DNA of 64,000 nucleotides from Pseudanabaena sp. PCC 7367 (GTDB lineage Bacteria > Cyanobacteriota > Cyanobacteriia > Pseudanabaenales > Pseudanabaenaceae): the NCBI RefSeq assembly GCF_000317065.1, contig NC_019690.1:186001-250000 (forward strand), read 5' to 3'. The position numbers and the translations under genes were made by a program. Positions 1 through 64,000 of the stretch are shown piece by piece (position 1 is the stretch's first letter; each line of letters starts with the position of its first letter). A model generated the notes under the pieces. The model saw only the letters and a program-made list of their open reading frames with translations, had not been told where the DNA came from and did no database searches.

Positions 1-696
1 CTGTTGCAGCCCAATTCAGATTGGCTGAATCGGTTCTCTTTTGCAGATTTGTTTAGCGATCGCGGCCAGGCGGCGGTAACCTGCACCACCCTGGATCTGC
101 TGGCAACGGAGCAGGGGCTCAGGGCAGACATCATGAAAATTGATTCGCAAGGGTTGGAATTACCAATTCTGGAAGCTGGTAATAAGGTTTTGAGTGAAGC
201 TTTTTGCGTGGAAACGGAAACCGGATTCCTGGAGAATTATCACCAGGAAACTACCTACGCCCAGATCGATCAATTCATGCGATCGCAGGGCTTCTTGATG
301 TTTGATCTGCAACCCCGTTATATGAGCCGCAAAAATCATTTAGCTGGCCAGGGCGCTCATCAACCGCTCTGGTGCGAGGTGGTGTGGCTGTTTGACTTTG
401 TTGGTCAACATGGCCAAAAACGGCAACCCTCACTGGTGCAGGCTCTCAAAGCTTTATTAATCTGCAAGGCGCTGAAGTATTTTGATTATGGGTTTGAGTT
501 GGCCACCTATTTCAAGGACACTGGGGTAATTGACCAAGCCACATTTACTGCCCTGGAAGACCCCCAATTTTGGCAGTCCCGCATGGGGTATGCGAAGCGG
601 AAAAAGCCACAAACCAAGGCTGGCAAGCTGCTTAATCTCTTGCCGGAGAGCATTAATAAACGTCTGTTATTCGGCCTGAAAGAGGTACTTGATTAG
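1..696 (+). CDS. FkbM-family methyltransferase, C-terminal part (5' truncated by window edge)
   Basis: The frame is open from the first base and ends at TAG 694-696, so the start lies outside the window. The motif MKIDSQGLELPILEAG matches the FkbM-type SAM-dependent methyltransferase fold, in which a conserved K-x-D-x-x-G-x-E lies in the core. The family methylates hydroxyl groups on sugars or small molecules and is often found in polysaccharide gene clusters. The last ~90 residues are basic and less typical. The domain is recognised with good confidence; the substrate cannot be told. Confidence 0.75.
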   Translation: MLQPNSDWLNRFSFADLFSDRGQAAVTCTTLDLLATEQGLRADIMKIDSQGLELPILEAGNKVLSEAFCVETETGFLENYHQETTYAQIDQFMRSQGFLMFDLQPRYMSRKNHLAGQGAHQPLWCEVVWLFDFVGQHGQKRQPSLVQALKALLICKALKYFDYGFELATYFKDTGVIDQATFTALEDPQFWQSRMGYAKRKKPQTKAGKLLNLLPESINKRLLFGLKEVLD

Positions 697-747
697 TAAT
701 TAATATTTAGTAATCAATATATTGATGTTGATATTAATATCGATGTT

Positions 748-3306
748 TTAATAGTCTGCTAATTCTTTTAGTGGCAATATAATCACAAATTCTGTCCCCT
801 TGCCCTGCTCTGAATTACAGGTCAGCTCGCCACCATGTTTTTCGGTCACAATTTGATAGCTAATTGATAAACCCAAGCCGGTGCCCTTGCCCACTTCCTT
901 AGTGGTAAAGAAGGGATCGAACAATCGCGCCCTGGTCTTTTCTGGCATACCGGGGCCATTGTCAGCGAACCGAATTTCAAGCCGATCTGTATTTAAAACC
1001 TGGGTGGTGATGTTAATCTCACTGGATTTGAACGGTTGTCCTTGCGATCGTAAACCATAGTTCTCTTCTTCGATCGCATCGATCGCATTGGTGAGAATAT
1101 TCATAAACACCTGATTCAATTGCCCCGCATAGCAAGTCAGCGTTGGCAGATCGCCATAGGTGCGATTCACCTTAATTTCCGGGTGATCGGATTTGGCCTT
1201 CAAGCGATTTTGCAGAATCACCAGGGTGCTATCGATCCCTTCGTGGATATCCACATTTTTGATTTCCGCTTCATCCATCCGCGAAAAGTTACGCAGGGAT
1301 AGAACAATTTTCTGAATCCGATCGGCTCCCACCTTCATTGATGCGAGCAAGTTGGGCAGGTCTTCTTCAATGAAGTCCAATTCGATCGCTTCGATTTCAT
1401 CCTGAATCTCTGGCGCTGGGTTAGGATAATGCTGTTGGAACAGCTTTAGAACCCCTAGCAAATCCTGGGCATAGCGATCGGCATGAACCAGATTGCCATA
1501 GATAAAATTAACCGGATTATTGATTTCGTGGGCAACCCCCGCCACCAACTGTCCCAGGCTGGACATTTTCTCTGTTTGTACCAACTGCGATTGGGTGCGC
1601 TGGACTTCTTCAAGAGCTGCTTTTAATTCCGTTGCCTTTTGTTGCAAAGATGCTTCTACTTGCTTTTGGGCGGAAATATCGCGCACGATCGTAGAAAGAT
1701 ATTCTGGCTTGCCAGCGGCATTTTTGTGGGCAATGATCACCTGGGAAACGGGAATTTCGCGGCCATGATGAGTAATCAATCCCGATTCACCCTGCCAGAT
1801 GCCAGCCTCGATCGCGGTGGGGATGCCCTGTTCTAAGACGATTGGCTTCGCCCAGTCGGGAATATGCTCACTGAGTGGCTGACCCTCAATATTTAGATCG
1901 GCAGGAATTTCTAACATCCGATAGCCCGCCGCATTCATATAGAGCTGGTGGCCGGCCATATTGGCAATGCCGACAAAGTCTGAAGTGGCATCCAAAATCG
2001 CCGTGAGTCTGGCCTGGGAGCGTTCAATCTCCTTGCGATCGGTAATATCCTGCGCCAGACCAATTAAACCAGCAATCTCGCCTTCTGCATCATAAAAAGG
2101 AGTTTTGATTTTAAGGTAGGTGCGAGCGACCCCATCGGTGGGAATCACTTCTTCAAAATGTTGCATTTGGCGCTGCTGAATAATTTCCTGGTCTTTACGC
2201 CTGATTTCAGCGGCAATTGCCGGGGGCAACAAGTCAAGATCGGTTTTGCCAATCACCTCGGCGATCGATCGATTAAAGAATCTAGCCATATTAGAATTCA
2301 GAGTCAGATGTCGCCCCTCTAGATCTTTGACAAAGAAAAGCCCCGGCAGTGTTTCTAAGATCGAATTAAGTAAAATATTGGCTTCTTTGAGTTCTTTCTC
2401 CACAATCTTGCGATCGGTAATATCCTGCGCCAGGCCAATTAAACCGGCAAGATCGCCCTTAATATTATAGAAAGGGGTCTTAGTGGTCAGATAGGTGTGA
2501 TCAACCCCCTGCCTAGAAATAACTTCTTCATAGCTAATACTCTTATTTTGCGCCATCACTTCTTGATCTTTAGCCATAGCCCTGGCGGCAACCTCTGCTG
2601 GTAAAAGTTCGGCATCGGTTTTACCAATAATCCGATTGATCGATTTATCAAAGAATTGCGCTAAATTGGTATTCGTTACCACATAGCGACCCTGGCCATC
2701 CTTAACAAAGAAAAGCCCCGGCAGGGTTTTCAAAATTGAATTAAGCAGAGAAATCGCTTCCTGTAGCTCGGTTTCGGCCTCTTTGCGATCGGTAATATCC
2801 CGAATCACCACCTGCCACAAGCGCTTACCCTCCAACTCGATCGGCATTAAGTGAACCTGGGCATAGAACTCAGTGCCATCTGCCCTTAGATGCACCCACT
2901 CAAAGTTATAGCCATGATTTTGATGGGCCAATTGAAAAAAGGCGGCGGCTTTTTCGGCCGAATCACGCCCATCCGGTTGAAGCGGGGGCGACATCTCCCA
3001 GGGTTTCACCTGCAACAACTGCTCCTTCTGGCTATAGCCAAACATTGCCACTGCGGCTGGATTGCACTCAACCAGTCCCTGTTCTGAGGTGATCAGCAGC
3101 GCATCTCGATTTCCTTCAAAAAAGGTGCGAAATCTATACTCGGACTGCCGTAATTCAAGCGATAGTAATTGATGCTGGGTTTCTTTTTCATGGAGGGCAG
3201 TTTCCGCCCGTTGCCGATCGGCAATTTCTTGCTCCAGTTGCCGTTGTAAACTTTGGTTTGCTGCTTCTAAAGCTCGCAAGCGATCGGGGATATCTTTATG
3301 CTGCAT
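748..3306 (-). CDS. Multi-PAS sensor histidine kinase
   Basis: This is an 852-residue cytoplasmic kinase with no obvious membrane segment. An N-terminal coiled coil (1-55) is followed by four PAS domains (about 58-175, 185-300, 310-425, 430-550), each ending in a D-I-T/S-x-x-K-type linker. PAS2 and PAS3 are near-copies of each other (shared LPGLFFVKD and IGLAQDITDRK), so they look like a recent internal duplication. The HisKA domain carries the phospho-acceptor His near residue 593 in GVAHEINNPVNF. The HATPase domain has N-box NAIDAIEE, G1 DNGPGMP and G2 GKGTGLGLS. No response regulator is adjacent, so its partner is unknown. The upstream gap is shared with divergent cpcS. Confidence 0.93.
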   Translation of the reverse strand: MQHKDIPDRLRALEAANQSLQRQLEQEIADRQRAETALHEKETQHQLLSLELRQSEYRFRTFFEGNRDALLITSEQGLVECNPAAVAMFGYSQKEQLLQVKPWEMSPPLQPDGRDSAEKAAAFFQLAHQNHGYNFEWVHLRADGTEFYAQVHLMPIELEGKRLWQVVIRDITDRKEAETELQEAISLLNSILKTLPGLFFVKDGQGRYVVTNTNLAQFFDKSINRIIGKTDAELLPAEVAARAMAKDQEVMAQNKSISYEEVISRQGVDHTYLTTKTPFYNIKGDLAGLIGLAQDITDRKIVEKELKEANILLNSILETLPGLFFVKDLEGRHLTLNSNMARFFNRSIAEVIGKTDLDLLPPAIAAEIRRKDQEIIQQRQMQHFEEVIPTDGVARTYLKIKTPFYDAEGEIAGLIGLAQDITDRKEIERSQARLTAILDATSDFVGIANMAGHQLYMNAAGYRMLEIPADLNIEGQPLSEHIPDWAKPIVLEQGIPTAIEAGIWQGESGLITHHGREIPVSQVIIAHKNAAGKPEYLSTIVRDISAQKQVEASLQQKATELKAALEEVQRTQSQLVQTEKMSSLGQLVAGVAHEINNPVNFIYGNLVHADRYAQDLLGVLKLFQQHYPNPAPEIQDEIEAIELDFIEEDLPNLLASMKVGADRIQKIVLSLRNFSRMDEAEIKNVDIHEGIDSTLVILQNRLKAKSDHPEIKVNRTYGDLPTLTCYAGQLNQVFMNILTNAIDAIEEENYGLRSQGQPFKSSEINITTQVLNTDRLEIRFADNGPGMPEKTRARLFDPFFTTKEVGKGTGLGLSISYQIVTEKHGGELTCNSEQGKGTEFVIILPLKELADY

Positions 3307-3767
3307 TGTTTTTACATTCAGGCATTCAGGCTAAAATTAGGGGCTAAGCAACATCCAAATATGGTGGCCAGTAACACAATTGGGGTGAGCTAATCTTATT
3401 TTGAACTACTTTTGAACTACTAGCGAAGCATTTTTATAGTCATTTATGACAAACAATACTTTCTAGCCGATCTGCTAATTTACCAACATAATTATGATAA
3501 ATAGACTTAGTTCAGGCTACTTAGATGGTCAGCAATTTATTTAAACCATTCTGCTTCAATATTGATTTGCCAAAGTAATACCTTTAGCACCCTTAGTACC
3601 TTTAGTAACTTTGATCCCCAAAATATTGGTCTGAGCAAAATCATCCCCGTTCATAAAAGCTCTAGCCAGGTTTGAGCTACCTTAATGATGCCCTAATTAG
3701 CTAGAATATGTAAACTAAACTACAGCTAACTAGCTATTAATCTCAACCCAGGAGGATTGTTTTGTCT
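3307..3767. other. Divergent intergenic region between the kinase and cpcS
   Basis: This AT-rich stretch of about 460 bases separates two divergent genes and must hold both promoters. A strong ribosome binding site (aggagg) lies at 3750-3755. I see no small gene, tRNA or clear operator in it. Confidence 0.5.
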
Positions 3768-4394
3768 ATGGATGCCATGCAGTTTTTCCGCCAGAGTTCT
3801 GGTAACTGGCGATCGCAACGAACCACCCATCATCTGGCCTTTCGGCGCTCAGAAATTGGCGATTCGGCTATTTATGTGGAGACGCTTTCGACGGAACATC
3901 CCAAAATTGCCGAAATTTGCGCCATGCATGAAGCCGACCCCAATGAAGCGATCGGTGGTGCGTTTGTGACCTGGCAAAGCTCAATGGCCTGGGATCAAGA
4001 GAAAGAGAATCATGTCGGTGAAACCATCTTTGTATTGATTCCCACTGATGCTGATCGCCGTCAGGGTAAGCTATTGCGCGAGCGCGGTTATGCGGAAATC
4101 ACGCCGATCGTGGGCGAGTACCACCTCGACGAAGAGAATGGATTGGTGTTGATTACTGATTATGAAACTACCAATTCCTATGAACGATTCTGGTTTGTGA
4201 ATGAAGATGTGCGCTTGCGTGCCAGTACGGTCAAGCGGTTTGGTGGTTTTAGTACCGCTACTTTTTGCATTGAAACGAAGGAAACCCAAGCAGAAGCTGA
4301 AGAGACTTCTGCAACTCAGGTAGGCAACAAGCTCAAACCGGTGATCGATCCTAATATCAAGGCTGATCTGGGCTATTCGATTCTGGGCTGGTAG
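3768..4394 (+). CDS. cpcS: Phycobiliprotein (bilin) lyase, CpcS/CpeS family
   Basis: CpcS/CpeS proteins are lipocalin-like chaperones that attach phycocyanobilin to Cys-82/84-type sites of phycobiliproteins. The N-terminal signature FFRQSSGNWRSQRTTHHL and the lengths of the following strands match the family (about 200 residues). The last 30 residues are acidic and then variable. The ATG at 3768 is chosen because family members begin close to M-x-x-M-x-F-F. A TTG at 3762 has better spacing (6 nt) to the aggagg and is a real alternative. The gene stands alone downstream of a divergent kinase; a second lyase of the superfamily lies at 54.8-55.4 kb. Confidence 0.85.
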   Translation: MDAMQFFRQSSGNWRSQRTTHHLAFRRSEIGDSAIYVETLSTEHPKIAEICAMHEADPNEAIGGAFVTWQSSMAWDQEKENHVGETIFVLIPTDADRRQGKLLRERGYAEITPIVGEYHLDEENGLVLITDYETTNSYERFWFVNEDVRLRASTVKRFGGFSTATFCIETKETQAEAEETSATQVGNKLKPVIDPNIKADLGYSILGW

Positions 4395-4592
4395 TTCATT
4401 TGGTAGCGATTTTTTACTTTTGTGCGACGTATGGTGACCGCTAGAAAATATCGCCTTGGCCTTAATATCTGTAATGCATTCTTAGAGGCTTTTTCGGTAT
4501 TTTGCTAGTTGCTTAGCGACCATTTTTTGTCCGTTGATATACCTAGACTATACCTAGACTATACCTAGGCGAGACTCTGCCTAATTCAAAAC

Positions 4593-4618
4593 CGGAGGTT
4601 TCAGATCAAATGCCTCCG
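4593..4618. terminator. Weak hairpin between the convergent cpcS and FtsK-fusion genes
   Basis: The arms cggagg (4593-4598) and cctccg (4613-4618) can pair across a 14-nt loop. There is no clean T tract, so it could be a bidirectional, inefficient terminator. It lies in the convergent gap 4395-4628, which otherwise holds only a short direct repeat of ctatacctaga near 4545-4570. Confidence 0.3.
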
Positions 4619-4628
4619 CTAGTCCAAC

Positions 4629-6698
4629 TTAGGAACTTAAAAATGTTGTGACATCGCGTGCGAATAAACTCTGCAGTCGCATAAGTTGTGCACCAGATAA
4701 ATAGAGTAAATCACCTTTGCCTAAGAGATTGACAGCATCAGTTTGTTTACCACCAAGCACAATCGCAGAATCAGCATCACTAGCAGTGCGTAGTGCCACC
4801 CGACCAGGAAGGTTAGAGCGGATTATCGGTGTAACTACCCTTGCTTCTGGGCGCTGAGTGGCAACAATCAAATGGATGCCTGCTGCCCTCGCCATTGCAC
4901 CTAATCGCTTAATACTGTGTTCTAATTCTATGCGTACTTCTTTCTCTGACATAAAGTCTGCATACTCATCAAAAATGCAGATGATGCGAGGTATTAACCG
5001 ATCGAAATGCTGTTGGTTATAGGTTCCAATCTCAGCACATTTTGCTATTTCAAATTTTTGGTAACGATTGTCCATTTCATCTACCAATTCCTGCATCAGT
5101 TCAACTGCGCGATCGCTATCTTTGACAACTGGCGAATACAGCCAGGGCATCCGCTCAAACTCTGGGAAGGTAACTCGTTTGGGATCGACGAGGGCAATTT
5201 TTAAAAGATCGGCACTATGGCGAACGGTCAAACTTAGCAGTAGCGATCGCAGAAATTCGCTTTTGCCACTGCCGGTTGTCCCGCCAACTAAAAAATGGCA
5301 GGTATTAGGATTAGATAAATCGGCTTCGACCAGTTTGCCTTCAAGATCAACACCAATGGCTATTTGACATGATCCTGTTGACTGTTCGTCTTCAGCATTA
5401 ACATATTGCTCAAAATAGGCTGTTTGGCGATCGGGGCGAGGGAGATCAACACTGACATAACCTGCCTGGGGCGAGATCAAAGGTGGATGATTTAAACCCA
5501 GTTGCACTCTTAAATCATCGGTTAGCCGCAAGATTGAATTAACTCTCACGCCAGCTTGAGGTTTTAATTTGATGCGAATAAAAGCAGGGGCGATCGCCGC
5601 ACCAACATATTCAACATCAGTACCAAAGGATTGCAAAGCCGCCACTAAATCTCGGCCGATCGCTGTAGCGTCGATACTACTTTCTGATCCTGTATCTGGT
5701 AGTCGTGGCGATCGCTTAGTTGTCTTTTGTTTCTGAGTGCGTTTTACTGAAGTCTTTGCGGTAACAGCTTTTTGCTTATCTGTAGTTACATTTATTGAAT
5801 CTGCAATCTGATCAGATTCCGGAGCTGGGAAAAAACTCTGGCATTTATTAAATTGGGGGCAGATGGGGCAGAGTAGATTTGGTTGTGAAGTAGGTGGGGG
5901 CGGCTCGGGTTTGCCTGGCTCCCACGCAAGCCAGGTTTGCATCTGGGCTAATCGGTCAGGAATTATTTTATGTACTGTCTCTTTTAGCTGCTGCCAGGAG
6001 AAAGTGATTTCCTGCCAATCTGGCATCACGCTGTACACAGCCGAATCAATCTGCAAACCAATTTTTTCACGCAGCATATAGCCATAAAGCGCTACCTGAG
6101 CTAATTGGGCAGATCGATCGATCGCCTGATATGTCTTATATTCGACCACACATAGGCGGTGCTTGGTAAAGTCATAAACCAGACTGTCAAATTTTCCCTT
6201 CACCAGTTGCGTTTTGCCATTAGGAAGTGTGAAAGTATGCTCCACACTCAATTCTTGAGCCAGAAAAGTAGATCTAATTACCTCATCGGCAGAACAGAAA
6301 CGGCGATTGTTGACTAGTAATTCCGCCCACCGCTGGATTAAGCCGATTAAACCTTGCCATAGTTGAAGCAATGCTGGGGCTTGGCTGGCATCATTGGCGA
6401 TCGCCTTTTCTAAGTATGGATAAAAAGCCTGTTCATAAAACAACTGCTGCATTTGCTCGGCAATAGTTCCTACCTCGAGGCGATCGGCTTCTGGCTTGAA
6501 TAAATCTTGAAAGCGACTGTCCTGTCTGGCGATGGTAGCAAATTGACTGGATAAATTGTGAAAAGCCCTGCCCAATCCGATTGTCTTTCCTGCTGGGACA
6601 AACATAGTCATGCCGCCAAATCTATGCCCCAGATAAAACAATCGCGGGCATTCGAACGCAAGCTTAACTTTAGTGACACTTAGCGATTCTGCCATCAT
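4629..6698 (-). CDS. Fusion of a PD-(D/E)XK nuclease with a Cys cluster to an FtsK/SpoIIIE-type DNA translocase
   Basis: This is a 689-residue protein. The N-terminal half is a RecB/Cas4-like PD-(D/E)XK nuclease with acidic D171 (VKGKFDSLVYD) and E186-x-K188 (VVEYKTYQ). One Cys near the N-terminus (C17) plus C277, C280 and C286 repeat the 1+3 spacing of the Fe-S cluster of AddB and Cas4 nucleases. A basic linker (about 300-335) leads to an FtsK beta-like segment (about 355-405) and an FtsK motor with Walker A GGTTGSGKS (472-480), DPKR (505-508), Walker B IICIFDEYAD (572-581) and ATQRP. There is no transmembrane region and no gamma DNA-reading domain, so it is not the cell-division FtsK. Its start overlaps the upstream ATPase stop by 4 nt (ATGA), which implies coupled translation. 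It likely acts as a DNA pump with a nuclease; the biological role is inferred. Confidence 0.9.
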   Translation of the reverse strand: MMAESLSVTKVKLAFECPRLFYLGHRFGGMTMFVPAGKTIGLGRAFHNLSSQFATIARQDSRFQDLFKPEADRLEVGTIAEQMQQLFYEQAFYPYLEKAIANDASQAPALLQLWQGLIGLIQRWAELLVNNRRFCSADEVIRSTFLAQELSVEHTFTLPNGKTQLVKGKFDSLVYDFTKHRLCVVEYKTYQAIDRSAQLAQVALYGYMLREKIGLQIDSAVYSVMPDWQEITFSWQQLKETVHKIIPDRLAQMQTWLAWEPGKPEPPPPTSQPNLLCPICPQFNKCQSFFPAPESDQIADSINVTTDKQKAVTAKTSVKRTQKQKTTKRSPRLPDTGSESSIDATAIGRDLVAALQSFGTDVEYVGAAIAPAFIRIKLKPQAGVRVNSILRLTDDLRVQLGLNHPPLISPQAGYVSVDLPRPDRQTAYFEQYVNAEDEQSTGSCQIAIGVDLEGKLVEADLSNPNTCHFLVGGTTGSGKSEFLRSLLLSLTVRHSADLLKIALVDPKRVTFPEFERMPWLYSPVVKDSDRAVELMQELVDEMDNRYQKFEIAKCAEIGTYNQQHFDRLIPRIICIFDEYADFMSEKEVRIELEHSIKRLGAMARAAGIHLIVATQRPEARVVTPIIRSNLPGRVALRTASDADSAIVLGGKQTDAVNLLGKGDLLYLSGAQLMRLQSLFARDVTTFLSS

Positions 6699-8737
6699 TT
6701 GTTATAACTAGGAACAAAACAAACTAGTTGTTCATTAATGGGTGCTTGTGGGTTGATAATCTTGATGATTTTTTCCTCCTTACCAAGCTGCTGTACCTTT
6801 TGCTCAATCTGTACTCTAGAAATTGCTTTGAACTCTTCCGATACTTTGCCGATCAGAGTAAGTCTGGCAAGCATGTGCTGAGTTTTCATGACATCTTGAA
6901 TATACTCATCAATTTCTTCCATTTTGGGTGTAGGTGATGGTGGGGGAATTGGAGGAGTTACTGTTTTTGGGGGGGGAACAGTCTTAGTTTTGGCTTTTTG
7001 ATTTAAACCGGATAACTGACTGGTCAACGAGCATTTTTCAAACACCTTAGATTGACGAATTAAATCTTGTAATTCTGGCAGCCCTATTAATTTATTCCCG
7101 ATCACTAAATCTCCGGCGAGGGAATCATTGAATAATTTGTAGTAGGTCGCAATGTAATGAATTGACTCCATATCCACTACGATGTGGGCATGGCGATCGC
7201 CAGTAAAAATTTTTTGATAGTGCTTATATCCTTTGGTATTTGGCCTGCCCAGCTTACTTGCCCTTAACAAATACAATCGCTGGCATTGATTTTTCTCGAT
7301 CGCCTTTTGGCAAGCATTCATAATGTGAAAAAAACTGGTCATATTCTGGTCTTCAGTCCATACTACGCCCATATTTCCTGGATTTTGGCTGGGCTGGAAG
7401 TGCAACGAATAATGGCTAAATTTAGTGCGCGACAGTAACGGGACCCTAACATTAGTCTCAAACAAAGTGCTCAAGACCTGTTGGAGCATGCGCACTAATT
7501 CTGGCGATGACTTTTGATTGGGTTTAGTAATCCTAGCGATCGTGTTTCTCAACTCATCTCGCCATAGGAGTTTAAATAGGGCTATATAGTCGGATTCTAC
7601 TGTCCCTCCATCGCACTTAATTTGATTGATTAATTCCCATCCCAGGCTCAAGGTTTGGCGAGGATATGTCTTGCCACCCGGAATGCGATCAACTAAATTT
7701 TTATGCTTGAGGGGAGCAATTCGTGATTTGGGGCGAGTTGGAATCTTACTATGTAGCGGAGCTAGGCGAGAAGCCCATAGATCCTCTGCTTGATCAAGAT
7801 TGATTGACTTTAGTTTAATGCCAGCATCAATTCTGGCTAAATCGGAAGCGTGAAGCTGCCTTTTGTTTTTTTCCCATGTTTCGCTTCGCAGACTAATAAT
7901 GATCAGAAAATTACGCCATGCTTCATTATGTATCGCAGAGTTGACATCAAATAAGGGTTGTAAAGATAACCCTTCAATTGCCCGCGCATTGCTTTCTAGT
8001 TGATCGAAACATAAAACAATTGGTTGGGTTTCATCGGCGATTTTGCCAAAGTTTGCTAAATATTTCCACGCTTCATTTTCCGATTTGATCGATTCTTTCA
8101 AACCTAATTCTTTGAGAGCTGCTTCGCTGATGTCGTCGCCTTTTAACCATTCGCAAGCAGCATCATAGGTTTCGGCATTAGTCAGGTCATACAAAACACT
8201 AAAGAATAAATCAGCATTGTAAACGCCTTTATGTTTGTATCTGTCCTTTAGTTTCTTAACAAATTTCTTTCTCTGGCTCAGAAACAGCTCGCCAATATCA
8301 GTAGTTAGCAGCTCTGTAATATTTTTTTCCTTGAAGACAGAAAGTCCCTTTAACCAGAGCATTAGCTGAGATTCTTGTTTGCCCTCAGGCGGCAGGATCA
8401 GGCTATCAACGGTATAGCGCAGAATATGTTTTCTAATCGCATCACTTTGGGGATAAGGTTCAATGTAGGCAAAGAATGCCTTTTGATTGAGGGTTTGCTT
8501 TACCCGTGATAAAAAATGAGTTTTCCCAGAACCACTTGCACCTTTGATCACGATCGTGCGACTTTGACCATCAGCGATAACCTGATCCAGCACTTTCTCC
8601 GTTTCTAAAAGTTCATCAGCATGAATCGAACTAACATTATGCTCAGGATCAAATTCTGCTCTGGTAAAGTTTTTAGCATGACCATGTTTATCAAAAGGAT
8701 TTACTTCACTTTTAATCACATCAATAATTGACTTCAT
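6695..8737 (-). CDS. AAA/STAND-like P-loop ATPase with C-terminal winged helix, partner of the nuclease-FtsK fusion
   Basis: ATG 8737 is chosen because a GGTGGG element lies about 7 nt upstream. A GTG at 8779 would add 14 residues but has no binding site. With the ATG start (680 residues), Walker A GASGSGKT is near 66-73 and Walker B PIVLCFDQLE near 239-248, as in ORC/Cdc6-like or STAND ATPases that bind a partner protein or DNA. After a Pro-rich hinge (PPPKTVTPPIPPPSPTPK), the last ~70 residues look like a winged helix. It lies 50 nt after the winged-helix gene and overlaps the nuclease-FtsK gene by 4 nt, so the three are one operon. I cannot match it to a named defence family. Confidence 0.85.
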   Translation of the reverse strand: MKSIIDVIKSEVNPFDKHGHAKNFTRAEFDPEHNVSSIHADELLETEKVLDQVIADGQSRTIVIKGASGSGKTHFLSRVKQTLNQKAFFAYIEPYPQSDAIRKHILRYTVDSLILPPEGKQESQLMLWLKGLSVFKEKNITELLTTDIGELFLSQRKKFVKKLKDRYKHKGVYNADLFFSVLYDLTNAETYDAACEWLKGDDISEAALKELGLKESIKSENEAWKYLANFGKIADETQPIVLCFDQLESNARAIEGLSLQPLFDVNSAIHNEAWRNFLIIISLRSETWEKNKRQLHASDLARIDAGIKLKSINLDQAEDLWASRLAPLHSKIPTRPKSRIAPLKHKNLVDRIPGGKTYPRQTLSLGWELINQIKCDGGTVESDYIALFKLLWRDELRNTIARITKPNQKSSPELVRMLQQVLSTLFETNVRVPLLSRTKFSHYSLHFQPSQNPGNMGVVWTEDQNMTSFFHIMNACQKAIEKNQCQRLYLLRASKLGRPNTKGYKHYQKIFTGDRHAHIVVDMESIHYIATYYKLFNDSLAGDLVIGNKLIGLPELQDLIRQSKVFEKCSLTSQLSGLNQKAKTKTVPPPKTVTPPIPPPSPTPKMEEIDEYIQDVMKTQHMLARLTLIGKVSEEFKAISRVQIEQKVQQLGKEEKIIKIINPQAPINEQLVCFVPSYNK

Positions 8738-8787
8738 TTTTGCCCACCCACCTTGCTGTTCTCCATTGAAATGCTGCACTGAATCTG

Positions 8788-9588
8788 CTAGTTAACGATC
8801 GCAAAAAATAATGGATGCGTGCCGAAAGAATCGTAAATCGCGGCGTTAATTTGTGCGCTGGTATAATCTTTAGGTTCCGCTAGTGGCTCAAGCTCGATCG
8901 CATCTTTTTTTTGTAATCGAAATAAGGCATGATCCAGTTCTTCTCTGGACAGACGATCCTTTAAATAATCTCTCAAGTAGAAGAGAGGTAAAAAATTATC
9001 GGTGTTGTGCTTACGATCTAATTGCTTGATTGCTTCTAAAACGTCGCTATCACCAGGAGTTGAGGACTGAGTAGTGGGCTGAGTAGTGGCTGTAGCAGCC
9101 TGTGATTTTTCTGGCAACGCAGCGGATGTTGATTTTCGTAGCGATTGAAAATATTCGTTTATTTGTTCTAAGCATTGCCTGCCCTTAGTGGTGATCCAAA
9201 CCTTGGGACTGATAGCACACATCTTGTCTTGGAATTTAATCAAGCCACGATCGCCCAAAGCTTGTAAAATTTCGTTTCTTTTAGCGACATTGATTTTCTT
9301 GATTCTGATTTTGCTAGGCTCTAAGGCTCCTGGAGCCCTTTCTATTCTGGCCAGCACCTTTATTTCTTGATCTGAAATTGGCAATTGCGATGCATCAAAA
9401 CTGAGCAGTGCTTTCCCGGCAGGTGCTATTTCTACCTTGCGATCGAAATCTACTAGATCGTCATCACCAAGCGATTGAAACACTTTTTTAGCAAGAGTTA
9501 TGCCTTCTTTCCTGAAGCTTACTCCGGGAGAGACCTTGCCTTGATAGGTTGATAATTTCAGAAGAAACTGTAAGTCTTGATATTTCAT
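8788..9588 (-). CDS. Unassigned protein with tandem winged-helix-like domains, first gene of the operon
   Basis: This 266-residue protein seems built of three winged-helix-like units (about 1-70, 78-145 and 185-266). They are joined by a low-complexity linker rich in T, Q and S (about 150-180). The pattern LARIERA...KRNEILQALGDRGLIKF is typical of a wHTH with a recognition helix and wing. It may bind DNA at its own promoter or serve as an adaptor for the ATPase next to it. No catalytic motif is visible. The gene is first in a minus-strand operon, with a palindromic site about 100 bases upstream. Confidence 0.75.
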   Translation of the reverse strand: MKYQDLQFLLKLSTYQGKVSPGVSFRKEGITLAKKVFQSLGDDDLVDFDRKVEIAPAGKALLSFDASQLPISDQEIKVLARIERAPGALEPSKIRIKKINVAKRNEILQALGDRGLIKFQDKMCAISPKVWITTKGRQCLEQINEYFQSLRKSTSAALPEKSQAATATTQPTTQSSTPGDSDVLEAIKQLDRKHNTDNFLPLFYLRDYLKDRLSREELDHALFRLQKKDAIELEPLAEPKDYTSAQINAAIYDSFGTHPLFFAIVN

Positions 9589-9684
9589 ATTAATTTATCA
9601 GTAATGAAATAATCGCATTACTAATTATAAGGAACAAGTAGTGGCAAAAAATGTCTTTCGATATATTTTAAACCAGAATTTTAC

Positions 9685-9698
9685 ATGACATTTGTCAT
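9685..9698. promoter_or_regulatory. Candidate operator (atgaca-tt-tgtcat palindrome)
   Basis: The 14-base sequence is a perfect inverted repeat of two 6-base arms around 2 bases. It sits about 97 bases upstream of the wHTH gene start and within the divergent control region facing the SNF2 helicase. That is where an autoregulator of the operon would be expected to bind; the function is inferred. Confidence 0.4.
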
Positions 9699-9704
9699 TT
9701 TTCA

Positions 9705-10196
9705 AAGAGGAGTGCAGCGGAAGAGGCTGGAAAGGTTGAAGCTATGCAGGGGAATTGTCAAAGAGCAGTTCAAAGTATTCAAAGAGCAGTTCAAAAAGTG
9801 GTAAATTAGTCAAAGTTGGCTTCAGTAAATGACATAAATGCTGGACATTTCAAAAATATCAGCAGAAAGTTGGCAAAAAGCCAAGCGCCGCGCCGCGATC
9901 GTGCGGCCACCAAGTCAGGAATAAGTCAGGAACACAACTGTAGCCGTCACGCCGTCCAAGCCACCACTCAAGCAATTACACCTATCCGAGCGTCATATCT
10001 ATCCCCTGGTAAATCGCTGCCGCGAATGCTACCCATCAACCATACCCATGCCTCTTCTGAACAGCCAATTGAACTTAAGGCCAATGATTCAAATGAATCA
10101 ACACCTGCACCGTTCTCTTCTCTATAAACGAATTAAAAAGCTCAGGCCGGATTTACTTTGACTTTCAGCTTTTGAACCTGCTGCTGCACTCCTCTT
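9705..10196. repeat. 14-bp perfect inverted repeat bracketing the divergent control region
   Basis: The left arm aagaggagtgcagc is at 9705-9718 and its exact reverse complement at 10183-10196, with 464 bases between. The enclosed DNA has no convincing gene. The pair could be the ends of a small non-autonomous element, or protein sites that allow looping between the two divergent promoters. Target duplications were not found next to the arms. Confidence 0.5.
9758..9795. repeat. Two direct 17-bp repeats with 21-bp period
   Basis: The sequence tcaaagagcagttcaaa occurs at 9758-9774 and 9779-9795. The start-to-start distance of 21 bases is two helical turns, so a protein would see both copies on the same face of the DNA. 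A related tcaaagagg lies at 9702-9710. These may be regulatory sites for one of the two divergent operons. Confidence 0.45.
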
Positions 10197-10251
10197 CATT
10201 TGCATAAATTGATCTAAACTTTTCTAGTTGCCATTCCCAACCTGTTGCGCC

Positions 10252-13200
10252 ATGAAAATTATTCACGGTACCTGGATTCCTCAACCTGAGTCGGAGTTTA
10301 TTCAAACTGGGGCATTTTATGTGTGGGTAGAAACAGATACTTTACCAAAAAAACACAAAAAACAAGCTAGCGATCGCCACCCTTATCAGTTAACAAGCGA
10401 GTATCTGGCGGATTTTCTCAGGCAGGAAATAGGCGTTAAAGTATCTATTTTTCAGCGTGACGATCAAACTACCGCTACTAAATATTTCCTTCTGCCCAGT
10501 GCCAACAATAAACCATTACCTTCACCAGAACTGAGCCGCTATCTAGAAACAGAACCCCTCGAAGCAACTGGCTGGCAGTCCTGGGCGATCGATTGTTGTT
10601 CGATTGTCAACGTAATTAAATTCCTCAATGATCTGCATTTTCTCTGTTTACATCAAGCCGACCAGATGCAATTGGGGTCAGATTTATTTTTCTGGTATCA
10701 CTACACCCAAGCCTTCCAGCAGGTTATTCTCAAAGATCAATATATTCCGGCGCTGAAATATCATGAGTTGCCGCAACCAAAAGGGAAAAGGAAGAAAGCT
10801 ACTCCTAATTGGCAGATTTATCCCACCTGGGAAATTATTTCCGAAGCCTATGAAGCAGATTTGCAATCCTATCTGGACTATATGCCTTTGGTTTGTGTGG
10901 CAGGGCGAGCGAATGGAAATCATCACAATGGGGCGATCGCAGTTTATGACAAAGAAACCTTACTGCGCCACTTTTCCGAAGCACTGCTACATAATCTGGT
11001 CACCAACACACCCATTCCTGGCACTTTTGCGAAAAAGTTGGGCAATTCGCTGCTGCCTGGCGATTGTTTAAATGTTCGCCCCAAACCCTGGCAGGGCAAT
11101 AATGATTACCTGGAAACCTATCAACAGTGGCAAGTCTGGCGACAAAAGATCGTGGGCTGGCAAAATGATGCTACTTTTCATCTTTGCTTCCAACTGAAAG
11201 AAGCGGCTACTGAACACACTGACGATTGGCAGATTCGCTTTCTGGTATCGCTCAAGCAAGACCCATCGCTAAGAATAGAACTGGATGATTACTGGTATCT
11301 GGGCACAAAACCCAAACGCGAATTTCTTAAACAGTTTGGCAAGGACTTTGAAAGACAACTTCTGCTGAGTCTGGGCTATGCGGCGCGCATGTATGCCAAG
11401 ATTTGGCAGGGCTTGGAAACCGACAAACCCTCTGGCTTTCGCCTTACTCTCAGCGAAGCTTTTACCTTCTTGTCTGAAAGTGCCTGGGTATTAGAAGATG
11501 CTGGGTTTAAGGTGATTGTGCCTGCCTGGTGGACACCCAAGGGACGACAGCGAGCCAAAATCAAACTCAAAGCTGGGGCTAAACAATCTGCGCCCTCAAA
11601 AACTAGTAAAGGCTATTTTCAACTAGATACGATTATTCAATATCAGTATGAACTGGCGATCGGCGATCGCTCCATTACTGAGCAAGAGTGGCAGCAACTG
11701 GTTAATGCCAAAACGCCCCTGGTGAAGTTTCGGGGCGAGTGGATGCAACTGGATCAAAGCCAGATGAAGCAGATGTTAGAGTTCTGGCAAAAACACCACG
11801 ATCAGTCACCGGAAATGAGTTTGCTGGATTTACTGCAAAAAGCGGCTGACGCTGACGCTGGTTTTGAAATTGATCCAGATCAAACCCTGGCGAAGATGAT
11901 GGCTAAGTTACATGACCCCAGCCAGATTCAGCCGATCGGCAAGCTACCCAAATTACAGGGTACGTTGCGGGAATATCAAAAGCGCGGGGTTTCCTGGCTG
12001 CAATATTTAGAACAATTGGGTTTGAATGGTTGTCTCGCCGATGATATGGGCTTAGGTAAAACGGTGCAGGTAATCGCGCGGCTGGTGGCGGAGCGTGAAA
12101 CTAGCTCAAAATCAAAGTCGAAATCTAAAGCTAAGTCAAAATCACAACCCGCACCGACAATTTTGATTGTGCCAACTTCTGTAATTGGTAACTGGCATAA
12201 GGAAATTAATAAGTTTGCGCCGCATTTGCGGGTATTGATTCACCACGGTGGCGATCGCCTGCAAGATGAAGCAGACTTCCAAGCTGCCTGTACCAAACAT
12301 GACGTGGTGATTACTTCATTTACCCTGGCGCGCAAAGATGCCAAGCTATTCAATACAATTACCTGGCAACGGATTGTGCTGGATGAAGCCCAAAATATCA
12401 AAAATCCCAAAGCTGCCCAAACCAAAGCAATTTTAAAAATGCAAGCTAAGCACCGTCTGGCTTTGACTGGGACTCCGGTAGAAAATCGTCTGCTTGATTT
12501 GTGGTCAATTTTTAACTTTCTTAATCCTGGCTATTTGGGGCGCGAAGCCCAGTTTCGCAAGGGCTTTGAAATCCCGATCCAGAAAGAGAATAATCAGGTG
12601 CAAGCAACCACACTTAAAAAATTGGTGCAGCCGTTGATTTTGCGCCGCGTCAAGACCGATAAGCAAATTATTAAGGATTTACCCGATAAGCTCGAACATA
12701 AGCAATATTGCAATCTCACCAAGGAACAGGCTTCTTTATATGAAGCGGTGGTCAAAGATGTGACCGAGCAACTGGAAGCAGCAGAAGGGATTCAGCGCAA
12801 GGGTTTGATTCTGTCTACCCTGACCAAACTAAAGCAGATTTGTAATCATCCGCGTCAGTTTTTGCAGGATGGCAGTGAGTTTACGGCGGAGCGATCGGCA
12901 AAGTTGCAGCGCTTAGGCGAAATGCTGGAAGAGATTTTTGCTGAAGGTGAGAGCCTATTGATTTTCACCCAGTTCACGGAAATTGGCACAGCTTTGATTC
13001 AACACCTCAAACATACTTTGCACTGTAATACATATTTCCTGCATGGTGGCACTTCCCGCCCCAAAAGAGAACAAATGATTGGTGAGTTTCAAGATCCTGA
13101 AACCGAACCCTCGGCGTTTGTGCTCTCACTCAAAGCTGGGGGCGTGGGCATTACGCTTACCAAAGCCAATCATGTATTTCATTTCGATCGCTGGTGGAAT

Positions 13201-13434
13201 CCGGCAGTAGAAGACCAGGCAACCGATCGCGCTTTTCGGATTGGCCAAAAGAAAAATGTGTTTGTGCATAAGTTCGTCACGATTGGCACCCTGGAAGAAC
13301 GAATTGATCAGATGATTGAAGATAAGAAAAAAATGGCCGGGGCGATCGTTGGTGCTGATGAATCCTGGCTGACTGAACTGGACAATGAAAGCTTTAAACA
13401 GCTAATTACCCTGAGCAAACAGGCAGTCATTTAA
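10252..13434 (+). CDS. SNF2-family DEAD/DEAH-box ATPase (bacterial Swi2/Snf2 type)
   Basis: This is a 1060-residue helicase-like ATPase. The N-terminal ~570 residues form the region typical of bacterial SNF2 proteins that pair with SWIM proteins. The motor follows: motif I DDMGLGKT near residue 600, motif II DEAQ near 711, motif III LTGTPVENR, motif V LKAGGVGITLT and motif VI QATDRAFRIGQ near 990. A Lys/Ser-rich insert (SKSKSKSKAKSKS) lies just after motif Ia. ATG 10252 is chosen because the protein then begins MKIIHGTWIP, as usual for the family; the upstream TTG at 10228 is unlikely. It translocates on double-stranded DNA and likely remodels protein-DNA complexes. The SWIM protein encoded downstream is the usual partner. 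Confidence 0.93.
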   Translation: MKIIHGTWIPQPESEFIQTGAFYVWVETDTLPKKHKKQASDRHPYQLTSEYLADFLRQEIGVKVSIFQRDDQTTATKYFLLPSANNKPLPSPELSRYLETEPLEATGWQSWAIDCCSIVNVIKFLNDLHFLCLHQADQMQLGSDLFFWYHYTQAFQQVILKDQYIPALKYHELPQPKGKRKKATPNWQIYPTWEIISEAYEADLQSYLDYMPLVCVAGRANGNHHNGAIAVYDKETLLRHFSEALLHNLVTNTPIPGTFAKKLGNSLLPGDCLNVRPKPWQGNNDYLETYQQWQVWRQKIVGWQNDATFHLCFQLKEAATEHTDDWQIRFLVSLKQDPSLRIELDDYWYLGTKPKREFLKQFGKDFERQLLLSLGYAARMYAKIWQGLETDKPSGFRLTLSEAFTFLSESAWVLEDAGFKVIVPAWWTPKGRQRAKIKLKAGAKQSAPSKTSKGYFQLDTIIQYQYELAIGDRSITEQEWQQLVNAKTPLVKFRGEWMQLDQSQMKQMLEFWQKHHDQSPEMSLLDLLQKAADADAGFEIDPDQTLAKMMAKLHDPSQIQPIGKLPKLQGTLREYQKRGVSWLQYLEQLGLNGCLADDMGLGKTVQVIARLVAERETSSKSKSKSKAKSKSQPAPTILIVPTSVIGNWHKEINKFAPHLRVLIHHGGDRLQDEADFQAACTKHDVVITSFTLARKDAKLFNTITWQRIVLDEAQNIKNPKAAQTKAILKMQAKHRLALTGTPVENRLLDLWSIFNFLNPGYLGREAQFRKGFEIPIQKENNQVQATTLKKLVQPLILRRVKTDKQIIKDLPDKLEHKQYCNLTKEQASLYEAVVKDVTEQLEAAEGIQRKGLILSTLTKLKQICNHPRQFLQDGSEFTAERSAKLQRLGEMLEEIFAEGESLLIFTQFTEIGTALIQHLKHTLHCNTYFLHGGTSRPKREQMIGEFQDPETEPSAFVLSLKAGGVGITLTKANHVFHFDRWWNPAVEDQATDRAFRIGQKKNVFVHKFVTIGTLEERIDQMIEDKKKMAGAIVGADESWLTELDNESFKQLITLSKQAVI

Positions 13435-13471
13435 TTTAGATATTTAGATATTTAGATATTTAGATATTTCA
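13434..13471. repeat. Short tandem repeat, about 3.5 copies of a 10-mer
   Basis: The 10-base unit atttagatat is repeated in the gap between the SNF2 and SWIM genes. It begins at the last base of the SNF2 stop codon. Repeat number probably varies between strains. Confidence 0.6.
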
Positions 13472-13549
13472 ATATTGAACACCATTGAACCAAACACATC
13501 TTTCGCAATCACTCAGCAACTCAATCGGCAATCGGCACAAATATCAACT

Positions 13550-14389
13550 ATGGCACAATTTAGCAAAACCTGGTGGGGCAAGCGATTTATCGAAGCGCTG
13601 GAAGAATTTACCGATCCGGCGCGGCTAGGGCGTGGCCGTTCCTATGCGCGTAATGACAAAATTAAGGAATACCGCATCAAAGATGGGCAAGTTGTAGCGA
13701 AGGTGAGAGGTTCGATCAATCCCTATTTTGGCGTGTATAAGGAACCGCTGTATACAACCAAGATTGAAATCAAGCCCATTTCCGCGACAAGCTGGTCAAA
13801 AGCGATCGCCCTGCTCAGTTCCAGAGCCAGTTGGGTAACCAAACTATTAATGAATGAAATGCCCGATGATATTGACGAAGCCCTTGACAGCCTCAAGATT
13901 AATTTACTCCCCCATCGTCGTAGTGACTTTAAAACCAGTTGTTCCTGTCCTGATTATTCCAATCCTTGCAAGCACATCGCTGGAGTCCATTATTTAATTG
14001 CGGCACAGCTTGATCAAGATCCGTTTATTTTATTTGAACTGCGTGGACTGCCACGTCACCAACTTCAACAAGAACTGGCTAAATCTCCCCTTGGCAAAGC
14101 CCTTGCCGATATGTTCAACGATCAAGACTTGGCGATCGAACCTGCTAATGCTTATTATCCTGAACCGAAGGAAGTCTCACCACCGAAACAATCTTCAGTG
14201 CATGACTTTTGGCTAGGCGAAAAGCGCCTACCTCAGACGATCGAACCCGTTACTGAATCTAGCATTCCAGCGATCGTAGTTAAAAAAGGCGGTGACCATC
14301 CCCAATTCTGGCATCAAGATCGCTCTTTCATTGAAGTAATGGAAGAATTATATGCACGAGTACGAGCCAATAGTAAAAAGATGCTTTGA
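13550..14389 (+). CDS. SWIM zinc-finger protein, partner of the SNF2 ATPase
   Basis: This 279-residue protein carries a SWIM zinc finger, C-x-C-x(7)-C-x-H (CSCPDYSNPCKHIAG, near residues 131-143). SWIM fingers bind DNA or proteins and pair with SNF2 ATPases in bacteria. ATG 13550 is chosen because homologues begin M-A-Q-F-S-x-T-W-W-G; the TTG at 13475 would add 25 untypical residues. The stop codon TGA is the last part of the 6-bp target duplication of the IS21 element that follows directly. The protein therefore keeps its full length although the element is inserted at its last codon. Confidence 0.88.
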   Translation: MAQFSKTWWGKRFIEALEEFTDPARLGRGRSYARNDKIKEYRIKDGQVVAKVRGSINPYFGVYKEPLYTTKIEIKPISATSWSKAIALLSSRASWVTKLLMNEMPDDIDEALDSLKINLLPHRRSDFKTSCSCPDYSNPCKHIAGVHYLIAAQLDQDPFILFELRGLPRHQLQQELAKSPLGKALADMFNDQDLAIEPANAYYPEPKEVSPPKQSSVHDFWLGEKRLPQTIEPVTESSIPAIVVKKGGDHPQFWHQDRSFIEVMEELYARVRANSKKML

Positions 14390-14540
14390 TGTTAAATGTC
14401 AATTACCAATTTCGACGGCGTCAATTACTTGGCAAATAGCGGATGTAAATGACGTGTGCAAATGACAACTAAAACTAAGCTGAAAGGAACTGCATATGTT
14501 GAACCTCAAGGAGCAGTAAGATTCGGATTGATAGCGATTA

Positions 14541-15311
14541 TTATTTTTGCGAGCGCTCAACAGCGTTGCGTTTACGGAAACTATCAGCATGAATTTCAAC
14601 AATGAGAGCATGATGAATGAGGCGGTCAACGGCAGCAACAGTCATCATGTCATCGGCAAAGATGTGATCCCATTGCGAGAAAGGCTGATTAGCAGTAATG
14701 ATGAGGCTTTTGCGTTCATAACGATGAGCAATCAGCTCAAACAGGACGGAAGTTTCAGCCTCAGATTTTTTGACATAGCCAAGATCATCAATAATGAGTA
14801 AATCAAAGCGGTCAAGTTTGGCAAGGATAGAGGCAAGCTGAAGTTGTAGTTTGGCTTGCTGTAGATGTTGTAGCAAAGCATAGGCCGAGAAGAACTTAAC
14901 CCGTTTGCCCATTTCAATCATCGAGCGCCCGAGCGCAGCAGCAAGATGAGTTTTACCGACCCCGGAAGGTCCAAATAGCAAGCAGTTTTCGGCCCTATCC
15001 AACCAGGCCGTATCTTGTGCCAGTTGGATCAGTGGCGCTGATTTGAAACTAGGGCAATGTTCAAAATCGAAAGAGGTAAAGCTTTTACCAGTAGGTAATT
15101 TAGCCTCAGCGAGAGCTCGTTTGATCCGATTCTGTTGGCGATAATCCAGTTCCAATTCGCACAGAGCGAGCAAGAACCGGTCGTAAGCCCAATGCTGTTG
15201 GGTGGCCTTCTGCTCGATAGTCTGCCAATGTTGGAGCATGTGCGAGAGTCGTAGCTGTTTGAGTATCAGGCTCAGAGTATTGTTCGGGTTTGGTTTCGAG
15301 GAGTTGGTCAT
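14541..15311 (-). CDS. istB: IS21-family ATPase (transposition helper)
   Basis: This 256-residue AAA+ ATPase resembles DnaC. Walker A GPSGVGKTH and Walker B LLIIDDLGYV are both intact. IstB forms an oligomer on DNA and stimulates the IstA transposase. The ORF start matches the family N-terminus (LILKQLRLSHMLQHW). It overlaps istA by 206 bases in another frame, far more than the few bases usual in IS21 elements. Confidence 0.93.
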   Translation of the reverse strand: MTNSSKPNPNNTLSLILKQLRLSHMLQHWQTIEQKATQQHWAYDRFLLALCELELDYRQQNRIKRALAEAKLPTGKSFTSFDFEHCPSFKSAPLIQLAQDTAWLDRAENCLLFGPSGVGKTHLAAALGRSMIEMGKRVKFFSAYALLQHLQQAKLQLQLASILAKLDRFDLLIIDDLGYVKKSEAETSVLFELIAHRYERKSLIITANQPFSQWDHIFADDMMTVAAVDRLIHHALIVEIHADSFRKRNAVERSQK

Positions 15312-16794
15312 AGGCTGAAAGCGAATGTTGTTGTACGTTTAGTTGAGGTACGCTCAATTGCTGCTGGGGTAGTAGGAACTGTTGCTGTAGAGCCTTCAGG
15401 CTGAGAGTGCCCTGCTGCAGTTGGGTTTCAAGATAGTCGGCCACTGTAGTTTCTCTATCGTGCTTGGCAGCAATATAGAGGGCTTCAACCATGATGCGCG
15501 CTGCATTATCGATTTCAAAATCAGCCTGTAACCTCTGCCACAGCTGCCGCCATTGTTGATTAGGCAATAGGTCTTGCTGCCAGGTGCAGTAAATAAAGGC
15601 ACGGGGTTTACGCCTGAGGCTATCAATTACATGGCGGTAGTTAATACAGCGAGCACGGCGGATTTTGGCTGACCCATGTACTCGCAAACGGGGTAGTTCC
15701 ACCACTTGTTGCTGCCCCAAATAACCGACCAGGCGGTTGTGATAGATATGAATATTCAGCTGCCTGCCAATCAGTCTTGATGGCACCGTGTAAAGAATGC
15801 AGCGCACCGAAATGGTGCTGTGGCAGGTCACCCGCACCGTCAATTCTTCGTAATCGGCACAGCGATATCTCGGTAGTGGTTGTAGGGTTACTTTTTCCTC
15901 GGCAAACTTGGCGCTGCATTTACAATTGAGCTTGGCAACCACCTGCTCGATAAATTCTTGATATGCACTCACTGACTCAAACTCAAAGCTGCCACGCAAA
16001 TACAGAGCTTGGCGCAACCGGCGCTTGAAATGTCCATGGGGAGATTCGATGGAGCCATTTTCATGAGCCACGCCTGGGTTATTGCGACTTGGACTCATGC
16101 CATAGTGTTCACATAGCTCGGCATAGAATTGGGTTAGTGGTTTATGCCGTTTGCCCGCCATATTCCGATAGGCAGCACTCAAATTATCGGTGCGATGCTG
16201 CTTTGGTACACCACCACAGGCATGCAGCGCATTCTGTAATCCTTCAGACAAGCCGATAAAGCTCTCGCCACCCTCGATTACCTGCACATATTGCCAGCCA
16301 CTGTAGGCCAGACGGTAGTGGTACAGCAGGTGCTCATATTGTTTCCCTTTGATGGTAACTTCCACCTGTTTGAGCTCGGTAAAATCTGATAGACCCATTT
16401 CGCCGGGCTGATGGCGGATCTCAAACATTACCTCCTGCGGTTTGCCATGGATACTTTTCCATACCTGCACTCGCCTTTGTAAGGTACGCAATTGTTGCTC
16501 ATATTGGCCTGGATAATGCTCGGCTAGATATTCATACAATGTCATCGCCTCTAGACGAGGCTCACGTCGAAGCATTGGCTCTAGCTCTTCCTCCCACACT
16601 CCTGATAGCGGATCTCGGCGGGTGCGCCAATCTCGCTCACCTTTACTCTTGGGCTGGTGTTTGCCTTGCTCAATACGGCTGCCGCTACGGACTGATATGC
16701 CGGCAATCTCGGCTGACTCATTTTGATTGCAGCCGACCTCTCGTGCTTTCTTGTACACTTGCACTTGATATTGTTTTATATATTGACCTGACAC
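15106..16794 (-). CDS. istA: IS21-family DDE transposase
   Basis: This 562-residue transposase has an N-terminal helix-turn-helix (QNESAEIAGISVRSGSRIEQ) and an rve-type DDE core. The likely catalytic residues are D in GLSDF, D in HRTDN and E in NGSIESPHG. After the region where family similarity usually ends (near SAYDQLLE), about 70 residues are read from DNA that also encodes the IstB N-terminus. The extension probably results from loss of the normal stop. The ATG lies 173 bases from the right element end. Confidence 0.92.
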   Translation of the reverse strand: MSGQYIKQYQVQVYKKAREVGCNQNESAEIAGISVRSGSRIEQGKHQPKSKGERDWRTRRDPLSGVWEEELEPMLRREPRLEAMTLYEYLAEHYPGQYEQQLRTLQRRVQVWKSIHGKPQEVMFEIRHQPGEMGLSDFTELKQVEVTIKGKQYEHLLYHYRLAYSGWQYVQVIEGGESFIGLSEGLQNALHACGGVPKQHRTDNLSAAYRNMAGKRHKPLTQFYAELCEHYGMSPSRNNPGVAHENGSIESPHGHFKRRLRQALYLRGSFEFESVSAYQEFIEQVVAKLNCKCSAKFAEEKVTLQPLPRYRCADYEELTVRVTCHSTISVRCILYTVPSRLIGRQLNIHIYHNRLVGYLGQQQVVELPRLRVHGSAKIRRARCINYRHVIDSLRRKPRAFIYCTWQQDLLPNQQWRQLWQRLQADFEIDNAARIMVEALYIAAKHDRETTVADYLETQLQQGTLSLKALQQQFLLPQQQLSVPQLNVQQHSLSAYDQLLETKPEQYSEPDTQTATTLAHAPTLADYRAEGHPTALGLRPVLARSVRIGTGLSPTESDQTSSR

Positions 16795-16973
16795 TGCTGA
16801 CGTTCCACTTTCCTGTTTGAACGTCTTTAGTGTCTTTCTTTTTCCCGTTTTGATCTCTTTTTTCTAGTTGACGCCTACCTCCACTTGCGATCTCATATCC
16901 TTGCTGGCGATCATCTTTTTATGCCAAGTAATCGTCATCCAGACGCCAAGGTAATTGTCGCCTAACACTTTGA

Positions 16974-17373
16974 AACCCATACACGATTTATATACATGAA
17001 TATTGTCTTTTTAACCAATGCTGCAACCCGCTTTGAAAAATAACACTAAACAAAGACCAGATTGCCAGGGTTAGCTAATGACTGTTGAACGATCGCAATG
17101 AACATCGCCATTGGTATTGGCAATGATGAGCACATCCCGCAAACTTATGCCAGACCCAGCATTACTGCCATCATTCCCATCGGCAATTGTATTTACATTA
17201 AAGGTTGCCATCCGCCAAAGCACTCCTCACAATTACATCACTAAGATAAATAATAAATAATAAAGTGAAAAAGGTTTAGCAGCAGCAACTTAATTAGTTC
17301 TTTTCAAGATTCACGAATGCGAATTTAATTTACACTCCCGATTACTGGTTTGCTCTAGCACAAACCGCTTAAA
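16974..17373. other. Non-coding stretch downstream of the IS21 element
   Basis: About 400 AT-rich bases between the target duplication and the end of the VWA gene. I see no ORF, RNA gene or strong hairpin. It was the natural 3' flank of the SWIM gene before the insertion. Confidence 0.4.
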
Positions 17374-18036
17374 CTAACTGTCCACTTTTTGAGGTGGAGC
17401 CACACCTCCAGATCTAGCATTTTTGCAATCTTGTAAAAGCTGCTCTAACTGCTCCGTAGTTAACGTTTCAGGTGCTTCAATCCTGTTAGTCCAGTAAAGC
17501 TGACACCGCCACACTTGCCTGATTAATTGTTCTCGGTTAGTCAATGTATCGGACAAATCTGGTTTTTGGGATGGGAACGCACAAGAGCCACCAGAATTAG
17601 CCATCACCTTAGCGTTGGCAATTTGATGCTGATTATCTATGGTCAGCCTGCTTTGGTTTATCCAATTAGTAGTAGGCCATACTCCACCAGCCCTACCAAC
17701 ATTGCCTTGATCCAGAGGTAAATTGTCACAGAGCCTGATCGCATCAAAACGGTTTCCGGTCTTCACTTCGTGCGACACTTCGGTGCTGGCCGCAAAGTAC
17801 AGCGTGGAGAAGGTATCACCGATATCTGTCTGCTCTTCTATACTGGTGCAAATTTTGTCAATCCGGTGGTCAAGCTCTCCGGTCGCTTTCATCGAATCGG
17901 ATTGATCGACCACGAGGTACAATGCTACCGGCATCTGCTGCATTTGGAACCAAAGGGAAGCAAACACCGGCACTAAAAAGAGCAGAGTCATAAACAATGC
18001 TCCGCTTGAGCTTTGTATTTTTTGCGTTATCGCCAT
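17374..18036 (-). CDS. Membrane-anchored von Willebrand factor A-like protein
   Basis: The protein of about 220 residues begins with an uncleaved-type membrane segment (ALFMTLLFLVPVFASLWF) and then a VWA start, VALYLVVDQSDSM. This holds the MIDAS motif D-x-S-x-S for a metal ion. A later part with TFSTLYFAASTEV fits the next strands. The C-terminal third is unusual for VWA, with two Cys and ending near GGVAPPQKVDS. ATG 18036 is chosen because GGAG lies 9 bases upstream; ATG 18051 is also possible. VWA domains mediate protein assembly. It is divergent from the 1143-residue gene, so the two may share control. Confidence 0.65.
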   Translation of the reverse strand: MAITQKIQSSSGALFMTLLFLVPVFASLWFQMQQMPVALYLVVDQSDSMKATGELDHRIDKICTSIEEQTDIGDTFSTLYFAASTEVSHEVKTGNRFDAIRLCDNLPLDQGNVGRAGGVWPTTNWINQSRLTIDNQHQIANAKVMANSGGSCAFPSQKPDLSDTLTNREQLIRQVWRCQLYWTNRIEAPETLTTEQLEQLLQDCKNARSGGVAPPQKVDS

Positions 18037-18514
18037 ATAATTAAGCTCCATGAATATAACGTCATGTGCACCTTTATCCCAGATATGCTGTCTGTAAAGG
18101 TGCTGGGGGGATTGTGCCGTATTTCTATAAACCCACCCCGCCAGGTGGGATACAAGAGAAATACACGCCTTTCCCCCAATAATATTTAAAAGCAAACCAC
18201 TTGTTCTGACTAGATCTAAGCTGTAATAGTCAGCTATAATTAGGCATAGATAATTTCTACCCTCCTAAGCAAGTAACTAACAAGTAACTAAGTAATAATA
18301 GTCATTAAAAACCCCAAAAACCATAAAATATTAGTTTTTAGTGCTTACAATCGCGTTTTGGCTGGTAAATTTAATACATACTAACAATCATAAGCTGGTA
18401 AAATAATTACATGCTAAAAGCATACCATGATAAATATCATGATATTTATAAGGCATTGCAAGCTAATGCTCTATAAAAGTTCGCAATTATTATTTTCAGT
18501 AATGCCATTTTGTC
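18037..18514. other. Divergent AT-rich promoter region
   Basis: About 480 bases between the divergent VWA gene and the large unassigned gene. It contains an AT-rich tract and the near-palindrome catgataaatatcatgatatttata near 18425-18450, which may be an operator. No gene is seen. Confidence 0.4.
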
Positions 18515-21500
18515 GTGGATGACGATCGTCGAGCTCAGGAATTAAAAAAATATCTGCTAGATATCCTCATTGGCATACCAGGATTAAGTGCCGATTCGAT
18601 CGGACATGTCCTTTTTGGGCTTCCATTGAGAGAGGAAAGAACAAAAAATGAAGGTAGGAAAGCTCACATAAAGCTTCAAACAGTCAGTGAGCTAGTTAAT
18701 GGTCTCACCCATGTACTGCAAGCTATTGAAGAACAGCCAGATCTGTTTTTAAGCAATCAAAAGAACCAAAAAGTTAAGCCGAATGCTCAAAAACCTTCTA
18801 GAGAGGATATTCTGCGTGCCTTTCATATGCAGAGCCAACTCACTTGGGAAGAGCGTGAACAACTAGGCTTACGAGCCGGTGATGACGATATTCTGGTGCA
18901 GCAAGCGTTACTTAATCTGGCTCTATATCCTGGGCAACATCGCAAGCAGCAGATTATAGATCTTTATAAGGCCTCAATCGGTGCTGATTTTTCGGAGTCA
19001 CCCTCTGAGCCAATTACAAGCCTTGATGATGTTGATGGCTGTATTAACAAATTTTTTGAGCTACGGCTACAAGAACACAAGCTACTAATAGGTAAGGTAA
19101 AAAATGCAATTACACGTCTGCTATTGCAGGCAGGTACAGGTCAGATGCGCTTCATTAGTTTTAATGACCAGGATCAATATGTTAAAAGGTTTTTACCGCA
19201 TGCTTTTGTGGAGCGCTTCACGCAAGTTGTTGTTGATAATAACCTGCTCAATCAAGAACTACCAGTCTATATTCAAGGAATTACCATCAATCATCTTGGT
19301 CCTCTGCCAGTACCAATCCACAAGGGAAATAAAGCACAAGGTGTATTTCATAAGGAATTGTTAGAGCTTCATTTTCCACAATATGAACCTCTTCACACAC
19401 CCATAGATACAATTTTTGAGCAATTATTATCACGAAAGACATCCGAGGCAGAGGTTGAGTTCTATGTCCGGATAAAAGAAGAAGATAATGATGATCAAAA
19501 TAATAAAAATAGATCCTACACCCCCTTCTCTAAAAGGGTTTATGAAAAGCTAAAAACACAGGTTGAAGGAAAATCTCGAATTCACTTCACAATAAAAAGC
19601 TCTGGGTTGGGAGGCACTCTTTCTCAAGTAATACGGGTAATCAATAAGGCTTTATTCTGGGGTATTAATTGCTTACAGGATGATTATTTCCCGATCGCCC
19701 ATGATGTCTTGATCCACCAGGACATTATTCAGAACAATGTTCCTTCAGCAGTTTGGTCTCATTGCTTAGTGAAGCTTTGTCGCTATGAAACGATTGAAAA
19801 AGCATTAACAGCTAGCTACCAACCTTTGCAGAAAAAAGGGGAAAGCAATCCTATTAACATCTCTAATGAATCCTACTATATGGGTATTCGCTCTTATGAA
19901 GAATTCACCTTCATTGATCCAATAGGTCGTGGAGATTACTGTCATTTTGACGTACTAGCCAGTGCAGCTAAGGCTGCTCTCCAGGCGCGTCTGCGGGCAG
20001 TTAATTTAACAGGGATTCCATCTCAGACTTATGTGCATGATTTACTACATCGCGTAGAACAACAATACATCATTGATGAGGCAAAGGCCTTGGTGACTGG
20101 CTATCCATTTTCATCCTTTGCCATGGAGAGTTGGTTAAGGACAGAATTATTGCCAGATAAAGTCAAAGTAGACGTTAAGTCATTCTCTTACGCTACCTTT
20201 GATGCCTACCTCACGATCACTGAGACTTTCCTAACTGAAGGCTCATACCGTAGTGCCTTCAAGTATTTAGATGTATTAAAACGATTATTAGATCATATAT
20301 CTAAAAGTTGGGTTTATTGGTGTGACAAATACGAAACACAGTATAGTCGCTACAACGACATGGAAAAATACGCTTTTTCAGGCTCTTTGCTTGTCCGCTA
20401 TGAACTATGTCTAGCTGAATATTTCTATGTCTTAGACTGGCAATCGGAGTTAGCATCAGAACAGACTCATTATTTCCTTGCGGATGAGCAATTACGAGAT
20501 ACGAAAGATTGTCTGGGTAATGCATGGCAAGCATTAGACCGGGCAGAACAGTTGCTCACAGTCAGATTGGCTAAATATTATGTGATCCATGAGGTTTCTC
20601 AGGCCACCTTTGCCCCCTATTACAAGTTGCTCTCTAAAATCTATCTATTGAGGGCAAAAATGTTGCTGTTCTTTCCTACAGCGGCTGGCACGGTAAATCC
20701 TGTGTACAAACTACCGACTGATTCTAAGCGCATTGCTAATAGAACAGAACCAAAGCATATTCATGGGGGACGTTTGTTTCTTCTAGAACGTGCTCGTTTA
20801 TATGCAGCTTGCAACGGGGATGATGAACTATATGTTATTTGTACAGCTTATCAGTGTCTAGCCTTACTAATGGCTTCATTCGTTCGAGATGGCTTTACGA
20901 TCGATGCGGCGAATCAGTTGGGCATTTCTATGACACCTGGCGATTGCCGCACTTGGGCACAGCAGCGTCGTGATCATGCATTGCTTCGTTATACCGCCAC
21001 TGGTAAGCGTTGCTATCACGAGATCAAACGAAATAGCGGCATGTCTTCCGATTTGGCCAAAGAACATCGCATATTTGGGCGCTATGAAATTGATGCGGTG
21101 CCAAATATCCGTGAGACGATCGGTGAGCATCCACCTGGCTACAAAAAACTCAAATTACAGGGGGAAATGCATGATGAATCTGAGGTGATCAATGAGTTCT
21201 TATATCTCGATATGCGCTTCTTAATGCTACCTAGAAGTACGGTTGATCCAGATGATCCCCAAAGCAAACAATTGATTTATATGTTTGGGCCAACATCGTG
21301 CTATTTATTTTTAATTCGCGGCCTCTGCCATCTGTGTAGCAATAACCAGACAGAATTTGGTGATCAGAGCCCTCAATTAACTGAAACAAATGATTTAGAT
21401 TTAAATGATTGGGACAAAAAGCTAGAAGAATGCTATCGCCTATTTACCTATGCATGGGCAATTGCTGATGATGGTGGTGTTATTGAGCAAATGGCTACCG

Positions 21501-21946
21501 AAGAAGGCAAATGGAGAATTAGACGCTACACCGAGGCTAGAAATAAGGCGACCCATGATCTTCACGCTACTAGTATCCGGGATCTTTATCCATACCGGGT
21601 GACAGATATTGCTGATCTGGGTAAAGTATTTGCCGCTATCTGCGCCACTTTGAGGATTTATACTCAATCTAATGCTCAGGAACGTCATCATGAAATAGCA
21701 TGGCTGTTTAACGGTTTAAAAGGCCAAGAGAGCTTTCAAAAGGATAATTCACTAGGTCAAGCCTTGAAGGGTCAACGGCGCTATAATGGCCACCTGGCTA
21801 CGTATTTAGACAAATGTCAGGCCAAAATCAAGGAAGCAGCTCAAAATGCCCAATACAATGCAGCATCTATTCTGGAGGAGAGAGATAGTCTAGTAAGCGA
21901 CATTTTTGAATTGACTGCCTGTGCTCATGAAACCGATCCTTGTTGA
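18515..21946 (+). CDS. Very large unassigned protein (1143 residues), mostly alpha-helical
   Basis: I do not recognise the family. There is no signal peptide, membrane segment, P-loop or clear nuclease motif. The N-terminus has two small helical units (about 1-70 and 95-155) that resemble adaptor domains of conflict systems only in general character. The middle and C-terminal parts are long helical stretches that might be TPR-like. The start is GTG 18515 without a strong binding site. I found no complete GCGATCGC in its 3.4 kb, unlike the neighbouring kinase and helicase genes, which suggests acquisition from elsewhere. Its only close neighbour is the divergent VWA membrane protein. Confidence 0.75.
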   Translation: MDDDRRAQELKKYLLDILIGIPGLSADSIGHVLFGLPLREERTKNEGRKAHIKLQTVSELVNGLTHVLQAIEEQPDLFLSNQKNQKVKPNAQKPSREDILRAFHMQSQLTWEEREQLGLRAGDDDILVQQALLNLALYPGQHRKQQIIDLYKASIGADFSESPSEPITSLDDVDGCINKFFELRLQEHKLLIGKVKNAITRLLLQAGTGQMRFISFNDQDQYVKRFLPHAFVERFTQVVVDNNLLNQELPVYIQGITINHLGPLPVPIHKGNKAQGVFHKELLELHFPQYEPLHTPIDTIFEQLLSRKTSEAEVEFYVRIKEEDNDDQNNKNRSYTPFSKRVYEKLKTQVEGKSRIHFTIKSSGLGGTLSQVIRVINKALFWGINCLQDDYFPIAHDVLIHQDIIQNNVPSAVWSHCLVKLCRYETIEKALTASYQPLQKKGESNPINISNESYYMGIRSYEEFTFIDPIGRGDYCHFDVLASAAKAALQARLRAVNLTGIPSQTYVHDLLHRVEQQYIIDEAKALVTGYPFSSFAMESWLRTELLPDKVKVDVKSFSYATFDAYLTITETFLTEGSYRSAFKYLDVLKRLLDHISKSWVYWCDKYETQYSRYNDMEKYAFSGSLLVRYELCLAEYFYVLDWQSELASEQTHYFLADEQLRDTKDCLGNAWQALDRAEQLLTVRLAKYYVIHEVSQATFAPYYKLLSKIYLLRAKMLLFFPTAAGTVNPVYKLPTDSKRIANRTEPKHIHGGRLFLLERARLYAACNGDDELYVICTAYQCLALLMASFVRDGFTIDAANQLGISMTPGDCRTWAQQRRDHALLRYTATGKRCYHEIKRNSGMSSDLAKEHRIFGRYEIDAVPNIRETIGEHPPGYKKLKLQGEMHDESEVINEFLYLDMRFLMLPRSTVDPDDPQSKQLIYMFGPTSCYLFLIRGLCHLCSNNQTEFGDQSPQLTETNDLDLNDWDKKLEECYRLFTYAWAIADDGGVIEQMATEEGKWRIRRYTEARNKATHDLHATSIRDLYPYRVTDIADLGKVFAAICATLRIYTQSNAQERHHEIAWLFNGLKGQESFQKDNSLGQALKGQRRYNGHLATYLDKCQAKIKEAAQNAQYNAASILEERDSLVSDIFELTACAHETDPC

Positions 21947-21957
21947 TTCTGATACCC

Positions 21958-22608
21958 CTACTTTGTCAAATCAGGTGCATCTTTCAAATCCTCATCGGCC
22001 AGATCCTCAAAATCAATATTTTCATATAGCAGTGAGAGGGGAAACTCCAGATTAAGGCTAAAAATATGAATTAAGGGATCGGCTGCTGATGCTTCAATCG
22101 TGGTGGATGAATATTCCCAGGTGCGATCGCGTCGCTGGTAAACTTCAATCCTGGGTTGCTCTGGGTTAATTAGGATATAGGTTTGTAAGGTATCGAGCAG
22201 CATATAGGTTTGTTGCTTGATGCCGCGATCGCGGGCTTCGGCAGCAGGCGATAGTACCTCGGCCACCAGACAAGGATATTGCCAGAAATCACGGGCAAAC
22301 CGATCGCGTTGATCGCAGGTGACCACAATGTCTGGATAGTAGTATTTCCCAGCTTTGATCATGACCTTGGCATCACTAACTGCAACCTTGCAGTTTTTAC
22401 CACGTAAATGCGGGATCAGCAGGGCGGCGAAATTAGTAGCAACCTGGCTATGGGGAATGGTGCCCCCGGTCATGGCGATAATCTTGCCGTTCTCATATTC
22501 ATATTTGAATTCTTGATTGGCTTCCCAGGTCAGATATGCTGCTGGCGACATGGTGGGTAAGTCGCTCTGTATCTCTTTATGGGCATCACCTTGGGCTTGG
22601 CTAATCAT
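21958..22608 (-). CDS. Uma2-family (DUF820) putative endonuclease
   Basis: This 216-residue Uma2-type protein belongs to the PD-(D/E)XK superfamily. The core shows E in YEYENGKIIAMTGG, the PDIVV motif and VAEVLSPAAEARDR followed by K of GIKQQTY. Such genes are greatly expanded in cyanobacteria and their role is unknown. It is convergent with the 1143-residue gene, 11 bases apart. A second, more divergent copy lies at 46.9 kb. Confidence 0.88.
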   Translation of the reverse strand: MISQAQGDAHKEIQSDLPTMSPAAYLTWEANQEFKYEYENGKIIAMTGGTIPHSQVATNFAALLIPHLRGKNCKVAVSDAKVMIKAGKYYYPDIVVTCDQRDRFARDFWQYPCLVAEVLSPAAEARDRGIKQQTYMLLDTLQTYILINPEQPRIEVYQRRDRTWEYSSTTIEASAADPLIHIFSLNLEFPLSLLYENIDFEDLADEDLKDAPDLTK

Positions 22609-22745
22609 GGCATCTTCCTGGCTACATCAGGCAAGTTTGGTCAGCGATCAATGTAGATCAGTGTAGATCAGTGCAATAGTTAATAGAATAGATATCAATC
22701 GGGCTAAGTCATTATTGTAAGAAAAAAGAGCCAAGGTTAGTAATT

Positions 22746-23069
22746 ATGCTATTGACCAGAGACTATCAAGAAACCATACAAGAAAGGGTGCAAAGCGATC
22801 CTGAATTTGCTAGTGGTTTGCTGAATGAAGCTATTTCACTTTTTCTAAATGGCGAACCAGAGGTAGCTAGATTCATGCCACGAGATCTGGTTAATGCCAC
22901 AGTGGGATTTGAAGAATTGGCGATCGCTACGGCTAAGCCCAGCAAAAGCTTACACCGAATGCTATCAGCTCAAGGTAATCCGACTATGGATAATTTCGCA
23001 ATTATTATTGATGTTTTGCGACGATATCTGAATGTAGAGATTCAAATCAATACTGTGCCCTGCAATTAG
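22746..23069 (+). CDS. Orphan addiction-module antidote-like HTH protein
   Basis: This 107-residue protein fits the 'addiction module antidote' Xre-like family that pairs with a HigB/RelE-type toxin. The signature is GFEELAIATAKPSKSLHRMLSAQGNPTMDNFAIIIDVLRRYL. No toxin gene is next to it, so it is either an orphan or acts in trans. The ATG is at 22746. Confidence 0.75.
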   Translation: MLLTRDYQETIQERVQSDPEFASGLLNEAISLFLNGEPEVARFMPRDLVNATVGFEELAIATAKPSKSLHRMLSAQGNPTMDNFAIIIDVLRRYLNVEIQINTVPCN

Positions 23070-23396
23070 CTGCCAAGATTGGCCTAGCTAGTTCTATAAA
23101 TTAACCAATTCGATCGAGATAAATAGGCCAAACACCAAATAATACAGAAATACATATAATCTTGAGGAATATATACTGATTATTGCTCGCTGCTATACAA
23201 TAGTGGTAGTCAGCGCTCCCTGGTGCCCGATCCTAAATATTTGCACATTGCTGGATCAAGCCTTGATATTGGCGATATGATTAAGTTTCAGTCGTCTTAG
23301 CACCCTTTACATTTTACATGTCATATATACATATCAGTGTATATAAGCTAGTTGGCGCTTAACCGATCCCCTTGTGTTTTACCAATCTATTGATCT
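23070..23396. other. AT-rich intergenic stretch
   Basis: About 330 bases between the antidote-like gene and the small ribbon-helix-helix gene. It includes a partly palindromic tacatgtcatatatacatatcagtgtatata area near 23315-23345. No gene is seen. Confidence 0.35.
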
Positions 23397-23564
23397 ATGT
23401 CAAAAAAACTAATTGGTGAAGGTTCTAGAGAAGGCTTGTTTATTCGGCTGCCCAAAAGCGAAAAGGCGATCCTCGATCAGTATTGTCGTCTGACCGATCG
23501 CCGCCAAACCGATGTAATCCGCGAATATATTCGGTCTTTGGAAGCTAAGTTGCAACCCCATTAA
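23397..23564 (+). CDS. Small ribbon-helix-helix (CopG/Arc-like) DNA-binding protein
   Basis: This 55-residue gene begins ATG 23397 and ends TAA 23562-23564. The translation shows the RHH plan: a short strand (GLFIRLPK), helix A (SEKAILDQYCRLTDR) and helix B (RQTDVIREYIRSLEAKL). RHH proteins of this size regulate plasmid copy number, partition or toxin-antitoxin operons. The neighbouring minus-strand genes also look plasmid-like. It has no clear Shine-Dalgarno sequence. Confidence 0.75.
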   Translation: MSKKLIGEGSREGLFIRLPKSEKAILDQYCRLTDRRQTDVIREYIRSLEAKLQPH

Positions 23565-23671
23565 GCTAACTAGTTTGGGCTAATTCGGCCTAGCTAGATT
23601 GACCCCTGGCAAACTTCAAAAAAAACAAGTAAAGAACCAAGCCATCCACCAACCAGAAGCCACAAGAAGCA

Positions 23672-23702
23672 CAAAAAGAAGGAGTAGGCATTACTCTACT
23701 CC
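23672..23702 (-). terminator. Rho-independent terminator of the plasmid-like operon
   Basis: Arms ggagtag (23681-23687) and ctactcc (23696-23702) pair with an 8-base loop. Read on the minus strand, the stem is followed by ttctttttg (23680-23672). It lies 54 bases after the last gene of the minus-strand operon. Confidence 0.65.
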
Positions 23703-23755
23703 CCTGTCTGGGTCGGTTCTTAGTTATTACGTTCGTTGGGGATAGAATGAGCGAA

Positions 23756-24109
23756 CTAACCTAATAAGGCTTCCATTTGGGTTTCCAATCGCACTAGACA
23801 AGCCAGAATCACTGGTTTAGCTTTCGCATTACAGGTTTCGAGCTGAGCCATATAGTGGGCATGGAGCGCTTCACATTCGTTTAGGTCAAAATCAGGAATG
23901 CGGCTTTGGTGGGGTTGATAAAAATCTACCAATCGTTCTGTTTCTTCCATTTCTGCCATTTCCTCCATTTGGATTGATGTATTGGTTGCGTGTTGAGGGC
24001 GATCGATCGGTTGGCTAAAGGCTGGCTCAAGCTCAATTACTACGGGCATTTCTGGTTGAGGCGCGGTCTGATTGAGAACTGGTTGCAGAATCATAAATTC
24101 GGTGGTCAT
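23756..24109 (-). CDS. Unassigned small protein of a plasmid-like operon
   Basis: A 117-residue acidic protein with a Pro/Gln-rich, probably disordered N-terminal half and a helical C-terminal segment (ECEALHAHYMAQLETCNAKA). No known domain is recognised. It follows the DUF3102-like gene by about 100 bases and precedes the terminator, so it is likely the last gene of that operon. Confidence 0.5.
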   Translation of the reverse strand: MTTEFMILQPVLNQTAPQPEMPVVIELEPAFSQPIDRPQHATNTSIQMEEMAEMEETERLVDFYQPHQSRIPDFDLNECEALHAHYMAQLETCNAKAKPVILACLVRLETQMEALLG

Positions 24110-24206
24110 GGTGATTACTCCTGGATTATTTAGGCTTAGGCGCGGGCTTGAATTAATTGGCTGAGTTGATTGAGGCGATCGCTAGATTTACAAATTTGTA
24201 AAGAAC

Positions 24207-25268
24207 CTACGAACTTAAGTCCTGGTCTGGCACAAACTGATAGAAATATTGCTCTAGCTTGCGATGCACCAACTTGGACATCGCCGGAGTGCAGCGCGTG
24301 AATAAAGTTTCCATTAGTTGGCGAATTTTTTGCTGCTGTTTAATTTGAATCTGGCGGCGTTCATTTGCCGAAAGCTTCTTAAAATTGGCTCTAGCATTTA
24401 ATAGTTCGCGCTGGTTAGCTGGCTGAGCGGTTGAACTGATGCCTGTTTGAATGGTTGGTTGTTCAGCAAGCTGATTGGTTAAATGGTTATCTTGCGAAAT
24501 TGCCAGATCTGGATCAATATCGATCGTAATTGGCTCTAGTCCAGAATTAGGCTCAAGCCCACCCGCTCGATCCGGCTCAGACATGGGCAAACTAGCAGGT
24601 TTCGATCGCTCTTGATATTTGGCCACAATCTCCTTCACCAGCTTTCCTGTAATGCGATCGCCCGTTGCCAGCACCTCCTGCCATGCCAGTCTTTGTTGCT
24701 GAGCATCCAACCCCGCCAAGGGTCGGCATTGCCGTTCATTTTGGGGCAGCATTGGCGCAACACCGGTAAGATTTTTAATCACCTTTGCGGCGGCAATCTT
24801 GCCATAGGCATAGGTCTTGCTAATCCCAAACTGCTCAAACGCATAGGCTTCAAAATTCGCGTGGGTTTCGCGGTAGAGGCGGCTCTCTTGAATATCCAGC
24901 AAGGCTAGACCGATTTCGATAATATTCTGCCGAATCATCTGCTCATATTTATGCAAGCGCTGCCGTTCTGCGACCGAGAGCGGTGATTGTAATTCGGCCT
25001 CAGTTAGCTCATTGCTATTAGTAAGCTGGCTCACAATCTCAGCATTCACGATCGCTGAATTAGAAAGGCTCAAGGGGCGATCGCCTTGATTCAAGTCTGC
25101 TTGCTTAAATCCTCGATTCGATTCCAGATTAGATTTAAAGTTAGATTCAACTTCAACTTCAGGATCAGCTTCAGGATCAGCCCCCCCATCCAAGTCATTA
25201 TGCAAGTGATTGAAATTATTAAAGTCATCATTCCATCGATCCGGTTGGGACTGCGCATTAGCTGGCAT
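24207..25268 (-). CDS. DUF3102/KorB-like DNA-binding protein of a plasmid-like operon
   Basis: This 353-residue protein has a disordered acidic N-terminus (about 1-95) and a helical core (about 100-225). The core motifs (LLDIQESRLYRETHANFEAY, FGISKTYAYGKIAAAKVI, ARPLAGL-type QCRPLAGL) are typical of a DNA-binding family on cyanobacterial plasmids and phages. FGISKTYAYGKIAAAK is the helix-turn-helix. A second helical basic region is near 290-345 (KLSANERRQIQIKQQQKIRQL). It overlaps the preceding HTH gene by 11 bases. A role in replication control or partition is plausible but inferred. Confidence 0.75.
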   Translation of the reverse strand: MPANAQSQPDRWNDDFNNFNHLHNDLDGGADPEADPEVEVESNFKSNLESNRGFKQADLNQGDRPLSLSNSAIVNAEIVSQLTNSNELTEAELQSPLSVAERQRLHKYEQMIRQNIIEIGLALLDIQESRLYRETHANFEAYAFEQFGISKTYAYGKIAAAKVIKNLTGVAPMLPQNERQCRPLAGLDAQQQRLAWQEVLATGDRITGKLVKEIVAKYQERSKPASLPMSEPDRAGGLEPNSGLEPITIDIDPDLAISQDNHLTNQLAEQPTIQTGISSTAQPANQRELLNARANFKKLSANERRQIQIKQQQKIRQLMETLFTRCTPAMSKLVHRKLEQYFYQFVPDQDLSS

Positions 25269-25644
25269 AGGGCGTATCTCCTGTTTCTAGGGTTGCTGTA
25301 GTTTCTAAGGCGAACAACAAATCTAAAATCGCGGTCAGTTCCGCTTGATATTGCTGAACTTGCTGCATGTGGGCACGGCGGGCATCCAACCCAGCCACGG
25401 CAATCGGTTTAGGTAGACCCAGGGCAGTAGCGTGGCGCAGCGATCGATCCATATAGGAAGCATCGGCCTTTCGGCTCCAGTTGCTAATCTGTGCTTCGGT
25501 GGCCTGGAACAATCGCGCCAGGTCTTTGTTCTTGCCCAATTCCAGATGCCTAAGGGTAATTTTGGCTAGCAATTGAGAACGACTGAGTTGGCGCAAATTC
25601 GCTATGTTCGATTGATGTTGGTGAGTTTTTCTTAGTTGGTTCAT
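25258..25644 (-). CDS. Small HTH-like protein upstream of the DUF3102-like gene
   Basis: A 128-residue protein starting at ATG 25644 (MNQLRKTHQHQS). The longer frame from 25737 would add a hydrophobic stretch unlike a DNA-binding protein. It contains LGKNKDLARLFQATEAQISNWSRKADASYMDR, which reads as a helix-turn-helix with a recognition helix SNWSRKA. The C-terminal part is helical. It overlaps the next gene by 11 bases, so the genes are co-translated. It is likely the regulator of this plasmid-like operon. Confidence 0.6.
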   Translation of the reverse strand: MNQLRKTHQHQSNIANLRQLSRSQLLAKITLRHLELGKNKDLARLFQATEAQISNWSRKADASYMDRSLRHATALGLPKPIAVAGLDARRAHMQQVQQYQAELTAILDLLFALETTATLETGDTPYAS

Positions 25645-26365
25645 CGGTAGATCTGGTTTGAATAATTTTGAAGCTAGCGAAACTAATAGGAATATTGAAC
25701 ATCTTAAAAATGCAAGCAACAATGCTAATAAATGCAAGCAATTATAAGAGTTTAGGAACTAACTAGAACGATCGAATTAGTGCTGGGGGCGATCTTTCTA
25801 GCCTGCTTAGATATCTAATGGGTGAGAATCTTTAATAAAATGCACCCATTTAACGAAAATTAACCCATTGCTGACTTTAATTTTTTGTGAGGTATTAATT
25901 GGAGTTTTAATTTAAACTTAATTTTAATTTCAAACTACGCTTAAGCCCCAAGGTACGGTAATTACAACTGCTTCTAGCCGGTTGTTTGGCTAGAATGTTA
26001 TAAGTTGTCTAGCAAATGGGAATAATAAATATAGTCAAATCAAATAAGCTGCCAAAAGGTGGTTGTCCGGGGGAGTCATCGAGTATTTAGTTAGCCCAAG
26101 TTAGCTCAAGATGTAGATAAGCAGACACGATCGTTAACTGTTAGCACGGATGTTTGAATGTTGCTAATAGTTAGTGATAGCAGGGGAAATAGTCTTTGTT
26201 TCCATTAAAAATATAATAGCCTCTTATGCATTAGTGTAATTTGCAGTTAAACTATATATGGTGCTTAATCTTGCCATTAAGTATATTCTAAGTTATACGT
26301 CTAGAATATGTCAAATTATATTTTATTGCAATCTATAGTGTTTTTAAATACAAACAGGGATTGTC

Positions 26366-26464
26366 ATGAAAATTGAATATATCCTTATAAAAGGTTGCAC
26401 ACAGGCGGTACTATTAAGTATTATCTCTACTATTACCTTTTTGCCTCACTTGATAAAGATTTAG
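26366..26464 (+). CDS. Possible 32-residue hydrophobic peptide
   Basis: ATG 26366 to TAG 26464 encodes MKIEYILIKGC followed by a single membrane-like stretch (AVLLSIISTITFLPHL). Such peptides may be type I toxins or just chance. An acagggattgtc lies directly upstream but is not a clear binding site. Confidence 0.2.
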   Translation: MKIEYILIKGCTQAVLLSIISTITFLPHLIKI

Positions 26465-26545
26465 TTCCTTCATTGCTTCGCTTTTAACCTATTCATTTCT
26501 GGGACATTTAGAAAGCTAAATCCTAAATCTTAAACCATTGATTAA

Positions 26546-26569
26546 CCCAACTAACTAAGACTAGTTGGG
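26546..26569. promoter_or_regulatory. 8-bp inverted repeat upstream of an HTH gene
   Basis: Arms cccaacta (26546-26553) and tagttggg (26562-26569) around 8 bases. The site lies 60 bases before the ATG of the Xre-like regulator, so it is a candidate autoregulatory operator. It could also be a hairpin in the leader. Confidence 0.35.
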
Positions 26570-26628
26570 CTGGGTCTGCTCCGATCTTGGTAGAGGTGGC
26601 TGACATTAATAGATAGTAGTAACGACGT

Positions 26629-27252
26629 ATGCAACTCAATTATCAAAGTACATGCCCAAAGATAATGGACACAAAAGCAATGCGATCGCCGCATGAGATT
26701 CTTAGTCTAGTAATGCAGCGCCACGAATTAACCGGCACCCAAATGGCTCATCAGTCGGGGTTGTCCGAAGCTCAAATTAGCAACTTCAAAACTGGCCGCA
26801 AAAGTCTGGCCACAGAAAGCTTAATTAAATTAATTATGGCGTTGCCTAATGATGCTCGTGTTGAATTCCTAGAGGCTGCTTTCGATCTGCCTGATTTAGG
26901 TTATGCCTATCTGAAGCGGCCACGTCCGTTTACAGCATTCCTGTTGTGGTGGTTGAATGAATTTGATGTCACCCTACGTGATTTGCAAAAGAAGGCATTG
27001 ATCTATACCAATTTTGAGATCGAGCAACTAGACGACCTATTGCATAATCGCCGCGACCCAACTGATACTGAATTGTTGGGTTTTTCGATCATTATGGCGC
27101 AGATCGATCCTGACCAAGAGGAACGCTACGCAACAGAAAAGTTAATTGCAATTCGTGATTGTGGTGAACCTTATATGTGGTCGGCTCTTGAAGCAGAATC
27201 GAGTATCAATACGCTGGGGTCAAAGAATGGCAAAAGGGGTAAATATCCCTAG
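26629..27252 (+). CDS. Xre-like helix-turn-helix protein with two HTH-like regions
   Basis: This 207-residue protein has an Xre HTH near 22-75 (LTGTQMAHQSGLSEAQISNF). A second, weaker HTH-like region is near 108-150 (VTLRDLQKKALIYTNFEIEQL). A basic C-terminus ends in KNGKRGKYP. ATG 26629 begins MQLNYQ; the in-frame ATG 26665 (MDTKAMRSP) is an alternative that removes 12 poorly typical residues. It is a probable transcription regulator standing alone. Confidence 0.75.
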   Translation: MQLNYQSTCPKIMDTKAMRSPHEILSLVMQRHELTGTQMAHQSGLSEAQISNFKTGRKSLATESLIKLIMALPNDARVEFLEAAFDLPDLGYAYLKRPRPFTAFLLWWLNEFDVTLRDLQKKALIYTNFEIEQLDDLLHNRRDPTDTELLGFSIIMAQIDPDQEERYATEKLIAIRDCGEPYMWSALEAESSINTLGSKNGKRGKYP

Positions 27253-27457
27253 CACATTTCGATCGGATCGAAAAACTATTTAAACTTTTTTTGAGCATTC
27301 TTGCTGCGTAAATAAGTAAGCTAAATCTTAGTCAGGTACTAGTTCTTGGCTGATTTAGCTAGTTCGTTAAATCAAATCGCTTTGCATCAGCTAAATTAAT
27401 CATTTTAATTAATCATTAAGCTAGTTGAGGAATGCCCCAAATGTTGATCAATATCAA

Positions 27458-27479
27458 GCCCCTGCCATAGTTGGTGGGG
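27458..27479 (+). terminator. Candidate terminator hairpin
   Basis: The sequence cccctgccatagttggtgggg folds with CCCC/GGGG and an inner CCA/TGG helix. It is followed by a T-containing but impure tract. It lies about 205 bases after the HTH gene in the 404-base gap 27253-27656, where I see no gene. Confidence 0.4.
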
Positions 27480-27656
27480 GTTAATTTAGTTACTAATTAA
27501 TTACAAATTAATTACCAGCAATCGCCAGGATTAGGTTTGGGATAAGTCGATCGCCTGCAAAAGTTGGCATAACGCCTGAGCTATGATGGTCTGATAGTCT
27601 TTCTTTTACAACTCAGCCAAGTTCCTTTTTATTGCTATCCTTAAAACTCAAAACCT

Positions 27657-27932
27657 ATGACTGAACTAACCCAAACTGCGATCCAAATGCAAACCGCGAT
27701 CCACGTCAAAACCAAAGTGCTACCAGGGAATCGGGTGGAAATCACCTTGCCCGCCCACACCACGGCGAAGATGGTCGATGTATTTGTGGTGCTGCCAGAA
27801 CAATTGCTGGAGGAGACTCAGACATTATCGATTTTAGAAATAATTGAAAATGTACGGGGCAAAATAAAGTATCGATCGGCTGAAGATATCGATCGGCAAA
27901 TTCAAGCGGAGCGAGATTCATGGGACTTCTAA
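27657..27932 (+). CDS. Orphan VapB-like antitoxin
   Basis: This 91-residue protein matches a small cyanobacterial antitoxin type normally followed by a PIN (VapC) toxin. The N-terminal strand-rich part reads TKVLPGNRVEITLP and VFVVLPE; the tail IDRQIQAERDSWDF is the toxin-binding signature. Here the next gene is an ATPase, 100 bases on, and no PIN gene is nearby. Confidence 0.65.
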   Translation: MTELTQTAIQMQTAIHVKTKVLPGNRVEITLPAHTTAKMVDVFVVLPEQLLEETQTLSILEIIENVRGKIKYRSAEDIDRQIQAERDSWDF

Positions 27933-28032
27933 GAAACCTTTATTTTAACTGTTATAGTTTGAGAACTAATCTAGATATCTAACCATACAATCAAATTAAC
28001 TGAATAATCAGAAAGTGCGACGGAGCAAATAA

Positions 28033-29079
28033 ATGTTTTCAAGATTAGAACTTGATAACTTTGGTATTTTTAACCAATTTGTGTGGGAGAACCATACCAG
28101 AATTAATATCTTAATTGGCAAAAATGATACCGGTAAAAGCTATCTACTTAAAATCCTTTATGCACTTGCAAAGAGTATAGAAGATCATAATAAACAAGCA
28201 CAGCCAGATTCCTTACAGAAAGACCTAAGAACTCTGCTGGCAGATAAACTAATTTGGACATTTCAACCCGAGAAAGGATTAGGTCAATTAGTTACAAAGG
28301 GGCAAAGTAGATTAAATGTAGAAGCTCGTATATGCAAAGAAAATTATCACTTTTCTTTCGGGCGTGACACCAATCGTCAAATCAAAGATATTTCTAATTT
28401 TGTTCTACCTTCAGATAACTTGGGAGCGATTTTTATTCCTCCTAAAGAAGTGCTGACAGCTTTTGAAGCGATCGCCGCAGTACGCGAGCAGCTTGAAATT
28501 TTTGGCTTTGACGATACATACTATGACCTGATTACCGCCCTACGTTTACCAACTACTCAAGGCAGAATCCAAAAAGATTTAAAGGAAGTTCTGGACAGTC
28601 TTGAACAGCTCTTCAGTGGTGAGATTGTCCGTGAAGATAAGCAGTTTGTGCTGAAGCGAGGTAGAGAAAAGTTTGGCATGTTTCAGGTGGCTGAAGGTGT
28701 TAAAAAAATTGGCGTTCTTACTACCCTTATTCGTAATCGCGTTCTTCAAAAGGGAACTATCTTATTTATAGATGAGCCCGAAAATAATCTGCATCCTGAA
28801 GCGATCGTGACGCTTTGCAAAATGCTGTTTAGTCTCAGTAAAGCAGGAATTCAAATTTACCTCGCTACCCATAGCTATTTTGTGATTCAGCAGTTTGAAC
28901 TAATTGCGCGTCATCATAATGAAGAAATTCAGATTTGCTCTTTAGTGAAACAAGATGAAACAGAAAATACAATCACACCGGAATTCCAAGATTTACGCCA
29001 GGGAATTCCTGATAATCCAATTATTGATGTTTCTATTAAGCTGTATGAGGAGGATGTGAGATTGGAGTTAGAAGTGTAG
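28033..29079 (+). CDS. AAA/ABC-type ATPase (AAA_15/21-like), first gene of a two-gene unit
   Basis: A 348-residue SMC/OLD-like ATPase without Toprim. Walker A is GKNDTGKS (near 29-36) with the N-terminal FSRLELDNFGIF start typical of AAA_15/AAA_21. Walker B is ILFIDEPENNLHPEA, and the H-loop is ATHSYF. The middle region is helical and short. It is followed after 2 bases by a gene with a D...E-x-K motif, so the two form one unit. ATPase plus nuclease pairs like this are common in phage defence (for example Septu), but I cannot match this pair to a named type. Confidence 0.88.
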   Translation: MFSRLELDNFGIFNQFVWENHTRINILIGKNDTGKSYLLKILYALAKSIEDHNKQAQPDSLQKDLRTLLADKLIWTFQPEKGLGQLVTKGQSRLNVEARICKENYHFSFGRDTNRQIKDISNFVLPSDNLGAIFIPPKEVLTAFEAIAAVREQLEIFGFDDTYYDLITALRLPTTQGRIQKDLKEVLDSLEQLFSGEIVREDKQFVLKRGREKFGMFQVAEGVKKIGVLTTLIRNRVLQKGTILFIDEPENNLHPEAIVTLCKMLFSLSKAGIQIYLATHSYFVIQQFELIARHHNEEIQICSLVKQDETENTITPEFQDLRQGIPDNPIIDVSIKLYEEDVRLELEV

Positions 29080-29081
29080 AT

Positions 29082-29609
29082 ATGCCAGATTACCAGGAAA
29101 GTGGCTTAAATATTTCACTACCCAATAATCAATGCTTTCGCTTTTGTGATTTGAACACATATAAAGGGCTTAAGGGGAAGCAGCTAAAAGAAGTTGATTT
29201 TTGCTGGTGGGATTCAAGTCGTAATACATTCTGGCTTTTGGAAGTAAAGGATTACAGTCACTTGACAAGTATTGAAAAGTTACCTGACCATCTGCTAGAA
29301 AATCTTACTAATAAAATAACGGATTCCTTACTTATACTCGGTGCTGCCTGGAGTGGCACAAATAAAGGTCAAAACATACTTCATGAATTACCATCAACTT
29401 TCCGAATCTTTCCTATGACACCGCATAAGATGAAGATAGTATGCATACTTAAGCTCACTGAACATCATAAAAAAGTTTATCTTAAGCCACTAAAAGATAA
29501 TTTGAATAATCGACTGGCTGGCAGAGTTGCGCTATTTGATTTACAACGTGTCACTTTAATTGATCACGGCACAGCATCAACAATGGGGTTACCAATTACT
29601 TCTATGTAA
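29082..29609 (+). CDS. Putative PD-(D/E)XK-like effector paired with the ATPase
   Basis: This 175-residue protein has EVDFCWWD followed by FWLLEVKDY, a D-x(n)-E-x-K arrangement as in PD-(D/E)XK nucleases. The helical region after it (IEKLPDHLLENLTNKITDSLL) fits the core helix. No other domain is recognised. It starts 2 bases after the ATPase stop, so translation is coupled. A nuclease effector switched by the ATPase is a reasonable inference; the catalytic residues are read from the sequence only. Confidence 0.65.
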   Translation: MPDYQESGLNISLPNNQCFRFCDLNTYKGLKGKQLKEVDFCWWDSSRNTFWLLEVKDYSHLTSIEKLPDHLLENLTNKITDSLLILGAAWSGTNKGQNILHELPSTFRIFPMTPHKMKIVCILKLTEHHKKVYLKPLKDNLNNRLAGRVALFDLQRVTLIDHGTASTMGLPITSM

Positions 29610-29937
29610 AGATGAAATGGTTCTTTCACGATCGCCTAACCTTATTTACCCCATTTCAATCACGTAAACCGGCAAGGGGATAGAAAGGGCGATTATCATC
29701 CGTTGTAGTGTTAACCATTCAACCAGTTAGCTAGTTAACAGGCCAGCTATATATAGTTTCTTGTAGTTGAGGCCTAAATATTAATTGGCAAGGGGCATAA
29801 CCAGATATACATTGTAAGCTAGACTATGTATGCCCTCCCTTTGATAAGAAACTTTACATTTAGCCGTGTATATGTGAGCGTCTGTTATTTTGAACATAGC
29901 CAGCATATCCCTTGCCTTGTGTTAACAATTGAAGACT
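29610..29937. other. Intergenic stretch before a PAS kinase
   Basis: About 330 bases with no gene. It includes an AT-rich part with several ctagt/actag words. The promoter of the following kinase is expected here. Confidence 0.35.
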
Positions 29938-32724
29938 ATGGTCGGCAATCCTGAGCCTTGGTACCCAAGTAAGCAAAGGCGATCGATGGAGCAAACTGAC
30001 ATGCTGTACCGATCGTTGTTTTATGGTTCTGAACATGCGATCGTGGTCTATGCCAGGGATACTACTGTTCTAGCGATCAATCCGGTTGCGGCTAAGCATC
30101 TAGGGCGATCGATCGAGGAATGCTGGGGCAAGACGTTGCAAGAATTAGAGCCATCAAAATATGAGCTAACCGGCCAAAGGCTAGCACAGGTAATTGATAC
30201 TGGCGAAACGCTGCAGACCGAAGATTGGCTTGAATTGCCCAGTGGGAATAAATGCTTCGCTTCTACCTTGCAAGTGATTCGGGATTTTGAACCGGGCAAA
30301 GACGCGGTGCAGGCGATCGCCGTTGATATCACTGCCCAAAAGCAAGCGGCAGCAGCAAACCAGGAAAATGAATTCCGCTCTCGCTATCTCTATGAAAATA
30401 CGCCAGTAATGATGCATTCGATCGATAGTGCGGGCAGATTGGTGAATGTTAGTAACCATTGGCTGGCAAAACTTGGCTACACCAGAAAGGAAGTGATTGG
30501 CAGAAAGTCGATTGAATTCCTCTCACCAGCTTCACGCCGCTATGCAGAAGAGATTGCCTTGCCTGTCTTTTTCCAAACTGGGAGAGTAGAAGATGTGCCA
30601 TATCAGTTCGTTTGTAAAGATGGTCGGCTCTTAGATGTTTTACTCTCGGCGATCGTGGAGTATGACCAGAATGGCAATATTAACCATTCATTGGCCGTAT
30701 TGAATGATGTAACTGAGCAAAAAAAAGCAGAAGCAGATCTCCGTCAAGCCTATGCAGAAGTGGAAGCCCAGGTGCTACAACGGACAGAGCAACTAAGTCA
30801 GGCCAATCAACTTCTTCATCAAGAGATTAAAAAACATGTGGTGACGGAAACTGCGCTGCGCGAGAGTGAAGCAACTAAGCAGATTATCTTAGATACCATT
30901 CCCGATTTATTGGTGCGGATGGATGCAGCAGGCAATTATCTCGATATGATATCTGGTGGTGATATCCCCTTGATCAAGCCGCTAGAGGAAATGGAAAATG
31001 TCAATATTTATGATGCTATACCTCACGATCTGGCAGAGCAGCGTATGCACTTCACTGCAATTGCTTTGGCCACTGGCGAGAAACAGATTTACGAATATAA
31101 AATAGAAGTAAAAGGAAGGGTCTATTATGAAGAGGCTCGGATTGTAGTTATTGGTGAAGATGAAGTTTTAGTTATTATTCGTAATATTAGCGATCGCAAG
31201 GAAGTAGAAGCTGCCCTGCATGAAAGTAGAGAAAGATATCGATTACTATCAATGCTCAGCCCGATCGGGATCTGGAAAGCCGACCCACAAGGGCGCTATC
31301 TTTATGTAAATGAACGGGAATGTCAGATCACTGGTCTTAGTGAAGCGGAATTAATCGTAGAAGGGTGGGAAAGTGCCTTATTCTCTGACGATCGAGAACA
31401 GGTTCTAACAAAATGGTCAAACTTCAGAGCTCAAGCTGAGCGTAATGAAGCAGAGGAAATCGACTTAGAATGTCGCTTACTGCATGTTGATGGTACGATC
31501 GCCTGGGTCTGGACGCAGATCGTAGTAGAACGCGATGATCATGGTGAAATTAGTGGTTATATTGGCGCCGTAATTGATATTAGCGATCGTAAAGCAGCCG
31601 AGATCGCTCTATCTGATAATTCTGCTTTCCTGCAAACAATCATGGATAATCTACCGGTTCCTTTATTCGTGAAAGACGGCCGCACAGAAAATTTTGGCCA
31701 GTTCATCTTTGTCAATGAAATCTTTGAGCATTTGTTTGGAGTCTCAGCCGCTGATATCATCGGTAAAACGGATTATGATTTCTTTCCCCAAGAACAGGCA
31801 GATTTCTTTCGACTCAAGGATCTAGAGGCCTATGAGACCAAAGGGGGCGTGGATATTCCCGAAGAACCGATCGATAGTATCACCCTGGGCAGGAGAATTC
31901 TGCGTACCCTCAAAGTCCCCCTCTTTGATCAGGCGGGTAATCCCAAGTACCTGATTGGTTTTGCTCAGGATATTACTGATTACAAGACCAATGAAGCGAA
32001 AATGCAAGCTAATCTGCTGAAGGAACAAGAGTTAAATCAGCTCAAAACTGAATTTGTGAACATTACTTCCCATGAGTTCCGTAACCCACTCGCTACAATC
32101 AGTGCAGCTTGTGAGAATCTGATCAACTATTCCCACAAACTGTCAGAGCAGAGCAAACGAAAACGCTTGAGTAATATTAAACAAGCCTGCCAACATATGC
32201 ATAACTTGCTAGAGGAGGTGTTGGCATTGGCGAAATTGGAATCGGGTAAGTTTGTCTATGACCCAGCTTTCCTTGATTTTGGGGCGTTCTGCCTGGAAAC
32301 AATTAACAAATTTGAAGTAACTAGTCAACAAAAATCAATCGACCTGGATTATCAAGTGATCGGCGATTGCAGTCAGCTTTGGCTCGATCGGCGCTTAGCT
32401 AGCCTGGCTTTGCATAATCTCTTGAGTAATGCAATCAAGTTCTCACCTGCCCACAGCACAGTCAGCATGACCATAGAGCGCCATGATCAAACAGTAACAG
32501 TAGTAGTAGCAGATCAGGGGATTGGCATTCCCGCTCAGGATCTAGACCAGCTATTTAACTCCTTTCATCGCGCCAGTAATGCTACCCAAATCGAGGGCAC
32601 AGGCTTGGGCTTGTCGATCGCTAAGCAGGTAATTGAGCTATGCGGCGGCACCATTAATGTAACCAGCACGATCGATCAGGGCTCAACCTTCACGATTGAA
32701 CTGCCCTGTATGCGATCGAACTAA
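29938..32724 (+). CDS. Multi-PAS sensor histidine kinase
   Basis: This 928-residue cytoplasmic kinase starts at ATG 29938; TTG 29929 would add three residues. Five PAS domains are visible at about 21-137, 145-262, 309-422, 428-550 and 555-687, with a coiled coil between the second and third. The HisKA His is near 712 in TSHEFRNPLATI. The HATPase shows NAIKFSPAHS, DQGIGIPAQD and GTGLGLSIAKQ. PAS4 contains ARG-like LSMLSPIGIWKADPQG and belongs to the PAS_3 type. Its ligand is unknown and no response regulator is next to it. Confidence 0.93.
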   Translation: MVGNPEPWYPSKQRRSMEQTDMLYRSLFYGSEHAIVVYARDTTVLAINPVAAKHLGRSIEECWGKTLQELEPSKYELTGQRLAQVIDTGETLQTEDWLELPSGNKCFASTLQVIRDFEPGKDAVQAIAVDITAQKQAAAANQENEFRSRYLYENTPVMMHSIDSAGRLVNVSNHWLAKLGYTRKEVIGRKSIEFLSPASRRYAEEIALPVFFQTGRVEDVPYQFVCKDGRLLDVLLSAIVEYDQNGNINHSLAVLNDVTEQKKAEADLRQAYAEVEAQVLQRTEQLSQANQLLHQEIKKHVVTETALRESEATKQIILDTIPDLLVRMDAAGNYLDMISGGDIPLIKPLEEMENVNIYDAIPHDLAEQRMHFTAIALATGEKQIYEYKIEVKGRVYYEEARIVVIGEDEVLVIIRNISDRKEVEAALHESRERYRLLSMLSPIGIWKADPQGRYLYVNERECQITGLSEAELIVEGWESALFSDDREQVLTKWSNFRAQAERNEAEEIDLECRLLHVDGTIAWVWTQIVVERDDHGEISGYIGAVIDISDRKAAEIALSDNSAFLQTIMDNLPVPLFVKDGRTENFGQFIFVNEIFEHLFGVSAADIIGKTDYDFFPQEQADFFRLKDLEAYETKGGVDIPEEPIDSITLGRRILRTLKVPLFDQAGNPKYLIGFAQDITDYKTNEAKMQANLLKEQELNQLKTEFVNITSHEFRNPLATISAACENLINYSHKLSEQSKRKRLSNIKQACQHMHNLLEEVLALAKLESGKFVYDPAFLDFGAFCLETINKFEVTSQQKSIDLDYQVIGDCSQLWLDRRLASLALHNLLSNAIKFSPAHSTVSMTIERHDQTVTVVVADQGIGIPAQDLDQLFNSFHRASNATQIEGTGLGLSIAKQVIELCGGTINVTSTIDQGSTFTIELPCMRSN

Positions 32725-32768
32725 TTGCCAGGTTTATAGTTAGATTTATAGCCTGGTTTTACGAAATT

Positions 32769-33746
32769 TTACGAAATTTTACGAAGACGAGCCACGCGTT
32801 TTTTAGCAACATACCAACCCGCCGCCCCCAGCCCCAGCGCCACCAATCCCATACTGGGGCTAAACTCAAACGGCACCAGCAACACCCGCACATTATCTAC
32901 CCCATTGGAACCAGCACTAACATCAAAGTTCAGGGTGCGACCAGTCCAGGTAATGCCAGCGCTGCCACCATCCACGCCAATATTCATGTCATTTATGCCG
33001 GGATTAACAATACCATCAGGGGGATAAGTAACATTCGCTTGGGCAAAGTTAAGATTAGAAGGATCAAGGGTATCTGAGGCACTGAGGAAAGTATCCTGGA
33101 AAATCAAGCCGCCGATCGGTTTATCAAAGGTGATCGAAGCGGTGGTCGATCGACTAATGCCAATCCCATCAGTTTCTGGGTCATAGGAAAAATAGTAAGA
33201 ATCAATCATAATCCCAGCCGGAATTGCGCCAATACTGAGATTACCGCTGTTATAGTTCACACCTGGTTGATCCGCATCCACTGCAATCGGCACCGCAAAA
33301 ATCTGGTTCACACTTTCTAGAAAGAAGAAAACGTTAGTATCGCTTTCATATTGATTACGTTCAATCGTAAAACCAGGACCGATTGGATCACCAAAAAAGC
33401 CACCACCCGGTGCCTCTAGGTTATCCATCATTGAAAAAGTAAGAGCAGCGGCGGGGTTGGGTAAGCCGATCGCCCCGCACAGGCTAGCTGTGGCCAGGAA
33501 CAGTACCATGCTCCACCTTGGCAGTCTGAATAATTTAAATTTAAATTCAAATTCAAATTTAAATAGCTTGAGCAAGCTGGCTGACATTAGCGATCGATCG
33601 CCCCAGCTTAATTGATGGTTTGCTTGGTCTTTAGACAGAGCTTCAGATAAAGTTTTAGATAGAGGTTCAGTTAGATGCTTAGCTTGAGACAATTTGGCAT
33701 CGTCAAAATTTGACCGCAGCGAGCGGTAACAGCTTTCTTTATTCAT
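32769..33746 (-). CDS. Secreted protein with C-terminal PEP-CTERM-like (PFEFSP) sorting tail
   Basis: The last ~30 residues read VPFEFSPSMGLVALGLGAAGW followed by basic KKRVARLRK. This is the three-part sorting signal (motif, hydrophobic segment, basic end) recognised by exosortase-like enzymes in cyanobacteria. An internal signal peptide is at WSMVLFLATASLCGAIGLPNPAAA. The body is strand-rich, as in extracellular adhesins. The true start is uncertain: ATG 33587 or a later Met gives a better-placed signal than the first Met 33746. A 6-bp A/T repeat at 33528-33566 encodes FEFEFKFK. Confidence 0.75.
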   Translation of the reverse strand: MNKESCYRSLRSNFDDAKLSQAKHLTEPLSKTLSEALSKDQANHQLSWGDRSLMSASLLKLFKFEFEFKFKLFRLPRWSMVLFLATASLCGAIGLPNPAAALTFSMMDNLEAPGGGFFGDPIGPGFTIERNQYESDTNVFFFLESVNQIFAVPIAVDADQPGVNYNSGNLSIGAIPAGIMIDSYYFSYDPETDGIGISRSTTASITFDKPIGGLIFQDTFLSASDTLDPSNLNFAQANVTYPPDGIVNPGINDMNIGVDGGSAGITWTGRTLNFDVSAGSNGVDNVRVLLVPFEFSPSMGLVALGLGAAGWYVAKKRVARLRKIS

Positions 33747-34164
33747 AGTTTCATTGATCTCACATGAATCCTTGATCGCAATCGCTACCAGCTAAATCCA
33801 GGTAGTTCAGCCGATTGAAATTAAAGGTTTAAAAAATTACAGGTTTAAATTGATTGAATTTACATCAATTGAACGGATGTGTATCAGTTAATCCAGACAC
33901 TACAATTGTGAATCGTCTTGGTTGCCTAACTGGCAGTTCTAGTATCCCATTAAAGCGAAATAATCTTCCTTCGCCAAATGACTAGCGTTAATCATATTGC
34001 GCTTTTAACCAAATTTATGCCTATATTTCGCAAAAAAATAGACTAGATTCTGGATCTAGCTCAAGTAGATTAACTAACGTAATGGCCAGGTTCATTTTCG
34101 TCTGAATTGCCCTGAAGCTCTTGGTGATCAGTTACGATCGCCCATGCATTTAATAGTTATACAG
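33747..34164. other. Intergenic stretch
   Basis: About 420 bases between the anchored protein gene and a small minus-strand frame. No gene or strong structure is seen. Confidence 0.3.
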
Positions 34165-34350
34165 CTAGTTAGCGTTCCCTTCCGCCAGGAACAGCATAAT
34201 GTCCAAAATATCCGCTTCATCTTCCTGCAACAGATCGCCACTAATATACTTAGCACCAACCCGTGCTAATTCCGTTTGAATAAGTGAGGGTAGTTCCAGC
34301 TTGCTGCGCAAGGTAGCGATCGCCGTTTGGATTTGATTACAGTCATACAT
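34165..34350 (-). CDS. Small hypothetical protein
   Basis: A 61-residue acidic protein with two helices (QIQTAIATLRSKLELPSLIQTELAR) and an acidic tail (LLQEDEADILDIMLFLAEG). No family is recognised and there is no clear binding site. Codon use looks normal. It may be real. Confidence 0.4.
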   Translation of the reverse strand: MYDCNQIQTAIATLRSKLELPSLIQTELARVGAKYISGDLLQEDEADILDIMLFLAEGNAN

Positions 34351-34709
34351 AGTTCAAAGTTTAGATCCGTCTAATTAAGCCAGTGCTTGGGCTAGGATTG
34401 AGATTTTTTGCTTTTTTACTAGGTATATTAATCTGGGAATATTTGTAATATTTACAGTTTAGGCTTAAATTGCTTTTTTACAAACTTGCTTTAAAACAAT
34501 TTGACATTAATTCGATTGCAATTAATCAGGCTTGGTTTTATATAAATACTTTATGTATATCTAGCTTAAGTATAAACGCGGAGGCAATTCTGTATTCCAA
34601 AATACTTAAGCCAACTTATTCACAATCGTCGGGCAGGGAGTTTGGTTCGCCGCAGGTATAGCCACGATCGCCATTAGCCAAGGTTTCTTCAGGGGCTGGG
34701 TTATGACAA
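34351..34709. other. Intergenic stretch
   Basis: About 360 AT-rich bases between two small minus-strand frames. A 63-codon plus-strand frame here has a composition that does not suggest a gene. Confidence 0.3.
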
Positions 34710-35084
34710 TCATTCCTGAGAACGATCGGCCTCAGTTATGTTTTTTGAATAAATAACTTGAATTAATTCATAGCTAAACTGCCAAATCCGATTAGCAGCC
34801 CTGGTGGACAATGAAACTGGCGATCGATTTCCCTGCCGCCAATAACCACCATCCTTGGCTTCATCCAGGAGCAATTCATGGCTGGAATGCTGTTTAAGGG
34901 GATAAGAAACTTCCCCTGCCCGATCGACACTACAATATCTGTTCAAATCGCAGGCGATATCGCAGACAGGATAAGTTGGGTAAGGATTGATCGTTTGGGT
35001 GTCAGTTGAATCAACCGGAGACGAACTAGAATGCTCTAGGCGCTGTCGAAAACCGAACAAGAAGCGATCGATTGTTTTATTCAT
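34710..35084 (-). CDS. Hypothetical protein
   Basis: A 124-residue protein with MNKTIDRFLFGFRQRLEHSSSS at the start, three Cys in the middle (VCDIACDLNRYC), and a WQFSYELIQVIYSK segment near the end. No domain is recognised. It is isolated between two long non-coding stretches. Confidence 0.4.
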   Translation of the reverse strand: MNKTIDRFLFGFRQRLEHSSSSPVDSTDTQTINPYPTYPVCDIACDLNRYCSVDRAGEVSYPLKQHSSHELLLDEAKDGGYWRQGNRSPVSLSTRAANRIWQFSYELIQVIYSKNITEADRSQE

Positions 35085-35986
35085 TTGTGATGGCCTATAT
35101 GGTGCTTTTAAGTGATTGATTAAGTGATTTATATAAAGGGCTGCTGGCGATCGCTAATTGATTGGATTAGCAAAAACCAGAGAGCAAGATTAATCAAGCG
35201 AGGCTCAGGACTAAAAAAAGAAGTGATCTGAGAAAAATGCTTGATCAACAACTCATTTCAAATTTATTTGATGGGTTATGCAGCAACTACTTTCTTAACC
35301 TGCAATCCCTAACTAAATAATTTGCGCTGCTAAAAGTAAAGGCTGACCGCCGACCGATCGCTTAATTACTTAATGCTGCAAAATAGCTTGAATAAAAAAT
35401 ACTAATTTATTAGCTCAATGAATTGATGTAGCTAGACTCAAAGTAGCTTGGTTTAAATTAAATTTACAAATAAATCTACTAAGTTGACTAAATTAATCCC
35501 TAAGTTGTAACTGGTTGAAAGGCAACTAGTCACGATCGATTTAGATTAAATATTAGCTATCTATTTATGTTTATATAAAACTACAATTAAAATAATTGAT
35601 TTGTTGTAATAAGACCTTTCCCTAACTATCTTACCAAGTAAATCTTTGCTGCGGATGTTAACTTTAGATGAAGCAAGACGAAGAAATATTACAAAAACTA
35701 ATCACTGAATTGACAAATTCAGTTGAACTAGCCTCTGCTCAGAGATGGTTACGGCGATCGACTATTAACTAAACTATATTAATTTGGCAATGAGTATTTA
35801 CTTTAATCTATATGTAACTTTATATACTTTATATATTTAAGATCTATCTACATGTATTTAGATCTACCTTTTAATATGAAGTAAAGATGTGCTTATTTTG
35901 AATTCAGCTTGACCACTTGGCTATGCCTTGATAATGCTCTTATATGTTAATTTGAGGGAACAACAAGGGGGCTAGGAATTTAAATT
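35085..35986. other. 900-base AT-rich region upstream of the exoprotein gene
   Basis: No convincing gene is present. A 34-codon frame starting at ATG 35668 (MKQDEEILQKLITEL) could be a tiny helical protein or remnant. The promoter of the exoprotein gene must lie near its 3' end, which is very AT-rich. Confidence 0.4.
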
Positions 35987-38900
35987 ATGGCCGATCGCCA
36001 GACTAACAAAATTGAACGCCAGCGATTATCATCACTGTCCTCAGCACAGTTTTCAAAGTCGCAGTTTAAATCACGATTGCGTTCACTAAATTGTCTCAGT
36101 CTAGCCCTCACCACAACTGGAATTGGCTTAGGTATTTATGTTGGTTTTAGTTATCTAAACTATGGCGCGGCGTTGATTGGCTTTGAATCAAAATATCTAG
36201 ATCTAGATCTAGATACTGTTGCCTTGGCTCAAGAAATCCAGATTGTGCCCGATCGCTCTTTGCCTCAAAACAGCATCGTGCAGCCCGATGGCAATACCCT
36301 GAATATCACTGGTGGGGCAATAAATGGGGCGAATCTGTTCCATAGTTTCAGTGAGTTCTCGCTTAACTCTGGCCAAACGGCGCATTTTCAAAATGACGCA
36401 GCGATCGCCAATATCCTCACCCGTGTCACTGGCAATAATGTTTCCGAGATTGATGGCCTGATTCGTGCCAATGGCAATGCGAATTTATTTTTGCTCAATC
36501 CCAATGGGATTTTGTTTGGTGAAAACGCCCGCTTAGATCTAGGTGGTTCGTTTGTGGCCACCAGCGCCGATGCGATCGAGTTCGCCGATGGGAATCTTTT
36601 TGCCGCTCAGGATGCAGAATTAGTGCCCCTCTTGACCATGACTGCACCCGTGGGTTTGCAGTTTAATGGGAATGATGGTGTAAATGGTGCGATCGAAGTG
36701 CAGGGGAATGGCCACAACTTCACGAGGGAAAGCCCCATCTTTGCGCCAGTGCTGGGAGTAGGAATGCTAGAAGATGGTTTGCAAGTACAGCCAGGACAGA
36801 ATTTAGCCCTGATTGGTAATGGTATTAATGTCAATGGTGGCTTGCTTGCGGCCGAGGGTGCGCATATTGAGCTGGGTAGTTTGTCAGCGGGTAGAGTTCT
36901 GTTTACGCCGATCGCCCAGGGTTGGGAATTTAATTATGAATCAAGTGCCAATCGCCGCGATCTCAAGTTTAGTGATATTAATCTGCGCGATCGTGCCGCC
37001 GTGGATGGCAGCGGCAGCCTGACCAGTGGCATTTATATTCAGGCTCATAATTTAAATATTACTGATGGCTCGGTGGTGGCAATTCAAAACCAAGGCTTGA
37101 TGCCAGGCAGTGATATCCGCGTGAATGCTAACGGTACAGTCGCTCTCAGTGGCACAACGACTGATACCACAATTCAAAGCAGTATCACCAATACCACCTT
37201 GACTCCAGGCGCATCGGGAGCGATCGCCATCAATGCCGCTGATTTACACGTACTCGAAGGCGCTAGGCTGGTATCGCGTACCTTTAGTAGTGGCAGAAGC
37301 GGCGATATTGAACTGAATGTCAATAATGATTTCCGGATCATTGGCTTCTCACCAATTAATCCACTTGTGTTTAGCACAGTTAGTTCTACTACGCTCTCAG
37401 ACGGCAGGGCAGGGGATATTCGCGTAAATACCCAAAACTTAATCAGTAGAGATGCGGGAGTGCTTTCTAGTGCTACCTTTGATCGCGGCCAGGGTGGCGA
37501 TTTGACCGTAGTTGCCACTGACTTGATCTCTCTAGCTGGAGCCGAACCCTTCACCACCACCCCCAGCTCGATCGCGGCGACAACCTTTAATAGTGGCAAT
37601 GCGGGGAATGTGACTGTTACTGCCAAAAACTTAGTGATTGAACAGGGTGGCCGCATAGATTCATCTACCACTGCCACCGGCAATGCTGGTAGTGTGGAAA
37701 TTAATGTCAGTGAAGCGGTGATTCTAAGTGGCGATCCCACTCAACCAGGCGAACCGGGTCTGATTGCATCCGCTTCGGCGATCGTGTCCGAAGGCTTGCA
37801 AAATGCCTTTAATCTGCCGCCAGTGCCCACGGGCAATTCTGGGAATGTCACGGTTAATACAAAATTGTTGCAGGCCACCAATGGTGGTTTGGTCAGTGTG
37901 GTTAGTAATGGCTCTGGCCATCCTGGCACAGTGCGCATCAACAGCGATCATATATTGCTTACCAATCGGGGTGGCATTCTGGCTCTTACTGATCAAGAAT
38001 CGGGCGGGAATATTGAAATTACCACCGGTGATATCGATATGTTTGCCGCGTTTATCAATGCTTCCTCGATCGGTACTGGCGATGGTGGCAATATTCGGAT
38101 TAATGCCACAGGTAATGTAACGGTGGCAGATGTTGATTTTTTAAACGTCTTTAATAATGTATTTGTGCCCTTTATTTTTATTACACCAGGCAGTCAGAAC
38201 ATAGCTGAAGTGAATGGAATTTTGACCCTTACTAATTCCGCTGGCAGGTCGGGCGATATTGATATTCAAGCCAATCAATTGACTGTGCGTGATGGCGGCC
38301 TGGTGGTCACGGGCGTGTTTGCTAGTAGCACCGCTGGCAATTTAACAATTAATGCCAATCAGTTGCTCAATGTGGATGGTGGTTTAGTAGTAGCGATCTC
38401 GGCGATCGGTGATGGGCAGGGCGGGGATGCTTCAATTACCAGTCCGGTGATCAAGCTCAGTCAGGCCGGGTTAATCACCTCAATTACGCTGGGTTCGGGG
38501 AATGCCGGGAATGTGATTGTGCAGGCTAGTGAAGCGATCGAAATCACCGATACCCTGTTGAGTGGTAGTCCGATTCCAGGCTTTGAAGTCATTCCTTCTT
38601 CGATTTCATCGGCCGCCACCGCTACTTCCACGGGCAATGGCGGTAGCCTGGTGGTTATTACGCCCCAGCTAACTTTAAGCAATCAGGGGGTAATCGCTGT
38701 CAATGCTGATAACATCGGCCAGGCCGGTAATTTGCTAATTCAAAGCGATATTATTTCACTGGATAACAGCGACATTACTGGGAATAGTATTTCCGGTCAA
38801 GGCGGAAACGTTAATTTGCAAGTTGGCGATCGGCTGATTCTGCGCAATGCCAGTAATATCTCTACCACCGCTGGATTAGATCTAACTAGCAGTGGGAATG

Positions 38901-39535
38901 GCGGCAATATTAATATTTCCACACCAGTGCTGGTGGCCTTAGAACAAAGCAACATCAGCGCCAATGCCTTCCTGGGGATGGGCGGCAATATTGATATTGT
39001 TACTGCTGGCTTGTTCACCTCAACTAATAGTGAGATTAGCTCTAGTTCTCGCCTGGGGGTAGATGGAGTGGTGGAAGTGAATAGTCCCGACATTGACCCC
39101 AGTAGTGGCCTGGTGGAATTGGAAACTAAAGTGGTGGATTTTAGTAACCTGGTGGCGGTGGGTTGTGATGCCGATCGCGGTAATACCTTTGTGGTTACGG
39201 GTCGCGGCGGCTTACCAGCCACACCACGAGAAATCGTCAGAGCCGAGCCCAGTGTGATCGATTGGCGATCGCCCTTTAGTACGGCAAGCAGTACAACCAA
39301 TAATCAATCGCATTTACCTGATCCATCCCAATCAGTAAGTTCAGTAAGTTCAGTAAGTAAGGCCACTAATCCAACCCCTAGCACTAACCCACCCAGCGAA
39401 ATCACCAAAATAAACGAAGTGCAGGGCTGGCGCTTGGATCCAAATGGCCAGGTGATCTTAGTGGCAGATGCGACGAATTATGAAAGCCAGAGTAATCGGA
39501 TTTTGCCTAAGCGCGATTGTACTACTAAGCAATAA
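35987..39535 (+). CDS. Filamentous-haemagglutinin-type exoprotein (two-partner secretion TpsA-like)
   Basis: This 1182-residue exoprotein has a signal region with a hydrophobic stretch near 36-60. A TPS domain follows (about 90-210), with motifs GGAINGANLFHSFSEF and NANLFLLNPNGILFG. The body is a beta-helix of repeats such as GNAGNVTV and GNGGNI. A conserved C-terminal block VAVGCDADRGNTF and GRGGLPATPRE is found in cyanobacterial homologues. It would be exported through a TpsB outer-membrane pore, whose gene is not in the window. The role is adhesion or surface coating (inferred). The frame is intact. Confidence 0.92.
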   Translation: MADRQTNKIERQRLSSLSSAQFSKSQFKSRLRSLNCLSLALTTTGIGLGIYVGFSYLNYGAALIGFESKYLDLDLDTVALAQEIQIVPDRSLPQNSIVQPDGNTLNITGGAINGANLFHSFSEFSLNSGQTAHFQNDAAIANILTRVTGNNVSEIDGLIRANGNANLFLLNPNGILFGENARLDLGGSFVATSADAIEFADGNLFAAQDAELVPLLTMTAPVGLQFNGNDGVNGAIEVQGNGHNFTRESPIFAPVLGVGMLEDGLQVQPGQNLALIGNGINVNGGLLAAEGAHIELGSLSAGRVLFTPIAQGWEFNYESSANRRDLKFSDINLRDRAAVDGSGSLTSGIYIQAHNLNITDGSVVAIQNQGLMPGSDIRVNANGTVALSGTTTDTTIQSSITNTTLTPGASGAIAINAADLHVLEGARLVSRTFSSGRSGDIELNVNNDFRIIGFSPINPLVFSTVSSTTLSDGRAGDIRVNTQNLISRDAGVLSSATFDRGQGGDLTVVATDLISLAGAEPFTTTPSSIAATTFNSGNAGNVTVTAKNLVIEQGGRIDSSTTATGNAGSVEINVSEAVILSGDPTQPGEPGLIASASAIVSEGLQNAFNLPPVPTGNSGNVTVNTKLLQATNGGLVSVVSNGSGHPGTVRINSDHILLTNRGGILALTDQESGGNIEITTGDIDMFAAFINASSIGTGDGGNIRINATGNVTVADVDFLNVFNNVFVPFIFITPGSQNIAEVNGILTLTNSAGRSGDIDIQANQLTVRDGGLVVTGVFASSTAGNLTINANQLLNVDGGLVVAISAIGDGQGGDASITSPVIKLSQAGLITSITLGSGNAGNVIVQASEAIEITDTLLSGSPIPGFEVIPSSISSAATATSTGNGGSLVVITPQLTLSNQGVIAVNADNIGQAGNLLIQSDIISLDNSDITGNSISGQGGNVNLQVGDRLILRNASNISTTAGLDLTSSGNGGNINISTPVLVALEQSNISANAFLGMGGNIDIVTAGLFTSTNSEISSSSRLGVDGVVEVNSPDIDPSSGLVELETKVVDFSNLVAVGCDADRGNTFVVTGRGGLPATPREIVRAEPSVIDWRSPFSTASSTTNNQSHLPDPSQSVSSVSSVSKATNPTPSTNPPSEITKINEVQGWRLDPNGQVILVADATNYESQSNRILPKRDCTTKQ

Positions 39536-39542
39536 CTTCGAT

Positions 39543-39875
39543 ATGACGTACCAACAGCTAACCCCAATCTTAACAAAGCTCCGCCACTACACGGAAAACC
39601 TCTATGCCGATCGATTGGATCGATTGGATCGTTTGATTCTATTTGGTTCTCAAGCTAGGGGAGATGCAGAGCAAGACTCAGATATTGATATTTTAGTAGT
39701 CCTGAAAGATGAGGTTGACTCCTGGACAGAAATTAAGCGTACTGGTGATTTTATCTCTCAGTTGGGTCTGAAAAACAACATCTTGATTTGCAATATTTTT
39801 GTCTCTGCTCAGGAATATCTGGAGCAAAATACTGCCCTCTTACGGAATATCAAGCGAGAGGGCATGACTATTTAA
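39543..39875 (+). CDS. MNT-type minimal nucleotidyltransferase (orphan MntA-like)
   Basis: This 110-residue protein starts at ATG 39543 (MTYQQLTPI), 8 bases after the exoprotein stop; the longer frame would overlap that gene. It has the polymerase-beta fold signature FGSQARGDAEQDSDIDILVV with G-S and D-x-D. MntA proteins usually pair with a HEPN toxin and modify it with AMP. No HEPN gene is adjacent. Confidence 0.85.
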   Translation: MTYQQLTPILTKLRHYTENLYADRLDRLDRLILFGSQARGDAEQDSDIDILVVLKDEVDSWTEIKRTGDFISQLGLKNNILICNIFVSAQEYLEQNTALLRNIKREGMTI

Positions 39876-40014
39876 CCTAAGCTGCCTGATGCTTAGGAAA
39901 ATCAATATAACCCTTTGCCCCAGGGCTATACCAGGTTGGCAGATCCGAATGCTACTTTAATACTGCTTAATTTAGAACTCATTTGATGATTCATATTGTG
40001 TTGGTGCAGCAGCA

Positions 40015-41307
40015 ATGACTAATCAAAATCCTACTTCCATCCCAGCTAATCGTGCCAATCAGATTGAGACCTACTTTAATTTAGGTAACCAGGCTTACTA
40101 TAAAAACAAAAAAACCGAAGCCAAGCAATATTATCGCCAATGCCTCCAGCTCAAACCCGATTGGCTCAATGCGCTATATAACATCGGCGTAGTTTGCACG
40201 GAACTAGAACAATGGCCAGAGGCAACAAAATATTTAGGCCAGGTAATCGCCATCAAGCCCGATCATGCCCATGCCTATAACTATCTGGGCATCATTGCCC
40301 GGCGGCAGAATCAATTAATCGAGGCGGTGCTACAGTTCCAAACCGCGATCGCCATTAAGTATCAATTCCCCGACGCGCATTTTAATTTGGGGATGACCCT
40401 GCTGCAAATGGGTAGACTGATTGCGGGATTCGCTGAATCGGAATGGCGCTGGCAAACCGATCGCTTTACACCCCTGAATTGCCCTCAACCTCAGTGGCAA
40501 GGCGAAGACATTAGCCAGCAAAGTATTCTGGTGCATACGGAGCAGGGCGCAGGCGATGCGATTCAATTTATTCGCTATATGCCCCTGTTAATCCCCAGAT
40601 GCAAGCAGGTAATTCTTTGTTGCCCCGATCATCTGGTGGCCTTGTTCAAGCCGATCGCCGGGATTGCGCAGATCTATACGGCGGGGGCGATTCCTCTGTC
40701 TGAGTTTTCCACCTTTGCGCCGTTAATGAGCTTGCCCCATTTGTTAAGAACGACGCTAAACACAATTCCCAATCAGGTTCCCTATTTAGACATCGAACCA
40801 GATAGAAAGGAAAAGATGGCAGCACTTTTTAGTAAGTCTAATTCTAATCCCAAAGTTGGCATTGTCTGGGCGGGGAGCCCTACCCACACCGACGATCGCA
40901 ATCGTTCTTGTACCTTGCGTGATCTGCTGCCGATTCTGGAACTAGCGAATTTAAATTTCTATAGCCTGCAGAAAGGCCCCCAGGAAACCGAGTTAAACCA
41001 GTTACCTGATGCTGTGCAAATCAACGATTTAAGCCCCCATATTCACGATTATATGGATACGGCGGCAGCGATCGATCATTTAGACCTGGTGATCGGCGTG
41101 GATACCTCGGTGGTGCATCTGGCGGGGGCGTTGGGTAAGTCGGTATGGGTGATGCTTTCCCATTCCCCGGATTGGCGCTGGCTGCTGGATCGCTCTGACA
41201 CGCCCTGGTATCCAACGATGCGGCTGTTTCGGCAATCGCAACCAAGGCATTGGCAGGATGTGGTTGAGGCGATCGTTGAGAATTTAACCAGTATAATAGT
41301 GCAATAA
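40015..41307 (+). CDS. TPR-repeat protein with GT9-like glycosyltransferase domain
   Basis: The N-terminal ~125 residues contain TPR units (NLGNQAYYKNKKTEAKQYYR, ALYNIGVVCTELEQWPEA, AYNYLGIIARRQNQLIEA). The rest resembles a heptosyltransferase-like (GT9) fold with LVHTEQGAGDAIQFIRYMP, VGIVWAGSP and DLVIGVDTSVVHLAGALG. Such TPR-GT proteins glycosylate proteins or polysaccharides in cyanobacteria. The acceptor is unknown. It precedes a RelBE-like locus by 13 bases. Confidence 0.85.
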   Translation: MTNQNPTSIPANRANQIETYFNLGNQAYYKNKKTEAKQYYRQCLQLKPDWLNALYNIGVVCTELEQWPEATKYLGQVIAIKPDHAHAYNYLGIIARRQNQLIEAVLQFQTAIAIKYQFPDAHFNLGMTLLQMGRLIAGFAESEWRWQTDRFTPLNCPQPQWQGEDISQQSILVHTEQGAGDAIQFIRYMPLLIPRCKQVILCCPDHLVALFKPIAGIAQIYTAGAIPLSEFSTFAPLMSLPHLLRTTLNTIPNQVPYLDIEPDRKEKMAALFSKSNSNPKVGIVWAGSPTHTDDRNRSCTLRDLLPILELANLNFYSLQKGPQETELNQLPDAVQINDLSPHIHDYMDTAAAIDHLDLVIGVDTSVVHLAGALGKSVWVMLSHSPDWRWLLDRSDTPWYPTMRLFRQSQPRHWQDVVEAIVENLTSIIVQ

Positions 41308-41320
41308 TTTGGACTTTGCT

Positions 41321-41635
41321 ATGGCTACTCTCAATCAAAAGATTCAGCAACAACTTGATGCCTTACCCGGTGACCAGGTAAAGGCGGCTTTAAAACGTTG
41401 GCTAGATATTTCTGATGCTGATCTAACGGCACTGGAGCAAGCTTTATGGGAAGAACAGGAAGCGATCGCTGCTGTTGACACAATGATGGAATCCCAGAAA
41501 TTTATTCAAGAGTTTCCTATTCTGACTGAAGAACAAAAAATCCAACGCAGCCTAGAAGCACATGCAGACTATGAAAAAAATGGCGGGATTGCCAATGCTG
41601 AGATTGAAGCTTGGATCAGCAATCTCCCCAATTAG
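41321..41635 (+). CDS. Antitoxin-like protein of a RelE/ParE-type toxin-antitoxin pair
   Basis: This 104-residue protein starts at ATG 41321 (MATLNQKIQQQLDALPGDQ); TTG 41309 is unlikely. Helical, acidic, with a Met/Glu-rich C-terminal part. The family is not certain, but its position 9 bases before a RelE/ParE toxin identifies it as the antitoxin. Confidence 0.7.
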   Translation: MATLNQKIQQQLDALPGDQVKAALKRWLDISDADLTALEQALWEEQEAIAAVDTMMESQKFIQEFPILTEEQKIQRSLEAHADYEKNGGIANAEIEAWISNLPN

Positions 41636-41644
41636 AGTAATCTT

Positions 41645-41935
41645 ATGGCTAAGCTGATTTGGTCATTTCCAGCTAAAGCTGACCTTGATCGACACTACTA
41701 TTATTTAGCAGCGCATGAGCCCAGTGCTGCACGAAAAGCAATTAAAGCAATTAGTAAGGCTGCTAAACGACTTGCTAGTATGCCTTATCTGGGAGCCGTC
41801 CTTGAAGAAAAATCCAGTTTGCGAAAATGGCCAGTTTCTTTTGGGAAGTATGGCTATGTGATTCATTACACAGTGACCAATAATGCGGTTGTTATTGATG
41901 CTGTTTATCATGGCCGCGAGGAGCGATCGTATTAA
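41645..41935 (+). CDS. RelE/ParE-superfamily toxin
   Basis: A 96-residue toxin with the usual pattern: AKLIWSFPAKADLDRHYYYL at the start, GAVLEEKSSLRKWPVSF in the middle and a strand GYVIHYTVTNNAVVIDAVYHGREER at the end. ParE-type toxins poison gyrase; RelE-type ones cut mRNA. Which applies here cannot be told. Co-transcribed with the antitoxin just upstream. Confidence 0.85.
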   Translation: MAKLIWSFPAKADLDRHYYYLAAHEPSAARKAIKAISKAAKRLASMPYLGAVLEEKSSLRKWPVSFGKYGYVIHYTVTNNAVVIDAVYHGREERSY

Positions 41936-41957
41936 ATTGAAATCACGATCGCTATCT

Positions 41958-42479
41958 CTACAAGGCATGAGCGATCGACTCTAAAAACTTTTCAACCTGA
42001 GCAGGCGATCGCAGATGATAAACCCGCCTGGTCTTGGCCGCTTGCGCCACATAATCTCGATACTTCGGCGTTAACTTCCTATGGCATAACCACAGATTGC
42101 GATAACTGTTCAGCGAACTTTTGAGAATAGGGCTATGTTCCGGCCAGCCGGAAGGCGGCACAAAGAAGCCTGTGATCATTCGTTTGGTGACCCGCCAGAA
42201 ATGCAGCGGCAGGGGTAGATCCAGATAAACCAAAGTATCAGCCCGATCGAGCCGGAGCCAGAGCGTATCGATCGAACCAAACCCATCGATCACCCATTGC
42301 TCACTGGCTAAAATTTCCGCATGGGCTTGCTTATATTCTTGGCTGGAAACTGCCACGCCGCCTGGTTGATATTGCACCCTATCCAGAATATGCAGCGGTA
42401 GGTTAGTAATCGTGGCGATCTGCTGGCTCAGGGTTGATTTACCTGCTCCGGCATTGCCAAATACGGCTACTTTTTGCAT
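41958..42479 (-). CDS. P-loop kinase-like protein (FlaR / DNA topology modulation family)
   Basis: About 173 residues from ATG 42479 (MQKVAVFG). Walker A is FGNAGAGKSTLS; LPLHILDRVQY and VIDGFG follow as in the adenylate-kinase-like FlaR proteins. The enzyme activity is unknown. The longer frame from 42602 adds 41 residues without similarity. It is convergent with the RelE/ParE toxin. Confidence 0.8.
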   Translation of the reverse strand: MQKVAVFGNAGAGKSTLSQQIATITNLPLHILDRVQYQPGGVAVSSQEYKQAHAEILASEQWVIDGFGSIDTLWLRLDRADTLVYLDLPLPLHFWRVTKRMITGFFVPPSGWPEHSPILKSSLNSYRNLWLCHRKLTPKYRDYVAQAAKTRRVYHLRSPAQVEKFLESIAHAL

Positions 42480-42820
42480 GGTTTTTTTTGCTGTTAAATC
42501 ATCAATCATAGCTAATTTACTAGCGAAGCAATTAACTGATGATGCTCCGCCCAGGCCGACCAAACCTGCTGTGCCCACGATCGCTCTGAGCTTTCGCCAC
42601 AACTAGCCTTAAATAAATACTTTTATGAAGTTGTATCAATCCACTCTATGAGTGCTTTTTTTCTGATATATATATAGATATGGGTCTGTCTAAGCAATTT
42701 AGCGCATACTTGCTTGTTACTGCTAGGCTTACCCTTGATTGATTGGGGACGGAATCAATCGGTCAAGTAAAACTGAATAATACTGAGCTATTAAGATCCA
42801 GTTAAGACAGGGAACAAGAC

Positions 42821-43012
42821 ATGGCAACTCTAGATGCAAACCTACTAGTCGATCGCAATGAGCTTACCGAAAGCGATCAAAGTATTCTTAAAACGCTGAG
42901 AATCAATCGGCATGATGCAGAACCCACCGATCGCATTGAAGCTTCTGGTGCAGCAAAAACTAAAGTTCAACCAGCCAGAACCAAATATCTCTGGTGGCAA
43001 AGATTTGCTTAA
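42821..43012 (+). CDS. Small hypothetical protein
   Basis: A 63-residue frame from ATG 42821 with agggaa 8 bases upstream. It is hydrophilic with a basic C-terminus (PARTKYLWWQRFA). No family is recognised. It could be a real small protein. Confidence 0.4.
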   Translation: MATLDANLLVDRNELTESDQSILKTLRINRHDAEPTDRIEASGAAKTKVQPARTKYLWWQRFA

Positions 43013-44246
43013 ATCTCAATCCTAAATCTAGTAACCGAGATACCCTAATGCTCTGGCACTAAGCTAGCCCACAACTTGGTTAGCCATATTTTTTGTGCAG
43101 GTTATTGGGTAAACCTTTTCCGCCTTTTCAGCAATTAGAGCAACAATATTCCCCTAGGTTTTTTGAAGCCTAGACCAGATATTAGTTAACGATCGTCACT
43201 TCTTCTTGATCCGACCAGGATATCGAAGAGGTGATTTTTAATGCCCCTAGAACATAACACCTGGCCGATCGGCAAAGTATGCTAATCACCAATCAACCAA
43301 TCTAAGGCATCCTCACCCAAATTATGCGGATATAGGCTTGAGCAGATATTTAATTATGGCTAAAGACAAAAACTGGCGAGCCCCTCAGACTCACCAGCGA
43401 GGTCACTGTTCCCCGTTGGCTATATATGACGATCGGCTTAAGCCAAGGTTCCCACTGTTTCAAAAAAAATTTAAAACTTTTTTGCGATCGAGCTAAAACT
43501 CTTGCTATAGGTAGCTTTTAGCCAGAAAAATAAATTTACTAATCCCGATCGCTAACCTTTTTTGCTGCGGTGATTAGACTGCTAGTACTGTTAGCAAATA
43601 GTGAGCAATATAAACCGACTTGGATTAGGCTTGCATATTTGGATAAATACACTATAAATACACTCTAATCACTACTTGGATACTTAATTGACTCTAATCC
43701 GAGACTCTAATCCGATCGTAACCAGCTTGATTCGAGCCTGAGTAGAAATCCTGAGCTGAAGGAGCAATACTAAGCATTTAATAAACCTTTCGCCAACTCC
43801 TGAAGCCATCTCTATAAAAGGCTTTCATGCTGAGCTTGCCAGTTCATCCCCCCCTTGGGATAGATTGACTATTGATCAGATTTTAATATAGCTTAAACTT
43901 AAGTTATAGGCTCTAAGCTATAAGCATAGGTTATCATTAAGATAGGATAATCTGTTTCAAATTCTGGGGTTTTAGTCAGCTCTTGTGCAGCTAATGGGAT
44001 AAAGTTAAATCAATGTTAAATCTATTTTAAAAAAACTAATTAGCGACGGTTCAGCATTTGCGACGCTGCGATCGCTGGAACGAAACCTGATCTTCCAGCA
44101 CACGACGCACCGCGATGCAGATGTAATAGAGTGGCGGATTGACTTACTGTTCACCGGATGCGTGGAGCAACCCACCCAGGATTAGAAGCTAGCTATGCTT
44201 GCCTGCCGTCTTGAGCCCTAAGTTCTGATTAAGGAGGAATTACTAA
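43013..44246. other. Long upstream region of sbtAB
   Basis: A 1.2-kb stretch. The part to about 43990 is AT-rich and non-coding. An inverted repeat TTATAG-N8-CTATAA at 43904-43923 could be a LysR-type site, as CmpR/NdhR proteins control bicarbonate transport genes; this is a weak match. From about 44012 to 44181 the DNA is more GC-rich and reads as coding (see separate entry). Confidence 0.4.
44012..44181 (+). pseudogene. Coding-like remnant upstream of sbtA
   Basis: In one frame it reads without stop for about 55 codons to a TAG near 44182-44184. It contains LRSLERNLIFQHTTHRDADV and IEWRIDLLFTGC. No start codon or family is recognised. The GC content fits sbtAB rather than the AT-rich DNA before it, so it may be the 3' end of a gene co-transferred with sbtAB. 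Confidence 0.3.
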
Positions 44247-45254
44247 GTGGATTTTTTGTCCGATTTCTTTATACGCTTCGTGGCGAAGTTGCAGTCCCCG
44301 ACCCTCGGCTTTCTGATTGGTGGTATGTTTATTGCCGCCTTCAATAGCCGACTGCAAATTCCAGATGCAATTTATAAGTTCATCGTTTTCATGCTGCTCA
44401 TAAAAGTTGGCCTGAGCGGCGGTATTGCAATCCGCAACGCCAATCTGACGGAGATGCTGTTGCCCGCTGCGTTTGCTGTGGTAGTGGGAATCATTATTGT
44501 GTTCATTGGGCGCTACACATTGGCCAAGCTGCCGAACGTCAAACCCTTGGATGGCATTGCGACCGCCGGCTTGTTCGGTGCGGTGAGTGGCTCTACCCTC
44601 GCTGCCGCTCTGACCCTAATGGAAACGGAAGGTATTCAATACGAAGCCTGGGCCGCCGCCCTCTATCCTTTCATGGACATCCCAGCGCTCGTGACGGCGA
44701 TCGTCTTGGCTAGCATTTATGCCAGTAAGCAGAGCGGTACCGCAGGCAAGCGGGTCAGGATATGGCCGATCGTAAAGGACAGTCTCCAGGGAGCTGCCCT
44801 ATCGGCACTGCTGCTCGGCATCGCTCTAGGCCTGATAACCAAGCCGGAAAGCGTCTATGAGAGCTTCTACAATCCCCTCTTCCGTGGTCTGCTTTCGATC
44901 TTGATGCTGGTAATGGGTATGGAGGCCTGGGCCAGAATCAGCGAGCTGCGCAAGGTAGCCCAGTGGTACGCCCTATATGCCTTGGTGGCACCGTTGTTGC
45001 ATGGGTTTATTGCCTTCGGTTTCGGCGTGATTGCCCACTACACCACGGGATTCAGCTATGGCGGCGTTGTGATTCTTGCTGTGATCGCCGCCTCCAGTTC
45101 AGATATCTCAGGGCCGCCCACTTTGCGAGCTGGGATCCCGGCGGCCAATCCCTCCGCTTACGTGGGCTCGTCCACAGCGGTCGGTACGCCAATTGCACTT
45201 GCCTTGGGAATACCGCTCTACATGGGGCTTGCCCAGTCGTTGATGGGCGGCTGA
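44247..45254 (+). CDS. sbtA: Sodium-dependent bicarbonate transporter SbtA
   Basis: This 335-residue membrane protein belongs to the SbtA family of high-affinity Na+/HCO3- symporters of the cyanobacterial CO2-concentrating mechanism. The two inverted halves are visible, with conserved TAGLFGAVSGSTLAAALTLME and ILAVIAASSSDISGPPTLRAG. About ten membrane segments. It is about 40 residues shorter than the well-known Synechocystis protein; the cytosolic loop near 160-175 (ASKQSGTAGKRVR) is short. Start GTG 44247 is supported by aaggagg at 44231-44237. SbtB, its regulator, follows after 142 bases. Confidence 0.95.
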   Translation: MDFLSDFFIRFVAKLQSPTLGFLIGGMFIAAFNSRLQIPDAIYKFIVFMLLIKVGLSGGIAIRNANLTEMLLPAAFAVVVGIIIVFIGRYTLAKLPNVKPLDGIATAGLFGAVSGSTLAAALTLMETEGIQYEAWAAALYPFMDIPALVTAIVLASIYASKQSGTAGKRVRIWPIVKDSLQGAALSALLLGIALGLITKPESVYESFYNPLFRGLLSILMLVMGMEAWARISELRKVAQWYALYALVAPLLHGFIAFGFGVIAHYTTGFSYGGVVILAVIAASSSDISGPPTLRAGIPAANPSAYVGSSTAVGTPIALALGIPLYMGLAQSLMGG

Positions 45255-45363
45255 TCCCAGATGGGTCGTGGTCTGCCGGTGTTTTCTTGACCCGGCAACC
45301 AACGCGGCGGCTAAGTCGGCGCGATCGAGAACGGTGTTGCCGTTTTCCTAAGTTTCTATGTAG

Positions 45364-45714
<351 letters not shown>

Positions 45715-45743
45715 CTCAAAAGCCAGTCGATCAAACCCAAAAG

Positions 45744-45766
45744 CTGGGGTTATGCCCCGGTTTTTT
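45744..45766 (+). terminator. Rho-independent terminator after sbtB
   Basis: The stem ctgggg/ccccgg (45744-45749 and 45755-45760) with loop ttatg is followed by tttttt (45761-45766). It lies 30 bases after the sbtB stop and ends the sbtAB unit. Confidence 0.85.
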
Positions 45767-45997
45767 GGTGACCGTATTTCGAGCGATCGTAGGCTTGAGT
45801 GAATTTGAGCGGTGTAATCCAGATATAGTCAGGATGCTACCTATGACGATCGGCATCAATAGTCAGGGGGCGATCGCTTTATTGCTAGATCGTGCTACAA
45901 AAATAAGACGGCTTGCCCGATTCGATCCCTGTAACTGGGTTAAATTAATCGATCGGGTGATGCTATTTGATCCCTTCATCCTCCCATTGATTGTTAT

Positions 45998-46564
45998 ATG
46001 TCATCCTGTTTGATTCTGACTGAGCGCAATCGCTACTTTTCCTGTCATATTCAATTGCCCGACGAAGCAAAGCCAATCCCGGCGATCGCGGTGGCGGATT
46101 GTTTTTATGGCTATTTCAAGTTTGTGCGTACTGCCACTGAGGTCTTGAAACTAATTGGGCGACTGAGTTCGCGGCATAATCAACTGGCGATCACTAATTT
46201 GGCCACCGCCACTCAGGGATATGGCATTTGGGTGCTGGAACCCCAGGCGATCGACATGAGGCCAGAGCAAAGCCAGCTTCAACAGGCCAAAACCCAATTG
46301 GCTCCAGCCGCGTTTAAGTATTTCTCACTGGAGCAAGAGTGCCAGTTAATTGATATTCGGGTGCCGGATCTATATGAGACAATCCCGGCGATCGCTGATG
46401 GGGGTAAGTATTACAGCCTGTTTAAGATTGAAGAAGATGAGGTGGAAGTGTTGCTGTTGGCGGCCAAGCTGACTGGAAGGGGTGATGAGGTGGCGATCGC
46501 GCAACTGGAACAGGGCTATGCGGTATGTGTGCTGGAGCTGGAGGCTAATCCGGTTAGTTCTTAG
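45998..46564 (+). CDS. Hypothetical protein with two similar halves
   Basis: This 188-residue protein looks like a tandem duplication: LPDEAKPIPAIAVADCFYGYFKF in the first half corresponds to VPDLYETIPAIADGGKYYSLFK in the second, and each half ends in ...AITNLATATQGYGIWVLE or ...AIAQLEQGYAVCVLE. No known domain. A short hypothetical frame at 45765-46013 overlaps its start and is not supported. Confidence 0.65.
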   Translation: MSSCLILTERNRYFSCHIQLPDEAKPIPAIAVADCFYGYFKFVRTATEVLKLIGRLSSRHNQLAITNLATATQGYGIWVLEPQAIDMRPEQSQLQQAKTQLAPAAFKYFSLEQECQLIDIRVPDLYETIPAIADGGKYYSLFKIEEDEVEVLLLAAKLTGRGDEVAIAQLEQGYAVCVLELEANPVSS

Positions 46565-46930
46565 GTAATTTGGTTATCTTGCTAATATAGTAACGCAAAA
46601 TATTAGTATATTTAAGCCATTATTAGCCAAGATATTTGCGGGTGGCTGTTCATGAGCAACGGGAAATTTAATCCAGTCAAAGCAGTCCCACAGTGGCGAT
46701 CGTTTAACCTAAATGAGTTGATTTATGATCTTTCCGATTTGAATACACATAGAGCCAATTATTCTTACGCAAAACATCCAGCCACATCTACATTCGTTGT
46801 TACCTATAGCTGCCACTGTTTCTCTTTGCCTTGATTTTTAAACTTACAAGCTACTCTGACTAAATTAACTATGATCGTAAGATATAACTAGATAACTTAA
46901 GTTAAGAATGCAAGAGCTACAAGGTGAATT
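46565..46930. other. Intergenic stretch
   Basis: About 370 bases; a 60-codon frame at 46652-46834 has no similarity or binding site and is left out. AT-rich before the Uma2 gene. Confidence 0.35.
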
Positions 46931-47626
46931 ATGGCTGCTCCTGACCTGAGCAAACAGTCAATTCAAACGCTGCCTCTAGAAAATGGTGATCGGCTCTCTC
47001 GCAATGAGTTCGAACGTCGCTATAGTGCTATGCCTCACATCAAAAAAGCCGAGCTAGTTGCCGGAATAGTTTATATGGCCTCACCTCTGAGAATTGATCG
47101 CCATGGTTATCCGCATACCATCATCATGACCTGGCTGGGCACATATCAAATCGCTACACCAGGATTGATCGCCGGTGATAATGCAACGGTGCGATTGGAT
47201 CATGATAACGAGTTGCAGCCTGATGGTTTGCTGATGATTATCACTGACGGACAGGCCAGCATTAGCACCGATGGCTATGTGGAAGGAGCGCCAGAATTAA
47301 TCGTCGAAGTGGCGGCTAGCAGTGCTTCGATCGATCTGCATAACAAGCTAGAAATTTATCGCCACAATCGGGTGCAGGAATATTTAGTCTGGCGGGTGTA
47401 TGAAAAGGAATTTGATTGGTTCCGGTTGCAAAACGAGGCATATAAACAGATGCCAGCAGATGAGGCAGGAATTGTTCAATCCGAGGTGTTCCCTGGGCTG
47501 TGGTTGGCCAAAGAGGCTTTACTGAGTGGCAACTTTGCGAAGGTGCTGGAGGTATTGCAACAAGGGCTAGCAACATCGGTACATCAGGATTTTGTAGGCC
47601 AACTCCAACTAACTCAGACTCAGTAG
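46931..47626 (+). CDS. Uma2-family (DUF820) putative endonuclease
   Basis: A 231-residue Uma2 protein. The core contains KKAELVAGIVYMASPL, a region with LQPDGLLMI, and APELIVEVAASSASIDLHNK, giving the E...D...E-x-V and K positions of the PD-(D/E)XK fold. It has a C-terminal extension of about 40 residues. Function unknown; probably the end of the chromosomal segment before the capsid module. Confidence 0.85.
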   Translation: MAAPDLSKQSIQTLPLENGDRLSRNEFERRYSAMPHIKKAELVAGIVYMASPLRIDRHGYPHTIIMTWLGTYQIATPGLIAGDNATVRLDHDNELQPDGLLMIITDGQASISTDGYVEGAPELIVEVAASSASIDLHNKLEIYRHNRVQEYLVWRVYEKEFDWFRLQNEAYKQMPADEAGIVQSEVFPGLWLAKEALLSGNFAKVLEVLQQGLATSVHQDFVGQLQLTQTQ

Positions 47627-47638
47627 TCGGATTAATTA

Positions 47639-47749
47639 GTGGCAAAACTAAGCCAGGGTATAGAAGCCGATGAGAGTGAATTTGTGGTTTTTGACCCCGA
47701 AGAGATTATCACAGCAGAAAAGGATAAAAACACCATCGACGAATCATGA
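47639..47749 (+). CDS. Possible tiny acidic protein
   Basis: GTG 47639 to TGA 47749 would encode 36 residues, VAKLSQGIEADESEFVVF followed by an acidic tail. It begins 10 bases after the Uma2 stop and ends 7 bases before the convergent gp37-like gene. It is too short to judge and may be a remnant. Confidence 0.25.
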   Translation: MAKLSQGIEADESEFVVFDPEEIITAEKDKNTIDES

Positions 47750-47756
47750 AGGCTCT

Positions 47757-48203
47757 TTACAAACCAGTACAAACCAGCTTGAGTGCAAACATCTGGCTAT
47801 AGCTCCAGATCCCATGATCCAGTAACTTACGATCATTACGATCGCTCAAAAACCGTTCATCCACTTGCCGCATTCCCTCTACCAGATCCAGACTGTTTAA
47901 GCTGGCGGGGGCATAGTTCCAGAGCCGATCGCGCACTGCGGCCAGAATCGGGTAGGCTTGGGCATGGCTGCGCAGGTCTTTGAAGCGGGTAATAATTTCA
48001 AAGCTGAGGGTGGCAAGTTGATATTGATTTAAGCTCTGGGGCGATTCAAATTCGGTGCGGCGATAGCTGACTAATAATTGCGATCGCTGGATTGGCTGGT
48101 TTAGTTGCTCTTTTGTTAAAGTGCCCAGGCTGAGGTTATAGGTGGTTTGCACCGTGCTGAGGCGGGTGAGCAGATCGGTTTCGATCGCACTGAGGTCATA
48201 CAT
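47757..48203 (-). CDS. Mu gp37-like (DUF1834) phage protein
   Basis: A 148-residue protein resembling phage Mu gp37 (K, DUF1834), which lies between gp36 and the tail sheath gene in Mu-like phages. Matching features: MYDLSAIETDLLTRL start, helical-strand alternation with TLSFEIITRFKDLRSH and a C-terminal Y..M-type strand. In Mu it acts in tail or head-tail completion. It is the last gene of the capsid module here. Confidence 0.7.
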   Translation of the reverse strand: MYDLSAIETDLLTRLSTVQTTYNLSLGTLTKEQLNQPIQRSQLLVSYRRTEFESPQSLNQYQLATLSFEIITRFKDLRSHAQAYPILAAVRDRLWNYAPASLNSLDLVEGMRQVDERFLSDRNDRKLLDHGIWSYSQMFALKLVCTGL

Positions 48204-48233
48204 AATCTTTCGTTTATTGAGAGCTAATCGGGA

Positions 48234-48265
48234 TTGATACTAAATTGATACTAAATTGATACTAA
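48234..48265. repeat. 11-bp tandem repeat in the capsid module
   Basis: Three copies of ttgatactaaa, in the gap between the gp36-like and gp37-like genes. Confidence 0.6.
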
Positions 48266-48359
48266 TGGGGCGCTATGCAGCTATATTCAAGGGTTTTAAG
48301 TGCTAGATGGATTCAGTCATGAATATCAAAAAGAATGATGGTAAGAATTAATCGGTGAA

Positions 48360-48806
48360 TTAATCAACATAATCGCAGAGAGTGGTGGGGGTGAAGACTT
48401 GTTTGTAAGCACCATAGGCGGGGCGATCGCTGGTGTTGACCACTTCATCACTGCTATTCAAGCCCAGGGACAATTCGCAAGCACCAATCTTTTCGAGCTG
48501 AGCCAGGGCATCTTCATACCGCTGCCGCACATCTTCGCGGGCACTGATCGAGTCGAGAAAATAGCGAGTAATATCCAGCTCCAAACCGACCAGTAATTCT
48601 GGATAGGGGGAGCTAAACGGCATTTGCACGGCAATCCCAGGGCATTTGGCGATCGCGCCATTAATTAGCCCAAAGGCTTTATTCTGGTTCTGGCTGAGAA
48701 CGCTGGTGTTGATCGTGCTGGCGGTGGGATCGGCCAGGTTGGTCAGGGCGATCAGCTCGGTTTGGCCAAAGGCATCAATCAAGTTCTGTTCGGTGGCGTA
48801 GGTCAT
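48360..48806 (-). CDS. Mu gp36-like (DUF1320) head-tail protein
   Basis: A 148-residue protein with the DUF1320/gp36 pattern: M-T-Y-A-T-x-x-x-L-I-x-x-F-G start, a helical core, LDITRYFLD and a Y-x-x-A-L-x-Q-L-E-K region. In Mu-like phages this gene follows the major capsid gene directly, as here. Confidence 0.8.
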   Translation of the reverse strand: MTYATEQNLIDAFGQTELIALTNLADPTASTINTSVLSQNQNKAFGLINGAIAKCPGIAVQMPFSSPYPELLVGLELDITRYFLDSISAREDVRQRYEDALAQLEKIGACELSLGLNSSDEVVNTSDRPAYGAYKQVFTPTTLCDYVD

Positions 48807-48990
48807 AGATTCTGAAGAACTAAGGAAGGGAATATTTAGCGAACTAGAATTTAGAATTTAGTTACATAAGAAAAGAAAATCCCAATGGGAAAAACGAATC
48901 ATTAGGCTGGCTCGTCAATCCCACTGGGAATTAGTAACAGATAGAGTTAGAGATAGTTAGCAGATTAGATCGAGCTAAGCACTAGAGAGC

Positions 48991-49938
48991 TTAGGCAACC
49001 GCGTCTTCAATGAAGTAACCAGCCAGATTGCTAATCACCTTCTCATCCACGCTTTCGCCAGCCCGCACCATCTGGCCACCACGCGCACCCATGTAATGGT
49101 CGGGAATCACGCCAGCAAAGCGATCGCCAAATTGGGCAGTGAGCATGAACGTGACCCCAGGCGCGATCATATTCGGGGTGGCAGTACCGCGATAGAACAG
49201 CGACACATGCTTACCCCAAATGCGGCTAAAGCTGGCGGTTTGGCCTTTCTTGGCGGTGTTATACCAGGCATCGCCCACTTTTACTTCCTTGAGCCCAAAC
49301 AGGGCAGCGATCGCTTCCAGGGGCACAATGCTGCTGGTGGCAGTGGATTTACCATAGACGGCCTGGATGATCTGGGGGTGGAGTTGGAGCTTGTCGGCCA
49401 CCTCACGACCCAACACCATCACATTGGCGCGGCGCAACATCTTGGAGAGGCCATCGGTAATCACGCCGATCGGATCAGAGTTAGTAAAATCAGAGAACTG
49501 ATCGTTACTGGCAAGCTGCACCTTTTGATCGGTGGCATAGGTATTGGCATTGAACACCACGTCGGCCAGGCGCTTTTCTCGATTGAGGGCGATCAAATCC
49601 ATCAATTGCTCAGTGGCCACACCCATCGGATTGAAATTGGGAATGTTGCGGGCATTCTCAATATCCCGATTGGGGATTGGTGTATCGAGGGCATAATCAC
49701 GGCATTGGCCAGTTTTTAGCTGGCTCGAAAACTCATAGACATTTGGCTTGGCGGTACGCCCCACCGCATCGTTGGGCATGTTATAAGAATCTTCGATCGT
49801 GAATTCGGTGTATTCATACAGTTGGCTACCGACCAGGGCTCTGGGGGCGACGCTATCGGCGATATATTCTTCATTGCGATGCATCACGGCGATCGCGGTC
49901 AGGTCGGGGCGAACTTCAAAACTTGCTTCACCAGCCAT
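48991..49938 (-). CDS. Major capsid protein, HK97-fold (Mu-like phage type)
   Basis: A 315-residue protein closely matching the major capsid proteins of Mu-like siphoviruses and myoviruses. Motifs are FEVRPDLTAIAVMHRNEEYIA, YALDTPIPNRDIENAR, SDFTNSDPIGVITDGLSKML and VGDAWYNTAKKGQTASFSRIWGKHVSLFY. Start supported by aaggag 11 bases upstream, the same leader (aaggagcaat) as used by the cement gene. Intact, so it may still assemble. Confidence 0.9.
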   Translation of the reverse strand: MAGEASFEVRPDLTAIAVMHRNEEYIADSVAPRALVGSQLYEYTEFTIEDSYNMPNDAVGRTAKPNVYEFSSQLKTGQCRDYALDTPIPNRDIENARNIPNFNPMGVATEQLMDLIALNREKRLADVVFNANTYATDQKVQLASNDQFSDFTNSDPIGVITDGLSKMLRRANVMVLGREVADKLQLHPQIIQAVYGKSTATSSIVPLEAIAALFGLKEVKVGDAWYNTAKKGQTASFSRIWGKHVSLFYRGTATPNMIAPGVTFMLTAQFGDRFAGVIPDHYMGARGGQMVRAGESVDEKVISNLAGYFIEDAVA

Positions 49939-49974
49939 AGTTGGGATTGCTCCTTAATAATTACTTGTTAGTTG

Positions 49975-50029
49975 AGAATCTGGGAATCTGGGAATCTGGG
50001 AATAAGTGAATCTGGGAATAAGTGAATAA
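49975..50029. repeat. Tandem repeat gaatctggg in the capsid module
   Basis: A 9-bp unit gaatctggg with interspersed aataagt units lies in the gap between the cement and major capsid genes. Confidence 0.55.
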
Positions 50030-50106
50030 AATTTAGTCATCTCAATCCAGTGGGTTTATTTAAACCAGGGCGATTGATTAGGGTTGGCTAGAGTTAAAAC
50101 TAGCTT

Positions 50107-50508
50107 TTAAGCAGCACCTTGAATTTGTTGCGGGGCAAGCAACACCGGGAACACATCACCACTGAGGGCACTGACCAGGGCTTTACCGATCGCCTGGTTA
50201 TTCACGCCCGCGCCTGGGGCAGCCACCACGGCTTGACCATTGGCATCGCTGGTCACCAGGTCACCACGGGTAATCGTGCCGCCAGCTTTGAGTTCGGCCA
50301 CGCCACTAAGCACCACTTCCAGGCGATCGCCACTGACTTTTTGAGTGCCGCTCACACCGGGGATATAGGCCACACCCACCAGGCGATCGGTGGCGGCAAT
50401 GGCTTCAATAACGGTGTTGTCACTAGAGCCAAATTTAACGATCCGGTACTGGTCGATCGTGCCAGCGGCGGTGTAGGTGGTGGTGAGGATGTGATTGGAA
50501 ACAGACAT
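50107..50508 (-). CDS. Phage capsid cement/decoration protein (DUF2190-like)
   Basis: A 133-residue strand-rich protein with YRIVKFGSSDNTVIEAI, RLVGVAYIPGVSGTQKV and TITRGDLVTSDANGQAV. These are the hallmarks of the DUF2190 decoration family that stabilises HK97-type capsids. It precedes the major capsid gene, as in many phages. Start with aaggag 9 bases upstream. Confidence 0.85.
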   Translation of the reverse strand: MSVSNHILTTTYTAAGTIDQYRIVKFGSSDNTVIEAIAATDRLVGVAYIPGVSGTQKVSGDRLEVVLSGVAELKAGGTITRGDLVTSDANGQAVVAAPGAGVNNQAIGKALVSALSGDVFPVLLAPQQIQGAA

Positions 50509-51049
50509 AGTTATTGCTCCTTAAAGCTTTAATTGGTAGAGGTTTAAACGAGATCAAGTAGATCAAAATTCAGCAGATTAAGCGGTTAGCAATGTAGATG
50601 TTTAACAATTCAGCATTTAAGCAATTCAACAATTTGACAACTTGGTAATTTGACAATTTGGCAGTCCAGCAGTCGAACAGTTCAACCATGCAAAAATCTA
50701 AAAGTTTAACCACTCAACGACTTAGCTAGCTAACAATCGATAAATCTGGAAACCTGGCAATCAGACCAGCTAGCCTTTCAGTGCTTTAACATTTCAGTGC
50801 TTTAACATTTCAGTGGGTTAGAAAGCCAATCAGCTAACAATTCAACCAGTCATCAATGCAACAGTTCACTAATTCAGCAATTCAACATTTTAAAATTTCA
50901 ATTAGTTGAACAGCTAAACTTTTAACCAGTTAAACTTTTAGTAAGCTGAGCATTTAACAGGTTGAAAAGCATAGACTGAATTTGCTAAATCATTTGATAG
51001 ATAGGCTTTTCCGAGTTCAAACCTTTTCAGATTTACAAAGGTAATAGTG
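50509..51049. other. 540-base low-complexity gap in the capsid module
   Basis: No gene. It is made largely of degenerate repeats of aatttgacaa/attcaacaatt type (about 50580-50950) and a 16-base tandem repeat. Such long gaps are unusual inside phage head operons. Confidence 0.55.
50776..50815. repeat. 16-bp tandem repeat, 2.5 copies
   Basis: The unit tttcagtgctttaaca is present at 50776-50791 and 50792-50807, with a partial copy to 50815. Confidence 0.7.
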
Positions 51050-52507
51050 CTAACTAGCCAAAACTTTCGCCACCGCTTCCGCGATCGAGGGTTCTTTGCC
51101 CAGTGCCTTTTGTTCATTGATATAAGCCTGAGCTTGGGCTTGAATCGATTCTGTTTCATTGGTGGGGGTAAATTTATTGGTGCGACCAGCAACCTCGCCA
51201 AAGGTGATAATCCGAGGTCGATCGCGCAGGGTTTGTTTGAAGGTGGCGATCGCTGAGGGGTTTGCTTTCGCTTTACTGTGGGAATCGGGATCAGCCTCAC
51301 TAAATTGCACCGTTTCCGATTGCTCTGCTTCAGTGGGCAAAGCCAACATCAAAGCTAGTAAAGTTTCCTTTTCACTGGGCAGCAACTTACCCTCATTAAT
51401 CAAGCCTTCTAGAAACTCATTCAACTCAGCTTTTTTAACCTGTTGTTCCCGCTGGGCTAGTTCCTGCTGGCGTTGCAGAAGTTCTTCTTCTTGCTGCTTG
51501 AGCTGGTTGAGCCGATCGGTTACTGCTTGTAATTCCGGTGTCGCTTCTGGCTCGCTGATGGTTTCAGTTTTTTGGTTATCCTGAACGGACGCAGGATCAC
51601 TGGAGCTAGCCGATTGTGACTCTACCGCTGTTTGAGCATTCTCAGTTACTTTATTTTTTGACTGCTCTAGATTTGCTCCTTGAGCTTTTTCAGTGGTATC
51701 AGCCTGGTGATTGGCTTCTTTATTATTAGCACTATTATCAGTAGTATTAGTAGCCTTAGTCAGAGAGTTAGCCATTTCCGCCAACGGTTGCAGCTTGGTG
51801 ATCAAACTCTGCTCGATCGCCTTGATTAAATTAACGGGCAAATAGCGATCGCTCTCGGCCTCAGAAGTCCAATCGACCATAAACCGCCGCATTCCAGTTA
51901 ACATCAATGCCATCTGGGCGGGTAACTCGGCGGGGATTTCGAGCGCTTTATTTGAATCAGATGATTGCTCTGATTGCTCTGATTGCTCTGATTGCTCTGA
52001 TTGCTCAGATGATTGTGTTGCGGATTGCGGTTCGTTATCCTCTCCAGAGGTTACTGAACTGGTTTGCTTTGATTCCGCGAAGTTAATATATACAGCGCGA
52101 TCGCCAGAGCTGAATTGAGCTTTTCTTTGAGGCAACGCCATACCTTTGATCGCCGGAACCTGCACCAACGCCACATGCCGCAAGCCCCATTTATCGAGAT
52201 CATAGGGACTAGAAGGCTCACCGGGCGGGTACAGCGCCACACTTACACCAGCAAATTGCCCCTGATTGAGAATGGTTTGCAGTTCTGCACTTTCATTCAT
52301 TAAAAAGGCAAACAACGAATCGCCGACCACGGTCAATCGCGCCACGATCGCCAGGGCGGGTTGATTTTCAGCATGACCGATTAACACCGGCGCACGATAC
52401 TTTTGCAAGTTATAGCCCGCCGCAATTTGATTTAAATCCTGAATCGAGAAGGAGAACTCCTCCCCAGCACTATCTAAATGAGTGCCTGCTTTTAATATTT
52501 CCAACAT
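51050..52507 (-). CDS. Mu gpI-like phage prohead protease with scaffold domain
   Basis: A 485-residue protein. The N-terminal ~140 residues resemble the Mu-type phage protease (LKAGTHLDSAGEEFSFSIQDL, APVLIGHAENQPALAIVARL, GLRHVALVQVPAIKG), with His in VLIGHAEN and a Ser region (GVSVALYPPGE) as possible catalytic residues. A long linker rich in Ser/Gln/Glu follows, including five EQS repeats (from 51962-52006), then a coiled-coil scaffold (about 330-385). The C-terminal part resembles other scaffold tails (IITFGEVAGRTNKF). Intact reading frame. Confidence 0.85.
   Translation of the reverse strand: MLEILKAGTHLDSAGEEFSFSIQDLNQIAAGYNLQKYRAPVLIGHAENQPALAIVARLTVVGDSLFAFLMNESAELQTILNQGQFAGVSVALYPPGEPSSPYDLDKWGLRHVALVQVPAIKGMALPQRKAQFSSGDRAVYINFAESKQTSSVTSGEDNEPQSATQSSEQSEQSEQSEQSEQSSDSNKALEIPAELPAQMALMLTGMRRFMVDWTSEAESDRYLPVNLIKAIEQSLITKLQPLAEMANSLTKATNTTDNSANNKEANHQADTTEKAQGANLEQSKNKVTENAQTAVESQSASSSDPASVQDNQKTETISEPEATPELQAVTDRLNQLKQQEEELLQRQQELAQREQQVKKAELNEFLEGLINEGKLLPSEKETLLALMLALPTEAEQSETVQFSEADPDSHSKAKANPSAIATFKQTLRDRPRIITFGEVAGRTNKFTPTNETESIQAQAQAYINEQKALGKEPSIAEAVAKVLAS
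51962..52006. repeat. 9-bp tandem repeat, five perfect copies
   Basis: The unit tgattgctc is repeated five times in frame inside the protease/scaffold gene. It encodes a Ser-Glu-Gln repeat in the linker. Confidence 0.8.
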
Positions 52508-53142
52508 CGGAAAACCTATTCCTGAAGTATATTTCTTGGGATATCTGTTTAGTTGCTTGCTAACTGATTAACTAACCAAAGGATAAATTCACGGGCAAGC
52601 ATAACTGTAGAGATTAGCGATAGAGCTTGATTGTAAAGCTTGACTATAAAGCTTAATTGCAAAGAATAATAATTTTTGATTAGTCTGCGATTACTTTTCG
52701 TCCAATATTTCTAACCAGAACAAAGCATAATTCATTTCCCACCGTAGACGATTTGATTATAGCAAAAACAAAAACAGCGCCACTGGTGGGATTCAGTTGC
52801 ACTGCAATTAGTTTTATTCTCTTTGCGCAATCGAGAACAAGCTCTACGTTTTTGATTGTAGCGGATTAGCAGCAATAGCCGATCGCAGCAAACATCAAAC
52901 CAAATAATTATATTTAAACTAACTAATTTCTGATCTGAGAAGAGGTACTATGTGCACCATTGGCGAATTAGCTAGCTAAATTGACTTCAAGAAATTGAGT
53001 AAAGAAAGGAAACCAAAACATCGCAGGGAACAAAACAATTACCAGAATCCCCAAAAAAACAGATAACCCAAAGAATCGATCTAATCCCCGTCATTACAGC
53101 AATGCAAATAATTTAAAACCAGCCTTAAGCACATCAGCAAAA
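52508..53142. other. Non-coding stretch upstream of the capsid module
   Basis: About 635 bases. In Mu-like phages, virion morphogenesis, portal and terminase genes would lie here or further up; none is present. Only AT-rich DNA is seen. Confidence 0.5.
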
Positions 53143-53463
53143 TCAATTACGACAGTTCCCATTCCAGGCCAGAAAAGTATCAATAATCTCCTCTAGCTTG
53201 CTAGGATCACCAGTGCCCTGCCATTTATTATTAAATACATAGCAACGCAACCACTCCGCCGCATGGGGGTGGCCATCTTCATCGATCCCAACTTTGACCT
53301 CTGGAAATTTGCAGCCAGACAACGAGGTGCAGGCCAAATCAATTTTGACCCACCAGCCAGGGTTATCACAACTGGAAATATTGATGCCGTAATAATGCTC
53401 CCATTCTTCATCACATTGCTGTCGATACCAATCTTGCAATTTGGCGATCGCCGAGTTTGACAT
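53143..53463 (-). CDS. Immunity protein 53 (Imm53) family protein
   Basis: A 106-residue protein with the Imm53 signature: LQDWYRQQCDEEWEHYYGI, SCDNPGWWVKIDL and EEIIDTFLAWN. Imm53 proteins protect against polymorphic toxins. A good binding site (ggagg) lies 5-6 bases before the ATG. No toxin gene is nearby, so it is an orphan immunity gene. Confidence 0.82.
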   Translation of the reverse strand: MSNSAIAKLQDWYRQQCDEEWEHYYGINISSCDNPGWWVKIDLACTSLSGCKFPEVKVGIDEDGHPHAAEWLRCYVFNNKWQGTGDPSKLEEIIDTFLAWNGNCRN

Positions 53464-53681
53464 ATATCCTCCCTTTTAGAACATATATTGTAGTTTGTTG
53501 TAATTTTACATCGTTTATAGGATTTTTTCTATTTAAAAACAATAATAAACCTAAAAACGGGGGCGATCGCTGAATTTATCCCCCACAAACCCACCAGCAA
53601 AAGTGCCTTGATTACCCACAAACCCTCACAGACGCTCAAAATAAGTTTATGTAAAGTTATATCAGTTGCAAATAACTTGTT

Positions 53682-53912
53682 ATGTCGGAGCAAAAACCGT
53701 TAACTATGGAGCAAGTCAAACATATTGAGGATACAGCTAATAAAATCAAGAGTATTGGTGTTTCTTCCAATCTAGTTTTAGAAGAGTTTGCGCGCATCAG
53801 CCATAAAATCGTGGCCGATGAGTCACTCAGCTATATAGAAATCTCTTTCTTGGAACTAATCAGAGAATCCCTAGAACTTAATTACTCGACTGAGAAGGAT
53901 GAAAATAGTTAA
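53682..53912 (+). CDS. Small hypothetical protein
   Basis: A 76-residue acidic helical protein (MEQVKHIEDTANKIKSIGVS, LSYIEISFLELIRESLE). No family recognised; no clear Shine-Dalgarno. Codon use is normal. Confidence 0.45.
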   Translation: MSEQKPLTMEQVKHIEDTANKIKSIGVSSNLVLEEFARISHKIVADESLSYIEISFLELIRESLELNYSTEKDENS

Positions 53913-54132
53913 TTAGGCTTTGGAACGATGCTCGATCGGGTGCTTGAAACTACTCAGCGCCAAGCAGTGCAACTAATTGAAAGGCTTTTCTATGTAGAGA
54001 AAAGATCCATATTTTATATTTATATATGGATAAGAGCAGGCAGAATTGAAGCGGATTCATTTGATTCTGAACGATCGCCAGATGGGGCTAGGGGCAATCC
54101 TGGGGGGAGAGCCAACTCTAGCCCTATTAGGC

Positions 54133-54168
54133 TTTGATTTTGATTTTGATTTTGATTTTGATTTTGAT
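54133..54168. repeat. 6-bp simple repeat (tttgat)n
   Basis: About six copies of tttgat. Part of it is overlapped by a 69-codon frame (53928-54137) that I do not consider a gene. Confidence 0.7.
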
Positions 54169-54208
54169 AAGTTGTAAAAAGTAAAAATCCTTTCAATGCC
54201 TTCTCAGG

Positions 54209-54382
54209 CTATTCAGCAAGCCAATCGGAACCAAGCCGATCATCCACCTTAGTCCACCGGAGATATACTCTAGAGCGAGCGGTAGGCATATACTTAAAGC
54301 TATTTTCAGCTCTGAGTTCTGGGCTGGTTGGATTGCTAACTTCCGATTTGACTGCTTGGTTCTTTGGTTCAATGGTATACAT
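54209..54382 (-). CDS. Small conserved-looking protein of 57 residues
   Basis: The minus strand from ATG 54382 to TAG 54209 reads MYTIEPKNQAVKSEVSN, then NSFKYMPTARSRVYLRWTKV and ends DDRLGSDWLAE. Its composition and lack of rare codons suggest a real protein. An overlapping 108-codon frame (54193-54519) looks like a shadow. I do not know its function. A structured element lies about 170-260 bases upstream. Confidence 0.5.
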   Translation of the reverse strand: MYTIEPKNQAVKSEVSNPTSPELRAENSFKYMPTARSRVYLRWTKVDDRLGSDWLAE

Positions 54383-54551
54383 GGTTTTTGGTCTGGCTTA
54401 AAACTCTGAAATTTGAAACTCTGCAATGCTAAAACTCTGCGTTTTATGCTTCTTTTTACAAAGCGTTTTGCAATGCGTTGAGAGGCATTTGGTTGATTGA
54501 GCATTAAGCTCGCTCTCAACTGAATCTAATATAACTTTAGGCATAGACAAA

Positions 54552-54641
54552 CCAGGTGATGGGACTATCCTGCCAGCGGTGATATTCCCAAAGACATAGT
54601 CTGACCTGGATCACGATGAGTAAGTGTGCTGCATCACCTGG
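54552..54641. ncRNA. Structured element of unknown type (riboswitch-like or small RNA)
   Basis: A perfect 10-bp outer stem, ccaggtgatg (54552-54561) with catcacctgg (54632-54641), encloses a second stem gactat/atagtc (54563-54568 and 54596-54601). About 90 bases could fold as a compact multi-branched RNA. It could act on either strand; on the minus strand it lies in the leader of the 57-residue gene. I do not recognise a known riboswitch. Confidence 0.4.
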
Positions 54642-54758
54642 AGATTTACGGGAAACCCCAAAAAAGACTAAGGCTAAGCATTTTGCTCTATCGTTAGATA
54701 AATCCAGTCAGGTTATTTCATTGATTCAGTTCAAGCATTAAAGGTATTAAAAACCACC

Positions 54759-55370
54759 TCATGCAATTCGTTTTTCTAAATATTGACCAATCATCTGTTC
54801 TTCACCAGCACGGCAAATGATCGTCTGGCGGGTGCGATAGAGATCGCCCACTAGTCTGATTTCTTCTTCGAATGAGCAACCATTGTAGGCAGTCTTCAAA
54901 CATAAAGAATTAGCATCACGCATACTGAATTCTGCGGTCACGGGTCTGCTGGTGGAAAAGCCCCGATCGCGGTACATCAAATTACCCTTGATCCCAAATA
55001 TGGTAGAACCCAGGTTAGGCTTTTTCTTGGCCGCCACATTCAAATAATGGCTTTCCCAGGTCACCAGTGCACCGCAGCTAAACTGAAAATCTGCTGCCAA
55101 TTGATGCTTTTGCGCCAAGCCTGCCAATTCCACGCTATCTGGTTCTAAATACTTAACGGTCAAGAAGCTTTCCACTTCCTGGGTTTGCCCTGATGTGCCT
55201 GATGCGCCTGATGCGCCTGAGGTGAGTGTGTAATAGCGCCGTTGCGATCGCCACTTCCCCGCCGATTCTGAAAAGAACGCTTGCGCCATTGCTTCGAGAG
55301 TCTCTAGAGCTTCCACATTCGCCCCAGACACCTGAGAATCAAACTCTTGGCTGGCTGTTTGCATGTCCAA
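54759..55370 (-). CDS. Second bilin lyase of the CpcS/CpeU superfamily
   Basis: A 203-residue protein with FFSESAGKWRSQRRYYTL and a C-terminal TRQTIICRAGEEQMIGQYLEKRI, like CpcU/CpeU-type lyases that work with CpcS on phycobiliproteins. A low-complexity insert GASGASGTSG near residue 53 stems from a 9-bp repeat (cctgatgcg, 55189-55224). The first ~25 residues before the lyase domain are unusual. Whether it is CpcU, CpeU or a solo lyase needs alignment. Confidence 0.8.
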   Translation of the reverse strand: MDMQTASQEFDSQVSGANVEALETLEAMAQAFFSESAGKWRSQRRYYTLTSGASGASGTSGQTQEVESFLTVKYLEPDSVELAGLAQKHQLAADFQFSCGALVTWESHYLNVAAKKKPNLGSTIFGIKGNLMYRDRGFSTSRPVTAEFSMRDANSLCLKTAYNGCSFEEEIRLVGDLYRTRQTIICRAGEEQMIGQYLEKRIA

Positions 55371-55788
55371 TTAAACCTCTTGATTAGATTGAATATTCCC
55401 TAAACCGCTGGAGTTTAGTTTATATTCGTAAATGATTAATGTGTTAGTCAATGCCTATTATTACATTTTGTAAAGCAAAACATAGCTAAATACATCCAGC
55501 TAAGGCCATAGATAGAAGGGCGATCGCCTTTAGCCAATCTAAGCCCATCCTAGCAAAATGCCTCTATAGCTTGGTTTTACATGTCTTACTCCAACCTATA
55601 ATCAATCTGTCAGCAGATCGATCGCACCACCGCTTGGCTTTGTGGGCATGGCAATAAGTATTTATGCCTTGCTTGACAAATCCACCAAGATAAAATCATT
55701 TTTCTCAAGGGGGATTAGTATCTAAATTAACTAAATTAACTAAATTAACTAAATTAGAATTAGAATTAGAATTAGAATTATCAATCAG
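55371..55788. other. Intergenic stretch with simple repeats
   Basis: About 420 bases without a gene. It contains a 9-bp repeat ctaaattaa (55722-55756) followed by a 6-bp repeat ttagaa (about 55754-55780). Confidence 0.5.
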
Positions 55789-56076
55789 TTAGTAAACTTG
55801 GTCATGCTTACCAATATCAATGAGCAAGATTTCATCTTCTGATGAGTCAGGATTCTTCTTAAACTTAAAAATAATTCGATAGGCATAATCTACCGAACAA
55901 GACCAGGAACCAGCTAGATTACCCTTCAGCTTATGGGTTCCAAGCGATGGGGAAAATGGAGCAACTCTTAATCGGTTTAGGCATTTATCTACTTTTTTAT
56001 CGAGTTGAGGATTTTTACGAACCAGAGATTTAAATGCCCGCTGAAAAGCCGGATCAACGACAAGTTTATCATCGAT
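55789..56076 (-). pseudogene. YafQ/RelE-type toxin without a usable start codon
   Basis: In the frame ending TAA 55791-55789 the 95 codons from 56076 give DDKLVVDPAFQRAFKSLVRK, then LGTHKLKGNLAGSWSCSVDY and end LLIDIGKHDQVY. This is a complete YafQ-like mRNA interferase, typical of cyanobacteria. The upstream in-frame stop TGA leaves only ATC 56076 as a possible start; no ATG, GTG or TTG is in frame at the N-terminus. The ATGATAAACTTG overlapping the antitoxin stop would become a proper start by adding one G (ATG GAT AAA), so a 1-base deletion at the start codon is likely. A rare ATC start is the alternative. Confidence 0.7.
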
Positions 56077-56371
56077 TCAATTCCGCCATTATTTCTTCTA
56101 CGGTGCCACGAAATACTTTGCCCTGTCGATAATTTTCTTCAGCCTGGGCAATAGTACGGGCGATCTCCTCGCGTCGTTTTAGATTGCGGCGCTTTTTGAC
56201 CAGGTCAAAGATCATCTCTTGCGATTCGGCATCGAGCTCTTCCACCAGCGCTTCAACCTGCTCCAGGATGTCATTGAAGGTCAGCTTAGGTTCATGGTCA
56301 GCACTAGCGATCGCATCACCATCTGCGTTCTTGTCAAGATTAGGATCGGTATTATTAGCATCGGTTTGCAT
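56069..56371 (-). CDS. Antitoxin upstream of the YafQ-like toxin
   Basis: A 100-residue antitoxin-like protein, acidic and helical, ending TVEEIMAELNR. The C-terminal half (KRREEIARTIAQAEENYRQGKVFRG) matches partners of YafQ/RelE-like toxins. It overlaps the toxin frame by 8 bases. Confidence 0.75.
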   Translation of the reverse strand: MQTDANNTDPNLDKNADGDAIASADHEPKLTFNDILEQVEALVEELDAESQEMIFDLVKKRRNLKRREEIARTIAQAEENYRQGKVFRGTVEEIMAELNR

Positions 56372-56441
56372 GACCTTATTCTCCTCTGGCGATCGGCACG
56401 GCTGTAAATTTAATAATGCGAGGGCTTGCCTTTATTCTACA

Positions 56442-56558
56442 GTGAGTTTCCTGAAACTTAGCAAGCCAACCCAAAAGAGACTAGCCAAGGATTTAGGCAT
56501 AAGCGAGGCGAAAGCTCAATTTCTAAATCATCTCGCTAAAGTGCAACGCCCAGGTTAA
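56442..56558 (+). CDS. Possible 38-residue HTH-like remnant
   Basis: GTG 56442 to TAA 56558 reads VSFLKLSKPTQKRLAKDLG and then ISEAKAQFLNHLAKVQRPG. It resembles a short DNA-binding helix pair (LAKDLGISEAKAQFLNHL), but has no binding site and could be the end of a decayed gene. The stop overlaps the DUF1330 gene's stop region on the other strand. Confidence 0.3.
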   Translation: MSFLKLSKPTQKRLAKDLGISEAKAQFLNHLAKVQRPG

Positions 56559-56851
56559 ACTGCTTCATAAATACAAATATTATATTCGGTGAAGGCTTTA
56601 TCCTTAAATGGCTGCAAGTTTTGATAGGCTTCACTGGCAAACAATTCCTTGATCGCCGTAGCCGAAGGATATTCAACGATCGTCACGAACTGCACCCCCG
56701 CCGTGCCGATCACCGCTTCTTGATGACTATACCGACTCACAAACTTACCCCCTGCTGCCTCCATTAGGGGTGTAGTTCCTTCCACATAAGCTTGCAAAGC
56801 TTCTGATTCCTCTGGATTCAGGGTCGTAAACGCGATCATCGTGGCCGTCAT
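56555..56851 (-). CDS. DUF1330 family protein
   Basis: A 98-residue ferredoxin-like-fold protein with LQAYVEGTTPLMEAAGGKFVSR and FVTIVEYPSATAIKELFASEAYQNL, as in DUF1330. Function unknown. The IS701-like element has inserted 27 bases upstream of its start and may have removed its promoter. Confidence 0.85.
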   Translation of the reverse strand: MTATMIAFTTLNPEESEALQAYVEGTTPLMEAAGGKFVSRYSHQEAVIGTAGVQFVTIVEYPSATAIKELFASEAYQNLQPFKDKAFTEYNICIYEAV

Positions 56852-56877
56852 ATTTTTTATTCCTGGCTAGTTTGCCC

Positions 56878-57611
56878 CTAGTTTGTCACATTAGGATATA
56901 GGGAGTTAGTAAACGTAATCTAAAGATGACGATCCCAAGAGAGTCAAAGGAAACAGTAGCATTTGTAGATAACTACTGCAGTGCCTATGAACATCTATTT
57001 CATGACGTAAGCGGCTACGAAGCATTTAAATACTTGCATGTGGGAATGATTTCGCCAATCAAACGTAAGACCCTGTCAGCGATCGCCCGAGCAGTAGGAT
57101 TGAAAGATGCCCAACGGTTACACCATTTTTTGAGCAACTCACCGTGGGATATAGAAGCGGTCAGAGACCAAAGATTGGCGATAATCCGTCATTACTTATC
57201 AGGTCAAGAATTTGTGCTGGTGATCGACGAAACAGGAGATCGCAAGAAAGGAAAAAAGACCGACTATGTGTCGCGTCAATATATCGGTAATTTGGGCAAG
57301 GTAGAAAAGGGGATCGTGTCAGTGAATGCCTACGGCATCATTGGTGATCAGACCTTGCCACTGATGTTTAAGGTATTCAAGCCAGAGAGACGTTTGCAGC
57401 AAGGAGATGAACATAAAAGCAAACCAACCCTGGCCATAGAGATAATCAAAACGCTTCAGGGGATGGGATTCAAGTTTAAGTTGGTACTGGCAGATAGCCT
57501 ATATGGCGAAAGCACTAGATTCAAGGAGCTTTTTCAATTCACCAACGCTTTTACCGGCTGGATTCCTGGCAATCCACATCGCTTCTTCCTACACCCAATA
57601 TGACAAACTAG
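56878..57611 (+). mobile_element. Shortened IS701-like element with both ends and CTAG target duplications
   Basis: The ends tttgtca (56882-56888) and tgacaaa (57601-57607) are inverted repeats, with a similar sequence continuing inward (cacattagg versus catattggg). CTAG flanks both sides (56878-56881 and 57608-57611), as expected for IS701-family YTAR targets. Outside lie CCC and GGG, so the target was probably the palindrome CCCCTAGGGG. The element is 726 bp, about half the usual length, because the 3' part of the transposase is missing. Confidence 0.75.
56926..57603 (+). pseudogene. IS701-family transposase, C-terminally truncated
   Basis: The 225 codons match the N-terminal half of IS701-family DDE transposases (YEAFKYLHVGMISPIKRKTLS, VLVIDETGDRKKG with the first Asp, LVLADSLYGES with the second). 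The catalytic Glu region is missing. The frame runs into the right terminal repeat, where TGA ends it. It cannot be active by itself but might be mobilised by a full copy. Confidence 0.85.
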
Positions 57612-57660
57612 GGGTATGACGCAATGCCTAATCCTTTTTCAGAGCTTTATCCCAATCCGC

Positions 57661-57951
57661 TCAGGGGTGAGGCGTGATCTCTAAGATCGTAATTTCTTTT
57701 CTGCCTGAGCCATAGAACCAGAAAATGCGATATGCACCTGGGGTTTTATTTTCGACATAAACTTCAAATACCTGATAACCATCGTCAGTTTTCCAGCCTT
57801 TATATGGATGCGGATTCAACCCTGGTGCTTCTAATCCAGCCTCCATCTGGCCGAGGGTCTTGTTGACTCTCTTTAGTTTTTTAGGGTTAGTGCGCTCTAG
57901 CTCTTTGATAGTTTTCTTGGCTTTTGGCTGGATGATTAGACGATACTGCAC
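57661..57951 (-). CDS. RelE/ParE-superfamily toxin
   Basis: A 96-residue protein: YRLIIQPKAKKTIKELERTNP, GLNPHPYKGWKTDDGYQVFEVYV and YRIFWFYGSGRKEITILEI fit the RelE fold. Start GTG 57951 with aggggtt closely upstream. It follows a 277-residue protein by 5 bases; that protein may be its (unusual) antitoxin. Confidence 0.8.
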   Translation of the reverse strand: MQYRLIIQPKAKKTIKELERTNPKKLKRVNKTLGQMEAGLEAPGLNPHPYKGWKTDDGYQVFEVYVENKTPGAYRIFWFYGSGRKEITILEITPHP

Positions 57952-57956
57952 AACCC

Positions 57957-58790
57957 CTATTCCTCTTCCAGGTCAGCATATTTGGCAAAGGAACCTAAAT
58001 ATTCACCTTTACCAGCTGCGGCATCTGCGATCGCCTCTTCTAACATTGCCTCTATTTCAGGCTCAGGGGGATGATCGAGGGGTTGCAGAGTGTCTAACCA
58101 GGCTTGGAATTTGTTGCTTTCTCTAATTTCGTATAAATCCCACAGAATGGCTTTGGCACTCTTGCGAATGTCTTTGAGCAATGGTTCGATCCTGGCCTTC
58201 TGATGTTTGCCTTTAGAATTAAGCCGATCGCTCCAAGCATTAGCCAGCATTGCCTGACATATTTCATTGAGAAAGCTATTGATGATTTTCTCGCTCGCCT
58301 CATCTCGGATAAACCAGTCCAGGATGGCATCAACGTTATTGGCGATATAATCAAATCCTTCACGCTGTTCACCGATGATCGTTTCGGCGTTACTCCTGGT
58401 TTTACGCTCTTCTTCAGATATCCAGTGCAGAGATAAAATAAATTGCTGTGGCACTTCTAGTTTTTGATATAGCTCAGATGCCCATCGTTTAAATCCTTCG
58501 CCAAGCAAGCTATTGTTTCCTTCCAGGTATTTTTTGATGTCCTGGCGGAGAGAAGCGACCCCTTTGTAAGTGGCCAATAATGGAGCCTTCTTGTCAGATT
58601 TAGAGGTAATTAAAAACCTTTGCCAGGGATCATGCCAATCCTGCTTTAATCTCAATTGCGTAGCTGTATCAAGTTGGCTTTGCTCCAGACATCGATCCAA
58701 ATGAGCTTGGTAGTCCTGGATATTCTCAGCAGTAATTGGATTGATATTAGCTGCTGCTTGATTTTGCTGATCCAGCCCCAAAATACTCAT
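57957..58790 (-). CDS. Unassigned protein coupled to the RelE-like toxin
   Basis: A 277-residue helical, mildly acidic protein. No known domain is recognised. The C-terminus (EAIADAAAGKGEYLGSFAKYADLEEE) is acidic, like antitoxin tails that wrap around RelE toxins. It starts at ATG 58790 with aggtgg 8 bases upstream and is followed 5 bases later by the toxin. At 277 residues it would be very large for an antitoxin. Confidence 0.7.
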   Translation of the reverse strand: MSILGLDQQNQAAANINPITAENIQDYQAHLDRCLEQSQLDTATQLRLKQDWHDPWQRFLITSKSDKKAPLLATYKGVASLRQDIKKYLEGNNSLLGEGFKRWASELYQKLEVPQQFILSLHWISEEERKTRSNAETIIGEQREGFDYIANNVDAILDWFIRDEASEKIINSFLNEICQAMLANAWSDRLNSKGKHQKARIEPLLKDIRKSAKAILWDLYEIRESNKFQAWLDTLQPLDHPPEPEIEAMLEEAIADAAAGKGEYLGSFAKYADLEEE

Positions 58791-58816
58791 AACAAATCCA
58801 CCTGTTGCGATTAGTC

Positions 58817-59119
58817 TCAGTATATAGCGATCGACTGGGGTTCGGGGAATCGCTCCACTTGAATCCGATCGATCGCTTCATGCATCTGGGCAATGTCATA
58901 GGCAAGTTGCATTCTTAACCAATGTTCCGGTGTAGTGCCAAACGCTTTGGACACCCGGATCGCCATTTCCGGTGACAGCGAAGTTCGGCCATTAATGACT
59001 CTGGAAAGAGTTTGCCGCGTCACCCCCAGCTTAGTTGCAGCCTCGCCAATGTTCAGGCCAGTGGATTCGATCGCATGTTTAATAATTTTGCCTGGATGGG
59101 CTGGTGATTTCATTGCCAT
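58817..59119 (-). CDS. higA: HigA-family antitoxin
   Basis: A 100-residue HTH antitoxin: PAHPGKIIKHAIESTGLNIG and LGVTRQTLSRVINGRTSLSPEMA are the HigA/VapI signature. The DNA-binding HTH is near 20-60. It follows the toxin gene by 12 bases; toxin-first order is normal for higBA. Confidence 0.92.
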   Translation of the reverse strand: MAMKSPAHPGKIIKHAIESTGLNIGEAATKLGVTRQTLSRVINGRTSLSPEMAIRVSKAFGTTPEHWLRMQLAYDIAQMHEAIDRIQVERFPEPQSIAIY

Positions 59120-59131
59120 AATTATTACCCC

Positions 59132-59410
59132 CTAGTGATAATCCACTAGATCCACATCATAGGCCATGCCTTCCTCAAACCGAAAAATAATCCGATGATT
59201 TCTGGATACAAAAACACTGTAAAAACCGCGTTTATCACCAACCAGAGGATGCAGTTTGAAACCTATTATATTCAACTCATCAACACTTTCAGCAGTATCA
59301 AGGATTGATAAATAGACCTCAGCTTTATCAGCAATATCGGGGCGCAAACCCCGCCGATCGCCCTTGGCATATAGCCGTTTTAAGCCACGATGTTTAATGT
59401 TGTGGATCAT
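59132..59410 (-). CDS. higB: HigB-family toxin (RelE-like mRNA interferase)
   Basis: A 92-residue toxin: HRGLKRLYAKGDRRGLRPD and VFVSRNHRIIFRFEEGMAYDVDLVDYH define HigB. It cuts mRNA on the ribosome and is neutralised by HigA. Complete and probably functional. Confidence 0.92.
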   Translation of the reverse strand: MIHNIKHRGLKRLYAKGDRRGLRPDIADKAEVYLSILDTAESVDELNIIGFKLHPLVGDKRGFYSVFVSRNHRIIFRFEEGMAYDVDLVDYH

Positions 59411-59451
59411 AATCTACTGTAACATGTAACATTACGTGTTACAACAAACAA

Positions 59452-59637
59452 ATGGTGCAAACGCTTACTGCTCAAGGGTTTAAGGTTGATAGTGATTACA
59501 ACGACAAAATGAATGCCTACTATCAATTATGCGGCAGGTATTGTAATTCAATCTGGAAAATTCGCTGGACGAACTATGTCGATGATCAGGACAATGTAAA
59601 CAACTTGGAAGTTAAATACGATTTTGTGTGCCTGTAG
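59452..59637 (+). CDS. Small hypothetical protein
   Basis: A 61-residue frame from ATG 59452 with two Cys and aromatic-rich sequence (NAYYQLCGRYCNSIWKIRW). No family recognised; start lies just upstream-divergent of higB. Doubtful. Confidence 0.3.
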   Translation: MVQTLTAQGFKVDSDYNDKMNAYYQLCGRYCNSIWKIRWTNYVDDQDNVNNLEVKYDFVCL

Positions 59638-59817
59638 CCGCGAATTCAGGCATAAGCAACCCTAGCTCGGTTTCAGTACGGCTAGAATCACCGCATAAAA
59701 ACCGAATTAATTCGCCTTAGACCTATTAATTAGCGGATTTAGCTAAGCAAGCACTCAATCTTTAGCAACAAAAACTTAACTAAAGATAAACAATACATAA
59801 TCCTGGATCACCTGTGC

Positions 59818-59925
59818 TAAAATATGGGCACATGTAGGATTTTTGTTGTCCCTCTATTGAGGGCATTTTATTGTTTACCATTAGGGAAGAAGCTAAAGCC
59901 GCTAAACTTAGAGCTTCTTTTTTTG
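59818..59925 (+). ncRNA. Candidate small RNA running into the 3' end of the replication gene
   Basis: An extended -10 promoter element TG-c-TAAAAT lies at 59815-59823. Downstream are a hairpin ccctc-tatt-gaggg (59850-59863) and a Rho-independent terminator (59888-59924). The transcript would be about 90 bases, convergent with the CyRepA1 gene whose stop is at 59931. It might control the replicon. Inferred from promoter and hairpins only. Confidence 0.35.
59888..59924 (+). terminator. Rho-independent terminator
   Basis: Arms agaagct (59888-59894) and agcttct (59912-59918) around a 17-base loop, followed by a run of seven T (59918-59924). It acts on the plus strand, next to the convergent 3' end of the replication gene. 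Confidence 0.65.
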
Positions 59926-59930
59926 TGCCT

Positions 59931-62900
59931 TTATGGTGGCGATCGCGCTGGTACGCTTCGTAAATCCGCGCCCTCTAATTGACTCCCTAAAAGATACTCA
60001 GAGCCTTGCTCACTCAAGCTTTTCCCAAAACTCACCCCCAACGCCAACACTAACTGAATCGCTTGGGCGATCGTCTTTTTCACCTTTCTTGCTGGCTCAG
60101 CCTTTTCCTGCTCTGGTGTGGTCTTAGCGGTAGACGTTTCAATGGCAGGATGATTAGCCAGGTCGGTTGCGGTTGGTTTTAATGGGGGGGTGATCAGGTC
60201 GCGGTTTATAAAACTAATCAAGAGGGGGTGATCAGCGATCGCTTCATTGCCATTCCGCCATTCTTGCCGCCGCATCAGCACATGTTGCAGGTTTTGCCAT
60301 GCGGTAGCTTCAATCTGGCAATGCCTGAGCCAGCCACCATTTTGCCGTTGTCGGGTCGAGGTGGTTTTCAGCCCCAGTTGGGAGAGCAAGCGGCGGAAAA
60401 TCCAGATATTAGTGGCATTGGCAGGGACGGTGAAACCAAGATATTTTTTAATATCCTGGGCAAAGTTGCGACACAGATCGCCCAGGGTTTCGAGATCCCT
60501 ATCCGTATATATATGCTCCGGTTGTAATAATTCAATTAAACCCAGCTTTTCGCGCACAAACCGCCCCAATTCATAGCAGCGCAGATCGGGGATAAATACG
60601 CCTTTTTCATATTTGGCCTGGTGGTTGATCGCCTCGGTGTCCAGCTTGATCGCCAGTTCAGGCTGAAATAAAGCTTCCAGGTTCAGAATCTGACTGCGTT
60701 TGCGGCCATCATCGTCATAGTCCACCAGCTCGGCGCTGACATCGTTGGTGACATAGAACCTGGCGATCGCGGTTTTGGCTTCCCGCAGTAGCTCGGCGCT
60801 GGTGCGAAATTCTTTGTTAGCCAGTTGTTTCGATTCAGTCTTGGTTAGAATCCTGGCCTGGGCGATCGCCATGTATCGTTCCCATTGCAGGGCTTGCTTG
60901 GCCTGTTTGAGTTGTGCCGCCAATTGTTGCTTGGGCTCATCGGCCACAATTTCCACCTGATTACCCTCATAGCTTAGCCGCTCGATTAAACTACGGCGCA
61001 GCGTCCACATGGCGCGATTGTTACGGGCTTGCAGCCTTGCCCACAGGTCGAGATGGGGATTTTGTCCTTCCTGGTCGGGGTCGGTTTTAATAAACAGCAG
61101 CAACGCTGGCTCCAGGCTGGGGCGAATTAGCATCACTTCCCGACTCCAGCGGGTGAGCAGATAGCGCTTGAGTAAATGGGGCTTGTCGGTGCGATCGACT
61201 TTACTAAAATTGCGGCCTTGGTTGGCACACCACACCAGGCGGGGGATATTACTGCGTACCCTGGCCAGGGCTTGGCTGGCATCGGCATCATCATAGGCAG
61301 TGCCATAGAAAATGCCATAGACCTTGTCAAAATGCTCAATTTCGATCGAAACCCCGGTAGTCAGGCTGGGCGTAGCGATCACCACGTCGTAGAGCTGAGC
61401 ATAGGAGTTGGGATCACGAATAAAATTGGCCTCGTCGGTGCCGCCGCTGGTTTCGGAGTTAATCAGCAGGATGTTTAAATTGGGGTGCGCTGCCTTGATT
61501 TTTTCGATTAACCGGGCGATCGCCTTGGAGCTGGTCTTGGAATCGGTGGGAATAAACAATTTCAAACCATCATTAATATCCGCCAGGATTTGTTTAATTA
61601 TGGCTGATTCGGACTTGGCCGCGATGAACTGCACCGGATAGCCCTGTCCCTGGTGGCGATTGCTGATTAAAAATAACTCCTCGTTGCGGGTTAGCTCATT
61701 GGCTCGGAGTGATTTGAGGTAATCCAAACTGGCATCGGATAAATCGGCATCGGCCACAATTACTCGCCGCGCCACTTGAATCAACCAATGGAAGTTAGCC
61801 AGCAGCGCGGGGCGTTTGCCATTGCTGTTGCAGGTCTTGGAGCAGAGCAAATGCTTTAACACCTGTTCCACCTCGTCGATCACCAGGTCACAGCCCACAA
61901 ACTGGTTGGGGTCGAACGCCAGCAAACTATCAACGCAAGCCCCCACCCGCAGCGCATAGCCATCTTCGCTGATAAATTGCCCAGCGGCCTTGTCCAGGTC
62001 AGCCTTGTAATGCACTTTCAGCCGTTGGCACAGGTTCCGCATTAGGCTTACTCTATGCCCCAGCAGGACGATCTTTTGGGTGGGAGCAACTAGCTTAGCG
62101 ATCGCCTTGGTTTTGCCCGTACCCTTGGCCGATTTCAGCGCTATGATACCAGTTTGGGGCACAGCGGCAGGATTCAAGCCATAGTCCAGATTTGGTGTAT
62201 CTAGTTCTAGACTCGGTGCATGGGTGAGGCGTTGCTGATTGTGCCATTGCCATTGATAGCTGGCCAGGGGTAAGGCTTGTCCATAGAGGTTCTGCCAGGC
62301 TGGTTGGCTTTCTGCGCCCTGCGCCACCAGAAAATCATCCACCCCGGTTTTGTCTGTGCCTGGGAGCAGCGGCAATCGCACCACCCGCACATTGCAGCCC
62401 GCCTCGGTGAATAAATTGCCAGTTCTGATTGTGGCGGTATAGACAGCCTGGGCGGTTTTGAGCTTGGTTTCTGCGTCAAAGCAAAAGTAGATCGGGCGAG
62501 AATCGGCAGCAAAGGCATTTAGATAGGGCTGGAGCGCCACCTGCTCTTTTTGGTTTTCATTACCTTCTGTATCTTGATTATGCTTAACCCGTCCCATTGT
62601 GATCCCACTGAGGGCGATCGCCGCCTGCCCGATCGAGAGCAACGCGCAAGCCTTTTTCATCCCCTCAGTAATCACGATCGAAATCTGGGGGTTTTCAATC
62701 AGCCAATCCCAGAAGCCATAGCCATTATCATCACCTAACTGGCCAGCATTAGATCCAGCATCAGCGCTAGCGTAATAATTATTACTTATATATATGGACT
62801 TGTTGGCGGGATTAATCGGGCAAGCGATCGGCAATTGATATTGCTCCGCGATGGTTTGCCAAACTTGAAAGGTTACCTGGGCAAATCCACCCACCTGACC

Positions 62901-63350
62901 GCGACCGGCTGGGTTTTCATACTTACGTGCTTTACCTTTGCGAGAATCGAATATAGGGTTGCTAAGCTTGACCTGAAAAACATCAGTGTGGCGATCGATG
63001 GGGTTCCAGGTAGAAATAATTGCGCCAAACTGCCGAGGGCGTTGCAACTTCCCGCCCAGCGAGAATCGCCAGCGTTTGACCCGCCAATTTAAAGATTCAT
63101 GAAGTGGGTAGATTACCTCACCTCCGTGTAAATGCTCCTCATCGGCTGCTACACGGACGTTGGCAAAAAATAACTCAGGCGCGATCGCGCTGTCAATGAT
63201 CCATTCCTGGGCGGTTTTAGCCTGGAATTTGGCCAGCTCTGATGCTGGATTGGCGGGAAAGTCAGCCTGGTTATGGCCCTTGAAAAAATTTCCTATTTCT
63301 GAGGCCGAAAAGCTTTGAGTTGCTTGACTTTTTCGGTATACTATAGCCAT
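59931..63350 (-). CDS. CyRepA1-family plasmid replication protein (Toprim-like domain plus helicase)
   Basis: A 1139-residue replication protein. A DUF3854/Toprim-like region lies near 200-345 (VITEGMKKACALLSIGQAA, YFCFDAETK, GVDDFLVAQG). A helicase part follows with Walker A KSAKGTGKTKAIAK near 405-420, Walker B CDLVIDEVEQVL, and the motif DVVIATPSLTTGVSIE. CyRepA proteins are replication initiators of cyanobacterial plasmids and of some integrated elements. Direct repeats lie at its start and iteron-like repeats upstream, so this is a candidate replicon. The C-terminal end is unusual (Glu-Gly-rich, ending RSVPARSPP), perhaps altered by a frameshift. Confidence 0.9.
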   Translation of the reverse strand: MAIVYRKSQATQSFSASEIGNFFKGHNQADFPANPASELAKFQAKTAQEWIIDSAIAPELFFANVRVAADEEHLHGGEVIYPLHESLNWRVKRWRFSLGGKLQRPRQFGAIISTWNPIDRHTDVFQVKLSNPIFDSRKGKARKYENPAGRGQVGGFAQVTFQVWQTIAEQYQLPIACPINPANKSIYISNNYYASADAGSNAGQLGDDNGYGFWDWLIENPQISIVITEGMKKACALLSIGQAAIALSGITMGRVKHNQDTEGNENQKEQVALQPYLNAFAADSRPIYFCFDAETKLKTAQAVYTATIRTGNLFTEAGCNVRVVRLPLLPGTDKTGVDDFLVAQGAESQPAWQNLYGQALPLASYQWQWHNQQRLTHAPSLELDTPNLDYGLNPAAVPQTGIIALKSAKGTGKTKAIAKLVAPTQKIVLLGHRVSLMRNLCQRLKVHYKADLDKAAGQFISEDGYALRVGACVDSLLAFDPNQFVGCDLVIDEVEQVLKHLLCSKTCNSNGKRPALLANFHWLIQVARRVIVADADLSDASLDYLKSLRANELTRNEELFLISNRHQGQGYPVQFIAAKSESAIIKQILADINDGLKLFIPTDSKTSSKAIARLIEKIKAAHPNLNILLINSETSGGTDEANFIRDPNSYAQLYDVVIATPSLTTGVSIEIEHFDKVYGIFYGTAYDDADASQALARVRSNIPRLVWCANQGRNFSKVDRTDKPHLLKRYLLTRWSREVMLIRPSLEPALLLFIKTDPDQEGQNPHLDLWARLQARNNRAMWTLRRSLIERLSYEGNQVEIVADEPKQQLAAQLKQAKQALQWERYMAIAQARILTKTESKQLANKEFRTSAELLREAKTAIARFYVTNDVSAELVDYDDDGRKRSQILNLEALFQPELAIKLDTEAINHQAKYEKGVFIPDLRCYELGRFVREKLGLIELLQPEHIYTDRDLETLGDLCRNFAQDIKKYLGFTVPANATNIWIFRRLLSQLGLKTTSTRQRQNGGWLRHCQIEATAWQNLQHVLMRRQEWRNGNEAIADHPLLISFINRDLITPPLKPTATDLANHPAIETSTAKTTPEQEKAEPARKVKKTIAQAIQLVLALGVSFGKSLSEQGSEYLLGSQLEGADLRSVPARSPP

Positions 63351-63353
63351 ATA

Positions 63354-63399
63354 CTATGTCCTAGTATGATTTCGACTCTATGTCCTAGTACGATTTCGA
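63354..63399. promoter_or_regulatory. Two 22-bp direct repeats at the CyRepA1 start
   Basis: The sequence ctatgtcctagta(t/c)gatttcga occurs at 63354-63375 and 63378-63399. The two copies differ by one base and have a 24-base period. The first begins 4 bases upstream of the rep ATG (63350-63348), so a bound protein would block translation or transcription. An autoregulatory or replication-control site is likely. Confidence 0.6.
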
Positions 63400-63555
63400 G
63401 CGATCGATTAGTGCTTATAGCCAATGAACTAGTTGATTTATTTCGATTAGCTTGCGGGTTAATACAGTGGCCTAATTGATTTCGAGATTTATCTAGACCC
63501 ATAGGAATAGCTGGAGTCGCACAAGGGTTAGTTCCCTTTGCACACAGCACCGCAT

Positions 63556-63917
63556 TGCTCCTGTTTAAACAGCTAATCAATTTCTTGCCCTCCGGGGTTT
63601 TGAATTGGTTGAGTTAAAACAATTAGTCAATTTTTTTCCTCCTTTGGAATTGAGTTGTTTCTAATTGAAAATCTAATCAAGTTATGCTCCTTTGTGAGTA
63701 TGGGTTGGTTGAAAATCTAATCAAGGTATATGCCTCCGGGAATATAGTTTGGTTGGTTCTAATTAACTGCCTCCTTCGGGAGTTGAGTTGGTTAAAACAA
63801 ACAAAAACAAATAGATAGGTAATTTAATTGCCTCCTTCCAATTGGATAGTTTTAATTAATTTGAATTGATTTGATTAATTTGGGTTGATTTGGATTGATT
63901 AGTTTTGCTCCTTTTGG
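63556..63917. repeat. Iteron-like degenerate repeats upstream of the CyRepA1 gene
   Basis: Eight copies of a motif close to TTGCCTCCTTcGGgA(n)TTGAGTTGGTT occur near 63556, 63585, 63636, 63685, 63731, 63768, 63829 and 63906. Most are followed by gagttggttg and taatcaa. Spacing is 29-77 bases. Such an array beside a rep gene is typical of an iteron origin. It ends near the edge of the window and may continue. Confidence 0.6.
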
Positions 63918-64000
63918 ATTGTTTGGTTAATTAGGTTAGTTATTTAGTTGTCTCTATTGGTTTCTAGAAAGTTAATTTTGGTTATTCGCATTTCCTAATA

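What the first reader, a model, noticed from the sequence alone, without database searches (positions are those of the whole stretch)
4629..9588. Three-gene operon: winged-helix protein, AAA ATPase and nuclease-FtsK fusion, a possible undescribed DNA-processing or defence system
The sequence shows three tightly packed minus-strand genes (50-base gap by the chosen start, then 4-base overlap). The last joins a PD-(D/E)XK nuclease (D171, E186, K188) to an FtsK motor (Walker A 472-480); the second is a P-loop ATPase with a C-terminal winged helix; the first has tandem wHTH-like units. Known: FtsK-HerA ATPases paired with nucleases (for example HerA-NurA) process DNA ends and occur in defence islands. 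Inference: the wHTH protein recognises DNA, the AAA ATPase recruits or loads, and the pump-nuclease degrades foreign DNA. I could not match the set to BREX, DISARM, Wadjet, Zorya or Dpd.
Basis: partly seen in the sequence, partly recalled or inferred. Interest (0 to 1): 0.8.

Follow-up and report, generated by a model that had tools for sequence, protein, structure and literature searches.

The report
Cyanobacterial DNA-pump-and-nuclease operon
Three neighbouring genes encode a DNA-binding protein, an origin-recognition-like loader ATPase and a DNA pump fused to a DNA-cutting enzyme; the set is conserved in many cyanobacteria and fits a class of anti-invader systems that has been predicted in print but, as far as found here, never tested.

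Summary
In detail: 4629-9588 (-) is a real, tightly packed A-B-C operon. A (8788-9588) is modelled as three winged helices. B (6695-8737/8779) is an ORC/Cdc6-type AAA+ ATPase with an alpha/beta insert and a C-terminal winged helix. C (4629-6698) joins a Cas4/AddB-like PD-(D/E)XK nuclease with four invariant cysteines to an FtsK alpha+motor; most relatives also carry an N-terminal DEDDy 3'-5' exonuclease, which the window copy lacks. The trio is contiguous in 52 of 77 related loci. In a 292-genome sample of the phylum all 27 genomes with C also have A and B, even where C is unlinked. Catalytic residues are almost perfectly conserved. It is patchy, chromosomal, not in defence islands, and absent from the plasmid, phage and viral collections searched, so a defence role is plausible but unproven. 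Apparently new here: the cyanobacterial distribution, the Fe-S-type nuclease fusion, swapping of B's AAA+ part and winged helix while C stays conserved, and that C is the only strong FtsK-type motor in its genome.

The parts
8788..9588 (-). Gene A, 266 aa: triple winged-helix protein; no Pfam, NCBIfam or PADLOC family
   Evidence: no significant family. AF2 model pLDDT 85.3 with three wHTH units, about 3-61, 73-156 and 180-265. Aligned relatives.
6695..8779 (-). Gene B, 680-694 aa (conserved ATG at 8737): ORC/Cdc6-like AAA+ ATPase with alpha/beta insert and C-terminal winged helix
   Evidence: AF2 pLDDT 89.6, pTM 0.90. Best structural matches ORC/Cdc6 and TnsC, Z up to 15.4, 240 residues at 3.3 A. 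Walker A K 100/100 and Walker B D 98/100 conserved.
7100..7588 (-). Insert in B (about residues 398-560) between AAA+ core and winged helix; helix-strand-strand-helix-strand order, candidate inactive REase-like domain
   Evidence: Secondary structure of the AF2 model. No (D/E)xK at the expected strand in the consensus. Fold not confirmed separately.
6714..6922 (-). C-terminal winged helix of B (about residues 620-688), the most variable part
   Evidence: AF2 model. In 9 of 57 close pairs it is under 70% identical while the AAA+ start is at least 90% and the insert at least 85%.
5799..6698 (-). N-terminal nuclease of C: PD-(D/E)XK, Cas4/AddB-like, with CX2CX5C plus C17
   Evidence: PDDEXK_1 3.2e-11; PADLOC Cas4 5.2e-7. 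D171/E186/K188 in 61 of 62 and all four Cys in 62 of 62 sequences.
4629..5681 (-). FtsK part of C: FtsK alpha domain plus motor (Walker A 472-480, DEYAD Walker B), no recognised gamma domain
   Evidence: FtsK_alpha 4.2e-8, FtsK_SpoIIIE 6e-37. PDB FtsK 2iuu 7.8e-46.

Best explanation
The operon is a member of the predicted Orc/CDC6-type 'HerA/FtsK capture' anti-invader systems. Proposed working: A (triple winged helix) and B (ORC/Cdc6-like AAA+ with a variable C-terminal winged helix) recognise a DNA feature or nucleoprotein of an invading or replicating element. B, in its ATP state, assembles there and loads C. C forms an FtsK-like ring that pumps double-stranded DNA past its own Cas4-like nuclease (and, in most relatives, a 3'-5' exonuclease), which degrades it. 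Shown by sequence and model: domain identities, conserved catalytic residues, operon conservation, co-retention, and exchange of B alleles. Inferred: ring assembly, loading, DNA degradation and the anti-invader purpose.
For: Parts match the published description. A-B-C is contiguous in 52 of 77 loci. All 27 of 292 sampled genomes with C have A and B, including G051/G233 and G101 where C lies elsewhere in the genome. Nuclease and DEDDy residues are nearly invariant; in the one sequence where the fused nuclease has decayed (L064), an intact nuclease gene sits just upstream of A. B is ORC/Cdc6-like. Distribution is patchy: in the window's own family only G297 has a second strong C, and G294 keeps a fragment. 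In G149, B is 53% identical to its close relative's while gyrB is 98% and C 90%, and one clade is rejected with AU p 9e-5. B's winged helix diverges abruptly between some close relatives.
Against: No function has been tested in any paper found. The trio is not in defence islands: in many Nostocales it sits at a fixed place among housekeeping genes, and few of 94 neighbours match PADLOC. It is absent from the plasmid, phage and viral-contig collections, so mobility is not obvious. Inheritance largely follows gyrB (rank correlation 0.77-0.86).
Confidence: 0.6

Rival explanations
1. A host DNA-maintenance machine: an ORC-like loader and FtsK pump-nuclease that processes broken ends or surplus chromosome copies in polyploid cyanobacteria, standing in for missing FtsK and RecBCD/AddAB.
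For: The window's genome has no other strong FtsK and no RecB above cut-off. Most sampled cyanobacteria have no strong FtsK-type hit. Stable chromosomal location in Nostocales.
Against: Only 27 of 292 sampled genomes have C, so it cannot be a general housekeeping function. The motor groups with plasmid/mobile FtsKs rather than cellular FtsK. B is swapped between alleles. Partial losses are seen (L060, L066, L069).
Confidence: 0.25
2. A remnant of a mobile element's own replication or transfer machinery (initiator-like B, pump C) now fixed in the chromosome.
For: The ORC/TnsC-like AAA+; the FtsK motor groups with cyanobacterial plasmid FtsKs; the source paper argues for capture from mobile elements.
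Against: No integrase, relaxase or transposase family recurs as a neighbour among the clustered families. No copy on plasmids or viruses. Conserved nuclease residues argue for active degradation.
Confidence: 0.1
3. Chance neighbours with no joint function.
For: Some genomes have A-B or B alone.
Against: Contiguity in 52 of 77 loci, C never found without A and B in the sample, and retention after unlinking.
Confidence: 0.02

Closest known systems
Orc/CDC6-type 'HerA/FtsK capture' systems (PMC10853773, section 22; a prediction)
   Same: Orc/CDC6 ATPase with a domain inserted before a C-terminal wHTH, an active PD-(D/E)XK nuclease, FtsK with FtsK-alpha, a separate multi-wHTH gene, and in some a 3'-5' exonuclease fused to the motor.
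   Different: The paper's text names neither cyanobacteria nor a RecB/Cas4-type Fe-S nuclease. Its Figure 7 and supplements could not be seen, so this exact arrangement may already be drawn there.
DndFGH / SspFGH (DptFGH)
   Same: A nuclease plus FtsK/HerA motor in one protein, an ATPase partner, and a multi-wHTH partner.
   Different: DndH/SspH are about 1700 aa with further N-terminal domains. The SspH match of C covers only the motor, and E. coli FtsK gives a similar match. The FtsK domains form separate groups.
HerA-NurA and HerA-nuclease defence complexes (from general knowledge)
   Same: A hexameric DNA pump coupled to a nuclease.
   Different: C is FtsK-type with an alpha domain, nuclease and motor are one polypeptide, and there is an ORC-like partner.
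Cellular FtsK/SpoIIIE
   Same: Alpha and motor domains.
   Different: No recognised gamma domain; fused to a nuclease; separate group in the tree.

Membership tests
Orc/CDC6-type HerA/FtsK capture systems | ORC/Cdc6-family AAA+ ATPase | tested here: met
   Top structural matches are ORC/Cdc6 (Z 15.4, 240 residues, 3.3 A), with TnsC close behind; Walker A and B conserved.
Orc/CDC6-type HerA/FtsK capture systems | Inactive REase inserted between the AAA+ core and the C-terminal wHTH | tested here: inconclusive
   An alpha/beta domain of compatible topology lies there and lacks a (D/E)xK motif, but it was not folded or searched alone.
Orc/CDC6-type HerA/FtsK capture systems | Active REase | tested here: met
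   PDDEXK_1 domain with D171/E186/K188 in 61 of 62 sequences; activity itself not assayed. Which of the paper's two nuclease families it is could not be checked.
Orc/CDC6-type HerA/FtsK capture systems | HerA/FtsK motor, in one set with FtsK-alpha | tested here: met
   PF01580 6e-37 and PF17854 4.2e-8.
[quoted passage not shown]
   Three wHTH units modelled; the fold searches gave only generic wHTH matches, so kinship to DndG/SspB is not shown.
Orc/CDC6-type HerA/FtsK capture systems | 3'-5' exonuclease fused to the motor (optional, in some) | tested here: inconclusive
   Absent from the window copy but present in 55 of 62 relatives with an intact DEDDy set; the description makes it optional.
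DndFGH/SspFGH | DndH/SspH-type large protein with its N-terminal domains | tested here: not met
   C is 689 aa and matches only the motor end of the SspH models; true SspH relatives match over full length.
Cellular FtsK | Groups with cellular FtsK | tested here: not met
   The trio forms its own group (93/90) next to cyanobacterial plasmid/mobile FtsKs; E. coli, Listeria and Collinsella FtsK form another.
Anti-phage or anti-plasmid defence | Protects against an invader | not testable with these tools
   Needs a bench assay.

The most novel reading that the evidence does not exclude
A chromosomal cyanobacterial DNA-shredding pump whose specificity is set by an ORC-like loader with exchangeable modules (AAA+ part and winged helix), while the nuclease-pump stays constant, in a phylum that mostly lacks a cellular FtsK; recognition would load a translocating nuclease on replication or partition complexes of invaders.
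Probability: 0.3. Interest if true: 0.65.

Novelty: new member of a known kind. Interest (0 to 1): 0.42.

Why it matters
The class was predicted from sequence and, in the papers found here, has no reported experiment. This cyanobacterial branch is compact (three genes), recurs in filamentous genera such as Nostoc and Anabaena, and has clear catalytic residues to mutate, so it offers a direct test of whether an ORC-like ATPase can load a nuclease-pump on foreign DNA. The swapping of B's modules points to where specificity would lie.

Tried and rejected
Ssp/Dpt identity: rejected, because the SspH match is only the FtsK motor and E. coli FtsK gives a similar one. PADLOC, Pfam and NCBIfam for A and B: nothing specific. 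PDB sequence search for B: nothing. Plasmid, phage and viral-contig searches for B, and viral for C: no close relative. Plasmid hits of C are FtsK motors only, and the plasmid neighbourhood inspected has no A or B. Defence-island test: a few matches among 94 neighbours (TnpB, one type IIG enzyme, PDC-S03), no enrichment evident, but no formal control was run. Fold searches of A returned only generic winged-helix proteins. Two literature searches for a named cyanobacterial version found none. The 2004 FtsK-HerA survey could not be read. The query covered the motor half of C only, not the nuclease half.

Full report
Observation. The three ORFs are as described: C 4629-6698, B 6695-8779 (relatives support the ATG at 8737) and A 8788-9588, all minus strand, with a 4-base B/C overlap and a 50-base A/B gap by the conserved start.

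Anatomy. C carries PDDEXK_1, FtsK_alpha and FtsK_SpoIIIE and four invariant cysteines in the Cas4/AddB pattern; an Fe-S cluster is inferred from this pattern, not shown. Most relatives add an N-terminal 3'-5' exonuclease (DNA_pol_A_exo1) with the full DEDDy set in 55 of 55; the window copy and six other entries of the 62 lack it. B is modelled with high confidence (pLDDT 89.6, pTM 0.90) as AAA+ core, alpha/beta insert and C-terminal winged helix; ORC/Cdc6 and TnsC are its best structural matches. A is modelled as three winged helices; its fold matches are generic.

Conservation as a unit. A search of 84,980 species genomes with B returned 77 loci, nearly all titled as cyanobacteria (one record, L105, is labelled Tatlockia and may be misbinned); only the best 80 of 209 relatives were kept, so more distant ones outside the phylum are not excluded. 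A-B-C is contiguous in 52 of the 77, with other loci A-B, A-B-B or cut by contig ends. In 292 sampled genomes of the phylum, strong B occurs in 33, A in 33 and the C nuclease in 27; every C genome has A and B. In G051, G233 and G101, C is unlinked from A-B yet retained; G051 and G233 are near relatives, so this is perhaps two events. Partial loss is also seen: L060 keeps only the exonuclease piece of C, and L066 and L069 keep only B.

Evolution. Distances of A, B and C follow each other after removing gyrB (partial correlations 0.45-0.69). G149 has a typical gyrB (98%) and C (90%) but a foreign-looking B (53%) compared with G245; keeping its B with its relatives is rejected, AU p 9e-5. For C, the gyrB neighbours G159 and G172 are also separated (p 8e-4). 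Both groups were chosen after seeing trees, so these p values are indicative. The C-terminal winged helix of B is under 70% identical in 9 of 57 pairs that are otherwise at least 85-90% identical; these pairs involve few lineages, so they represent few independent events. The motor of C forms one group (93/90), near cyanobacterial plasmid and mobile FtsKs and apart from cellular FtsK and SspH; support for that wider placement is moderate (94/88).

Context. The window genome has no other strong FtsK, and only 43 of 292 sampled genomes have a PF01580 match at 1e-8, most of them this C; a review notes that among studied cyanobacteria an FtsK homologue was identified only in Anabaena (PMC7766704). 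The neighbours are not evidently defence-rich. No close copy lies on plasmids, phages or viral contigs.

Comparison with what is known. PMC10853773 describes neighbourhoods of an Orc/CDC6 ATPase with an inserted inactive REase and C-terminal wHTH, an active REase, a HerA/FtsK (one set with FtsK-alpha), in a subset a multi-wHTH gene, and in some a 3'-5' exonuclease fused to the motor, and argues for an anti-invader role. PMC12839542 restates the capture model. The trio meets the ATPase, nuclease and motor criteria; the inactive-REase and DndG-kinship criteria are inconclusive. It is therefore filed as a new member of a known, untested kind. It is not DndFGH/SspFGH.

Mechanism. Most likely A and B recognise and mark DNA, B loads C, and C pumps and degrades it. 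Recognition by the variable winged helix of B is suggested by its exchange; loading and degradation are inferred from family knowledge. The main rival is a host maintenance role, weakened by patchiness.

Noticed in passing
window 28033-29609 (+): A HEC-02-like pair of candidate defence genes: 28033-29079 matches HEC-02A (3.5e-125) and 29082-29609 matches HEC-02B (3.9e-71).
   Followed up: partly
window 21958-22608 (-) and 46931-47626 (+): Two proteins matching PADLOC candidate family PDC-S03 (1.4e-25 and 5e-16); two of 94 trio-neighbour proteins elsewhere also match it.
   Followed up: no
window 14541-16794 (-): IS21-type pair (transposase-like 562 aa and IstB-like ATPase 256 aa, judged by eye) close to the operon.
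   Followed up: no
window 10228-14389 (+): SNF2 helicase related to the sll1366/SCO1167 families followed by a SWIM zinc-finger protein, divergent from the trio; probably unrelated.
   Followed up: partly
L045, L046, L047, L049: Distant cousins: an A-like gene, a B-like ATPase and a third gene with DUF1802 plus (weak) Mrr-type nuclease in place of C, suggesting the A-B module pairs with different nucleases.
   Followed up: partly
L075, L077, L078, L088, L092, L095, L111, L116, L117, L122: A-B-B tandems with two intact B ATPases that differ consistently in Walker A (GETGSGK versus GDSGSGK); in some genomes followed by a full A-B-C.
   Followed up: partly
L064:6925-14873: C with exonuclease, inserted protein kinase, decayed nuclease and motor, while an intact stand-alone nuclease gene lies upstream of A.
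   Followed up: yes
L044:7874-10207: A distant B relative fused to an RNase_T-type exonuclease domain.
   Followed up: no
whole phylum sample: Only 43 of 292 sampled cyanobacterial genomes have a strong FtsK-type motor at all; 27 of those carry this operon's C.
   Followed up: partly
L187:8716-9222: A 168-aa fragment of the C motor in a genome of the window's own family, likely a remnant of a lost copy.
   Followed up: partly
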